From Nocardiopsis halophila DSM 44494 (GTDB lineage Bacteria > Actinomycetota > Actinomycetes > Streptosporangiales > Streptosporangiaceae): a stretch of DNA of 37,026 bases. The DNA is taken from assembly GCF_000341245.1 (NCBI RefSeq), contig NZ_ANAD01000030.1:1-37026 (forward strand), given 5' to 3'. Each line of letters begins with the position of its first letter. Position 1 is the stretch's first letter. The notes under the pieces were generated by a model. That model had not been told where the DNA came from. It worked only from the letters and a program-made list of their open reading frames with translations, and ran no database searches. A program made the translations under genes and the position numbers. Shown here one piece after another: positions 1 to 37,026 of the stretch.

Positions 1-705
1 CGCGTCGGTGGGCAGGACCGCGGCCGCCTCCGAGGAGCGGCCCACGTTGACCAGCGTCCCGCCGGCCTCCAGGGCGGCGAAGGCGCTCACCAGGGCGGGC
101 CCGCCGACGTTGTCGACCACCCCCGCGACCGGTTCCCGGACGTCCGCGGCGTCGGAGCGGACCTCGTCGGCGCCGAGCGCTCGCAGGACCTCGGTGGATG
201 CCGGGTCCCTGCTGATCGCCACCACCTGGGCCCCGGCGCGCGCGGCGAGTTGGACGGCGAACCGTCCGACGCCGCCGGTCGCACCGGTGACCATGACCCG
301 GCGGCCCACCAGCTGCCCCAGGCGCCGCAGCACGTGCAGGGCGGTGAGCCCCGCGACCGGGAGGGCGGCGGCGGCCCCCGGGTCGGCGCCGTCGGGCACG
401 GTGCCGAGCATGGACGCCGGCACCGCCCGGAGCCGGGCCCACCCCGCATGGCCGAGGGTGACGACGCGGGCGCCCTCCGGCGGCCCCGACCCGTCGGCGG
501 CGGGGCGGACCACCACCCCTGCCGCGTCCCAGCCGATGACCGTCCCGTCCGGCGCCTCACCCCGGGCGGCGTCGGCGACCTCCCCGTAGTTGAGGGAGAC
601 GGCCTCGACCCGCACCAGGGCCTCGTCCCGCTCGGGGACCGGGTCGGGCACCTCGGCCATGGCCAGGCGGGTGGGGGCGGCGTGGTCGATGACGAGTGCG
701 CGCAT
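1..705 (-). CDS. NAD(P)H:quinone reductase-like MDR oxidoreductase (3' end cut by window edge)
   Basis: The frame is open over 235 codons from ATG 705 to base 1, so the C-terminus lies outside the window. An AAGGAG ribosome site sits 4 bases before the ATG. The N-terminal half is a GroES-like domain, residues about 1-110. A Rossmann segment follows at about residue 140, with the glycine motif GATGGVGRFAVQLA typical of zinc-independent quinone oxidoreductases. The cysteine and histidine zinc ligands of classical alcohol dehydrogenases are absent from what can be seen. The family reduces quinones or enones with NADPH in the cytoplasm; the substrate here is unknown. It is divergent from a TetR regulator with an operator between them, so I infer induction by a small molecule, probably a reactive or toxic carbonyl or quinone. 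Confidence 0.85.
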   Translation of the reverse strand, partial: MRALVIDHAAPTRLAMAEVPDPVPERDEALVRVEAVSLNYGEVADAARGEAPDGTVIGWDAAGVVVRPAADGSGPPEGARVVTLGHAGWARLRAVPASMLGTVPDGADPGAAAALPVAGLTALHVLRRLGQLVGRRVMVTGATGGVGRFAVQLAARAGAQVVAISRDPASTEVLRALGADEVRSDAADVREPVAGVVDNVGGPALVSAFAALEAGGTLVNVGRSSEAAAVLPTDA

Positions 706-721
706 GTCGCTCCTTCACGAA

Positions 722-742
722 AAGTGCCACAGAGTGGCATTT
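722..742. promoter_or_regulatory. TetR-type operator between MDR gene and tetR
   Basis: TGCCAC (725-730), spacer AGA, GTGGCA (734-739) is a perfect 6-base inverted repeat. The outer AA (722-723) and TT (741-742) extend the symmetry around one mismatched pair. It lies between two divergent genes, one of them a TetR regulator. That is where TetR proteins usually bind to control themselves and the neighbour. Binding is inferred. Confidence 0.7.
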
Positions 743-780
743 GCGCTTCCGGAGCATACGCCACGTTTCGGCGGCCGCGC

Positions 781-786
781 TACACT
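781..786 (+). promoter_or_regulatory. -10 box of tetR gene, leaderless
   Basis: TACACT ends 7 bases before ATG 794, which puts the transcription start at or next to the start codon. There is no ribosome site between them. No convincing -35 hexamer is seen. Confidence 0.55.
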
Positions 787-793
787 GGCTTTG

Positions 794-1399
794 ATGACGC
801 CCACCGACCCGCCCTCCTCGCTGCGCGAACGCAAGAAGGTCCGCACCCGCCAGGCGCTGGCGGACACCGCCGTGACGCTGTTCGGCGAGCGCGGATTCGA
901 CGCGACCCCGCTCGACGAACTGCTCGAGGCCGTCGAGGTGTCGCGGCGCACCTTCTTCCGCTACTACCGCTCCAAGGAGGACGTGGCCCTCACCGCCGCC
1001 AAGGAGCTGTGGAGCGTCTTCCTGGAGGTCCTGGACGAGGACGAGGGGCCGAGGACCGGAGGACCGCTGCGCGACGTCTTCCGCGACACTCTGCTGGCGG
1101 CGCTCTCGCGCATGGACGAGGACTGGAACCGCCGGTTCCGCACCACCCTCCGGCTGACCGCCGAGTCCCCGGCGCTCGAGGGCCACTCGCTGCACCACTG
1201 CGCCGAGGTGCAGACGGAGTTCCGGAGGCGGCTCGACGCGCCGGACGGCCTGGAGCTGCGGCTGCTGGTCGAGTTCTGCGTGGCGGCGTGGAGGAGCGCC
1301 CTGGACGAGTGGCTGCCGGCCTGCGAGCCCGGAGAGCTGCCCGGGCACGTCCGCCGCGCCTTCGCCGGCATGGACGCCGCCCTGCACCTGGAGGTGTAG
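794..1399 (+). CDS. TetR family transcriptional regulator
   Basis: A 201-residue protein of usual TetR length. Residues about 14-60 form the TetR_N helix-turn-helix domain, with the recognition region reading VSRRTFFRYYRSKEDV, a hallmark of the family. The all-helical C-terminal ligand domain contains a WNRR...TTLRLTAESPAL segment resembling the C-terminal domain of MftR-like TetR proteins, which is a by-eye resemblance. ATG 794 is chosen because the HTH domain begins just after it and a TACACT -10 box lies 7 bases upstream. It is divergent from the MDR oxidoreductase and probably represses it and itself through the palindrome at 722-742. The ligand is unknown. Confidence 0.93.
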   Translation: MTPTDPPSSLRERKKVRTRQALADTAVTLFGERGFDATPLDELLEAVEVSRRTFFRYYRSKEDVALTAAKELWSVFLEVLDEDEGPRTGGPLRDVFRDTLLAALSRMDEDWNRRFRTTLRLTAESPALEGHSLHHCAEVQTEFRRRLDAPDGLELRLLVEFCVAAWRSALDEWLPACEPGELPGHVRRAFAGMDAALHLEV

Positions 1400-1434
1400 G
1401 GCGGGGTACGGGGTGTCGCCGGTCACGGCGCTGA

Positions 1435-1440
1435 TAGCGT
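1435..1440 (+). promoter_or_regulatory. -10 box of DUF952-cupin gene, leaderless
   Basis: TAGCGT ends 7 bases before ATG 1448, with only CGCCCCC between and no Shine-Dalgarno sequence. This predicts a leaderless message. Confidence 0.5.
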
Positions 1441-1447
1441 CGCCCCC

Positions 1448-2230
1448 ATGGGCTACATCCTCCACATGACCGAGCACGCGCGGTGGCAGGAGGGCGGCGA
1501 CATCACCGCCGAATCCCTGGACACCGAGGGGTTCGTGCACGCCTCCCCGGACGAGGCCACGCTCCTGGCGGTGGCCGACGCCTTCTACCGGGGGACCGGC
1601 GAGCAGATGGTGGCCCTGGTCGTGGACAGCGGGATGGTGGACGCGGAGGTGCGCTGGGAGGCGCCCGCGCCGGCGCCGCCCCCGGGGGTCGGCCCGGACG
1701 TGCGCTTCCCCCACGTGTACGGCCCGATCCCGCGCCGCGCCGTGGTGGGGGTGCGCTACCTGCGCCGCGACCCGTGGGGCGGCTTCACCGGCGTCGACCG
1801 GCGCAGCCCCACCGCAGAGGCGCTGGACCTGCTGCCGCACCCGGAGGGCGGCTGGTACCGCCAGACGTGGCGCGCCCCGGTGCGCACCGACCCGGAGGGC
1901 TACCCGGGGCCGCGCGACGCGGCCAGCGCCATCCACTTCCTGCTCTGCCCGGGCGAGGAGTCGCGCTGGCACCGGGTCCGCTCGGACGAGCTGTGGGTGT
2001 TCAACCGGGGCGGGCCGCTGCGGATGCTGCTGGGCGGGACCGGGGACGAGCCGCAGGAGGAGCGCCCGCAGGTGCTGGGGCCCTACGTCGAGGCCGGGGA
2101 GCGGCTCCAGCTGCTGGTCCCGGCCGGCACCTGGCAGGCGGCGCGCCCGCTGGTGGGCGAGGAGGCGCTGGTGACCTGCATCGTCGCCCCGGGGTTCGAG
2201 TTCGCGGACTTCGAGGCCCTGCGGGAGTGA
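1448..2230 (+). CDS. DUF952-cupin_5 (DUF985) fusion protein
   Basis: A 260-residue two-domain protein. Residues about 1-115 match DUF952: YILHMTEHARW at the start, GFVHAS, and HVYGPI near the end. Residues about 125-260 match the cupin_5/DUF985 family: LLPHPEGGWYRQTW, AIHFLL, SRWHRVRSDELWVFNRGGPL and VPAGTWQAARPL. These family proteins form beta-barrels; the cupin_5 group includes yeast YML079w and may act on a nucleotide or sugar-like ligand, but no reaction is established. The histidines of the cupin barrel (FHR.. equivalent WHRVRSDE) are present. The two families usually occur as separate proteins, so the join may report a shared substrate. It is followed by the convergent menF gene 22 bases away. 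Confidence 0.85.
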   Translation: MGYILHMTEHARWQEGGDITAESLDTEGFVHASPDEATLLAVADAFYRGTGEQMVALVVDSGMVDAEVRWEAPAPAPPPGVGPDVRFPHVYGPIPRRAVVGVRYLRRDPWGGFTGVDRRSPTAEALDLLPHPEGGWYRQTWRAPVRTDPEGYPGPRDAASAIHFLLCPGEESRWHRVRSDELWVFNRGGPLRMLLGGTGDEPQEERPQVLGPYVEAGERLQLLVPAGTWQAARPLVGEEALVTCIVAPGFEFADFEALRE

Positions 2231-2252
2231 GCGCCGCCGGGCGCGGGCCCCT

Positions 2253-3524
2253 TCAGCCGTCGGTCAGGGCCTCGCGCATGACGCGGAACTTGGAGTCGGC
2301 CTCGGCCAGCTCGGAGCGCGGGTCGGAGTCGGCCACGATGCCGCAGCCCGCGAACAGGCGCGCCCGCGACCCCGACACCTGTGCGCAGCGCAGCGCGATC
2401 GCCCACTCGCCGCGCCCCTGGCCGTCGACCCACCCCACCGGGCCCGCGTAGCGCCCGCGGTCCATCCCCTCCAGCTCGGCGATGAGCTCCACCGCCGCCC
2501 GGGTGGGGGTGCCGCCCACCGCCGCCGTGGGGTGCAGGGCGCCCACCGCGTCCAGCGTCGAGACCCCCGCGCGCAGCCGGGCCGAGGTCGGCGAGGCCAG
2601 GTGCTGCACGTTGGCCAGCCGCAGCAGCTCGGGCGACGACGGCGCCGAGACCTCCTCGGCCAGCGGGTCCAGCGCCGCGCGCAGCGAGTCGATCGCATAG
2701 CGGTGCTCCTCGGCGTCCTTGGCCGAGGAGAGCAGGTCGCGGGCGAGTTCGGCGTCCTCCGCGGCGGTGGCGCCCCGGGTGCGGGTCCCCGCCAGCACCA
2801 GCGACTCCACCCGGTCGCCCGCGCGGCGCAGGAGCAGCTCGGGGGTGGCGCCCACCAGCCCGTCGACCGCGAAGGTGTAGCAGTCGGGGTGGGCGGCCGC
2901 GAGCCGCCCCAGCAGGGTGCGCACGTCGATGCCGCGCTCGGCGTCGGCGAGCGCGTCGCGCGCCAGCACCGCCTTGGCCAGGCCGCCGGCCCGGATGCGC
3001 TCCACCGCCGCGCCCACCGAGCCGCACCACTCCTCGGCCGTGCGCGAGCCCGGGCCCCAGGTCAGCGGCCCCACCGGGCGCAGCGGCGCCCCCGGTGCGG
3101 TGAGCGCGCCGGGGTGGCCGCCCGGCCGGTGCGCGCCGATGGTGGTCAGCCAGGTGCGCCCGTCCCGGCGCCCGGCCACCACGCTGGGCACGACCAGCAC
3201 CGATCCCGGCGAGCGCGCGTCGAAGGTGAAGGACCCGAAGGCGACCGGTCCGGTCCCCGGCAGGTCGATCGCGTCGTCGACCTCGGCCCCGGAGAACAGC
3301 TCCCGCACCGCCTCGGCGGCCCCGCCGAAGCGGTCCGCCCCGTGCGGCCCGGCCTCGGCGGGCGGCTCCACGCGGGCCGCCTCGCCCCAGGCGACCAGCC
3401 CCTCGCCGCCTCGGAGCCAGCACAGGGGCGCGGCGGGGGGCAGGTGGGACAGCAGGGAACGCCGGTCGCGCAGCTCGACGGTGCGGACGACCAGCCGTGA
3501 CGGGGATGCAAAGGCGACACTCAC
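2253..3524 (-). CDS. menF: Isochorismate synthase (chorismate-binding family)
   Basis: A 423-residue protein of standard length for isochorismate synthases. It converts chorismate to isochorismate, the first committed step toward menaquinone or catecholate/salicylate siderophores. The C-terminal chorismate-binding domain shows GATPELLLRR, LAGTRTRG, SAKDAEEHRYA, VQHLASP, LHPTAAVGGTP, the FAGCGIVADSDP glycine-rich strand and the terminal E..SKF. LAKAVLARD supplies the lysine general base of the MenF/EntC group. GTG 3524 is used; TAGACT at 3533-3538 lies 8 bases upstream, suggesting a leaderless message. It stands alone, divergent from the GHL10 lipoprotein. No siderophore genes are nearby, so a menaquinone role is more likely, but EntC/DhbC-type function cannot be excluded. 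Confidence 0.9.
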   Translation of the reverse strand: MSVAFASPSRLVVRTVELRDRRSLLSHLPPAAPLCWLRGGEGLVAWGEAARVEPPAEAGPHGADRFGGAAEAVRELFSGAEVDDAIDLPGTGPVAFGSFTFDARSPGSVLVVPSVVAGRRDGRTWLTTIGAHRPGGHPGALTAPGAPLRPVGPLTWGPGSRTAEEWCGSVGAAVERIRAGGLAKAVLARDALADAERGIDVRTLLGRLAAAHPDCYTFAVDGLVGATPELLLRRAGDRVESLVLAGTRTRGATAAEDAELARDLLSSAKDAEEHRYAIDSLRAALDPLAEEVSAPSSPELLRLANVQHLASPTSARLRAGVSTLDAVGALHPTAAVGGTPTRAAVELIAELEGMDRGRYAGPVGWVDGQGRGEWAIALRCAQVSGSRARLFAGCGIVADSDPRSELAEADSKFRVMREALTDG

Positions 3525-3532
3525 GACATTCG

Positions 3533-3538
3533 AGTCTA
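3533..3538 (-). promoter_or_regulatory. -10 box of menF, leaderless
   Basis: TAGACT on the minus strand ends 8 bases before GTG 3524, which predicts transcription starting at or beside the start codon. Confidence 0.5.
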
Positions 3539-3603
3539 GGGAGTCGGCGGAGAGGGCGTGCCCATCTGCGCGGATCCGGGGACGGGTGTGACGGAGGCGC
3601 CGC

Positions 3604-3609
3604 TAGGCT
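3604..3609 (+). promoter_or_regulatory. Possible -10 box of GHL10 lipoprotein gene
   Basis: TAGGCT lies 54 bases before ATG 3664. It predicts a leader of about 45 bases that carries the G-rich ribosome site. No clear -35 element is seen. Confidence 0.4.
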
Positions 3610-3663
3610 GTCCCGGGAATCGGTGGAATCGGCGGAACGCGGGGAAAGGCGGGCACGGGGGAC

Positions 3664-5301
3664 ATGCGGAGGCTGTTGCGCTGGGCGGCGACGGCCGCGG
3701 CGCTGCCGGTGCTGGCGGCGTGCACGGGGACGCCTCCCGAGGACGCGGGGCCCGCGGAGGCCGGCGCCGACGCCCGGCCGATCCCCGCCGAGTGCGAGGC
3801 CGCGGCCGACCTGCCCAAGCGGCAGATGCGCGGGGTGTGGCTGACCACGGTCCGCAACATCGACTGGCCCTCCGAGCCGGGGCTGGAGGCCGAGGAGCAG
3901 AAGGAGGAGCTGCGCGCGCAGCTCGACGCCGCCGCGGAACTGGGCCTCAACGCGGTCTTCTTCCACGCCCGGCCCACCGCCGACGCCGTCTACGCCTCGG
4001 ACAAGGAGCCCTGGGCGCGCTACCTGACCGGCGAGCAGGGGGGCGACCCGGGCTACGACCCCCTGGAGTTCGCCGTCCGGGAGGCGCACGCGCGCGGGCT
4101 GGAGCTGCACGCCTGGTTCAACCCCTACCGCGTCGGCTGGAAGGACCCCGACCTCGACGGGCTGAGCGGGGACCACCCGGCCGTCGAGCACCCCGACTGG
4201 CTGGTGGAGTACGACGACCAGGGCTGGCTCGACCCCGGGCTGCCCGAGGTGCGCGAATGGGTCACCGGCGTCGTCATGGACGTCGTGGACCGCTACGACG
4301 TGGACGGGGTGCACTTCGACGACTACTTCTACCCCTACCCGGCCGGCGGCGAGGAGTTCGACGACGACGCGAGCTGGGAGGAGTACGGCGACGGAGGGGA
4401 CCGCGACGACTGGCGGCGCTCCAACGTCGACGCGCTGATGGCGGACGTGCACGCGGCCATCGAGGAGTCCGAGCCGTGGGTCCGGTTCGGGGTGAGCCCC
4501 TTCGGCATCTACCGCAACGCCGGCAGCGGCCCGGGCGGCTCCGACACCGAGGGCCTGGAGTCCTACTCGGCCCAGTACGCCGACACCCGGGCCTGGATCG
4601 AGCAGGGCAGCGTGGACTACCTCGTGCCCCAGCTGTACTGGGAGCGCGGGTTCTCCGCCGCCGACTACGAGGTGCTGGCGCCCTGGTGGGCCGAGGAGGT
4701 GCGCGGCACGGGCGTGGACCTGTACATCGGCCAGGCCGCCTACCGCGTCGGCGAGGACGGCGAGAAGGCCTGGGAGGGCGACGGTGCGCTCGCCCGCCAG
4801 CTCGACTTCAGCGGCGGGCTGCCCGAGGTGGGCGGCGACGTGTTCTTCTCCATGCAGGACCTGCGGGGCCGGGCCCAGGGGGCGATGGAGCGGCTGTCCG
4901 AGGACCACTACGCCCTGCCGGCGCTGCCGCCCCGGGCCGGGGGCGGTGAGGGGCGCCCCGACCCGGTCGGGGGGCTGGGGGCCGAGCGCACCGGGGACGG
5001 CGGCGTCCGGTTGTCGTGGGACCCGGTCGAGGGGGCGCGCTCCTACGCCGTGTACCGGGTGGCGGGGGACGGGGCCGACGACCCGTGCGCGCTGGCCGGC
5101 CGCGACAACCTGGTGGGCGTCGTGGGGGCGGGGGACGGGCCCTCGTTCACCGATACCGCCGCCGATACCGCCGCCGGTGCCGCCGAGGACGGCTCCGGGG
5201 GCGGCGATGAGGGGCTGCGCTACTTCGTGACCGCCCTGGACCGGTACCGCACCGAAGGCGCGCCGGGCGAGGGCGAGGCGGTCGCCGCCCCGACGGGGTG
5301 A
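3664..5301 (+). CDS. Secreted GHL10 (DUF187) family glycoside hydrolase-like lipoprotein with C-terminal FN3-like domain
   Basis: A 545-residue protein. Residues 1-20 are a lipoprotein signal (arginines, hydrophobic core, LAA then Cys20), so it is probably anchored to the outer face of the membrane. The GHL10 core, residues about 50-400, begins with RGVWLTTVRNIDWP and includes FFHARPTADA, HAWFNPYR, the highly conserved DGVHFDDYFYPYP, VSPFGIYRN and PQLYW. Residues about 440-545 form a fibronectin-III-like module ending in YFVTALDRY. Related proteins are predicted to cleave or bind cell-wall or exopolysaccharide glycans; substrate unproven. The region before the FN3-like module is glycine-rich, a probable linker. 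A G-rich ribosome site precedes ATG 3664. Downstream is the small DUF3040-like gene. Confidence 0.88.
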   Translation: MRRLLRWAATAAALPVLAACTGTPPEDAGPAEAGADARPIPAECEAAADLPKRQMRGVWLTTVRNIDWPSEPGLEAEEQKEELRAQLDAAAELGLNAVFFHARPTADAVYASDKEPWARYLTGEQGGDPGYDPLEFAVREAHARGLELHAWFNPYRVGWKDPDLDGLSGDHPAVEHPDWLVEYDDQGWLDPGLPEVREWVTGVVMDVVDRYDVDGVHFDDYFYPYPAGGEEFDDDASWEEYGDGGDRDDWRRSNVDALMADVHAAIEESEPWVRFGVSPFGIYRNAGSGPGGSDTEGLESYSAQYADTRAWIEQGSVDYLVPQLYWERGFSAADYEVLAPWWAEEVRGTGVDLYIGQAAYRVGEDGEKAWEGDGALARQLDFSGGLPEVGGDVFFSMQDLRGRAQGAMERLSEDHYALPALPPRAGGGEGRPDPVGGLGAERTGDGGVRLSWDPVEGARSYAVYRVAGDGADDPCALAGRDNLVGVVGAGDGPSFTDTAADTAAGAAEDGSGGGDEGLRYFVTALDRYRTEGAPGEGEAVAAPTG

Positions 5302-5305
5302 GCAG

Positions 5306-5322
5306 GACCGCACCCCGCGGTC
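5306..5322 (+). terminator. Weak hairpin after GHL10 lipoprotein gene
   Basis: GACCGC-ACCCC-GCGGTC, a perfect 6-base stem with a 5-base loop, begins 4 bases after the stop codon. It has no T-run, so function as a terminator is uncertain. Confidence 0.35.
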
Positions 5323-5449
5323 AGGAGCGAATTCCCCGAACCGGATGACAGCGGACCCGCTCCCGGATAGAAAAGCGGGTACCGGGGGCGGGACCGCCGT
5401 ATCACCGGGGCGGTCCGGCGCTCCCCCTGCCGTTGCGAAAGGTGGCGCC

Positions 5450-5752
5450 ATGGCTCTGCGCGAATACGAGGAGCGGATCCTGGCCGCGATCGAGCACCGC
5501 CTCAGCGAGGACGACCCGGTCCTGGCGGGGCGCCTGCAGTCGTTCGGCGACGGTGACCCCGGATTGTCGGACCGGCCCGCCGACGGCGACCTGAAGTGGC
5601 GGGCCTGGCTGGTCTGCGCGATCGTCGCGGCGATGGTCCTGCTCATGGTGCTGGGACTGCTCCTGCTCGCACCCCCGGCCGAGGCCCCGGCGGGCCCCGG
5701 GGAGCAGCAGGACGTGGACGTGGTCAGCGCCGTGGGCGGCTCGGCCCGGTGA
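5450..5752 (+). CDS. Small DUF3040-like membrane protein
   Basis: A 100-residue protein. It opens with MALREYEERILAAIEHRLSEDDP, the amphipathic N-terminal helix typical of DUF3040 proteins of actinomycetes. One strongly hydrophobic segment follows at residues about 50-74 (LVCAIVAAMVLLMVLGLLLL), so it is probably a single-pass membrane protein with a short acidic tail. ATG 5450 is chosen because AAAGGTGG lies about 5 bases upstream and because family members start exactly here; longer in-frame extensions to 5345 are proline/glycine-rich and not conserved. Function of the family is unknown. Confidence 0.82.
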   Translation: MALREYEERILAAIEHRLSEDDPVLAGRLQSFGDGDPGLSDRPADGDLKWRAWLVCAIVAAMVLLMVLGLLLLAPPAEAPAGPGEQQDVDVVSAVGGSAR

Positions 5753-6201
5753 CCCGGCCCCGCCCGCCGGAGCGGCCCCACCCCGGTCCACTGGGGCAGT
5801 AAGGACCGCCTCCGGTCACACCGCTTGGGCGGGCTACGCCCGCGCTCCTCACGCGGCCCTTGGCGTCCCCCGGAACGGAGGCCCAGACAGCGCCTGGCGC
5901 GAGGAGCCGGGGAGAGGGCTGTGCGCTTGTGTCGGCCCTCTTGGTGGTCATAGGCGCGCCCTTGTGCCGCGCTTGGTCATACACTGCCGGTCGGGCACGC
6001 CCTGGCGCCTGAGATGTGTTCCTGGGGGGACTCCGAGACGGGACCAGCCGTCCTCGTGGCCACCATGTACAGCCTGGTGACTCGCCCCTGCCCGAGGCGG
6101 TGTCGGATCTGCGCTGTAGGGCGGGGCGTCGGCGGCCCTCGCCCGGTAAAGCGGTAGTGGGGGTGGGAGCCCGCCTGCCGTCCGGGACCCGTGGGAACGG
6201 C
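5753..6201. other. Gene-free stretch downstream of the PBP gene
   Basis: About 450 bases between the DUF3040-like gene and the PBP terminator. Open frames exist on both strands but none has convincing codon bias, a ribosome site or a recognisable family. A short near-repeat occurs: TTGGTGGTCATA at 5941-5952 and TTGGTCATA at 5973-5981. There are several small GC hairpins. No tRNA or known riboswitch shape was recognised. It may be a decayed gene, or may hold a small RNA. Confidence 0.4.
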
Positions 6202-6235
6202 GAGGCCGCCCGGGGTGCACACCTCGGGCGGCCTC
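6202..6235 (-). terminator. Strong hairpin terminator of the PBP gene
   Basis: GAGGCCGCCCG (6202-6212) pairs perfectly with CGGGCGGCCTC (6225-6235), an 11-base stem with an inner GGT/ACC pairing. It lies about 40 bases past the PBP stop codon. The only T-rich flank (TCGTTT, 6236-6241) is on the plus strand, so it may terminate in either direction. Confidence 0.65.
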
Positions 6236-6273
6236 TCGTTTCGACGCGTGGGGCCGGTCCCGGCCCTGACGGG

Positions 6274-9200
6274 TCAGAAGGTGTTGGCGAACTCGGCGGC
6301 CACGGGGCCGGCGACCGAGCCGCCGCCTCCGCCGCCCTCGACCACCGCGGCGAAGGCGATGTCGCCCTTGTAGCCGACCACCCACGCGTGGGTCTCCAGC
6401 TCATCGTCCTCACCGGAGGCGGTGCCGAACTCGGCCGAGCCCGTCTTGGCGTACACCTCGCCCTCGAACCCGGAGCTCTTGGCGGTGCCCTCGGTGACGA
6501 CCGCGCGCATCATCGGCCGGATCTGCTCGGCGTGCGCGATCGGCTCGGGTTCGGGCTTGCCCTCCAGCGCGGGGTCGGTCACCAGCGCCGGGGAGCGCCA
6601 GGACCCGTCGGCGATGGCCGCGGGCACGGTGGCCATGTGCAGCGGGGTGCTGATCACCTGGCCCTGGCCGATGCTCTGCGCGGCGAGCAGGCCGTTGCCG
6701 TCGGGCTGGGGAAAGGACGGCTTGCGGGCGGGGATGCCCACGTTGAGCTCGGCGTTCATGCCGAACTCCTCGGCCGTGGCTGCCAGCTGCTCGCCGCTGA
6801 GCCGCTGCACCACCGCCTGGACCAGGGCGGTGTTGCAGGAGGTGGCGAAGGCCTCGCTCATCGTCTGGGCGCCGTAGGCGGCGTCCCCGGCGTTCTTGAA
6901 GCCCAGCGCCTCCTTCGGGCAGTTCATCGGGTCCGAGGTCGTCATGCCGTTCTCCAGCAGCGACTCGTAGGTGATGATCTTCAGCGAGGAGCCGGGCGCG
7001 TACTGCCCGTCCAGGGCACGGTTGAACCCGGCGGCGTTGTTGGCGACCGCCAGCACCTCGCCGGTGGTGGTGCGCACCGCCACCAGCGAGGTCGGCTTGC
7101 CCTCGGTGGTGACCGCCGCGGCCGCGGCGTCCTGCAGGGCCGGGTCGATGGCGGTGGTGACGTCCTTGCCGGGCTCGCCCTCCAGGGTGGCCACCACCGG
7201 GGCGTCGGGGTCCTCGGCGGCCGCCTCCTCCTCGCCGACCGGGGCGACGCGGATGGAGGTGGACATCTCGCCCGCCAGGCGCTCCTCGTACTGCTGCTGG
7301 ATGCCGCCCTGGCCGACCGGGTCGCCCTCCTTGTAGCCGGCGCCCAGCCGCTCCACGTCCTCGGCGGTGGCCGCCCCGACCGACCCGGTGAGCATCTTGA
7401 TCGAGCCGGAGGCGTCCTCGGTGTCCAGGCGCGAGCCGTCGGAGGCCAGGATGCGGCCGCGTTCGCCCAGCACGTTGGTGCGGATCAGCGTCGTCCCGTC
7501 GGACAGCTCGGGGTGCACCACGTCGGGGGCGAAGTCGACCTTCCACTCCCCGTCCTGGCGCACCAGCGGCAGCTCGCCCTCGTAGGTCCAGTCGCCGGCG
7601 CTGCTCAGCGACAGGGTGGCGGTGAACGGGGCGGTGGCCGAGCCGTCGCCCTCGCTGATCTCGCCCACCTCGATGGAGGCCTTCTCGACCCCGAGGTTCT
7701 CGTCGAGGCCGGTGAGCAGCTTCTCGGCGTCGCCGCCGGTGGCCTGTGCCGCCATGGCCGCGTAGTCGCGCTCGCCCCAGGCGGCGGCGTAGGCGTCGGC
7801 GGTGCCCTCGGGACCCGCCGGCCTGCCCCAGACGAACCAGGCGGTGACGCCGCCGATGAGGACGACGGCGAGGACGGCGGCCCCGATGCCGATGAACAGG
7901 CCCTTGCGGGAGCGCTTCTTCGGCTCGGGGTCCTCGTCGAACGGGCCGTAGGGACCGCCGGGTGCGCCGGGGCCGTCCGGGCCGCCGGGTGCGCCTGAGC
8001 GTCCGGGCGGGGCGGGCGGCGGCGGGAAGCCTCCCGTCCCCTCCCCGGGGCCGTCGGGATCGGACGGTCCCGACGGGGTGGGCCCGGAGGAGACGTCCGA
8101 GGGCACTCCCGGGGGAACGGCGAAGGTCTGCGTGCCGGGCCCGGTGTCCCCGCCCGCCGGCGTCCCGCCGTAGGGGGCGCTCTGTGCGCCGTACGGGTCG
8201 TCGGGGATCTCGTCGGACTCGGGGAACGGGGAGCGTTCGGCGTTCGGGAAGGCGGGGTTGGACGTCTCGTCCAGGTAGGAGCGTCCGTCCGGCGCGGCGC
8301 CGAACCCGCCGGGCGGTGTGGAGGCGCCCTGGTCGCGGTCCCCGTACTGGCCGTCCCCGTACGCGCCGTGGGCGTCGTGCGGCTGCCCGCCCTCGGGGAC
8401 GGGGGGCGGGTATCCCTGGGCGATGGTCGCCGAGGGCTCTGGGGCCCCGTCTGCGGGTCGGGGAGCGCTCTGCCACCCGAAGGTGTCGCCCGCAGGGCCC
8501 GCCGGGTCCGAGGAGGGCATCGTGGAGTCGGGGGAGGCATCGGGGGCCGGGGCGCCGTACTCCTGAGGAGGGAAGGCGGAGGTGGCCCAAGGAGCGCGGT
8601 CGTCGACCCCGGCGGCGCCCGGCTCGGGGTCGGTCGGGGGCGCGAAGCGCGAGAGGGAGGTGTCGGCCTCCTGGGCGGGCTGCCCGGAGGGCTCGAACGG
8701 GGCGCCGGTGAGGTCCCCGCCGCCGGTCCAGGCGGAGTCCTGGCGGCCGGTGGGCAGGCCCTCCTCGGCGCCGGTGTCCGGGCCGACGCTGGGGAAGGGG
8801 CCGGTCTGTGCGCCGGTGGGGATGGTCCGGTCGGCCGGAGACTCGCCAGGGGCGCCGTGCCGGCCGGGGCCGTCGGCGAACGGCGGCCGGGCCTCCTCGG
8901 AGAAGCCGCCGCCGAGGACGTCCCTCCCTCGGGACGGGTCGTAGGCCTGAGGGCTCTCAGCGGCGCCAGGCGCGTCCGTCGGGGGCTCGGGGTGGTCGGC
9001 TCCGCTCGAGGCCCCGGGTGGCGGGGAGAAGGGGGCCTGAGGGGCGGAAGGGGGCGAGGACGCGGACGGAGACGGCGTCGCCGGGTCGTTCGCGTCCCTG
9101 GGGGCGTCCCAGCCACTACGGGAGGGGGCGCTCTCGCCGCCATGGGTCTGCGGAAGAGGACCGGTCTCCACGGGCGACGGGGCGCCGTCGGGCCGCGCCT

Positions 9201-9615
9201 CCCTGGACTCGGAGAACGGCGATGCCTCAGGAGGAGTCGGGGACCCTGCTGAGGGGCCGACCGGCCCGGCGCCAGGGGCGTCGCTCCCAGCAGAGTCGCC
9301 GGACGGGCGCGGCGGCGCCTTCCAGTCGATGCCGCCGTCACTGCCCCGGCCGGGGGCACCCGGCCCCGACGGGTAGGGGCGCTCGGCGCCGGAGGGGACG
9401 CCGGGCGGCCCCTGCTCGTTCCGCTCGGAGGGTGCCGTCGGCAGAACATAGGGGTTGCGGGGCTGGGCGGACTCCGCCTCCTCCCGAGTACCGGCGGGCG
9501 GCGGGGGAGGCGCCGCTCCTCCGTCGCTCTCCTGGTCGCGCCGGGGGAACGCGTCGTCGTCCTCTCCCGGTGTCCACCTGTCGTCCACGCCTGATTCGTC
9601 CTTCCCGGGGTGCAC
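6274..9615 (-). CDS. Penicillin-binding protein, transpeptidase with MecA_N domain and very long disordered N-terminus
   Basis: Up to 1113 residues. Residues 1-565 are low-complexity Pro/Gly/Asp/Ser-rich sequence with no fold visible. A basic stretch (KKRSRKG, about 566-572) and one transmembrane helix (about 573-595) follow. Next come an NTF2-like MecA_N domain (about 600-715), a PBP dimerisation-like segment (about 720-840) and the transpeptidase domain. Its catalytic motifs are complete: S876-S-L-K879, SCN at about 926 and K1057-TG. This is a class B-like enzyme that cross-links peptidoglycan outside the membrane; the disordered part would be cytoplasmic. Relatives with MecA_N in actinomycetes usually have a short cytoplasmic end. 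The start is uncertain: GTG 9615 has a GGGGG tract near it, but GTG 9588 has GGGAAGGA 10 bases upstream and may be better. Confidence 0.9.
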   Translation of the reverse strand: MHPGKDESGVDDRWTPGEDDDAFPRRDQESDGGAAPPPPPAGTREEAESAQPRNPYVLPTAPSERNEQGPPGVPSGAERPYPSGPGAPGRGSDGGIDWKAPPRPSGDSAGSDAPGAGPVGPSAGSPTPPEASPFSESREARPDGAPSPVETGPLPQTHGGESAPSRSGWDAPRDANDPATPSPSASSPPSAPQAPFSPPPGASSGADHPEPPTDAPGAAESPQAYDPSRGRDVLGGGFSEEARPPFADGPGRHGAPGESPADRTIPTGAQTGPFPSVGPDTGAEEGLPTGRQDSAWTGGGDLTGAPFEPSGQPAQEADTSLSRFAPPTDPEPGAAGVDDRAPWATSAFPPQEYGAPAPDASPDSTMPSSDPAGPAGDTFGWQSAPRPADGAPEPSATIAQGYPPPVPEGGQPHDAHGAYGDGQYGDRDQGASTPPGGFGAAPDGRSYLDETSNPAFPNAERSPFPESDEIPDDPYGAQSAPYGGTPAGGDTGPGTQTFAVPPGVPSDVSSGPTPSGPSDPDGPGEGTGGFPPPPAPPGRSGAPGGPDGPGAPGGPYGPFDEDPEPKKRSRKGLFIGIGAAVLAVVLIGGVTAWFVWGRPAGPEGTADAYAAAWGERDYAAMAAQATGGDAEKLLTGLDENLGVEKASIEVGEISEGDGSATAPFTATLSLSSAGDWTYEGELPLVRQDGEWKVDFAPDVVHPELSDGTTLIRTNVLGERGRILASDGSRLDTEDASGSIKMLTGSVGAATAEDVERLGAGYKEGDPVGQGGIQQQYEERLAGEMSTSIRVAPVGEEEAAAEDPDAPVVATLEGEPGKDVTTAIDPALQDAAAAAVTTEGKPTSLVAVRTTTGEVLAVANNAAGFNRALDGQYAPGSSLKIITYESLLENGMTTSDPMNCPKEALGFKNAGDAAYGAQTMSEAFATSCNTALVQAVVQRLSGEQLAATAEEFGMNAELNVGIPARKPSFPQPDGNGLLAAQSIGQGQVISTPLHMATVPAAIADGSWRSPALVTDPALEGKPEPEPIAHAEQIRPMMRAVVTEGTAKSSGFEGEVYAKTGSAEFGTASGEDDELETHAWVVGYKGDIAFAAVVEGGGGGGSVAGPVAAEFANTF

Positions 9616-9682
9616 CGCCCCCGCGTGCGCAGGGGCACGGCTCGGCGTCGCCGCCGAAGGGGGAGCGGGCGGTCCCTCCGGG

Positions 9683-9715
9683 CGCGGGCACGGGCCCTCG
9701 GGGCCCGTGCCCGCG
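9683..9715 (-). terminator. Very strong hairpin between fprA and the PBP gene
   Basis: CGCGGGCACGGGCCC (9683-9697), loop TCG, GGGCCCGTGCCCGCG (9701-9715): a perfect 15-base stem with a 3-base loop. It lies 82 bases after the fprA stop and about 70 bases before the PBP start. It could end the fprA message or, if the PBP promoter is upstream near 9763-9768, act in the PBP leader. No T-run follows. Confidence 0.5.
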
Positions 9716-9762
9716 ATCCGGTCCGGCCGATCGCCTCGCCGTGTACGTCTGAGCCAGGAACG

Positions 9763-9768
9763 ACGATA
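9763..9768 (-). promoter_or_regulatory. Possible -10 box of the PBP gene
   Basis: TATCGT on the minus strand, about 150 bases before GTG 9615. If used, the leader would contain the 15-base-pair hairpin at 9683-9715. No supporting -35 element is clear. Confidence 0.3.
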
Positions 9769-9797
9769 GCGGCCGGTGAGGGGCCCAGTGTCCCGGA

Positions 9798-11165
9798 TCA
9801 GTCCTCGCCGCGGGCGATCCGGGTCATCGCGTCGCGCTCGCGCACCTTGACGCGCTTGCGGCCCTCGGCCTCACCCAGGGACTCCTCGTGCGCCTCCAGC
9901 CGCCGCCACCCCTCGAAGGTGGTGTAGGGCACTCCGCGCTCCTCCAGCAGCCGCAGGAACGACTCCGGCTCGGGCGCCTCGGGCTCGGGGAAGGCCGCGC
10001 GGTCCTCCACCAGGTTGGTGACGGTCTCCAGCGCGTCGCCCTTGGTGTGGCCGATCAGGCCGACCGGGCCGCGCTTGATCCAGCCGGTGGCGTAGACGCC
10101 GGGGACGTGCCGCTCGTCCATGTCGAGCACCCGGCCGCCCTCGTTGGGCACGACGCCGCGCTCCTCGTCGAAGGGCAGGTCGGCCAGGGGCGAGCCGAGG
10201 TAGCCCACCGCGCGGTAGACGGCCTGGACCTCGTGGTCGATGAACTCGCCGGTGCCGCGCACCCCGCCGTCGCCGGTCAGCTCCATGCGCTCGGTGCGCA
10301 GGCCGGTGACGCGGTCCTCGCCGAGCACCTCGGCGGGGCGGTGCAGGAAGTGCAGGTGCAGGCGGCGCGGCTCGCCGCGCGGGTCCCGGATGGCCCAGTT
10401 CTGCAGGACCTTGACGTTGGTCTTGACCTGGTTGGACTCCTCGGCGGCGGCCACCGAGGCCTCGCACATCTCGAAGTCCTCGGGGTAGACGATCACCTCG
10501 ACCCCGGGCTGCTTGTCCAGCTCGCGCAGCTCCATCGGGGTGAACTTGGCCTGGGCGATGCCGCGCCGGGCGAACACGTGCACGTCGGTGACGCCCTTGG
10601 CCCGCAGGCCCTCGTGCACGTTGCCGGTGATGTCGGTGGGCAGCAGGTCGTCGGCGTCCTTGGCCAGGATGCGCGCGACGTCGACCGCGACGTTCCCGGC
10701 GCCGATGACGGCGACGCTGGTGCCCTCGACCCGCCACTGCGGGGAGACGTCGGGGTGGCTGTCGTACCAGAAGACGAAGTCGGCGGCGCCGTGGCTGCCG
10801 GGCAGGTCCGCACCGGGGACGTCCAGGGGGCGGTCGCGGTCGGAGCCGGTGGCGAAGATGACGGCGTCGTAGTGCCGGTGCAGGTCCTCCAGCTTCAGGT
10901 CGATCCCGTAGCCGACGTTGCCGAGGAAGCGGATCTGCGGCTTGTCGAGGATCTTGTGCAGCGCGGACTGGATCTGCTTGATGCGGGGGTGGTCGGGGGC
11001 GACGCCGTAGCGGACCAGCCCGTAGGGGGAGGGGAGCCTGTCCAGGACGTCGATGCTGACCTCGACGCCCTCCGCGGCCAGGGTCTCGTCCTTGGTGAGC
11101 AGGTCGGCCGCGTAGATCCCCGCGGGGCCCGCCCCCACGATTCCCACGCGCAGTGGTCGCGTCAT
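9798..11165 (-). CDS. fprA: NADPH-ferredoxin reductase, FprA type
   Basis: A 455-residue protein, the size of mycobacterial FprA and adrenodoxin reductase. It passes electrons from NADPH through FAD to ferredoxin, for P450s or iron-sulfur chemistry, in the cytoplasm. The FAD motif GAGPAGIYAADLL is at residues about 10-22 and DRLPSPYGLVRYGVAPDHP follows, as in the family. The NADP motif GAGNVAVDVARIL is near residue 157. The C-terminal FAD segment has VYATGWIKRGPVGLIGHTK. GGAGAACTGAGAG precedes ATG 11165. The leader of about 100 bases starts at a TATAAA box overlapped by an iron box at 11253-11271. This suggests repression by IdeR/DmdR when iron is plentiful, an unusual and informative link for this enzyme. 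Confidence 0.95.
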   Translation of the reverse strand: MTRPLRVGIVGAGPAGIYAADLLTKDETLAAEGVEVSIDVLDRLPSPYGLVRYGVAPDHPRIKQIQSALHKILDKPQIRFLGNVGYGIDLKLEDLHRHYDAVIFATGSDRDRPLDVPGADLPGSHGAADFVFWYDSHPDVSPQWRVEGTSVAVIGAGNVAVDVARILAKDADDLLPTDITGNVHEGLRAKGVTDVHVFARRGIAQAKFTPMELRELDKQPGVEVIVYPEDFEMCEASVAAAEESNQVKTNVKVLQNWAIRDPRGEPRRLHLHFLHRPAEVLGEDRVTGLRTERMELTGDGGVRGTGEFIDHEVQAVYRAVGYLGSPLADLPFDEERGVVPNEGGRVLDMDERHVPGVYATGWIKRGPVGLIGHTKGDALETVTNLVEDRAAFPEPEAPEPESFLRLLEERGVPYTTFEGWRRLEAHEESLGEAEGRKRVKVRERDAMTRIARGED

Positions 11166-11252
11166 CTCTCAGTTCTCCATTCGTCGCGCCGGGTCGTCGT
11201 GCGGTCCCGCCGGGCGCGCGGGCCGCCGTCCACGCCCCCTGGGCGCGGTAAA

Positions 11253-11271
11253 TCAGGCGAGGCTAACCTAA
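11253..11271 (-). promoter_or_regulatory. Iron box (IdeR/DmdR operator) of fprA
   Basis: The 19-base site matches the consensus TTAGGTTAGGCTAACCTAA at 16 of 19 positions, with the right half perfect. It starts next to the TATAAA box at 11272-11277, placing it over the predicted transcription start of fprA. IdeR/DmdR with Fe2+ binds such sites and represses. No plus-strand gene lies nearby, so fprA is the only apparent target. Confidence 0.75.
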
Positions 11272-11277
11272 TTTATA
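11272..11277 (-). promoter_or_regulatory. -10 box of fprA
   Basis: TATAAA on the minus strand, unusually AT-rich for this genome. It predicts transcription starting near 11265, inside the iron box. Confidence 0.55.
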
Positions 11278-11299
11278 GGAGGATTCGGTTCCCTATAAA
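11272..11299. repeat. Inverted repeat spanning the fprA promoter
   Basis: TTTATAGG (11272-11279) and CCTATAAA (11292-11299) are perfect inverted copies separated by 12 bases. They cover the -10 and run toward the -35 region. They may be a second operator beside the iron box. Confidence 0.5.
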
Positions 11300-11300
11300 C

Positions 11301-11317
11301 CCTATCTCCAAGATAGG
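11301..11317. repeat. Short perfect inverted repeat upstream of fprA promoter
   Basis: CCTATCT-CCA-AGATAGG, 7-base arms with a 3-base spacer, 24 bases beyond the -10 box. Its compact shape suggests a repressor or activator site rather than a terminator. Confidence 0.5.
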
Positions 11318-11433
11318 CATTGCCCTCTCCGGTCCGCCGACCGGGGCACGGCCTTCGCGGCCGGCGGCGTCGGCGCACGTCACCGAGGTGCAAAGGACGC
11401 CCGATGAGAAAGAACGCGCCGACGGGGCGGGAC

Positions 11434-12003
11434 TCAGCCCGAAACGACTGTGGGGTACCTCACCGCGGCCGCGGGCGAGGGGCGCTGCTCCGGCGCGGCC
11501 GCGACCGGCCACAGCCGGATCAGGAACGCCTCCCGGCCGCCGAGCATACGCGCCGCCGCCTGGAACCCCTCGCAGCGCGGGTCCGGATGGCGCCGCAGCA
11601 GCCGCACGCAGTCCTCGGCGACCTCGCGCCGGTGGCGGGCCCGCACCTCGGCCGCGTACCGGCGGGCGCCGCCGGCCAGGCGGATCCGCACGGGGCTGCG
11701 GTTCATCCCGCCCCGCACCGCGACCTGGCCGCGCAGCACCAGCGAACCCAGGGCGCGCTCCTCCCAGGCGTCGGCCTCCTCCGCCTCCTGCAGGGGCGGG
11801 CCGTCCCACTCCTCCACGGTCACGCCGACCGGCACGCGCCCCTGCAGGGTGCGCAGCTCCATGTGGTCGACGCCGCAGGCGAGCAGCTCCCCGCCCGGCG
11901 GGGCGGGGACGCCGGGGCCGTCCGGCCGGGCGCCCCGGCCGTAGATCCGGAACACGCCGTCCTCGGGCAGGACGGGGAAGAGCGAACGGCTCAACCGGGC
12001 CAC
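11434..12003 (-). CDS. Hypothetical protein, unknown family
   Basis: A 189-residue protein with no family I recognise. It begins VARLSRSLFPVLPEDGVFRIYGRG and contains VDHMELRTLQGRVPVGVTVEEWDGPPLQ and a basic helical stretch RRYAAEVRARHRREVAEDCVRLLRRHPDP. It has no signal peptide or membrane segment, so it is probably cytoplasmic. GTG 12003 is chosen because GCGGAGGTGG lies just upstream. An in-frame ATG at 12099 would add 32 residues of arginine/glycine-rich sequence, and a TAGAGT box at 12110-12115 lies 10 bases before it, so the longer form is possible. It lies downstream of plsC on the same strand, 166 bases away. Confidence 0.65.
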   Translation of the reverse strand: MARLSRSLFPVLPEDGVFRIYGRGARPDGPGVPAPPGGELLACGVDHMELRTLQGRVPVGVTVEEWDGPPLQEAEEADAWEERALGSLVLRGQVAVRGGMNRSPVRIRLAGGARRYAAEVRARHRREVAEDCVRLLRRHPDPRCEGFQAAARMLGGREAFLIRLWPVAAAPEQRPSPAAAVRYPTVVSG

Positions 12004-12109
12004 CTTCGTTCCACCTCCGCGCTCACGCGTGCAACCGACGCGCCGACCGCACAGTGCGGCCGGGTCCGCTGCGACCGGAAGAGCGAGGGGACCGGTCATC
12101 TGGGGGCCA

Positions 12110-12115
12110 ACTCTA
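12110..12115 (-). promoter_or_regulatory. Possible -10 box of hypothetical gene
   Basis: TAGAGT on the minus strand, predicting transcription from about 12102. That gives either a leader of about 100 bases to GTG 12003 or a near-leaderless message from ATG 12099. Confidence 0.4.
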
Positions 12116-12169
12116 GACCGGGGGGCGCCGGCGCGGGGGCCGAACGGGCGAATCCCCGTCGGGCCGGGG

Positions 12170-12883
12170 TCAGCCCCGGCCGGTGCCGCCCCGGTCCGCG
12201 CGCTCCTCCTCCATCTCGGCCTTGACCGTGGCCGCGAAGCGCGGGACCTGCTCCTGGCCGGACAGGCGCTGGATCGCCGCCATGATCGCGTCGGTGGCCG
12301 CGCGCCGCGAGCGCGCCCGGCCCGCCTCGCCCTGCCAGGGGGACAGGTCCACCGCCGGCCCGAAGCGCATGCCGACGCGGCGCAGCACCGGAACCGTGCG
12401 GCCGTGCGGCAGGATGCGGTCGGTGCCGTACAGGGCGACCGGGACCACCGGGGCGCCCGAGGACAGCGCGAGCCACGCCAGGCCGGTCTGCCCCCGGTAG
12501 AGGCGGCCGTCGGGGGAGCGGGTGCCCTCGGGGAAGATGCCGAACACGTTGCCCTCGCGCAGCACCTGAAGGCTGTTGTCCATCGCCTCCTGTGCGCTCT
12601 GGCCGGGCTTGCGGTCCACCGAGAGCTGCCCCAGGCCGCGCAGCGCGCGGGTGAGGGCCCGCTGGGCGGCGTTGCCGTCGGCGAACAGCTCCTCCTTGGC
12701 GATGAAGACCACCGGGCGGGGCACGGCGACCCCGATGAACAGCGGGTCGATGTTGGACAGGTGGTTGGAGGCCAGGATCACCGGGCCCCGTGCGGGAACG
12801 TGGTCGACCCCGTCGGCCTCGATCGGCCACAGCGTCCGTGTGGCGGGGGCGATGACCGCCTTGGCGGCCCCGTACAGCGACAC
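12170..12883 (-). CDS. 1-acyl-sn-glycerol-3-phosphate acyltransferase (PlsC family)
   Basis: A 237-residue protein of usual PlsC length. It transfers an acyl chain to lysophosphatidate to make phosphatidate, at the inner face of the membrane. The catalytic motif NHLSNID (NHxxxxD) is at residues about 40-46, and the glycerol-phosphate binding motif FPEGTRS at about 116-122. VVPVALYGTDRILPHGRTVP follows, as in the family. GTG 12883 is used; the ribosome site GAGAGGGA is a little distant. The last 40 residues are charged and lack a fold signature. The acceptor could be another lysolipid, since actinomycetes carry several paralogues. Confidence 0.92.
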   Translation of the reverse strand: MSLYGAAKAVIAPATRTLWPIEADGVDHVPARGPVILASNHLSNIDPLFIGVAVPRPVVFIAKEELFADGNAAQRALTRALRGLGQLSVDRKPGQSAQEAMDNSLQVLREGNVFGIFPEGTRSPDGRLYRGQTGLAWLALSSGAPVVPVALYGTDRILPHGRTVPVLRRVGMRFGPAVDLSPWQGEAGRARSRRAATDAIMAAIQRLSGQEQVPRFAATVKAEMEEERADRGGTGRG

Positions 12884-12937
12884 TCGGGAGTCCCTCTCTT
12901 CGTCGGTGCGGGTGGGGGGAGGGGCGGCGTCCGAGCG

Positions 12938-12973
12938 GGTCGGCGCCGATAGGGAACCTTAACGGCGCCGACC
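12938..12973. repeat. Inverted repeat upstream of plsC-type gene
   Basis: GGTCGGCGCC (12938-12947) and GGCGCCGACC (12964-12973) are perfect 10-base inverted copies around an AT-richer 16-base core that includes a CTATCG sequence on the minus strand. They lie 55-90 bases before GTG 12883, where a promoter with flanking operator halves would be expected. Confidence 0.45.
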
Positions 12974-13064
12974 GGCGGAGTGCGCACCGGGCGCGCCCGC
13001 CGCCTCCGGCGGCGGCACCGCAGGAGGGCGCGGCGATCCCCGGGCGCGGCGCGGCGGCGGGCGC

Positions 13065-13070
13065 TAGTGT
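13065..13070 (+). promoter_or_regulatory. -10 box of cyclase-family gene
   Basis: TAGTGT, predicting transcription starting near 13077, within the palindrome at 13072-13081. Confidence 0.4.
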
Positions 13071-13084
13071 TGGTCTAGACCTGT
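13069..13084. promoter_or_regulatory. Palindromic operator resembling a DasR (dre) site
   Basis: GGTCTAGACC (13072-13081) is a perfect 10-base palindrome. In the 16-base DasR consensus, with core TGGTCTAGACCA, it matches 13 of 16 positions. It overlaps the predicted transcription start of the cyclase-family gene. DasR controls aminosugar genes in streptomycetes, and other GntR proteins bind similar sites, so the identity of the regulator is open. Confidence 0.5.
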
Positions 13085-13111
13085 GACCCGCCGAGGGAGA
13101 TGAGGGCGTAC

Positions 13112-13777
13112 ATGGGACGGTTCGTCGACGTCAGCCACCAGATCACGCACGGGATGACCACCTATCCCGGGCTCCCGGGTCCCCAGATCGAGGACCACGT
13201 CACCTTCGATGCCTCGCAGAGCGCCTACGCCTCCGGCACCGAGTTCAGCATCACCCGCATCTCGATGGTCGCCAACACCGGCACCTACATCGACATGCCC
13301 GCCCACCGCTACCGGGACGGCGCCGACCTGGCCGACCTGGACCTGGAGAAGGTCGCCGACGTCCCCGGCACGGTGGTCGACGCCCCCGGCCGCGAGGTGG
13401 GCCCCGAGGCCTTCGCCGACGTTCCGGTGCGCGGGCGGGCGGTGCTCATCCGCACCGGCTGGGACCGGCACTGGCGCACCGACAAGTACGGCTCGCCCGA
13501 GCACCCCTTCCTGACCGAGGAGGGCGCGCGGCTGCTCGCGGAAGGGGGCGCCCGCCTGGTGGGAATCGACTCGGTCAACATGGACGACACCTCCGAGGAC
13601 GCCCGCGGGGCGCGCCCGGCCCACTCGGTCCTGCTCGCGGCGGGCGTGCCCGTGCTGGAGCACCTGTGCCTGCTCAACCGGCTGCCCTCGCAGGGCTTCC
13701 GCTTCTTCGCGGTCCCGGCCAAGGTGCGCGGCATGGGCACCTTCCCCGTGCGGGCCTTCGCCGTCCTGGACGGCTGA
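13112..13777 (+). CDS. Cyclase-family (KynB-like) protein with substituted metal ligands
   Basis: A 221-residue protein of the cyclase/kynurenine formamidase family: FVDVSHQITHGMTTYPG at the start and AHSVLLAAGVPVLEHLCLL near the end. In metal-dependent members the motif HxGTHxDxPxH holds the metal. Here it reads N55-T-G-T-Y59-I-D61-M-P-A-H65, so both first histidines are replaced while Asp61 and His65 remain. Classical formamidase activity is therefore doubtful, though I recall a wider NTGTY-type subgroup. ATG 13112 is chosen for GAGGG 5 bases upstream; ATG 13100 would abut GAGGGAG. It is expressed from its own promoter with a DasR-like palindrome. The FUSC gene converges on it. Confidence 0.85.
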   Translation: MGRFVDVSHQITHGMTTYPGLPGPQIEDHVTFDASQSAYASGTEFSITRISMVANTGTYIDMPAHRYRDGADLADLDLEKVADVPGTVVDAPGREVGPEAFADVPVRGRAVLIRTGWDRHWRTDKYGSPEHPFLTEEGARLLAEGGARLVGIDSVNMDDTSEDARGARPAHSVLLAAGVPVLEHLCLLNRLPSQGFRFFAVPAKVRGMGTFPVRAFAVLDG

Positions 13778-13802
13778 GGCCCCGGCGCGCGGGGAGGAGG
13801 CG

Positions 13803-15920
13803 CTACAGGTCGGCGTCGGCCTCCTCGCGCGCGCGGCGCCGCTCGCGCTGGGCGCGCCGCTCCTGCTCCAGCTCGGCCGAGCGCTCGTCCTCGGCGACGG
13901 CGGTGCGCATCGAGGACGAGAGCATGCGCAGCTCCATGTTGATGCGCGGATAGTCCACCAGCCGGGGCAGTGCGCCCAGGCGCGGGGTGCGCCGCTCGCG
14001 CATCGCGGCCATCAGCTCGCTGAACGCCAGGTCCAGCCGCTGGAGGGTGATCTGCGAGGCGGTCGGCGCGTTCTCCAGGGCGAGCGTGGCCAGGGCCAGG
14101 TAGCCCGCGCGCTGCGCGGCCACCACCACCGGCCACAGGGGCTGGGTGGTGGTGGCGCGGGGCACGTCCCCGATGGCGCTGTCGTAGACGCCGCGCAGGC
14201 CGATCAGGGCGGCCCGCAGGTCCCGCCTGAGCTCGTAGCGCCGCTCGGGGGTGATGCGCACGTCGGGGTCGAGCACGGCCAGGACCGAGGCGCGCGTGTG
14301 GTCCAGCACATCGACGATCACCTGCGGCAGGCGCGACGCCGAGGCCTTGCGCCACAGCAGCACCGACCCCAGCATTCCGGCCACCGCCCCCAGGACGGTG
14401 TCGACCACGCGCGCCTGGGCCAGCTCGTCCACCGGGTAGGGGGCGGCCGTGTGCGCCAGCAGCAGGGCCATGGGGGTGAGCAGGATGCTGGCGTAGAAGA
14501 AGTTGCGCTGCACCACCAGCTGGGTCAGCCCCTGGAACAGGGCGGCCAGGGCGATGACCGCCGGCAGGGGCGGGTCGACGAGCAGGATGCCCAGCGCGAT
14601 GAACACGCCGAGCAGGGTGCCCAGCGCGCGCTGCATCCCCCGGTTGACCGTCAGCACCACGTTGCCCGCCTGCAGGACGGCGGTGGCGGTGATGGAGACC
14701 CAGTAGAAGCGGTCGAAGCCCAGGAGCAGGGCCGCCATGCCCGCCAGCGTCACGGTGATCCCCATGCGCAGTGCGGTCGGCAGGACCAGGGAGTCCCTGT
14801 CCAGGCTGGAGCGCATCAGGCTGAGCAGCGGAGGGTGGCGCTGGTCATACAGCTCCAGGCCGCGGCTGTCGTCCTCGTGGGTGGGCTTGCGGGCGGCCTG
14901 CGCCGCGCGCGCGAGGCGCGAGTACAGGCGCGATTCCAGAGAGCGCGGGCGCAGCCCCTTGCGCACCTCGTCCAGGTCGGTGGGGGCGGGGCAGCGGTCC
15001 GGCTTGCCGACGGCGTCGGCAAGCCGGTCGGCGAAGCGGGCGGCCTCCTCTGGGAGGGGGTCGGTGCGCGCCAGGCACACGTCGGTGGCGGCCAGGTGGA
15101 TGTCGGAGACCCAGCGCAGCAGGGCGCGCAGCCGGGCCGCCTGCGCGGTGTCCCGGTAGCCGCGGGTCTGGCCCAGCAGGACGATGCGCCAGGCCTCGGC
15201 GACGGCGAGCGAGGCCTCATGCTGGACGTGGTCGAGCTCGGGGGTGCCCACGGCCCGCAGCAGGGCGGCCAGCTGCCGGAAGGCGCCGGCCACGGCGCGG
15301 TTCTCCGGGTGGCGGCTGCGCACGGGGGCGCCGGCCATGGACACCGTCCATCCCACGGCCGCGCCGAGCGCGGCGACCCCGGCGTGCAGCGGGACCTCGG
15401 CGAGCCCGCCGGGGGCGATCGAGGTGATGGCGCACACCAGCACGAAGAAGAGCGGGCCGGGCTTGTCCACCCGCAGCGCCTGGCAGAGCCAGGTGGCGAC
15501 GCCGGCGACGGCCCCGATGGCCAGGGCGGAGGTGTACAGGTTGAGCGAGGCGAGCGAGCCGACGGCGACGGCGGCGACGAAGCCGAGCCCCACCATGCCC
15601 AGCGCCACGGCCCGGTAGGCGTAGGGGGTGTTCTTCTCGTACAGGACGGTCATCGACCCCAGGGCGGCGAGCGCGCCGACCTGGGGGCCCAGCAGCAGGG
15701 CCGCGAGGGCGAAGGAGGCGGACATGGCGATCGCGGCCTTGGCCGCGGTGGTCCAGGCCCAGCCGCCGGAGGCGAACCCGAACAGGGCGGTGAGGTCGAT
15801 CCGCGGCCGAGGCCGCGCGGACACCTGGGCGCGCATGCGCGCCGGGGGACTCCAGTCGGGGCCGTCGGCCTCCGATGCAGGTCGGGCCGTCTCGCTCCCC
15901 GTGGTCCCCTGGTCCGTCAC
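13803..15920 (-). CDS. FUSC family membrane protein (aromatic-acid exporter-like)
   Basis: A 705-residue protein with the duplicated FUSC layout. A first cluster of transmembrane helices spans residues about 55-205, beginning AAKAAIAMSASFALAALLLG. A cytoplasmic helical stretch follows at about 205-385. A second cluster at about 390-520 includes the FYWVSITATAVLQAGN..NRGMQRALGTLLG segment that is the most conserved FUSC signature. The charged C-terminus ends in an Arg/Glu-rich tail. Members such as AaeB export aromatic carboxylic acids, but many actinobacterial ones are unassigned. GTG 15920 is used, with TACCAT 7 bases upstream. It is monocistronic and convergent with the cyclase-family gene. 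Confidence 0.9.
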   Translation of the reverse strand: MTDQGTTGSETARPASEADGPDWSPPARMRAQVSARPRPRIDLTALFGFASGGWAWTTAAKAAIAMSASFALAALLLGPQVGALAALGSMTVLYEKNTPYAYRAVALGMVGLGFVAAVAVGSLASLNLYTSALAIGAVAGVATWLCQALRVDKPGPLFFVLVCAITSIAPGGLAEVPLHAGVAALGAAVGWTVSMAGAPVRSRHPENRAVAGAFRQLAALLRAVGTPELDHVQHEASLAVAEAWRIVLLGQTRGYRDTAQAARLRALLRWVSDIHLAATDVCLARTDPLPEEAARFADRLADAVGKPDRCPAPTDLDEVRKGLRPRSLESRLYSRLARAAQAARKPTHEDDSRGLELYDQRHPPLLSLMRSSLDRDSLVLPTALRMGITVTLAGMAALLLGFDRFYWVSITATAVLQAGNVVLTVNRGMQRALGTLLGVFIALGILLVDPPLPAVIALAALFQGLTQLVVQRNFFYASILLTPMALLLAHTAAPYPVDELAQARVVDTVLGAVAGMLGSVLLWRKASASRLPQVIVDVLDHTRASVLAVLDPDVRITPERRYELRRDLRAALIGLRGVYDSAIGDVPRATTTQPLWPVVVAAQRAGYLALATLALENAPTASQITLQRLDLAFSELMAAMRERRTPRLGALPRLVDYPRINMELRMLSSSMRTAVAEDERSAELEQERRAQRERRRAREEADADL

Positions 15921-15927
15921 GCCCTCA

Positions 15928-15933
15928 ATGGTA
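15928..15933 (-). promoter_or_regulatory. -10 box of FUSC gene, leaderless
   Basis: TACCAT on the minus strand ends 7 bases before GTG 15920. The G-rich GAGGG between them is too close to the start to be a normal ribosome site. Confidence 0.45.
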
Positions 15934-15984
15934 AAAGCGATTCAGGGGCGGTTCGTGTGCGAACGCCCTGGAGCGGTGTCCACA

Positions 15985-16010
15985 GCCGGATTCCTCGTAG
16001 GGAATCCGGC
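15985..16010. repeat. Perfect inverted repeat upstream of FUSC promoter
   Basis: GCCGGATTCC (15985-15994), spacer TCGTAG, GGAATCCGGC (16001-16010). The arms are perfect over 10 bases. It sits about 52 bases beyond the FUSC -10 box and is not next to any stop codon, so an operator is more likely than a terminator. Confidence 0.5.
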
Positions 16011-16198
16011 GCCCCGCCGCCGCGGCCCGGAGCGCGCCAAGGGCGCCTCGACCAGGGCGACGGCGCAGGTGAGGCGGCCCTTTCGTTGAGCGGCTCCCGT
16101 TCCCGTGCTCAGGGGGATGCAGGCCACTGCCCGAGGTGACCGGGACCGCACTCGCGAACGGCGCGCGTGCCGGAACCCGAGTGTCGCCCCCTGGCGCT

Positions 16199-16212
16199 GA
16201 GGAGGCCTCCTC
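16199..16212. promoter_or_regulatory. 14-base palindrome before thioredoxin-like gene
   Basis: GAGGAGGCCTCCTC is a perfect palindrome ending 14 bases before ATG 16227. It includes a GAGGAGG that could serve as a distant ribosome site but could also be an operator or fold to hide the start. Confidence 0.4.
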
Positions 16213-16226
16213 CTCAAGATGGGGAT

Positions 16227-16553
16227 ATGCGGGTCGAATTGTTGTACGTCCCCGGATGCCCCAACCGGGGCCCGGCTCGCCGACGGCTGGGGGCGGCCTT
16301 GGAACGCACCGGGTACGCAGGCGCGGCGATCGCGGAGATCGAGGTGGAGACAGAACAGCAGGCGGCGGACCTGTGCTTCCCCGGCTCCCCGACGATCCGT
16401 GTCGAGGGACGGGACCTCTTCCCGGTCCCCGGCCCTCCCTACGGTCTGAGTTGTCGGGTCTACACGACTCCAGAAGGGGCCGACGGGGCTCCGAGCCTCG
16501 ATCGGCTCGTCCGGGCCCTCAAAAACCGGACGGGGTGGACAACAGGTCCGTAG
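16227..16553 (+). CDS. Small thioredoxin-like protein (alkylmercury-lyase-associated type)
   Basis: A 108-residue protein. MRVELLYVPGCPN opens with the beta-strand and cysteine of a thioredoxin-like fold, but has a single Cys (CPN) rather than CxxC. FPGSPTIRVEGRDLF supplies the cis-proline strand, and GLSCRVY a second cysteine. Similar proteins of about 100 residues in actinomycetes are often annotated alkylmercury lyase or thioredoxin-family, although they lack the MerB catalytic domain; function is unknown. ATG 16227 is chosen because the fold begins at MRVELL. The ribosome site is poor (GGGGAT), with the palindrome at 16199-16212 just upstream. Confidence 0.75.
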   Translation: MRVELLYVPGCPNRGPARRRLGAALERTGYAGAAIAEIEVETEQQAADLCFPGSPTIRVEGRDLFPVPGPPYGLSCRVYTTPEGADGAPSLDRLVRALKNRTGWTTGP

Positions 16554-16584
16554 TTCCGGGGGGTCTACCTCCCCTGCCCCGGTG

Positions 16585-17829
16585 TCAGGCCTCCTCGGCG
16601 GCGGGGCTCCGGGACGGGTCGCGCAGGCGGCGCAGTTCGGAAAGGGCCTCGTCGAGCTGGGCCTCGGCGCGTTCGGCGCGGTGAACGGCCTGGGCGCGAG
16701 CGTCCTCCATGGCGGCCAAGCGCTCCGCCGCGGCCTGCTTGGCCTCGGACAGCGTCTCGCTCGCGGCCCTGCGCTGCTCCTGGAGCTCGGTCCGCGCGCG
16801 CTCGCGCTCCTCGTCGAGGCGGGCCCTGAGGTCCTCGACCGCCGCGGCCGCGCGCTCCCGTTCGTCTGCGACCTCCTGTTCCAGGGACGCCGAACGCCGC
16901 CGCGCGTCAGAGGCCTCGGCCTCCGCCTGCTCCTTCGCCCGGACCGCGGAGGCCGCGTCCTCCTCGGCGCGCCGCAGGGCCTCCTCGGCGCGCCGCAGGG
17001 CCTCCTGGGCGCGGTCGCGCTCCTCGGCGGCACCGGCCGCCTCCTGCCGGGCCTGCTCCACCTGCTCGGCCGCGCGCTCTTCGGCCTCCGACACGCGCGC
17101 CTCGGCCTCCGCGCGGGCCTCCTGCACCCGGCGCTCGGCCTCGGCCAGGGCGCTCTCGCGCTCGTGCACGGCCGCGTCGCGTTCGCGCGCGGCGGCCTCG
17201 CGCTCCTCCTCGGCCCGCCGCTTCTCCTCCAGGGCCTCCTCGCGCCGGTGCAGGGCGGTGTCGGCCATCCGCTCGGCCGCCCCGGCGGCGGCGACCGCCG
17301 AGGACGCCGCCTCGTCGGCGCGCTCCCGCTCGCGTTCGGCCTCGCGCCTGCGGTTCTCGGCCTCCAGCCGGGCGGCGTCGGCCTCGGCCACGCGCCGGGC
17401 GGACTCCAGGCGCGCCGCCTCCACCTGGGCCTCCGCGCTCGCCGGGTCGGTCATCGTGCGGAAGGCGTCGGTGGCCGAGGCCAGCGTCGAGGACAGCTGC
17501 TCGGCCTGGACCGCGAACCGGCGGAGCAGGTCGTCGGCGCGCAGCCGCGCGTCGCTCACCGGCGTGGCCGGCGCCGACGCGGCCGGGGAGGGCGGCCGTG
17601 CGGGCGCACCGTCGTCCGCCGTCCGGTCCGCGGCGGGGGCGGCGTCCGCCCCCTCGGCGGCCTCCAGGGCACGCTCCTGCTCCTGCTGCATCCGCTGGCG
17701 CTCCTTCCATGCGCGCCAGCGGGTGTGCTCGGGCAGGTCGCAGTACTGCGGCGGGCGCCCCGGGGAGGTGCTGCGCGGGACCGGACGGTCGCATCCGGGG
17801 AAGTTGCAGGTGTTCGCGTCGTCGGCCAC
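16585..17829 (-). CDS. Zinc-knuckle plus long coiled-coil protein, unknown function
   Basis: A 414-residue protein. Residues 1-42 hold a Cys-rich start, C8-x4-C13-x16-C30-x4-H35, with RPPQYC, likely to bind one zinc ion. Residues about 48-90 are an Ala/Pro-rich linker. Residues about 92-405 are almost entirely Ala/Glu/Arg heptads, a long coiled coil with a short duplicated unit near residues 277-290. The look is that of KfrA-like or SMC-like rod proteins, but there is no ATPase or recognised DNA-binding domain. It probably forms an elongated dimer in the cytoplasm, with the zinc end as a contact site. GTG 17829 is used, with TAGGGT 6 bases upstream, which predicts a leaderless message. Confidence 0.8.
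   Translation of the reverse strand: MADDANTCNFPGCDRPVPRSTSPGRPPQYCDLPEHTRWRAWKERQRMQQEQERALEAAEGADAAPAADRTADDGAPARPPSPAASAPATPVSDARLRADDLLRRFAVQAEQLSSTLASATDAFRTMTDPASAEAQVEAARLESARRVAEADAARLEAENRRREAERERERADEAASSAVAAAGAAERMADTALHRREEALEEKRRAEEEREAAARERDAAVHERESALAEAERRVQEARAEAEARVSEAEERAAEQVEQARQEAAGAAEERDRAQEALRRAEEALRRAEEDAASAVRAKEQAEAEASDARRRSASLEQEVADERERAAAAVEDLRARLDEERERARTELQEQRRAASETLSEAKQAAAERLAAMEDARAQAVHRAERAEAQLDEALSELRRLRDPSRSPAAEEA
16960..17001. repeat. 21-base tandem direct repeat inside coiled-coil gene
   Basis: Two consecutive copies of a 21-base unit (CCTCCTCGGCGCGCCGCAGGG) encode a duplicated seven-residue heptad, EALRRAE. It is an in-frame slippage product. Confidence 0.7.
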
Positions 17830-17835
17830 CCGACG

Positions 17836-17841
17836 ACCCTA
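17836..17841 (-). promoter_or_regulatory. -10 box of coiled-coil gene, leaderless
   Basis: TAGGGT on the minus strand ends 6 bases before GTG 17829, with no ribosome site. Confidence 0.5.
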
Positions 17842-17846
17842 ACGGC

Positions 17847-18518
17847 TCAGCCCCGGGACGCGGCGAACGCGCGCAGGTAGTCCGGGAGCGGGCTCCCGGG
17901 CGCGGTCCCGGGGTCGGGCTCGGGGGCCCCGACGACCTCGCGCACCGGCACCACGCCCGCCCAGTGCGGCAGGTCCGCGTCCTCCGGCTCCTCGGAGACC
18001 CCGCCCGTGCGCACCTTGGCCGACACCTCGTCCAGTTCCAGGCGCAGCACCGCCGTCTGCGCCAGCTCCTTGGCGTCGGCGGGGCGGCAGTCGGCCGAGC
18101 GGCCCGGCACCACGGCGTCGACGACCGCGTCCAGCGCCGCGCGCAGCTCGGCCTCCTCGCGCACGCGGCGGGCGGTGCCCCGGACGACCACCGACCGGTA
18201 GTTGATCGAGTGGTGCATGCCCGAGCGCGCGAGCACCAGGCCGTCGGTCAGCGTCACGGTCGCGCACACCTCCAGGCCGCCCTGGTCGGCGGCGCGCATG
18301 GCGCGGGCGCCCGTGGAGCCGTGCAGGTAGAGCACCCCGCCGACGCGGGCGTAGAGGGTCGGCAGCACCACCGGCGCCCCGTCCGCCACGAACCCCAGGT
18401 GGCACAGGCGCCCCTCGTCGAGGATCGCGTGCACGGTCGCGGCGTCGTAGCGCGCACGGTCGCGGTTGCGGGTGGGCCGGGTGCGGGCGGTGGGGGCGTA
18501 GGCGGTGGTGTCGTCCAT
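17847..18518 (-). CDS. Pyridoxamine 5'-phosphate oxidase-like flavin-binding protein
   Basis: A 223-residue protein of the PNPOx-like split-barrel family. Residues about 18-60 read RARYDAATVHAILDEGRLCHLGFVADGAPVVLPTLY, typical of the Pyridox_ox_2/NimA group. LYLHGSTGARAM and HHSINYRSVVVRGTARRV follow, the latter conserved in this subgroup. These proteins bind FMN or F420 and reduce small substrates, or act as nitroreductase-like enzymes; the substrate is not clear. ATG 18518 has AAAGGTG upstream. An imperfect 26-base palindrome at 18545-18570 covers the predicted promoter, so a dedicated repressor is likely but is not encoded next to it. Confidence 0.87.
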   Translation of the reverse strand: MDDTTAYAPTARTRPTRNRDRARYDAATVHAILDEGRLCHLGFVADGAPVVLPTLYARVGGVLYLHGSTGARAMRAADQGGLEVCATVTLTDGLVLARSGMHHSINYRSVVVRGTARRVREEAELRAALDAVVDAVVPGRSADCRPADAKELAQTAVLRLELDEVSAKVRTGGVSEEPEDADLPHWAGVVPVREVVGAPEPDPGTAPGSPLPDYLRAFAASRG

Positions 18519-18544
18519 CGGGGCACCTTTGTTCTAGGGAGGAG

Positions 18545-18570
18545 ACAATTATGTACTAGTGCTTAGTTGT
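18545..18570. promoter_or_regulatory. 26-base imperfect palindromic operator before PNPOx-like gene
   Basis: Ten of 13 base pairs are symmetric around a central ACTAGT (18555-18560), with ACAA (18545-18548) and TTGT (18567-18570) at the ends. It overlaps a CATAAT box on the minus strand at 18549-18554. It is strikingly AT-rich for the region. Confidence 0.55.
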
Positions 18571-18605
18571 AGCACACGTCCCCAGAGGAGTGAAGGCGCA
18601 CGAAA

Positions 18606-18640
18606 GGGGCGCCACCCGCCCGGCCGGCGGATGGCGCCCC
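18606..18640 (-). terminator. Hairpin terminator of GNAT gene
   Basis: GGGGCGCCA (18606-18614) pairs with TGGCGCCCC (18632-18640), a 9-base perfect stem with inner GC pairing. It begins 25 bases after the stop codon of the GNAT gene. No T-run follows. Confidence 0.55.
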
Positions 18641-18664
18641 CGCGTAACGTTGCGGGCCGTGAGC

Positions 18665-19222
18665 TCAGTCCAGCGCCCCGGTGCCGCCGATGCGGCAGAC
18701 CATCGTGGTCACGAAGGGGCGGAAGCCCTCGCGCTCGAAGAAGCGGATGTCCTCGGAGCTGCCGGCGAGCGCGGACAGTTCGATGTCGCGCACGCCCTGG
18801 GCGGCGACCTGGAGGCGGATCTCGTCGAGCAGGGCCGACCCCACGCCGGTGCCCTCGGCCTCGGGGTGGATCGCCAGGGTCTGCACCACCGCGACGCTCT
18901 CGCCGCGGTCCCAGCTGCCCTGGGGGTTCTCCCGGACGGTCACCATCGCGTACCCGACCGGCACGCCGGCGCGCTCGGCGAGCACCGCCAGCGACGAGGG
19001 CTCGGCGAGCCAGAGCCGGTACTGGGCACGGCGGCGGCGCCACGCCTCCTCCGCCCCGAGCGACGCGATCACGTCGTGCAGGTCGGGTGCGACGGAGGTG
19101 TGCCGCTCGTGCACCGCGCTCCACAGGTCCGCGAGCTCATCGACGCCGTCGGCGCCCAGGTAGCGGAACCGCATGTGGCCCTCGGTCGGCATCGTCGTGT
19201 TGGCAGCCAGCGAAGTTTGCAT
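18665..19222 (-). CDS. GNAT family N-acetyltransferase
   Basis: A 185-residue protein with the GNAT core. VGYAMVTVREN and VAVVQTLAIHPEAEGTGVGSALLDEI give the beta4 strand and the acetyl-CoA loop (E-G-T-G-V-G-S). DIRFFEREGFRPFVTTM is the typical C-terminal strand. The substrate cannot be told. ATG 19222 is chosen because GGGAAGAAG lies just upstream; an in-frame extension to 19279 adds a low-complexity stretch. It is divergent from the first ketopantoate-reductase-like gene, 142 bases apart. Confidence 0.87.
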   Translation of the reverse strand: MQTSLAANTTMPTEGHMRFRYLGADGVDELADLWSAVHERHTSVAPDLHDVIASLGAEEAWRRRRAQYRLWLAEPSSLAVLAERAGVPVGYAMVTVRENPQGSWDRGESVAVVQTLAIHPEAEGTGVGSALLDEIRLQVAAQGVRDIELSALAGSSEDIRFFEREGFRPFVTTMVCRIGGTGALD

Positions 19223-19364
19223 CTTCTTCCCACCCGTTCCACCCGCATCGGTGCGCCCTCTCCCCGCTGCAGGCCGCATCCTTAGCGGGGTTGAGCTGTG
19301 TCCCTGACACTACGTGCATGCCCCGTGGGGCAAGTGGCCGACACGAAGAAAAGGACGGTCTGAC

Positions 19365-20285
19365 GTGTCGAAGACAGAAGAATTGAAGGATTTTACAATT
19401 TTGGGCCCCGGGGGCGTCGGCGGCCTCCTCGCCGGGCTGCTCGCCCGCGGCGGCGAGCGCACCCGCGTCCTGGCCACCGAGGGGACCGCGGCCCGCATCG
19501 CCGCCTCCGGCCTGCGGATCGCCTCGCCGGTCTACGGCGACTTCACCGCCGCGCCGGACGCGGCGCCGCGGCTCACCGGGCCCACCGACGTCCTCTTCGT
19601 GACCACCAAGGGCACCGGCCTCGGCCATGCGCTGGCGCGCGTCCCCGCCGAGCACGTGCGCGGCGCGCTCATCGTCCCGCTGCTCAACGGCTTCGAACAC
19701 CTCGACCTGCTCCGCGAGCGCTTCCCCGCCGCCCGCGTGCTGCCGGCGGCGATCCACGTCGGCGCCTCCCGGGACGAGCCCGGCGTCATCCGGCACACCA
19801 GCCCCTACAACCGCCTGGAGGTCGCGGGGGAGGGGGCGCAGGCCCTCGCCGGCGCGCTGGAGCGGGCCGGTGTCGAGGCCCGGGTGGTCGAGGGCGGCGA
19901 CCGCGTCCTGTGGGACAAGTACGCCTTCCTCCTGCCGACCGCCCTGGTCTGTGCGCACGCGCTGATGCCGATCGGCCGCGCGCGCGAGGAGAGGCGCGCC
20001 GACATGGAGGCGGTGCTGGAGGAGGTGGTGCGCGTGGCCGCCGCGCGCGGTGTCGCGGTCGACGCGGACACGGTCCGGCTCACCATCGCCGAGCGCCCCG
20101 CGCACACCCGCCCCTCGCTCCTGTTCGACCGGGAGACCGGGCGCCCGATGGAGACCGACGCCCTGGGCGGTGCACTCGTCCGCGCCGCACGGGCCGCAGG
20201 GCTGGAGGCGCCCGTCACCGAGCGCCTGGTCTCCGACCTCCAGGCATGGGAGGCGGAGAGCGCTGAGCGCCCCCGGGACGGGTGA
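19365..20285 (+). CDS. Ketopantoate reductase family protein, copy 1
   Basis: A 306-residue protein of the PanE/ApbA family, which reduces 2-oxo acids such as ketopantoate with NADPH. The N-terminal Rossmann motif is LGPGGVGGLLAGLLARGG. PAEHVRGALIVPLLNGFEH contains the conserved NG segment. DRVLWDKYAFLLPTALVCAHA has the catalytic lysine, but the position of E. coli Asn180 appears to be leucine by eye. RPMETDALGG keeps the conserved glutamate. Specificity may thus differ from true ketopantoate reductase. GTG 19365 is chosen for AAAGGACGG about 10 bases upstream. A tandem paralogue follows 125 bases downstream and shares a nearly identical 60-base stretch. Confidence 0.88.
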   Translation: MSKTEELKDFTILGPGGVGGLLAGLLARGGERTRVLATEGTAARIAASGLRIASPVYGDFTAAPDAAPRLTGPTDVLFVTTKGTGLGHALARVPAEHVRGALIVPLLNGFEHLDLLRERFPAARVLPAAIHVGASRDEPGVIRHTSPYNRLEVAGEGAQALAGALERAGVEARVVEGGDRVLWDKYAFLLPTALVCAHALMPIGRAREERRADMEAVLEEVVRVAAARGVAVDADTVRLTIAERPAHTRPSLLFDRETGRPMETDALGGALVRAARAAGLEAPVTERLVSDLQAWEAESAERPRDG

Positions 20286-20298
20286 TGCGGAGGCCGGT

Positions 20299-20321
20299 GG
20301 CGCCCGTCCGGCGCCGGTTTT
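20299..20321 (+). terminator. Small intrinsic terminator after ketopantoate reductase-like copy 1
   Basis: GGCGCC-CGTCC-GGCGCC followed by GG and TTTT (20318-20321). The stem is only 6 bases but the T-run is clear. It lies 13 bases after the stop codon. Confidence 0.45.
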
Positions 20322-20410
20322 AGAAGATAGGAGTAATTCGGGCAGAACGAGGGCCGGGTCGGCGGTGACGCTCCGGTGCTCAGGAACCGGTCTCAACACA
20401 GGGAGCCACC

Positions 20411-21412
20411 ATGGCGAATCAGGATCGGACGGCCGCCGAGGACCGGGAGCGCCCCCGGGCCACCCCTGATGGGCCGGGCCGCATCGCGGTCCTCGCCCCC
20501 GGCGGCGTGGGAGGGCTGCTCGCCGGGCTCCTCCACCGGGACGGGCACGACGTGACGGTGGTGGCCACCGAGCCGACGGCCCGCCTCATCGACGAGCGCG
20601 GACTGCGCGTGGACTCCTCGGCCTTCGGGGACTTCACCGTCCGCGTCCCTGCGGCCCCGCGCCTGGAATCCGCCGCCGACGTCCTCGTCATCGGCTGCAA
20701 GGCCACCGCACTCGACGACGCCCTGGAGCGGATCCCCGCCGAGCATGTGCGCGGCGCGCTCATCGTCCCGCTGCTCAACGGCTTCGAGCACATGTCCGTC
20801 CTGAGGGAGCGCTTCCCCGAGTCCACCGTGGTCGGCTCGGCCATCAGAGTCGAGTCGACCCGGGTCGCCCCCGGGCACATCGTGCAGTCGAGCCCCTTCG
20901 CCGCCTTCGCGATGGCCACCGAGCCCGCCCCCGGCCCGCGTGCCGAGGCGCTCCTCGGGGCGCTCCAGGCCACCGGACTGTCCATGAGCGCAGGGGGGAC
21001 CGAGGACGACGTGCTCTGGAGGAAGATGCACTTCCTCTTGCCCACCGCCCTGGTGTGCACGCACGCCGAGTCGCCCATGGGCGGCGCCCGGACGGGGGAG
21101 CGGCGCTCGGACCTGCTGGCCGTGGCGGGCGAGGTGGAGAAGGTGGCCGCCCGCCGCGGGGTCTCCCTGGACACGGGCCACATCGTGCGCACGGCCGACG
21201 CGATCCCCGCCGAGACCAAGCCGTCCATGCTGCGCGACCGCGAGGCCGGGCGGCCGATGGAGGTCGACGCCCTCGGAGGCGCCCTCCTGCGCGCCGCGGA
21301 GGCGGCGGGGGTGGAGGTCCCGGTGACGGCGCGCATCGTCGCCGACCTCGAACGCGTCGACGCGGCCAACCGGGCCGCCGCGCGGAGCGCAGGAGGCGCG
21401 GGCGAGCGGTGA
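20411..21412 (+). CDS. Ketopantoate reductase family protein, copy 2
   Basis: A 333-residue paralogue of the preceding gene, with a 24-residue polar N-terminal extension. The Rossmann motif is LAPGGVGGLLAGLLHRDGH. PAEHVRGALIVPLLNGFEH is identical in both copies. DDVLWRKMHFLLPTALVCTHA has the catalytic Lys and again Leu at the Asn180 position. RPMEVDALGGALLRAAEAAGVEVPV carries the conserved Glu. It has a ribosome site GGGAG 5 bases before ATG 20411. Which copy, if either, serves pantothenate synthesis is unclear; no panB or panC is in the window. A LysR gene follows 75 bases downstream. Confidence 0.88.
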   Translation: MANQDRTAAEDRERPRATPDGPGRIAVLAPGGVGGLLAGLLHRDGHDVTVVATEPTARLIDERGLRVDSSAFGDFTVRVPAAPRLESAADVLVIGCKATALDDALERIPAEHVRGALIVPLLNGFEHMSVLRERFPESTVVGSAIRVESTRVAPGHIVQSSPFAAFAMATEPAPGPRAEALLGALQATGLSMSAGGTEDDVLWRKMHFLLPTALVCTHAESPMGGARTGERRSDLLAVAGEVEKVAARRGVSLDTGHIVRTADAIPAETKPSMLRDREAGRPMEVDALGGALLRAAEAAGVEVPVTARIVADLERVDAANRAAARSAGGAGER

Positions 21413-21451
21413 GTCTCTCATCACCGGACGGCGCCGCGGCCGCCGAATGTG

Positions 21452-21467
21452 CCGGAACGCGTTCCGG
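21452..21467. promoter_or_regulatory. 16-base perfect palindrome in the promoter of the first LysR gene
   Basis: CCGGAACGCGTTCCGG ends 7 bases before the TAGATT box, so it covers the -35 position. This fits autorepression by the LysR product or another regulator. Confidence 0.5.
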
Positions 21468-21474
21468 TCTCACC

Positions 21475-21480
21475 TAGATT
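21475..21480 (+). promoter_or_regulatory. -10 box of first LysR gene, leaderless
   Basis: TAGATT ends 7 bases before ATG 21488, with no ribosome site between. This predicts a leaderless message. Confidence 0.55.
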
Positions 21481-21487
21481 AAAGATC

Positions 21488-22435
21488 ATGATCGACGTCC
21501 GGCGATTGCAGCTGCTGCAGGCGCTGTCCAAGCACCGCACCGTGGCGGGCACCGCGGAGGCCCTCAACGTCACCCCGTCCGCCGTCTCACAGCAGCTGGC
21601 GGCGCTGTCCAAGGAGGCGGGCGCCGCACTGGTGGAGCGGCGCGGGCGCAGGTTCCTGCTCACCGGCGCCGGCCGGGTCCTGCTGGAGCACGCCGACGTG
21701 ATCTTCGCCGAGATGGAGAGCGCCGAGGCCGACCTGGCCGCCTACGCCGAGGGCGGGACCGGGGTGGCCCGCGCGGGCTCCTTCTCCACCGGCGTCTCGG
21801 ACCTGCTGGCCCCGGCCGTGGCGGCGCTGGGCCGCACCCACCCCGGCTGGCGCTTCGAGATCGTCCAGGCCGAGCCGGAGGAGAGCACCGAGCTGCTCAG
21901 CACCGGCGCCCTGGACCTGGCGGTGACCATGTCCTCGGTGCACCTGCCGCACAGCGGCTCCTCGGAGTTCCGGATGGACCCGATCATGGTGGAGCCCTTC
22001 GACGCGGTGCTGCCCTACCACCACCCGCTGGCCACCCGCCCCGACCTGGAGCTGGCCGCGGACCTGGCCGACGCCGACTGGATCATGTCGGCCCCGGGCA
22101 CCGCCTGGTACGACTGCGTGACGGCGGCCTGCAACCAGTCCGGCTTCCAGCCGCGCATCGTGCACACCGTCGACGAGTTCAGCGCCGTGATGGCGCTGGT
22201 CCAGGCGGGCCTGGGGGTGGCGCTGATGCCCCGGATGGGGTGGACCGGCCTGGCCTCGCCCAACGTCGTGGTGCGCACCGTGCGCAACACCGCCCGCCGG
22301 CACATCATCGCCCTGACCCGCGCCGGCGCCTCGCCCGAGCCGCTGCTCGGCGCGATCCGCGAGGCCGCGAGCAAGGTCCCGGTCCCCGCCGTGGGGCCGA
22401 TGATGACCGTCGACGCCGGCTCCCGGGGCGACTGA
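21488..22435 (+). CDS. LysR family transcriptional regulator, copy 1
   Basis: A 315-residue protein. The winged HTH at residues about 3-62 includes LQLLQALSKHRTVAGTAEALNVTPSAVSQQLAALSKEAGAALVERRGRRFLLT, typical of LysR. The C-terminal periplasmic-binding-like ligand domain spans about 90-300, with LDLAVTMSSV and ALVQAGLGVALMPRMG. ATG 21488 is chosen because the HTH starts there and a TAGATT box lies 7 bases upstream. The palindrome at 21452-21467 may be its own site. It follows the two ketopantoate-reductase-like genes on the same strand, so it could control them, but that is a guess from position. Confidence 0.93.
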   Translation: MIDVRRLQLLQALSKHRTVAGTAEALNVTPSAVSQQLAALSKEAGAALVERRGRRFLLTGAGRVLLEHADVIFAEMESAEADLAAYAEGGTGVARAGSFSTGVSDLLAPAVAALGRTHPGWRFEIVQAEPEESTELLSTGALDLAVTMSSVHLPHSGSSEFRMDPIMVEPFDAVLPYHHPLATRPDLELAADLADADWIMSAPGTAWYDCVTAACNQSGFQPRIVHTVDEFSAVMALVQAGLGVALMPRMGWTGLASPNVVVRTVRNTARRHIIALTRAGASPEPLLGAIREAASKVPVPAVGPMMTVDAGSRGD

Positions 22436-22459
22436 GCGGCCCGGGAGGCACCAGGAGGC

Positions 22460-23428
22460 TCAGGAGGGGCCGCCGCTCCCGCCGACGGGGGCGGCGAGTT
22501 CGGCGGGCAGCGGCCCCACGTCGTCGAGGACGTCGCCGGCCGCCTCGTGCAGGAGCCGCGCGACCAGGCGGATCGGCGCCCAGGCCCACGCCCCGGTCCG
22601 TCCCACCAGGTAGACCCTGCGGTTGCCGCCCAGGTCGCCCAGCGGCGAGTGCACCACCCCGCGCCGGGTGGCCGCCGCCAGCTCGGGCATCACCCCCACG
22701 GCCTGCCCCGCGGCCACGAAGCGCTCCACGACCTCCAGGTTGTCCACCCGGTGCCGGATGCGCGGGGCGAACCCGGCCGCCGCGCACAACCGCCCCACCA
22801 GTTCGTCCTCGTCGCTGCCGCGCGAGTTGGCGATCCAGTGCGCCTCGGAGAGCCGCCGCAGCCGCCTCCGGGTCAGCGGGCGGCTGTCGGCCCCGGGGGC
22901 GGAGGAGGGCTGGGAGAGCAGCAGCGGCTCGGTGCCGATCAGCCGCAGCGTCAGCGACTCGGGGAAGCGGCGCGGGACCAGGCTGTACTCGTAGACCAGG
23001 GCCAGGTCGGCGCCGCCGTCCTGGAGCAGCGCCAGCGCCTCGTCCGGCTCGTGCTCGATGATCCGCACGTCCACGCCCGGGTGCCCGGTCTCCAGGCGGC
23101 GCAGCGCCGGCAGCACGATGGGCGTGGTGACGCTGATGAAGGTCGCCAGGTCCACCCGCCCGGCCGGCTCGCCGCGCCCGGCCAGCTCGGCCTCGGCCGC
23201 CTCCACCCGGGCCAGGATGTCCACCGCGTGCTCGGCCAGCCGGTGCCCGGCCGGGGTGAGCCGGACCCGCCGCCCGTCCGGGGCCAGCAGCGCCACCCCG
23301 ACCTCCTTCTCCAACACCGCGAAGTGCTTGGAGACCGCGGAGGTGCCCATCCCGGCGACCTCGGCGACGGCCGCCATCGTGCCCAGCCGCTGCAGCTCCA
23401 CGAGCAGCCGGAGCCGTGTCACGTCCAT
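22460..23428 (-). CDS. LysR family transcriptional regulator, copy 2
   Basis: A 322-residue protein with the LysR winged HTH at residues about 2-60 (RLLVELQRLGTMAAVAEVAGMGTSAVSKHFAVLEKEVG) and an effector domain (about 90-290) with LATFISVTTPIVLPAL and VAAGQAVGVMPELA. It is divergent from an EamA exporter, 71 bases between starts, the typical LysR-target arrangement. I infer it senses the exported compound or a related metabolite. ATG 23428 has a TAGTTT box 6 bases upstream, so this gene is also predicted leaderless. It converges with the first LysR gene, 24 bases apart. Confidence 0.93.
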   Translation of the reverse strand: MDVTRLRLLVELQRLGTMAAVAEVAGMGTSAVSKHFAVLEKEVGVALLAPDGRRVRLTPAGHRLAEHAVDILARVEAAEAELAGRGEPAGRVDLATFISVTTPIVLPALRRLETGHPGVDVRIIEHEPDEALALLQDGGADLALVYEYSLVPRRFPESLTLRLIGTEPLLLSQPSSAPGADSRPLTRRRLRRLSEAHWIANSRGSDEDELVGRLCAAAGFAPRIRHRVDNLEVVERFVAAGQAVGVMPELAAATRRGVVHSPLGDLGGNRRVYLVGRTGAWAWAPIRLVARLLHEAAGDVLDDVGPLPAELAAPVGGSGGPS

Positions 23429-23434
23429 GTCTGA

Positions 23435-23440
23435 AAACTA
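23435..23440 (-). promoter_or_regulatory. -10 box of second LysR gene, leaderless
   Basis: TAGTTT on the minus strand ends 6 bases before ATG 23428. Confidence 0.5.
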
Positions 23441-23459
23441 CATGGTCCGTTCGCTTTTG

Positions 23460-23469
23460 GTCCGTGGAC
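23460..23469. promoter_or_regulatory. Candidate LysR operator between LysR copy 2 and EamA
   Basis: GTCC-GT-GGAC (23460-23469) is a perfect small inverted repeat in the 71-base divergent space. A second TGGTCC occurs at 23443-23448. LysR sites often lie here; assignment is weak. Confidence 0.35.
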
Positions 23470-23499
23470 AGAAACAAAGCGCGTGGATCCAATGGTCGG

Positions 23500-24486
23500 G
23501 TGATCATCTCCTTCCTCACCCGAGTGCGCGCCGCGGGCGCGCGGACGCCCGCACCGCTGCTGGTGCTGTTCGGCATGTTCGCCCTGCACACCGGCAGTGC
23601 GCTGGCGGTCCACCTGTTCGACCGGATCGGCGCGATGGGCGTGACCTGGCTGCGGCTGACCTTCGCCGCGGTGCTGCTGGCGCTGCTGGCGGGGCCCTCG
23701 CTGTGGACCGCGGTGCGCCGCGCGACCCGCCGCGAGCTGGGGTCGGTGGTGATCCTGGGCACAGTGAGCGCGGGGATGATGGCCTTCTACTCCGAAGCCA
23801 CGGCCCGCATCCCGCTGGGCACCGCCACCGCTCTGGAGTTCCTCGGCCCCCTGGTGGTGGCCGTGGTGGCGATGCGCCGCCGCGCCGAGCTGGTGTGGAT
23901 CGCCTGCGCGGTGGCCGGCGTGGCCCTGCTGACCCGCCCCTTCTCGGGCGGGGCCGACCTGGTCGGCATCGGGTTCGGCCTGGTCGGCGCGGTGACCGTC
24001 GCGCTGTACATCGTGCTGACCCAGAAGGTCGGCACCAGCTTCCGCCCCGTGCACGCCCTGGCCCTGTCCATGGCGGTGGGCGCGGTCGTCACCGCCCCCG
24101 TCGGGGCGCCGGCGGCGCTCGCGGACCCCGCGCCTGAGGTGCTGGCGGCGGTGCTGGGGATCGCCCTGCTGTTCCCCGTGGTGCCGTTCCTGCTGGAGAT
24201 GGTGGCGCTGCAGCGGATGAGCCGCACGGCCTTCAGCGTCTTCGCCAGCCTGGAGCCGGCCGTCAGCCTCATCATGGGCCTGCTGCTCATCCACCAGGTG
24301 CCGGGCTGGGGCCAGGCGGCCGGGATGATGCTGGTCGTGGCCGCGGGGGTGGGCGCCGCGCGGGGCGACCGCACCCCGCCGCCCGGGCCGGCCGTGCCGT
24401 CTGCGCCGTCTGTGCCATCTGCGCCGTCCGAGTCCGGCCGGGAGGCGCCGAGCTCCGGGGCGGGGCGCTCGCCCGAGCGCGTCTGA
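23500..24486 (+). CDS. EamA family (RhtA-like) exporter
   Basis: A 328-residue membrane protein of the drug/metabolite transporter superfamily. There are about ten transmembrane helices in two EamA repeats, beginning LLVLFGMFALHTGSALAVHLF, then GVTWLRLTFAAVLLALLAG and the second repeat GLVGAVTVALYIVLTQKVG. SVFASLEPAVSLIMGLLLIHQ is the conserved end of the family. RhtA of E. coli exports threonine and homoserine; whether this one does is inference. The last 45 residues are Pro/Ser-rich and probably cytoplasmic. GTG 23500 is the best start: there is no obvious ribosome site, so it may be leaderless. Divergent from LysR copy 2, probably its regulator. Confidence 0.88.
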   Translation: MIISFLTRVRAAGARTPAPLLVLFGMFALHTGSALAVHLFDRIGAMGVTWLRLTFAAVLLALLAGPSLWTAVRRATRRELGSVVILGTVSAGMMAFYSEATARIPLGTATALEFLGPLVVAVVAMRRRAELVWIACAVAGVALLTRPFSGGADLVGIGFGLVGAVTVALYIVLTQKVGTSFRPVHALALSMAVGAVVTAPVGAPAALADPAPEVLAAVLGIALLFPVVPFLLEMVALQRMSRTAFSVFASLEPAVSLIMGLLLIHQVPGWGQAAGMMLVVAAGVGAARGDRTPPPGPAVPSAPSVPSAPSESGREAPSSGAGRSPERV

Positions 24487-24513
24487 CCCGGGCGCGTCCG
24501 GGCGCCCCCGGCC

Positions 24514-24741
24514 TCAGCGGTCGCGCCGGCTCCCGCCGTACTTCTTGTGCACGGCCTGCTTGCTGATTCCGAGGACCGTCGCGATCTCCGACCAGGTCGC
24601 GCCCTGCGCGCGCGCACGGCGCACGTGCAGTGACAGCAGGCGCTCCGCCTCGTCGCGCAGCTTGACGCCGGCCATGAGCGCGACCATGGGCGACTCGTCG
24701 TGCGCCGACTCGGCCAGTTCCGCGATCGTGTCCTGATCCAT
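24514..24741 (-). CDS. Small helix-turn-helix protein
   Basis: A 75-residue protein. It opens with MDQDTIAELAESAHDESPMVALMAGVKLRDEAERLL, an amphipathic helical segment. Residues about 45-72 form an HTH with ATWSEIATVLGISKQAVHKKYG, like region 4 of sigma factors or the small XRE-type binders of actinomycetes. It is probably a DNA-binding protein of unknown target. ATG 24741 is preferred over TTG 24750 because TAGCTT lies 7 bases upstream, the leaderless layout seen elsewhere here. It is divergent from the Vps62-like membrane protein gene, and converges with the EamA gene. Confidence 0.8.
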   Translation of the reverse strand: MDQDTIAELAESAHDESPMVALMAGVKLRDEAERLLSLHVRRARAQGATWSEIATVLGISKQAVHKKYGGSRRDR

Positions 24742-24748
24742 GGCACCC

Positions 24749-24754
24749 AAGCTA
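24749..24754 (-). promoter_or_regulatory. -10 box of small HTH gene, leaderless
   Basis: TAGCTT on the minus strand ends 7 bases before ATG 24741. Confidence 0.5.
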
Positions 24755-24847
24755 CGCCTCCCGGACGCCTACCGGGTCACTGCCGGAAGCGCCGTGCACA
24801 GGGGGCTGCGGGGAGCCGCCGGGGAATCGGACGGTCCCGGGATCCAC

Positions 24848-24853
24848 TACTGT
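24848..24853 (+). promoter_or_regulatory. Possible -10 box of Vps62-like gene
   Basis: TACTGT lies 11 bases before ATG 24865, leaving a leader of only a few bases. GGATCC occurs just upstream (24839-24844) and again at 24855-24860. Confidence 0.4.
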
Positions 24854-24864
24854 CGGATCCGACC

Positions 24865-26661
24865 ATGAGCAACGAATCAGACCTGGAACTGCTGCGCCGG
24901 TACGAGCCCGTGCTCCGCTACACCAGAGGCGAGCTGTTCTTCCCCACAGATGTGCGTCCCTACGTCGAGGCCTGCAGCCTCTGGGTGGAGGAGGGCGGCA
25001 AGGAGCGCGAAGTCGTGCCCGCCGGAGAGCTCGACCTGGACCGGCTCGCCGGCGCGGACCGCGAGTTCCCCGGGCGCTACGCCCACCTCAGGTTCGTGCA
25101 GGAGTCCTCGCTGCGGGCCGAGGCCCGCCGCTTCCGCCGCACCATGCGGCCGGTCATCCCCAAGCACGGCCGCCTGGCCGCCGTGGGCGTGCTGGGCCGC
25201 CTGCTCGACGTCCTGGTCAAGTTCTCCCTGCTGATCCGCGGCGCCGTGCCCGGCGGCGTGGCCGCCGCGGCCGCCACCCGCTACCGGGACCGGGTCGACG
25301 ACGGCGGCGCCGTGTACTACGGCCGGGTGGTCCGCGAGGGCGGCTACATCGCGCTGCAGTACTGGTTCTTCTACGCCATGAACGACTGGCGCTCGATCTA
25401 CGGCGGCGTCAACGACCACGAGGCCGACTGGGAGAAGATCACCGTCTACGTGGTCGAGGAGCCCGACGGCTCCACCCGGCCGCTGTGGGTGGGGGCCTCC
25501 TCCCACGAGTACCGGGGCGACGACCTGCGCCGCTCCTGGGACGACCCGTCGCTGCACCGGATCAACGACCACCCGGTCGTCTACCCGGGCGCCGGCTCGC
25601 ACTCCCACCAGATGCTGCCCGGCGACTACCTCATCCAGGTCGACCCCTCGGTGCTGCGGGGGGTGGTGCGCTTCTGGCGGCGCATCACCGAGCGGCTCTT
25701 CCCCGGCAGCAGCGCCATGCGGCACGGCATCGGGGTCCCCTTCGTCGACTACGCGCGCGGGGACGGCGTCGTGGTCGGCCCGGGCGGCGACCGCGAGTGG
25801 CGCCCGGTGCTCGTCGACGACCGGACCCCCTGGGTGCGCGGCTTCCGCGGACTGTGGGGCCGGGACACCCGCGACTTCTTCGACGGAGAGCGCGCGCCCA
25901 GCGGCCCCCGGTACGAGCGCGACGGCAACGTGCGCCGGTCCTGGGCCGACCCCCTGGAGTGGGTGGGCCTGCAGAAGGTGCCCGCCTCCGAGGAGGCCGC
26001 CCGGGCCGGCCTCCGAGAGCACATCGCCGACCTGGACGAGCGGATCGCCCGGGCCGACGAGGACATCGTCGAGCGCCGCGACCGCCTGCGCCGCCTGTCC
26101 TCCGCCCGCGTGGTCCTCAAACGCGACGCGCACTCGCGCGAGCGTGCCTCCGAGTACACCGAGCGGATCGCCGAAGGCGAGCGCGAACTGGCCGAGGTCC
26201 ACCACCGGCGCGCGCTGATGGTCGACGAACGCGAGGCCCACCAGGAGGCCCTGGCCTCCGACGCGCCCATCGCCCTGGGGCCCACGGACCACCTGCACGC
26301 CCCGCACCTGCCCTTCGCCTCCGGCGAGCAGCGCGCATCGCGCTTCCTGCACATCTGGGCCACGCTCAGCACCCCGCTGCTCATCATCGCCCTGGGCGCG
26401 AGCCTGTTCTTCTTCAGGGGGACCGACGTGGTGCCGGCGATGCTCGGCATCGTGCTGGCCTTCGCGACCATCGACGCCTTCGCCCGGCGCAAGCTGTGGT
26501 CGTTCCTGACCGGCGTGGCGATCCTGGTCCTGGTGGCCGCGGTGATCGCGGGCATCATCGTGGCGTTCATGCTCAACTGGCGCATCGCGGTGGTGGTGCC
26601 GACGGGGATCGTGGTCGCGATCCTGCTCTTCGTGAACATCCGCGACCTGGTGCGCAAGTGA
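24865..26661 (+). CDS. Vps62-like domain protein with coiled coil and four membrane helices
   Basis: A 598-residue protein that I assign from motifs only. Residues about 145-260 resemble the Vps62/DUF946 (and NPP1-like) fold: IALQYWFFYAMNDW, H185-EADWE190-KITVYV, SSHEYRG and VVYPGAGSHSHQM, with paired histidines as in that family. A segment to about 380 carries DYARGDGVVV and WRPVLVDDR. A charged coiled coil spans about 385-470 (LREHIADLDERIARADEDIVERRDRLRRL). The end, about 495-598, has four hydrophobic helices. Overall it looks like a soluble domain facing the cytoplasm held by a C-terminal membrane anchor. The family's role in bacteria is unknown. It is followed by a strong terminator. No ribosome site is obvious, so a near-leaderless message is likely. 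Confidence 0.75.
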   Translation: MSNESDLELLRRYEPVLRYTRGELFFPTDVRPYVEACSLWVEEGGKEREVVPAGELDLDRLAGADREFPGRYAHLRFVQESSLRAEARRFRRTMRPVIPKHGRLAAVGVLGRLLDVLVKFSLLIRGAVPGGVAAAAATRYRDRVDDGGAVYYGRVVREGGYIALQYWFFYAMNDWRSIYGGVNDHEADWEKITVYVVEEPDGSTRPLWVGASSHEYRGDDLRRSWDDPSLHRINDHPVVYPGAGSHSHQMLPGDYLIQVDPSVLRGVVRFWRRITERLFPGSSAMRHGIGVPFVDYARGDGVVVGPGGDREWRPVLVDDRTPWVRGFRGLWGRDTRDFFDGERAPSGPRYERDGNVRRSWADPLEWVGLQKVPASEEAARAGLREHIADLDERIARADEDIVERRDRLRRLSSARVVLKRDAHSRERASEYTERIAEGERELAEVHHRRALMVDEREAHQEALASDAPIALGPTDHLHAPHLPFASGEQRASRFLHIWATLSTPLLIIALGASLFFFRGTDVVPAMLGIVLAFATIDAFARRKLWSFLTGVAILVLVAAVIAGIIVAFMLNWRIAVVVPTGIVVAILLFVNIRDLVRK

Positions 26662-26979
26662 CCTGAGGAGCCGGAGACGAGGGCGGCCCGGGTTCCCGGG
26701 GCCGCCCTCGTCGTCCTTTCCGGCGCCCCTCTCCCCGGGGGACCTTCGCCCCGGGGATCCGTGCCGGACGGTGCCGATCCGGGCCCCCGCGGCGCGGTCG
26801 AGAGGGCGGTGCGGCGGGTATCACTCCGGCCCGGAACCCCGCCGCCACGGGTGCCGTGTGCCCGCATCCGCCCGCACCGTCCCTCCACAGCGCTCCCGGG
26901 CACCCGTCCCTGCGACCCGTTGCGACCCGTGTGCCGTTTCCCGCCCCCAGCCCCCGGGCCCGTCGAAACGAGGCGCCGT
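26662..26979. other. Intergenic region before GCS2 gene
   Basis: About 318 bases. It begins with the terminator at 26676-26717. The rest has two CCCCGGGG blocks, and a 9-base direct repeat GCGACCCGT at about 26911-26919 and 26921-26929. The frame upstream of ATG 26980 is open but Arg/Pro-rich and unconserved, so I do not extend the gene into it. Confidence 0.45.
26676..26717 (+). terminator. Strong terminator of Vps62-like gene
   Basis: GACGAGGGCGGCCC (26676-26689) and GGGCCGCCCTCGTC (26699-26712) form a perfect 14-base stem, followed by the pyrimidine-rich GTCCTTTC. It lies 14 bases after the stop codon. Confidence 0.8.
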
Positions 26980-28173
26980 ATGAACCGAACCGACCCCACC
27001 CCTGAGCGCCCGCCCGCGCGAGGCGCGCCCGCCCTCTCCGGAGCACGGCCGCCCCACCGCACCGCGGCCCCCACTTTCGGCCAGGAGGAGGAGTTCTTCG
27101 TCGTCGACCCCCGCTCCCGCCGGGTGGCCCCGCGCTCGGGCGAGGTCCTGGCCGCCGTCCGCGACCGCCACGGGGACCACCCCGGGTCCGGTGCGCGCAT
27201 GGACGCCGAGATGACCCAGTTCCAGGTCGAGGCGTCCGGACCGGTGTGCCGAACCGCTGAAGACATGGTTCGCGGCCTCGAACGGGCCCGCGCCGAACTC
27301 GCCGACGCCGCCGCCGGGCGCGGCCTGGCCTTGGCGGCCACCGGGACGGCCGTCCTCGGCGACGTCGCAGCGGCCCCGCTGACGCCGGGGCGGCGCTACC
27401 GCGCCATCGCCGAGCGCTTCGGCGCGCTGCGCGACTGCCACGCGGTGTGCGGGTGCCACGTCCATGTGGGCGCCCCGGGGGCCGAAGCGGCGTTCCGGGC
27501 CGTCAACCGGATCCGCCCCTGGCTGCCGGCCCTGCTCGCCCTGACCGCCAACTCGCCGTTCCTGCGCGGGCGCGACACCGGTCATGCCAGCTGGCGACGC
27601 GTGAGCTGGGGGTGGCTGCCGTCGGCCGGGCCCCCGCCGCGCCTGGTGTCGGCGGCCCAGTACAGGCGGGCGGTCGAGGAGCTGACCGCCTCCGGCGCCG
27701 CCCTGGACCGGCGCATGGTCTATTGGGACGTGCGCCCGGCGCCGGACCTGCCCACCGTCGAGACCCGGGTCGGGGACGTGGCCGCAACCGCCGAGGAGGC
27801 GGTGCTGGCGGCGCTGCTGGTGCGCGCCCTGGTGCAGGTCCCCGTGCGGCGCCCCGAACCCGCCGACCGCCCCCTGCGCCTGGCCCTGTGGCGGGCGGCC
27901 AAGGACGGCTTGGAGGGCGAGGGCTTCGACCCCGTGAGCGGGGACACCGCGCCCGCGCGCGCTCTGGTGGAGCGGATGTTCGCCCATGCCGAGCCGGCCC
28001 TGGCCGCCGCGGGGGAGGCGGCGGCGACGGCGGCGCTCATCGAACGGGTGCTCGCGGCCGGCTCGGGCGCGGGGCGCCAGCGCGCGGCCTACGCCAGGCG
28101 CGGGCGCCTGACCGACGTCGTCGACCTGCTGTTCCGTCAGACGCGCCACGGGCTCGCCGCCGCCGAGGAGTGA
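26980..28173 (+). CDS. GCS2-type carboxylate-amine ligase (YbdK/EgtA-like group)
   Basis: A 397-residue protein of the glutamate-cysteine ligase type 2 family. FGQEEEFFVVD at residues about 36-46 is the ATP/metal-binding start of the family. CGCHVHVGAP (about 157-166) is its histidine signature, and NSPF plus WDVRP..PTVETRVGD follow. Members couple an amino acid to an amine with ATP. The E. coli YbdK relative has weak glutamate-cysteine ligase activity, and actinomycetes use other members in mycothiol-independent routes, so the product is not known. ATG 26980 is chosen because family members start close to the FGQEEEF motif; longer frame to 26761 is unconserved. It converges with alkB 33 bases away. 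Confidence 0.87.
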   Translation: MNRTDPTPERPPARGAPALSGARPPHRTAAPTFGQEEEFFVVDPRSRRVAPRSGEVLAAVRDRHGDHPGSGARMDAEMTQFQVEASGPVCRTAEDMVRGLERARAELADAAAGRGLALAATGTAVLGDVAAAPLTPGRRYRAIAERFGALRDCHAVCGCHVHVGAPGAEAAFRAVNRIRPWLPALLALTANSPFLRGRDTGHASWRRVSWGWLPSAGPPPRLVSAAQYRRAVEELTASGAALDRRMVYWDVRPAPDLPTVETRVGDVAATAEEAVLAALLVRALVQVPVRRPEPADRPLRLALWRAAKDGLEGEGFDPVSGDTAPARALVERMFAHAEPALAAAGEAAATAALIERVLAAGSGAGRQRAAYARRGRLTDVVDLLFRQTRHGLAAAEE

Positions 28174-28206
28174 GGGCCAGGGGGAGGGCCCGGACGGGGC
28201 CGACGC

Positions 28207-28857
28207 TCAGGACAGGCCCGACGCGCGGATGGTGATGTTCAGGCGACCCTCCAGCCCCAGGTCGGGCGGGGCCGTGCCGGGCATGGTGCGCGGGACGCCG
28301 TGGTAGGCCATGCGCGACGGCCCGCCGAAGACGAACAGGTCGCCGCTGCGCAGCACCACGTCCGTGTAGGGGCGGGTGCGGGTCTCGGTGTTGCCGAACC
28401 GGAAGACGCACGCGTCGCCCAGGCTCAGCGACACCACCGGGGCGTCCGCCTGCTCCTCGCGGTCCTGGTGCATGCCCATCCTGGCGTCGGCGTCGTAGAA
28501 GTTCACCAGGGCCACGTCGTACTCCGGCGCCTCCTCGGGCGGGGGAGCGCCGTAGGCGGCGGCGACGCCGTCGTGCGCCAGCTCCCCCAGGATGCGCGGG
28601 AACGCGCGGACCGCCCCGCCGCCCGGCAGGCTCCTGCTGTAGGCGTACGGCCGCCAGAACCATCCCAGCGAGGTCATGCGGACGCTCATCTCGCCGCCCC
28701 GGGGCGTGCGGTGGCGCAGCATCCCGCCCGGGCCGCGCGACCAGCGCCGGCACAACTCGACCAGCTGGCCCTGGGCGTCCGGCTGCAGCCAGCCGGGGAC
28801 GTGGACCGCGCCCGGGGCGACCTCCACCGGGCCGGGCTCGAACAGCGCCTCGCTCAT
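28207..28857 (-). CDS. AlkB-like 2-oxoglutarate/Fe(II) dioxygenase
   Basis: A 216-residue protein of the AlkB family, which removes alkyl groups from DNA or RNA bases by oxidation. The metal ligands are visible: H-Q-D in MGMHQDREE and a histidine in MAYHGVPR. The 2-oxoglutarate-binding arginines are in GRLNITIRAS. ATG 28857 overlaps the stop codon of the upstream GNAT gene by 4 bases (28854-28857), so the two are translationally coupled. The neighbouring GNAT may modify the same pathway or simply be co-transcribed. I place it with the short bacterial AlkB proteins because the core is complete and there is no N-terminal nucleotide-recognition extension. A repair role fits but is not shown. Confidence 0.92.
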   Translation of the reverse strand: MSEALFEPGPVEVAPGAVHVPGWLQPDAQGQLVELCRRWSRGPGGMLRHRTPRGGEMSVRMTSLGWFWRPYAYSRSLPGGGAVRAFPRILGELAHDGVAAAYGAPPPEEAPEYDVALVNFYDADARMGMHQDREEQADAPVVSLSLGDACVFRFGNTETRTRPYTDVVLRSGDLFVFGGPSRMAYHGVPRTMPGTAPPDLGLEGRLNITIRASGLS

Positions 28858-29390
28858 CGGGGACGTCCTTCCGGGTCGCGGTGGCAGCGCACTTCGCAGA
28901 CGCCCTGCCCGGGGGAGACGTTCAGGCGCTCCAGCGCGCGCTCCGCCCCGTCCGGGACGAACCCGAAGGCGCTGTAGAAGGCGATGGCCCGCTCGTTCCC
29001 TTTCAGTACCCACAGCAGGGCGGGTGCCCCGTCCAAATCGGGCAGCGCCGCCCGCATGAGCGCGCTGCCGACGCCGCCCCGCCAGGCGTCCGGGTCCACG
29101 TAGCAGGCGTAGACCTCCTGCGCCCCGTCCGGGGCGTCGCCGTCCCGCGCGGGTCCGTAGGAGAGCCAGCCGGCGGCCCTCCCGTCCACGGTGGCCACCA
29201 GATCGGTGCTGCCGGGGTCGTCGAGCTGGGCGGTGCGCCGTTCGGGCTGCGGTTCCAGGCCGTCCAGGACCCCGTCCGGAACGAGCCCGCGGTAGGCGGA
29301 GCGCCAACCGCCGGTCCTGATCCGCTCGATCGGCACGGCGTCCTCCGGGAGGGCGCGGCGGACCGGGACTCCGGGCGGTGACGGGGACAT
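28854..29390 (-). CDS. GNAT family N-acetyltransferase, operon with alkB
   Basis: A 178-residue GNAT. RRALPEDAVPIERIRTGGWRSAYRGLVPD is the N-terminal part typical of the RimI-like small-molecule group. YACYVDPDAWRGGVGSALMRAAL carries the acetyl-CoA loop (W-R-G-G-V-G-S). LWVLKGNERAIAFYSAFGFVPDG is the classic C-terminal signature. ATG 29390 is used. Its stop codon overlaps the alkB start by 4 bases, so the pair forms an operon. The substrate is unknown. Confidence 0.9.
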   Translation of the reverse strand: MSPSPPGVPVRRALPEDAVPIERIRTGGWRSAYRGLVPDGVLDGLEPQPERRTAQLDDPGSTDLVATVDGRAAGWLSYGPARDGDAPDGAQEVYACYVDPDAWRGGVGSALMRAALPDLDGAPALLWVLKGNERAIAFYSAFGFVPDGAERALERLNVSPGQGVCEVRCHRDPEGRPR

Positions 29391-29529
29391 GTGTCAATGC
29401 CACCACTCCGGCCCCGCGAAGGCAAATGTGCCTGCCTGACCTGCCCGGCGTCCGTTTTGCGCAGGATGCGGCGCGGCACGGCGGCCGGGGCCGGCCCGCT
29501 GGCTAGGGTGGGGGCCGGAGGTGGTCCCC

Positions 29530-30690
29530 GTGCCGCAGCGCCGACCGCTGGGCTGGTTCCCCGTCCGCCGCGGCCCCCGGCGGCAGGAGCGCCGGGGCGA
29601 TGCGCCCGAGTACTCCCTGGACCCGCGGGCCGACCACGAGGAGCAGGCCCCGCCGGTCCAGCAGAGCGTCATCGACGCCGCCCTGTACGTCGACGGCAGG
29701 CGCACCGGGGCGCCCGCCGACCTCTCCGACCTCGCCGAACTGCACCGGCGCACCTACGCGCGGCAGGGCGCCATGGCCTGGGTGGGGCTCTACCGGCCCT
29801 CCGCCGCCCAGCTGGTCGCCGCCGCCGAGGAGTTCGGGCTGCACGAGCTCGCCGTCGAGGACGCCATCGTCGCCCACCAGAGGCCCAAGCTGGAGCGCTA
29901 CGGCCAGACCCTGTTCGTGGTGCTCAAGGCGGCGCGCTACCTCGACGAGGAGGAAGAGGTCCGGTTCGGCGAGGTGCACGTGTTCACCGGCCCGCGCTTC
30001 GTGCTGACGGTGCGCCACGCCGAGGCCCCCGACCTGACGGCGGTGCGGCGGCGCCTGGAGGACGACCCCGGCCTGCTCGCCCTGGGGCCCGAGGCGGTGC
30101 TCTACGCGATCATGGACAGCGTCGTCGACGGGTACGCGCCGGTGGTGGCCGGGCTGCAGAACGACATCGACGAGATCGAGACCCAGGTGTTCGACGGCGA
30201 CCCGGCGGCCTCCCGCCGGATCTACGAGCTGTCGCGGGAGGTCATCGAGTTCCAGCGCGCGGCCCGGCCGCTGCTGTCCATGCACAGGAGCCTGGCCGAG
30301 GGGTTCGACCGCTACGGCACCGACGAGGAGCTGCGGCGGCACCTGCGCGACGTGGCCGACCACGCCACCGCGGTCGCCGAGCGCGTCGACGGCTTCCGCC
30401 AGATGCTCCAGGGCATCCTGCAGGTCAACGCCACACTGGTCTCCCAGCGCCAGAACGAGGAGATGCGCCGCCTGACCGAGGCCAGCTACCAGCAGGGGGA
30501 GAACACCAAGAAGATCTCCGCCTGGGCGGCGATCCTCTTCGCGCCCAGCCTGATCGCGGCCGTGTACGGAATGAACTTCACCCACATGCCGGAGCTGCAC
30601 TGGGTCTTCGGGTACCCGATGGCCGTGGTCCTGATGGTCGGCCTGAGCCTCACCCTCTATGCGGTGTTCCGGATGCGCGACTGGATGTGA
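29530..30690 (+). CDS. corA: Magnesium/cobalt transporter CorA
   Basis: A 386-residue CorA channel, which conducts Mg2+ (or Co2+) across the inner membrane as a pentamer. A large acidic cytoplasmic domain (about 45-300) is followed by a long helix and two transmembrane helices. The signature YGMNFTHMPELHW lies between them, GMN at about residues 353-355. GTG 29530 is preferred because GGAGGTGG (29517-29524) lies 5 bases upstream; GTG 29521 falls inside that ribosome site and would add three residues. It converges with the VWA gene of the MoxR operon, 7 bases apart, with no terminator hairpin in between. Confidence 0.94.
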   Translation: MPQRRPLGWFPVRRGPRRQERRGDAPEYSLDPRADHEEQAPPVQQSVIDAALYVDGRRTGAPADLSDLAELHRRTYARQGAMAWVGLYRPSAAQLVAAAEEFGLHELAVEDAIVAHQRPKLERYGQTLFVVLKAARYLDEEEEVRFGEVHVFTGPRFVLTVRHAEAPDLTAVRRRLEDDPGLLALGPEAVLYAIMDSVVDGYAPVVAGLQNDIDEIETQVFDGDPAASRRIYELSREVIEFQRAARPLLSMHRSLAEGFDRYGTDEELRRHLRDVADHATAVAERVDGFRQMLQGILQVNATLVSQRQNEEMRRLTEASYQQGENTKKISAWAAILFAPSLIAAVYGMNFTHMPELHWVFGYPMAVVLMVGLSLTLYAVFRMRDWM

Positions 30691-30697
30691 GGGCCGG

Positions 30698-31909
30698 TCA
30701 CCCCCCGTCGGCTCCGTGCTCCTCCGCCCAGGCCGCCAGGGAGCGGCCTTCCAAGGCGGCGGCCATCATGTCGGGGAAGTCGTCGGGGGAGCAGGCGAAG
30801 GCCGGGACGTCCAAGGCGGCCAGGGCCGCGGCGGTTCCGGGCTCGTAGGCGGGCGTCCCGTCGTCGGACAGCGCGGGCAGCACCACCACCCGCACGCCGG
30901 AGGTGCGGAGGGCGGCGAGCCGCCGCAGCATCGCCTCCGGCGGGCCCCCTTCGTGGAGGTCGGAGATCAGGACCAGGACCGTCTCGGCCGGGCGCGTGAT
31001 GAGCCGCTCGCAGTAGGCCAGGGCGCGGTCGATGTCGGTGCCGCCGCCGAGGGAGGCGCCGAAGAGGGCGTCCACCGGGTCGGCGATCAGGTCGGTCAGG
31101 TCGGCCACGTCGGTGCCGAAGGCGATTAGGCGGGTGCGCAGGGTGCGCAGGGAGGCCAGGACCGACGCGAACACGCCCGCGTACACCGCGGAGGCGGCCA
31201 TCGACCCGCTCTGGTCGACGGCGAGCAGCACGTCGCCGCGCACACCCGGGCCGCTCCGCGCCCGGCCCACGATCGAGGCGGGCACCAGCACGCCCCGTTC
31301 GGGCACGTAGTGGCGCAGGTTCCTGCGGATGGTGGCGTGCCAGTCGACGTCGGCGGCGGTGCGCGGGCGGCGCGTACGGGCCGAGCGGTCCAGCGCGCCG
31401 CGCAGGCGGGACCGCGTCCGGTCGGCCAGGCGCTCTTCGAGGCCCCGGGTGACCGTGCGGACCAGGGCCCGCGCGGGCGCGCGGGCCTCCTCGGGCAGGG
31501 AGTCGGCCAGCGCCAGGACCGCCGCCGCCAGGTGGACGTCGGGGCGGACCGCCTCGGTGAGCCCGGGGTCCAGCAGCATGCGCCGCAGGCCGAGGAGGTC
31601 GAGCGCGTCGGCCTGCATGACGTGCACGGTCCGGGAGGGGAAGAGCTCGCGGACCTCGCCGAGCCAGCGGGCCACGCGCGGCGACGACTCGCCCAGTGTC
31701 GCCCCGCGCGGAGCGGCCCCGTCGGGGGCGGCGTCGGATCCGGTGTCGTAGAGGGCGCCCAGGGCGGAGTCGATCCGGGCGTCGCGCCCGGCGGGGCGTC
31801 CGCACGGGCCGTCGGCCGGGTCCCCCAGGACCAGGCGCCAACGCCGCAGCCGCTCGCTTTCCGCGGGGTCGGGGCCAGGGGTGTCGGCGTTCAAGGGCGT
31901 CGGGCTCAT
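30698..31909 (-). CDS. VWA domain protein of the MoxR-DUF5682 operon (YehP-like)
   Basis: A 403-residue protein. Residues 1-190 are mainly helical, with VHLAAAVLALADSLPEEARAPARALV. Residues about 220-395 are a von Willebrand factor A domain with a complete MIDAS: DQSGSM (about 230-235), T in GGGTDIDRALAYC (about 290), and D in VLISDLHEGG (about 315). VWA partners of MoxR ATPases act as metal-dependent adaptors that hand a target protein to the AAA+ ring. It is the last gene of the operon and overlaps the stop codon of DUF5682 by 4 bases (31906-31909), hence translational coupling. The layout matches the E. coli yehP neighbour of yehL and yehM. It is not membrane-bound. The target is unknown. 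Confidence 0.88.
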   Translation of the reverse strand: MSPTPLNADTPGPDPAESERLRRWRLVLGDPADGPCGRPAGRDARIDSALGALYDTGSDAAPDGAAPRGATLGESSPRVARWLGEVRELFPSRTVHVMQADALDLLGLRRMLLDPGLTEAVRPDVHLAAAVLALADSLPEEARAPARALVRTVTRGLEERLADRTRSRLRGALDRSARTRRPRTAADVDWHATIRRNLRHYVPERGVLVPASIVGRARSGPGVRGDVLLAVDQSGSMAASAVYAGVFASVLASLRTLRTRLIAFGTDVADLTDLIADPVDALFGASLGGGTDIDRALAYCERLITRPAETVLVLISDLHEGGPPEAMLRRLAALRTSGVRVVVLPALSDDGTPAYEPGTAAALAALDVPAFACSPDDFPDMMAAALEGRSLAAWAEEHGADGG

Positions 31910-34119
31910 CGGGACCCCTCTCCCGTCAGCAGGAGGGTGACGGTGGCCATCGCGGCGGCCGCGCGCTCCATGTCGGTTTCGGAACCGTTCGGGGCCTCAG
32001 AGACCGGCGCCTCCGCTACCCGGCGGGCGATCCCCCGGCGCTCACCGGCGGCGAAGCCGCCGAAGGTGCGGCGCAGGAGGGGCAGCACCGCGACGAACGA
32101 TGCGCCGTCCAGACCGCACAACCAGTCGTCGACGAGGTTCAGCAGTCCCTCGTCGTGGACGAGCAGCAGACCTTCGCCGCCCAGGAAGCCCGCGATCCAG
32201 GCCGCAGCGCGCTGAGGATCCGAGCCCCGCGAGACGGCACGGTCCAAGCGCCTGCGCAACCGCGCGTCGCTCAAACGGTCGGCGTCGCGCAGCAGCCGGT
32301 GCACCCGCCCCGCCACCAGGCCCGGCACCCCAGCGCGCGCGGAGAGCCGGTCGAGGGCCTCCCACCACGCCTGCTCGGAGGCGCCGCCCAGCAGCACGGC
32401 GGCCCGGTGCACGGCCTCCAGCGAAGCGCACATCCCCTCGGCTGCCTCCTCCGAGAGCCCGGACACGGCGGGACCGATCCCTGCGCACACCCGGTCCACC
32501 AGCAGGGCGGCCACCTGGCGGAGGGAGCCGCTTCCGGTGCCGCGAGCGTCCCCGTAGCGGGCGGCCCGGGCCAGCGGAGGAAGCGACTCCATGAGGACCG
32601 CCGTGTCGGAGGCGTGCGCAGCGCGCGCAGAGGCGCGGCCGAGCACCGACTCCAGGGCGTCGCCCAGGCCCGCCTTCAGGCACCGCTCCGCCAGCGACGT
32701 CAGTTCGGTCAGATCGGCGTGCCGTGCGCGCTCTCGCGTGCGCGCGTCGGCGGCCGAAGCGACGTCCTCGCCCCAGACAGATGCCTCGACCACCGCCGCC
32801 TCCATCTCCGGACGCCACGCCAGGCTCCAGCGCTCATGGAAGGAGCCCAGTACCCGCACGGGATCGGCGACGGGAACGCCCCACTCCACGTCCAGCATGC
32901 GCAACCGGTGCAGAAGGGCGCTGCGCGCGCGGGCGGTGTCCTCGCGCAGGTCGAGGTCGACCTCGCGCGGCTCGGCCCGCGGAGGCAGGCGCACCCGGCG
33001 CTGCTGCGCCTCCAGGTCGCGCTGGAGCGGCACTTTGGGGACCGACGGGGGAACGCCGCCCATCCGCTCTGCGGTCTCCATCCCCGAGCGGACGCGCTCC
33101 GCCTTGGCCGCCGCCCCTTCGCACAGGACCGACGCCACGGCCTCCGCGGCCTCCTCCAGGCCGGGCAGGGGGCGCCCCCGCAGCGACGCCAGCGCTTCGC
33201 AGAGCCGGACCCCTTCGATGACGTGAGCGGGGGAGACCTGCTCGCCCTCGGCCCGCAGCAGCCGGGCCGCCTCGGAGAGCCACCGCTCCACGGGACGGTC
33301 CGGGGCGGTGAACAGGTGGTGGTACCAGCCGGGGGCGCGCACCCCGGCGCCGTAGCCCGAGGCGGCGCCGAGGCGGCCGTGGCTCCAGGGGATCCACGTC
33401 GTCCGCACGCCCGTCCGGGGCAGGCCCCGCAGCAGGGCGGCGTCCTCGGCGGCCTTGGGGCGCTCCAGCAGCGCGGGGACGTGCCAGGCGCCGCACACGA
33501 CGGCGATCCTGGCGTGCCCGGCCCGCAGGGCCGAGCGCAGCACGCGGCGCATGTGCGCCTCCCGGCGGGCCTCGTGCCGCGGCGGCGCACCCGTGGCCGT
33601 CCGGGCCCGGACCTCGGCCATGGCCTCGGCGATGGCCGCGAACGGGGACGCCGCGGCCCCGCCGGAGCGCTCGCGCCCCCGGTGCTCGACGGCGTCGTCC
33701 CACCACCGCTCGGGGTCGTCGTAGCCGGCCGCCGCCGCGAGCCCGGCCAGTGGATCGGAGGGGTGGCCGCCCGAGGCGTCCGTGGCGAGGGAGACCGCGG
33801 CCGGCAGGTCGAAGAAGCGCACGTCGCAGCCGTTCTCATGCGCGTAGAGGAGGGCCTGCCACTCGGGGGAGAAGGAGGCGAACGGCCAGAACGCCGACCG
33901 CGCCGGGCCGCCGCGCGCGCCGGTGGCGTGCGCGAGCAGCGCCACCGGCGGTTCGAGGCCGCCGACGAACGACAGGAGCGGGTCGGCGTCGGCGGGGCCC
34001 TCGACGAGCACCGCCCCGGGCGCGAACTCCTCGAGCTCGGCCCGCACCGCGCGCGCGGAGCCCGGCCCGTGGTGCCGCACCCCCAGGACACGGACCCTGC
34101 CGGAATCGGTGGTGTTCAC
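31906..34119 (-). CDS. DUF5682 family protein (YehM-like) with TraB/Tiki-type motifs
   Basis: A 737-residue cytoplasmic protein. It opens VRVLGVRHHGPGSARAV, the DUF5682 signature, with a first GxxH (G13-V-R-H16). VLVEGPADAD (E40) follows, then AVVCGAWHVPAL with a second GxxH (G210-A-W-H213). One glutamate plus two GxxH motifs is the layout of the TraB/PrgY-Tiki-EreA/ChaN superfamily, some of which are metal-dependent hydrolases. The relation is my by-eye reading. The remaining 500 residues are mainly helical with no recognised fold. GTG 34119 is chosen for GGGAGGGAG 4 bases upstream; reading frame is open much farther upstream but that region codes for the MoxR and DUF5691 genes in other frames. 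Confidence 0.87.
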   Translation of the reverse strand: MNTTDSGRVRVLGVRHHGPGSARAVRAELEEFAPGAVLVEGPADADPLLSFVGGLEPPVALLAHATGARGGPARSAFWPFASFSPEWQALLYAHENGCDVRFFDLPAAVSLATDASGGHPSDPLAGLAAAAGYDDPERWWDDAVEHRGRERSGGAAASPFAAIAEAMAEVRARTATGAPPRHEARREAHMRRVLRSALRAGHARIAVVCGAWHVPALLERPKAAEDAALLRGLPRTGVRTTWIPWSHGRLGAASGYGAGVRAPGWYHHLFTAPDRPVERWLSEAARLLRAEGEQVSPAHVIEGVRLCEALASLRGRPLPGLEEAAEAVASVLCEGAAAKAERVRSGMETAERMGGVPPSVPKVPLQRDLEAQQRRVRLPPRAEPREVDLDLREDTARARSALLHRLRMLDVEWGVPVADPVRVLGSFHERWSLAWRPEMEAAVVEASVWGEDVASAADARTRERARHADLTELTSLAERCLKAGLGDALESVLGRASARAAHASDTAVLMESLPPLARAARYGDARGTGSGSLRQVAALLVDRVCAGIGPAVSGLSEEAAEGMCASLEAVHRAAVLLGGASEQAWWEALDRLSARAGVPGLVAGRVHRLLRDADRLSDARLRRRLDRAVSRGSDPQRAAAWIAGFLGGEGLLLVHDEGLLNLVDDWLCGLDGASFVAVLPLLRRTFGGFAAGERRGIARRVAEAPVSEAPNGSETDMERAAAAMATVTLLLTGEGSR

Positions 34120-34151
34120 GTCGCTCCCTCCCGTGCGTCCGCTGCTCCCTG

Positions 34152-35258
34152 TCAGTCGCCCACCTCCCGGCAGGCGCGGTAGAACTCGCGCCAGCCCTCG
34201 CGGTCGCGGACGACCGTCTCCAGGTACTCCCGCCACACCACCCCGTCGGCCACCGGGTCCTGCACCACCGCGCCGTGCACGCCCGCGGCCACGTCGGCCG
34301 GGCGCAGTACCCCGTCGCCGAAGTGTGCCGCCAGCGCCATCCCCTGGGTCAGCACCGAGATGGCCTCGGCGGTGCTCAGGGGCGCCCCCGGGGAGGCCAC
34401 CTCGGCCCGGCCGTCCTCGGTCGCGCCACGGCGCAGCTCCCGGAAGACCGTCACCACGCGGCGGATCTCCTGCATGCCCGAGGACACCTCCGGTAGGCCG
34501 AGCGAGCGGCCCAGCTCGTCCACCCGCCGGGCGACGATGTCCACCTCCTCCTCGGCGGTGGCCGGGGAGGGCATCACCACCGTGTTGAACCGGCGCCGCA
34601 GCGCCCCCGAGGGGGCGTTCACCCCGCGGTCCCGGTCGTTGGCGGTGGCGATCAGGTTGAAGCCGCGCCGCGCCTGCACCTCCTCGCCCAGCTCGGGGAC
34701 GGGAAGCGTCTTCTCGGACAGGATCGTGATCAGCGCGTCCTGCACCTCTGAGGGGATGCGGGTGAGCTCCTCCACGCGCGCGATCCGCCCCTCGGCCATG
34801 GCCGTCATGACCGGGCCGGGCACCAGCGCGCGCCGGGACGGGCCCTCGGAGAGCAGGCGCGCATAGTCCCACCCGTAGCGCACGGCGTCCTCGGAGGTGC
34901 CCGCCGTGCCCTGCACCAGCAGTGTGGAGTCGCCCGAGACCGCGGCGGCCAGGTGCTCGGCCAGCCACGTCTTGGCGGTTCCGGGGGCGCCGACCAGCAG
35001 GAGCGCGCGGTCGGTGGCCAGGGTCGCCACGGCGACCTCCACCACCCGCCGGTCCCCGATGTACTTGGGGGAGACCAGGGTGCCGTCGTCGAGCCCGCCC
35101 CCGAGGACATAGGTCACCACCGCCCAGGGCGACAGCCGCCAGCCGGGCGGCCGGACCCGGTCGTCCGCCCGCGCCAGCGCGGCGAGCTCGTCGGCGTGGC
35201 GCTGCTCGGCGTGCGGGCGCAGCACGTCGGCGGGCGGCCCGGCTTCGGAAGGGGTCAC
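34152..35258 (-). CDS. MoxR-family AAA+ ATPase (YehL subfamily)
   Basis: A 368-residue AAA+ protein. Walker A is GAPGTAKT at residues 90-97. The Walker B region is ARVEELTRIPSEVQDALITILSEK, the sensor-1 asparagine is in NLIATANDRDRG, and the arginine finger is in GALRRRFN, all typical of MoxR ATPases. MoxR proteins use ATP to remodel or load protein complexes, usually with a VWA partner. The neighbour set places it in the YehL subfamily defined by Snider and Houry. GTG 35258 overlaps the stop of DUF5691 by 4 bases and has GAGGAG upstream, so the two are coupled. The DUF5682 gene starts 32 bases downstream. Confidence 0.93.
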   Translation of the reverse strand: MTPSEAGPPADVLRPHAEQRHADELAALARADDRVRPPGWRLSPWAVVTYVLGGGLDDGTLVSPKYIGDRRVVEVAVATLATDRALLLVGAPGTAKTWLAEHLAAAVSGDSTLLVQGTAGTSEDAVRYGWDYARLLSEGPSRRALVPGPVMTAMAEGRIARVEELTRIPSEVQDALITILSEKTLPVPELGEEVQARRGFNLIATANDRDRGVNAPSGALRRRFNTVVMPSPATAEEEVDIVARRVDELGRSLGLPEVSSGMQEIRRVVTVFRELRRGATEDGRAEVASPGAPLSTAEAISVLTQGMALAAHFGDGVLRPADVAAGVHGAVVQDPVADGVVWREYLETVVRDREGWREFYRACREVGD

Positions 35259-36823
35259 TGGAGCTCCTCGTGGATCCGGAGGCGGAGGCGCAGGACGGCC
35301 TCCATGTCGGCCAGGGCGGCGGCGGTGCGCGGGTGGTCGCCGGGGCGGGGCCGGCGCGGGCGGGCCCCGGCCCCGGGCGGAATGCGCCGGGCCGCGACCC
35401 GGCACAGCTCGGGCAGGTACGCTTCGCCCGCCCCGTCGGCGGCGGTGTCGATCGCCCGTGCCGCGGCCGCGGCGAGCTCCTCGCTCCAGGGGCCGGGCAC
35501 GTGGTCGAGCACCGGGAGCGCGGAGGGTGCACCGGCGTCGCCGACGGCCCGCACCGCCCAGGCGCACCGCCGTTCGGCGGGCAGCAGCGCGAGCAGGGCC
35601 GGACCGCGGCTGCCGTGCACCGAGTGGCCGTGCAGCAGGCGTTCCATGACCGGGCCCGCCAGGGCGTCGGCCCACTCCCGGTCGCGCTGAACGACGGCCG
35701 CGTTGGCCAGGGCGTCGAGCAGGTCCCAGTCGCGGGCGGAGGAGGCGGCCCGGACGGCCTCCGCCCGGTCGTCGCCGAGGTGGCCGGTCCAGGTGCGCAG
35801 CGGGGCGTGGGCGACCAGGGTCCACAGCCACTCGCGCCGGAGGTCCGCGGAGGCGGGGGCGCCCGAGGACGGGCGGGGGCGCAGGCCCAGGGCGGCGCCC
35901 AGCGCGCGGTCGGCGGGGTCGGGCAGGCGCACGGACGGGCGGCCGTCCGGGCCGGGGCGGATGTGGGCGCGGACCCGGCGGGCGAGCGCGTCGCCGCGTT
36001 CGGAGCGGGGCAGCCGCGCCAGCAGGGCCGAGGCGAGCGCGCGCACGCCGGGCGAGGGGTCGCGCAGCGCCTTGGCCAGGAAGTCCTCGTCGGCGGGGGA
36101 CAGGTGTTCCTCCAGGGAGGTGAGGAGGCGGCGCCTCCCCGCGTCGTCCTCGTGCGCCCAGCGCTCCGGGGAGGTGTCCGGGCGCCCGTCGGACGGGTGG
36201 AGGCCGGCAAGCCAGGACCAGTCGGCCGACAGGGAGGCGAGCCACCGGCCGCGATCGCCGGAGGCCGCGGCGATCGCGGTCCGGAGCGCGCGGTGGCGAG
36301 AGCCCGCCTCCAGGAGGCCGGGCAGAAGGGAGGGCGGGACCAGCGCACCGCGCGCGCGGGCGAGGTCCAGCCATTCGGCGATCAGCTCGGTGTCGTCGCG
36401 CTCCAGGAAGTCGTCCAGGACCTCGCCCGCCGCCCGAGGGGCCCAGGGGGCCGACTCGGCGGGCGCCGGCGGCAGCGGTTCGGTGTCCGGGGCGCGGAGG
36501 GGGCGCACCCCGGCGCGGTCGCGGACGACCGCGAGGGCGGCCCGGTCGAGCAGGTCGAGCGCCGGGTGCCCGGCAGTGCCCTCACCGCCCGGTACTCCGG
36601 CGCGCGAGGTCCCGACGAGCGCCGCGGCGACGAGGGCGTCCCAGGGCACCGAGGGGACCGAAGGTGCCGGCGGCTCCGGAGGAGAGGAGGGAGGAGGGGA
36701 GGGGGCCAACGGATGCCTTTCGAGGGTGGGGGTGGTCCACTCCGGGGTGCACGGCCCCGGGGACCGCGCACGCGGCTCGGCGGGGACAGGTGACCGGTCG
36801 CGGGCGGCGCGAGGGAAGACCAC
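35255..36823 (-). CDS. DUF5691 family protein
   Basis: A protein of up to 522 residues. The recognisable DUF5691 part begins near residue 60 with VPWDALVAAALVGTSRAG and continues with ALDLLDRAALAVVRDRAG. Further on, FLAKALRDPSPGVRALASALLARLP and EWLWTLVAHAPL suggest an alpha-solenoid-like repeat protein; this is a by-eye impression. There is no signal peptide or membrane segment. The start is uncertain. GTG 36823 gives a 58-residue Pro-rich N-terminus; TTG 36709, with GAAAGG 6 bases upstream, removes 38 of these. Position between the SWIM and MoxR genes, with a 4-base overlap to the latter, matches the conserved operon. Its role is unknown; probably a scaffold. Confidence 0.82.
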   Translation of the reverse strand: MVFPRAARDRSPVPAEPRARSPGPCTPEWTTPTLERHPLAPSPPPSSPPEPPAPSVPSVPWDALVAAALVGTSRAGVPGGEGTAGHPALDLLDRAALAVVRDRAGVRPLRAPDTEPLPPAPAESAPWAPRAAGEVLDDFLERDDTELIAEWLDLARARGALVPPSLLPGLLEAGSRHRALRTAIAAASGDRGRWLASLSADWSWLAGLHPSDGRPDTSPERWAHEDDAGRRRLLTSLEEHLSPADEDFLAKALRDPSPGVRALASALLARLPRSERGDALARRVRAHIRPGPDGRPSVRLPDPADRALGAALGLRPRPSSGAPASADLRREWLWTLVAHAPLRTWTGHLGDDRAEAVRAASSARDWDLLDALANAAVVQRDREWADALAGPVMERLLHGHSVHGSRGPALLALLPAERRCAWAVRAVGDAGAPSALPVLDHVPGPWSEELAAAAARAIDTAADGAGEAYLPELCRVAARRIPPGAGARPRRPRPGDHPRTAAALADMEAVLRLRLRIHEELQ

Positions 36824-36843
36824 GCCGCCCGCGACCGGGCGGA

Positions 36844-36874
36844 CTCCCCGGGACGGCCGCGCCGTCCCGGGGAG
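36844..36874 (-). terminator. Strong hairpin between SWIM-protein and DUF5691 genes
   Basis: CTCCCCGGGACGGC (36844-36857), loop CGC, GCCGTCCCGGGGAG (36861-36874): a perfect 14-base stem starting 3 bases after the stop codon. It has no T-run. It may end most upstream transcripts, stabilise them, or reduce read-through into the rest of the operon. Confidence 0.6.
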
Positions 36875-36877
36875 GGC

Positions 36878-37026
36878 TCATAACAGGACCGGCGGGTCCG
36901 CGGGGTTCGGCGGCCAGACGGTCAGGGGGTGCAGCCCGTCGGGCGTCCACTCCGCGGCGGCGGTGACGGGGGCGCCGCCGCCGGCCGCGAGCAGCCGCCA
37001 TGGCGGCGAGGCGGGCGCCGCCACCC
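36878..37026 (-). CDS. C-terminal end of probable SWIM zinc-finger protein (YehQ-like), cut by window edge
   Basis: Only the last 48 codons are present; the frame is open to the edge and ends at TGA 36880-36878. They read PPWRLLAAGGGAPVTAAAEWTPDGLHPLTVW near the end of the protein, a tail that I recognise as like the C-terminus of SWIM zinc-finger proteins found at this position in actinobacterial operons. The zinc finger itself would lie outside the window. In the related E. coli set the SWIM protein is YehQ. Assignment depends on context and memory. Confidence 0.5.
   Translation of the reverse strand, partial: VAAPASPPWRLLAAGGGAPVTAAAEWTPDGLHPLTVWPPNPADPPVLL

What the first reader, a model, noticed from the sequence alone, without database searches (positions are those of the whole stretch)
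30698..37026. Intact MoxR-VWA-DUF5682-DUF5691-SWIM operon of unknown function
Five co-directional minus-strand genes: SWIM-type tail, DUF5691, MoxR AAA+, DUF5682 and VWA. Three junctions involve 4-base overlaps or 32-base gaps. The set matches E. coli yehL-yehM-yehP-yehQ, to which actinomycetes add DUF5691. Established: MoxR ATPases of the YehL subfamily pair with VWA proteins. Unknown: the substrate and any signal. The whole could be a chaperone-like machine that activates or dismantles a target in an ATP-dependent way, perhaps a stress or conflict system.
Basis: partly seen in the sequence, partly recalled or inferred. Interest (0 to 1): 0.75.

Follow-up and report, generated by a model that had tools for sequence, protein, structure and literature searches.

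The report
ATP-driven machine with TraB-like hydrolase
Five neighbouring genes, always found together in many unrelated bacteria and partly shared with nearly every E. coli, encode an unstudied ATP-powered protein machine whose 'unknown' core protein looks like a TraB/TIKI-family hydrolase (probably a protease), which gives this machine its first testable chemistry.

Summary
On the minus strand lie VWA (30698-31909), DUF5682 (31906-34119), a MoxR-type AAA+ ATPase (34152-35258), DUF5691 (35255-36709) and the tail of a SWIM zinc-finger gene, which continues beyond the window to about contig base 38202. The junctions are as described. The set is a real unit: 71 of 80 DUF5682 loci carry all five families, and at least 8 of the other 9 have missing genes that could lie beyond a contig end. 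SWIM and DUF5691 are one gene in 14 loci. In 396 actinomycete genomes, all 21 with DUF5691 also have DUF5682 (P about 5e-32).

The new result is that DUF5682's N-terminal domain is a TraB/PrgY (TIKI/Ere/ChaN superfamily) hydrolase domain. Profile comparison gives E = 8e-7 over 196 columns (nulls 0.007 or worse), a confident fold model matches HopBA1 and EreC, and the catalytic His, Glu, Arg and His are invariant in 95 of 95 sequences. DUF5691 is a HEAT/ARM-like solenoid.

Most likely, MoxR and VWA form an ATP-driven remodeller that activates or feeds this hydrolase, with SWIM-DUF5691 selecting the target. Substrate and signal remain unknown. A defence role is not supported: yehM is in 97% of E. 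coli and no viral contig carries DUF5682.

The parts
30698..31909 (-). VWA (CoxE-type) protein, 403 aa, with complete MIDAS motif D232-x-S234-x-S236, T291, D317
   Evidence: PF05762 E 3.3e-50; MIDAS residues conserved in all but at most one or two of the aligned relatives
31906..34119 (-). DUF5682 protein, 737 aa (homologue of E. coli YehM): N-terminal TraB/TIKI-type hydrolase domain plus C-terminal HEAT-like helical solenoid
   Evidence: PF18934 E 4e-240; AF2 pLDDT 89.6; fold matches; TraB profile match E 5.7e-5 to 8.3e-7
33388..34116 (-). TraB/TIKI-like hydrolase domain of DUF5682 (residues 2-244) with H16/H17, E40, R186, H213
   Evidence: R15, H16, E40, R186, E187, G210, H213 invariant in 95 of 95 sequences; aligned to GxxH..E..R[ND]xxM..GxxH of TraB/PrgY/GumN
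32005..32814 (-). C-terminal alpha-solenoid of DUF5682 (residues 436-705)
   Evidence: AF2 secondary structure and matches to HEAT-type repeat proteins
34152..35258 (-). MoxR-type AAA+ ATPase, 368 aa (homologue of E. coli YehL); Walker A GAPGTAKT, Walker B RVEE, sensor-1 N207, R222/R223
   Evidence: PF07728 E 3.4e-38; motifs invariant in 91-92 of 92 relatives
35255..36709 (-). DUF5691 protein, about 484 aa (TTG start inferred), HEAT/ARM-like helical repeat protein
   Evidence: PF18944 E 1.4e-85; AF2 model of a fused homologue pLDDT 92.6, solenoid matches
36878..37026 (-). 3' end of the SWIM zinc-finger gene; the rest is at C30:37028-38202 outside the window (one N at 37027)
36794..36874 (-). 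Two tandem perfect RNA hairpins (36844-36874 and 36794-36838) just after the SWIM stop codon; probable terminator, also present in N. endophytica with compensatory changes in the first stem
   Evidence: z -8.63, -77.8 kcal/mol; N. endophytica L066; no Rfam match; no full second copy in the genome

Best explanation
The five genes encode one machine. Shown by sequence: a MoxR AAA+ ATPase and a MIDAS-competent VWA protein, next to DUF5682; DUF5682 is a TraB/PrgY-type (TIKI/Ere/ChaN superfamily) hydrolase domain with an intact His/Glu/Arg/His site, followed by a helical solenoid; SWIM and DUF5691 form a second pair (fused in 14 loci) consisting of a zinc finger plus a HEAT/ARM-like solenoid. Inferred: MoxR forms the usual hexamer, the VWA protein docks on it and grips its client through the MIDAS metal, and ATP hydrolysis twists or opens the client, as shown for NorQ/NorD. 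In characterised MoxR/VWA systems the client is often encoded beside the pair; here the best client or effector is DUF5682, so ATP would switch on, load or feed a peptide- or ester-cleaving enzyme. SWIM-DUF5691 would recognise the target (protein or nucleic acid). The likely role is housekeeping quality control or a stress response rather than phage defence.
For: Gene set conserved across many phyla; 71 of 80 loci hold all five families; SWIM-DUF5691 fused in 14 loci; all 21 actinomycete genomes with a solid DUF5691 hit also have DUF5682, on the same contig, P about 5e-32; MoxR and DUF5682 distances correlate r 0.92. DUF5682 vs TraB/PrgY profile E 8.3e-7, 196 columns; best null 0.007 of 60 column permutations and 0.016 of 30 unrelated families; full colinear alignment of the four motifs; structural matches HopBA1 Z 9.1 and EreC Z 6.9 in residues 1-266; catalytic residues invariant 95/95 and equivalent in pattern to H50/E78/R261/H289 of EreC (PMC7979712) and to the 2His/2Glu plus Arg site of TIKI-family endopeptidases (PMC6254334). 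MoxR/VWA mechanism: NorQD twisting model (PMC13036017); MIDAS needed for the client but not for NorQ binding (PMC9976466).
Against: No activity or interaction has been measured for any member. The first Glu of the Ere/RRSP site is not obvious in DUF5682 (G-V-R-H-H instead), as in TIKI-type GxxH motifs. Similarity to the erythromycin esterase profile itself was not significant, and the match to the GumN-only subset was weak (E 0.006). Whole-model Foldseek had no significant hit because the helical part dominates. The order of action (who acts on whom) is inferred from other MoxR/VWA systems. The MoxR Walker B has Glu instead of Asp in all members, so ATPase activity is likely but unproven.
Confidence: 0.5

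Rival explanations
1. Maturase: MoxR and VWA insert a metal into, or fold, DUF5682 (as NorQD does for nitric oxide reductase and CoxD/CoxE for CO dehydrogenase), and the machine's output is a matured DUF5682 enzyme that acts alone afterwards.
For: The VWA protein is of the CoxE family; the closest studied MoxR/VWA pairs insert metals or remodel an operon-encoded client; Tiki itself is described as metal-dependent.
Against: EreC and RRSP, on the same fold, are metal-independent; no metal-transport or cofactor gene travels with the set across families; it does not explain SWIM-DUF5691.
Confidence: 0.2
2. Conflict or anti-phage system of the MoxR-vWA ternary type, with DUF5682 as toxic effector.
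For: MoxR-vWA ternary conflict systems exist and favour multicellular bacteria (PMC7159879); weak bpMoxR similarity; some copies sit on plasmids, one next to a type I restriction system; in actinomycetes the set is found in only 24 of 396 species, mostly large genomes.
Against: E. coli yehM is in 5284 of 5426 complete genomes, almost all chromosomal; no DUF5682 in 2.9 million viral contigs at the pattern sensitivity used; Streptomyces copies sit at a fixed place beside sucCD; nearest flanking genes match PADLOC only through a handful of generic families such as kinases; core proteins have no PADLOC hit except AAA-generic ones; bpMoxR is below Pfam's cut-off.
Confidence: 0.13
3. DUF5682 is a catalytically inactive scaffold of TraB fold; the machine is a pure remodelling chaperone like RavA-ViaA acting on an unlinked target.
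For: PMT keeps this fold without the catalytic motif (PMC6254334); RavA-ViaA act on enzymes encoded elsewhere (PMC7159879).
Against: H16, E40, R186 and H213 are invariant in 95 of 95 DUF5682 sequences, including E. coli at 28% identity, and the motifs persist in the paralogue at C49, which is not expected of a dead fold.
Confidence: 0.12

Closest known systems
E. coli yehL-yehM-yehP-yehQ
   Same: MoxR, DUF5682, VWA and SWIM genes in one run with overlaps; DUF5682 28% identical, same catalytic residues and same R-x-E-E Walker B
   Different: SWIM gene is downstream and matches only at the zinc finger; no DUF5691; DUF4132 gene yehI lies upstream. Itself uncharacterised: no paper found in the library describes its function
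NorQ/NorD, CbbQ/CbbO, CoxD/CoxE
   Same: MoxR ATPase plus VWA protein (the window's VWA is of the CoxE family), with the likely client in the same operon
   Different: Their clients are enzymes of respiration or carbon fixation; none is known with a TraB/TIKI-type protein or a SWIM/HEAT pair
RavA-ViaA
   Same: MoxR plus VWA, chaperone-like
   Different: Two components only, targets encoded elsewhere
MoxR-vWA ternary conflict systems (VMAP, beta-propeller; PMC7159879)
   Same: Three-component logic of MoxR, vWA and a third protein
   Different: Third component is unrelated; the paper mentions neither SWIM, YehL, YehM, YehP nor DUF56xx; bpMoxR is below cut-off and no VMAP hit appears
TraB/PrgY/GumN, TIKI, erythromycin esterase (EreC), ChaN, HopBA1 fold group
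   Same: N-terminal domain fold and His/Glu/Arg/His motif pattern
   Different: None is known (to me) in an operon with AAA+ and VWA genes; DUF5682 has an added C-terminal solenoid

Membership tests
MoxR AAA+ ATPase (YehL subfamily) | AAA_5-type domain with Walker A, Walker B, sensor 1 and arginine finger | tested here: met
   PF07728 E 3e-38; GxPGTAK[TS] 92/92, E-E 92/92 (Glu replaces the Walker B Asp), N207 92/92, R223 92/92
MoxR AAA+ ATPase (YehL subfamily) | Helix-2 insert that defines the MoxR clade | not tested
   No structure was predicted for the ATPase
MoxR/VWA pair | Adjacent VWA co-chaperone with MIDAS motif DxSxS-T-D | tested here: met
   PF05762 E 3e-50; MIDAS residues present in 90-91 of 92 aligned sequences
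TraB/PrgY/GumN (TIKI superfamily) hydrolase | Sequence homology over the whole domain | tested here: met
   hhalign E 5.7e-5 with the TraB/GumN set, 8.3e-7 with the 5 TraB-type ones, nulls 0.007 or worse; a single-sequence Pfam scan finds only DUF5682
TraB/PrgY/GumN (TIKI superfamily) hydrolase | EreA/ChaN-like fold | tested here: met
   AF2 pLDDT 89.6; residues 1-266 align to 5t09 (Z 9.1, 143 residues, 3.2 A) and 6xcq (Z 6.9); Z values of this size are suggestive, not decisive by themselves
TraB/PrgY/GumN (TIKI superfamily) hydrolase | Catalytic His-Glu pair, Arg and second His | tested here: met
   Invariant in 95 of 95 sequences; order and spacing match EreC H50/E78/R261/H289
TraB/PrgY/GumN (TIKI superfamily) hydrolase | Hydrolytic activity | not testable with these tools
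   Needs purified protein
SWIM zinc finger protein | CxCxnCxH finger | tested here: met
   CGCPVRRRLCPH in the window's gene; CxC..CxH in 78 of 86 relatives; Pfam score above cut-off in relatives L047 and L050, below it in this genome
MoxR-vWA ternary conflict system (Kaur 2020) | bpMoxR or VMAP component | tested here: not met
   bpMoxR 23.5 bits vs cut-off 27; no VMAP hit
Known anti-phage defence system | Match to a PADLOC model and location among defence genes | tested here: not met
   Only AAA-generic hits at E above 0.002; flanking genes give generic kinases and few others

The most novel reading that the evidence does not exclude
A new class of ATP-controlled hydrolase: a MoxR/VWA ring that activates or feeds a TraB/TIKI-family protease (DUF5682), aimed by a SWIM-HEAT adaptor, widespread in bacteria and present, unrecognised, in the core genome of E. 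coli.
Probability: 0.3. Interest if true: 0.82.

Novelty: new variant of a known kind. Interest (0 to 1): 0.62.

Why it matters
MoxR/VWA machines are known to mature or remodel enzymes, but I know of no member that works with a TraB/TIKI-type hydrolase. TraB/TIKI enzymes are peptidases or esterases whose regulation is poorly known. Linking the two turns a 'function unknown' operon, conserved from actinomycetes to cyanobacteria and present in 97% of E. coli genomes as yehL-M-P, into a machine with named catalytic residues and a tractable laboratory host for testing it.

Tried and rejected
Defence island: PADLOC scans of the core and of 86 flanking proteins, viral contigs and phage records gave no support; the single 'phage' hit MT835988 looks like a bacterial chromosome piece with rarA next door. 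Contig end as the reason for the missing SWIM part: rejected, the contig runs to 46086. A true frameshift in the SWIM gene: not needed, there is a single N at 37027. Erythromycin-esterase profile as the closest relative of DUF5682: not significant; the TraB type is. Whole-model Foldseek for DUF5682: nothing significant, helical repeats dominate. Homology of YehQ (beyond the finger), of YehI and of the type-B 468-aa protein to SWIM-DUF5691: not seen with single-sequence profile comparisons, so left open. TraB homologues in close relatives: none, so proteobacterial ones were used. PDB sequence search with the DUF5682 profile: no hit. Flanking genes other than the five are conserved only within families, so no extra component was added. 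Literature: nothing found on DUF5682, DUF5691 or this operon's function in the library.
Full report
What is in the window. The window is the first 37026 bases of a 46086-base contig (C30) of a 6.3 Mb actinomycete genome; its DUF5682 is 79% identical to that of Nocardiopsis endophytica and 55-57% to other Nocardiopsis, so the genus is inferred to be Nocardiopsis. Four complete minus-strand genes are confirmed by Pfam: VWA_CoxE, DUF5682, a MoxR-like AAA_5 ATPase and DUF5691. Junctions are ATGA (4-base overlap), a 32-base gap and GTGA (4-base overlap). The SWIM gene's last 48 codons are in the window; the rest continues to about C30:38202. Its frame breaks at one N at C30:37027, at the window edge, so this is an assembly ambiguity and not evidence of a broken gene. 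It carries a CxCx6CxH finger.

Is it more than chance. Of these, 71 hold all five families, and at least 8 of the other 9 have missing genes that could lie beyond a contig end (the Nostocaceae MAG L118 shows no VWA gene in the 9 kb downstream). Three layouts occur: one colinear run; [SWIM-DUF5691] divergent from [MoxR-DUF5682-VWA] in Streptomyces and a few relatives; and SWIM fused to DUF5691 in one protein, in 14 loci (13 of the scan plus Hymenobacter). In a fixed draw of 396 genomes of the phylum, DUF5682 is in 24 and DUF5691 (solid hits) in 21, all 21 among the 24 and close by on the same contig; hypergeometric P about 5e-32, not corrected for phylogeny. Pairwise distances of the five proteins correlate (r 0.75-0.92; highest MoxR with DUF5682); this also reflects shared species history. 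Annotated records show the same set in Deinococcus, Hymenobacter, Rhizobium and Methylosinus plasmids, and the scan in cyanobacteria, Chloroflexota, a planctomycete and Thiofilum. DUF5691 is therefore not an actinomycete addition. In E. coli and on an Iodobacter plasmid the order is DUF4132-MoxR-DUF5682-VWA-SWIM.

What the parts are. MoxR: Walker A, sensor 1 and arginine finger are intact in all 92 aligned sequences, but the Walker B aspartate is glutamate (R-x-E-E) in all 92, E. coli YehL included. VWA: the MIDAS residues are complete. DUF5691: the AF2 model of a fused SWIM-DUF5691 protein (Phytohabitans, L078) has pLDDT 92.6, and its DUF5691 half matches HEAT/ARM solenoids; Z values of 8-10 for helical repeats show a type of fold, not a relative.

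DUF5682 is the key. The AF2 model has pLDDT 89.6. Residues 436-705 are a helical solenoid. Residues 1-266 align to HopBA1 (5t09, Z 9.1, 143 residues, 3.2 A), to a Tetrahymena complex IV subunit (7w5z_E, Z 10.1) and to the erythromycin esterase EreC (6xcq, Z 6.9). The published EreC and RRSP papers place ChaN, HopBA1, PMT, Ere and TIKI proteins in one fold group. Independently, a profile of the DUF5682 N-domain aligns over 200 columns with TraB/PrgY/GumN proteins at E 5.7e-5, and with the TraB-type subset at 8.3e-7; the best of 60 column permutations is 0.007 and the best of 30 unrelated families 0.016. The alignment pairs GVRHH with GxxH, VLVEGP with the acidic motif, REAHM with R[DN]xxM and CGAWH with the second GxxH. 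R15, H16, E40, E86, D104, R186, E187, G210 and H213 are invariant in 95 of 95 sequences including E. coli YehM. In EreC the corresponding H50, E78, R261 and H289 line the catalytic site. The direct comparison with the Ere profile was not significant, which fits a closer tie to TraB.

How it most likely works. Shown: the domains, motifs and linkage. Known from other systems: MoxR hexamers act with a VWA partner; in NorQD a finger of the VWA domain enters the ring, the MIDAS is needed for the client but not for NorQ, and ATP turnover twists a linker to remodel the client. In several such systems the client is encoded beside the pair. Inferred: DUF5682 is the client or effector, so ATP would gate a TraB/TIKI-type hydrolase, with SWIM-DUF5691 as the recognition arm. 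Whether the machine activates DUF5682, loads it with metal, or feeds it unfolded substrate is open. I give 0.5 to the general statement.

Conflict or housekeeping. yehM is in 5284 of 5426 E. coli genomes, nearly always chromosomal. No DUF5682 was confirmed in 2.9 million viral contigs. In Streptomyces the set lies beside sucCD and a B12-binding gene in most sampled loci. The nearest flanking genes match PADLOC through generic kinases and few others. A conflict role is not excluded, since some copies are on plasmids and one adjoins a type I restriction system, but it is not favoured.

Limits. No biochemistry is known for any member. Only 80 of at least 589 loci were read, and these are the closest ones. 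Gene starts are inferred. The terminator reading of the two hairpins and the idea that DUF4132 fills the DUF5691 slot rest on few cases. The claim that DUF5682 is TraB-like rests; the Pfam copy used here still lists it as of unknown function.

Noticed in passing
window 36794-36874 and L066 (N. endophytica) just after the SWIM stop: Two tandem perfect hairpins (14 and 19 bp stems) between SWIM and DUF5691, conserved in N. endophytica with compensatory changes in the first stem and an identical loop in the second; a different long hairpin stands there in L045. Probably terminators, so SWIM may be a separate transcript in Nocardiopsis.
   Followed up: partly
L044 (own genome C49:30-2915), L048, L049, L052, L053, L055: A second, divergent cluster in the same genomes: small protein with a PCKH motif, 468-aa helical protein, VWA, MoxR, 950-aa DUF5682 paralogue; catalytic motifs kept.
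   Followed up: partly
L051:8518-12510 and L063:8941-12708: DUF5682 and VWA fused in one protein (shown for L051, 1330 aa; likely in the Streptomyces atratus plasmid, 1255 aa), with DUF4132 or very large proteins nearby: a third variant of the system.
   Followed up: partly
MoxR, window 34152-35258, residues 161-164: Walker B reads R-x-E-E: glutamate replaces the usual aspartate in all 92 relatives, E. coli YehL included.
   Followed up: yes
L056 (E. coli K-12) and L065 (Iodobacter plasmid): DUF4132 (YehI family) sits upstream of MoxR where DUF5691 sits elsewhere; it may be the functional counterpart, but no sequence similarity was found.
   Followed up: partly
L057, E. coli plasmid NZ_CP103756: IS26-flanked chromosomal block yehI-yehLMPQ-btsSR-mlrA carried on a CTX-M-15 conjugative plasmid.
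   Followed up: no
MT835988 (L058): Record labelled bacteriophage looks like a bacterial chromosome piece (MoxR-DUF5682-VWA, then rarA), so probably misclassified.
   Followed up: yes
L097, L105, L115 and other Streptomyces loci: The set lies at a fixed chromosomal place beside sucC/sucD and a standalone cobalamin-binding protein.
   Followed up: no
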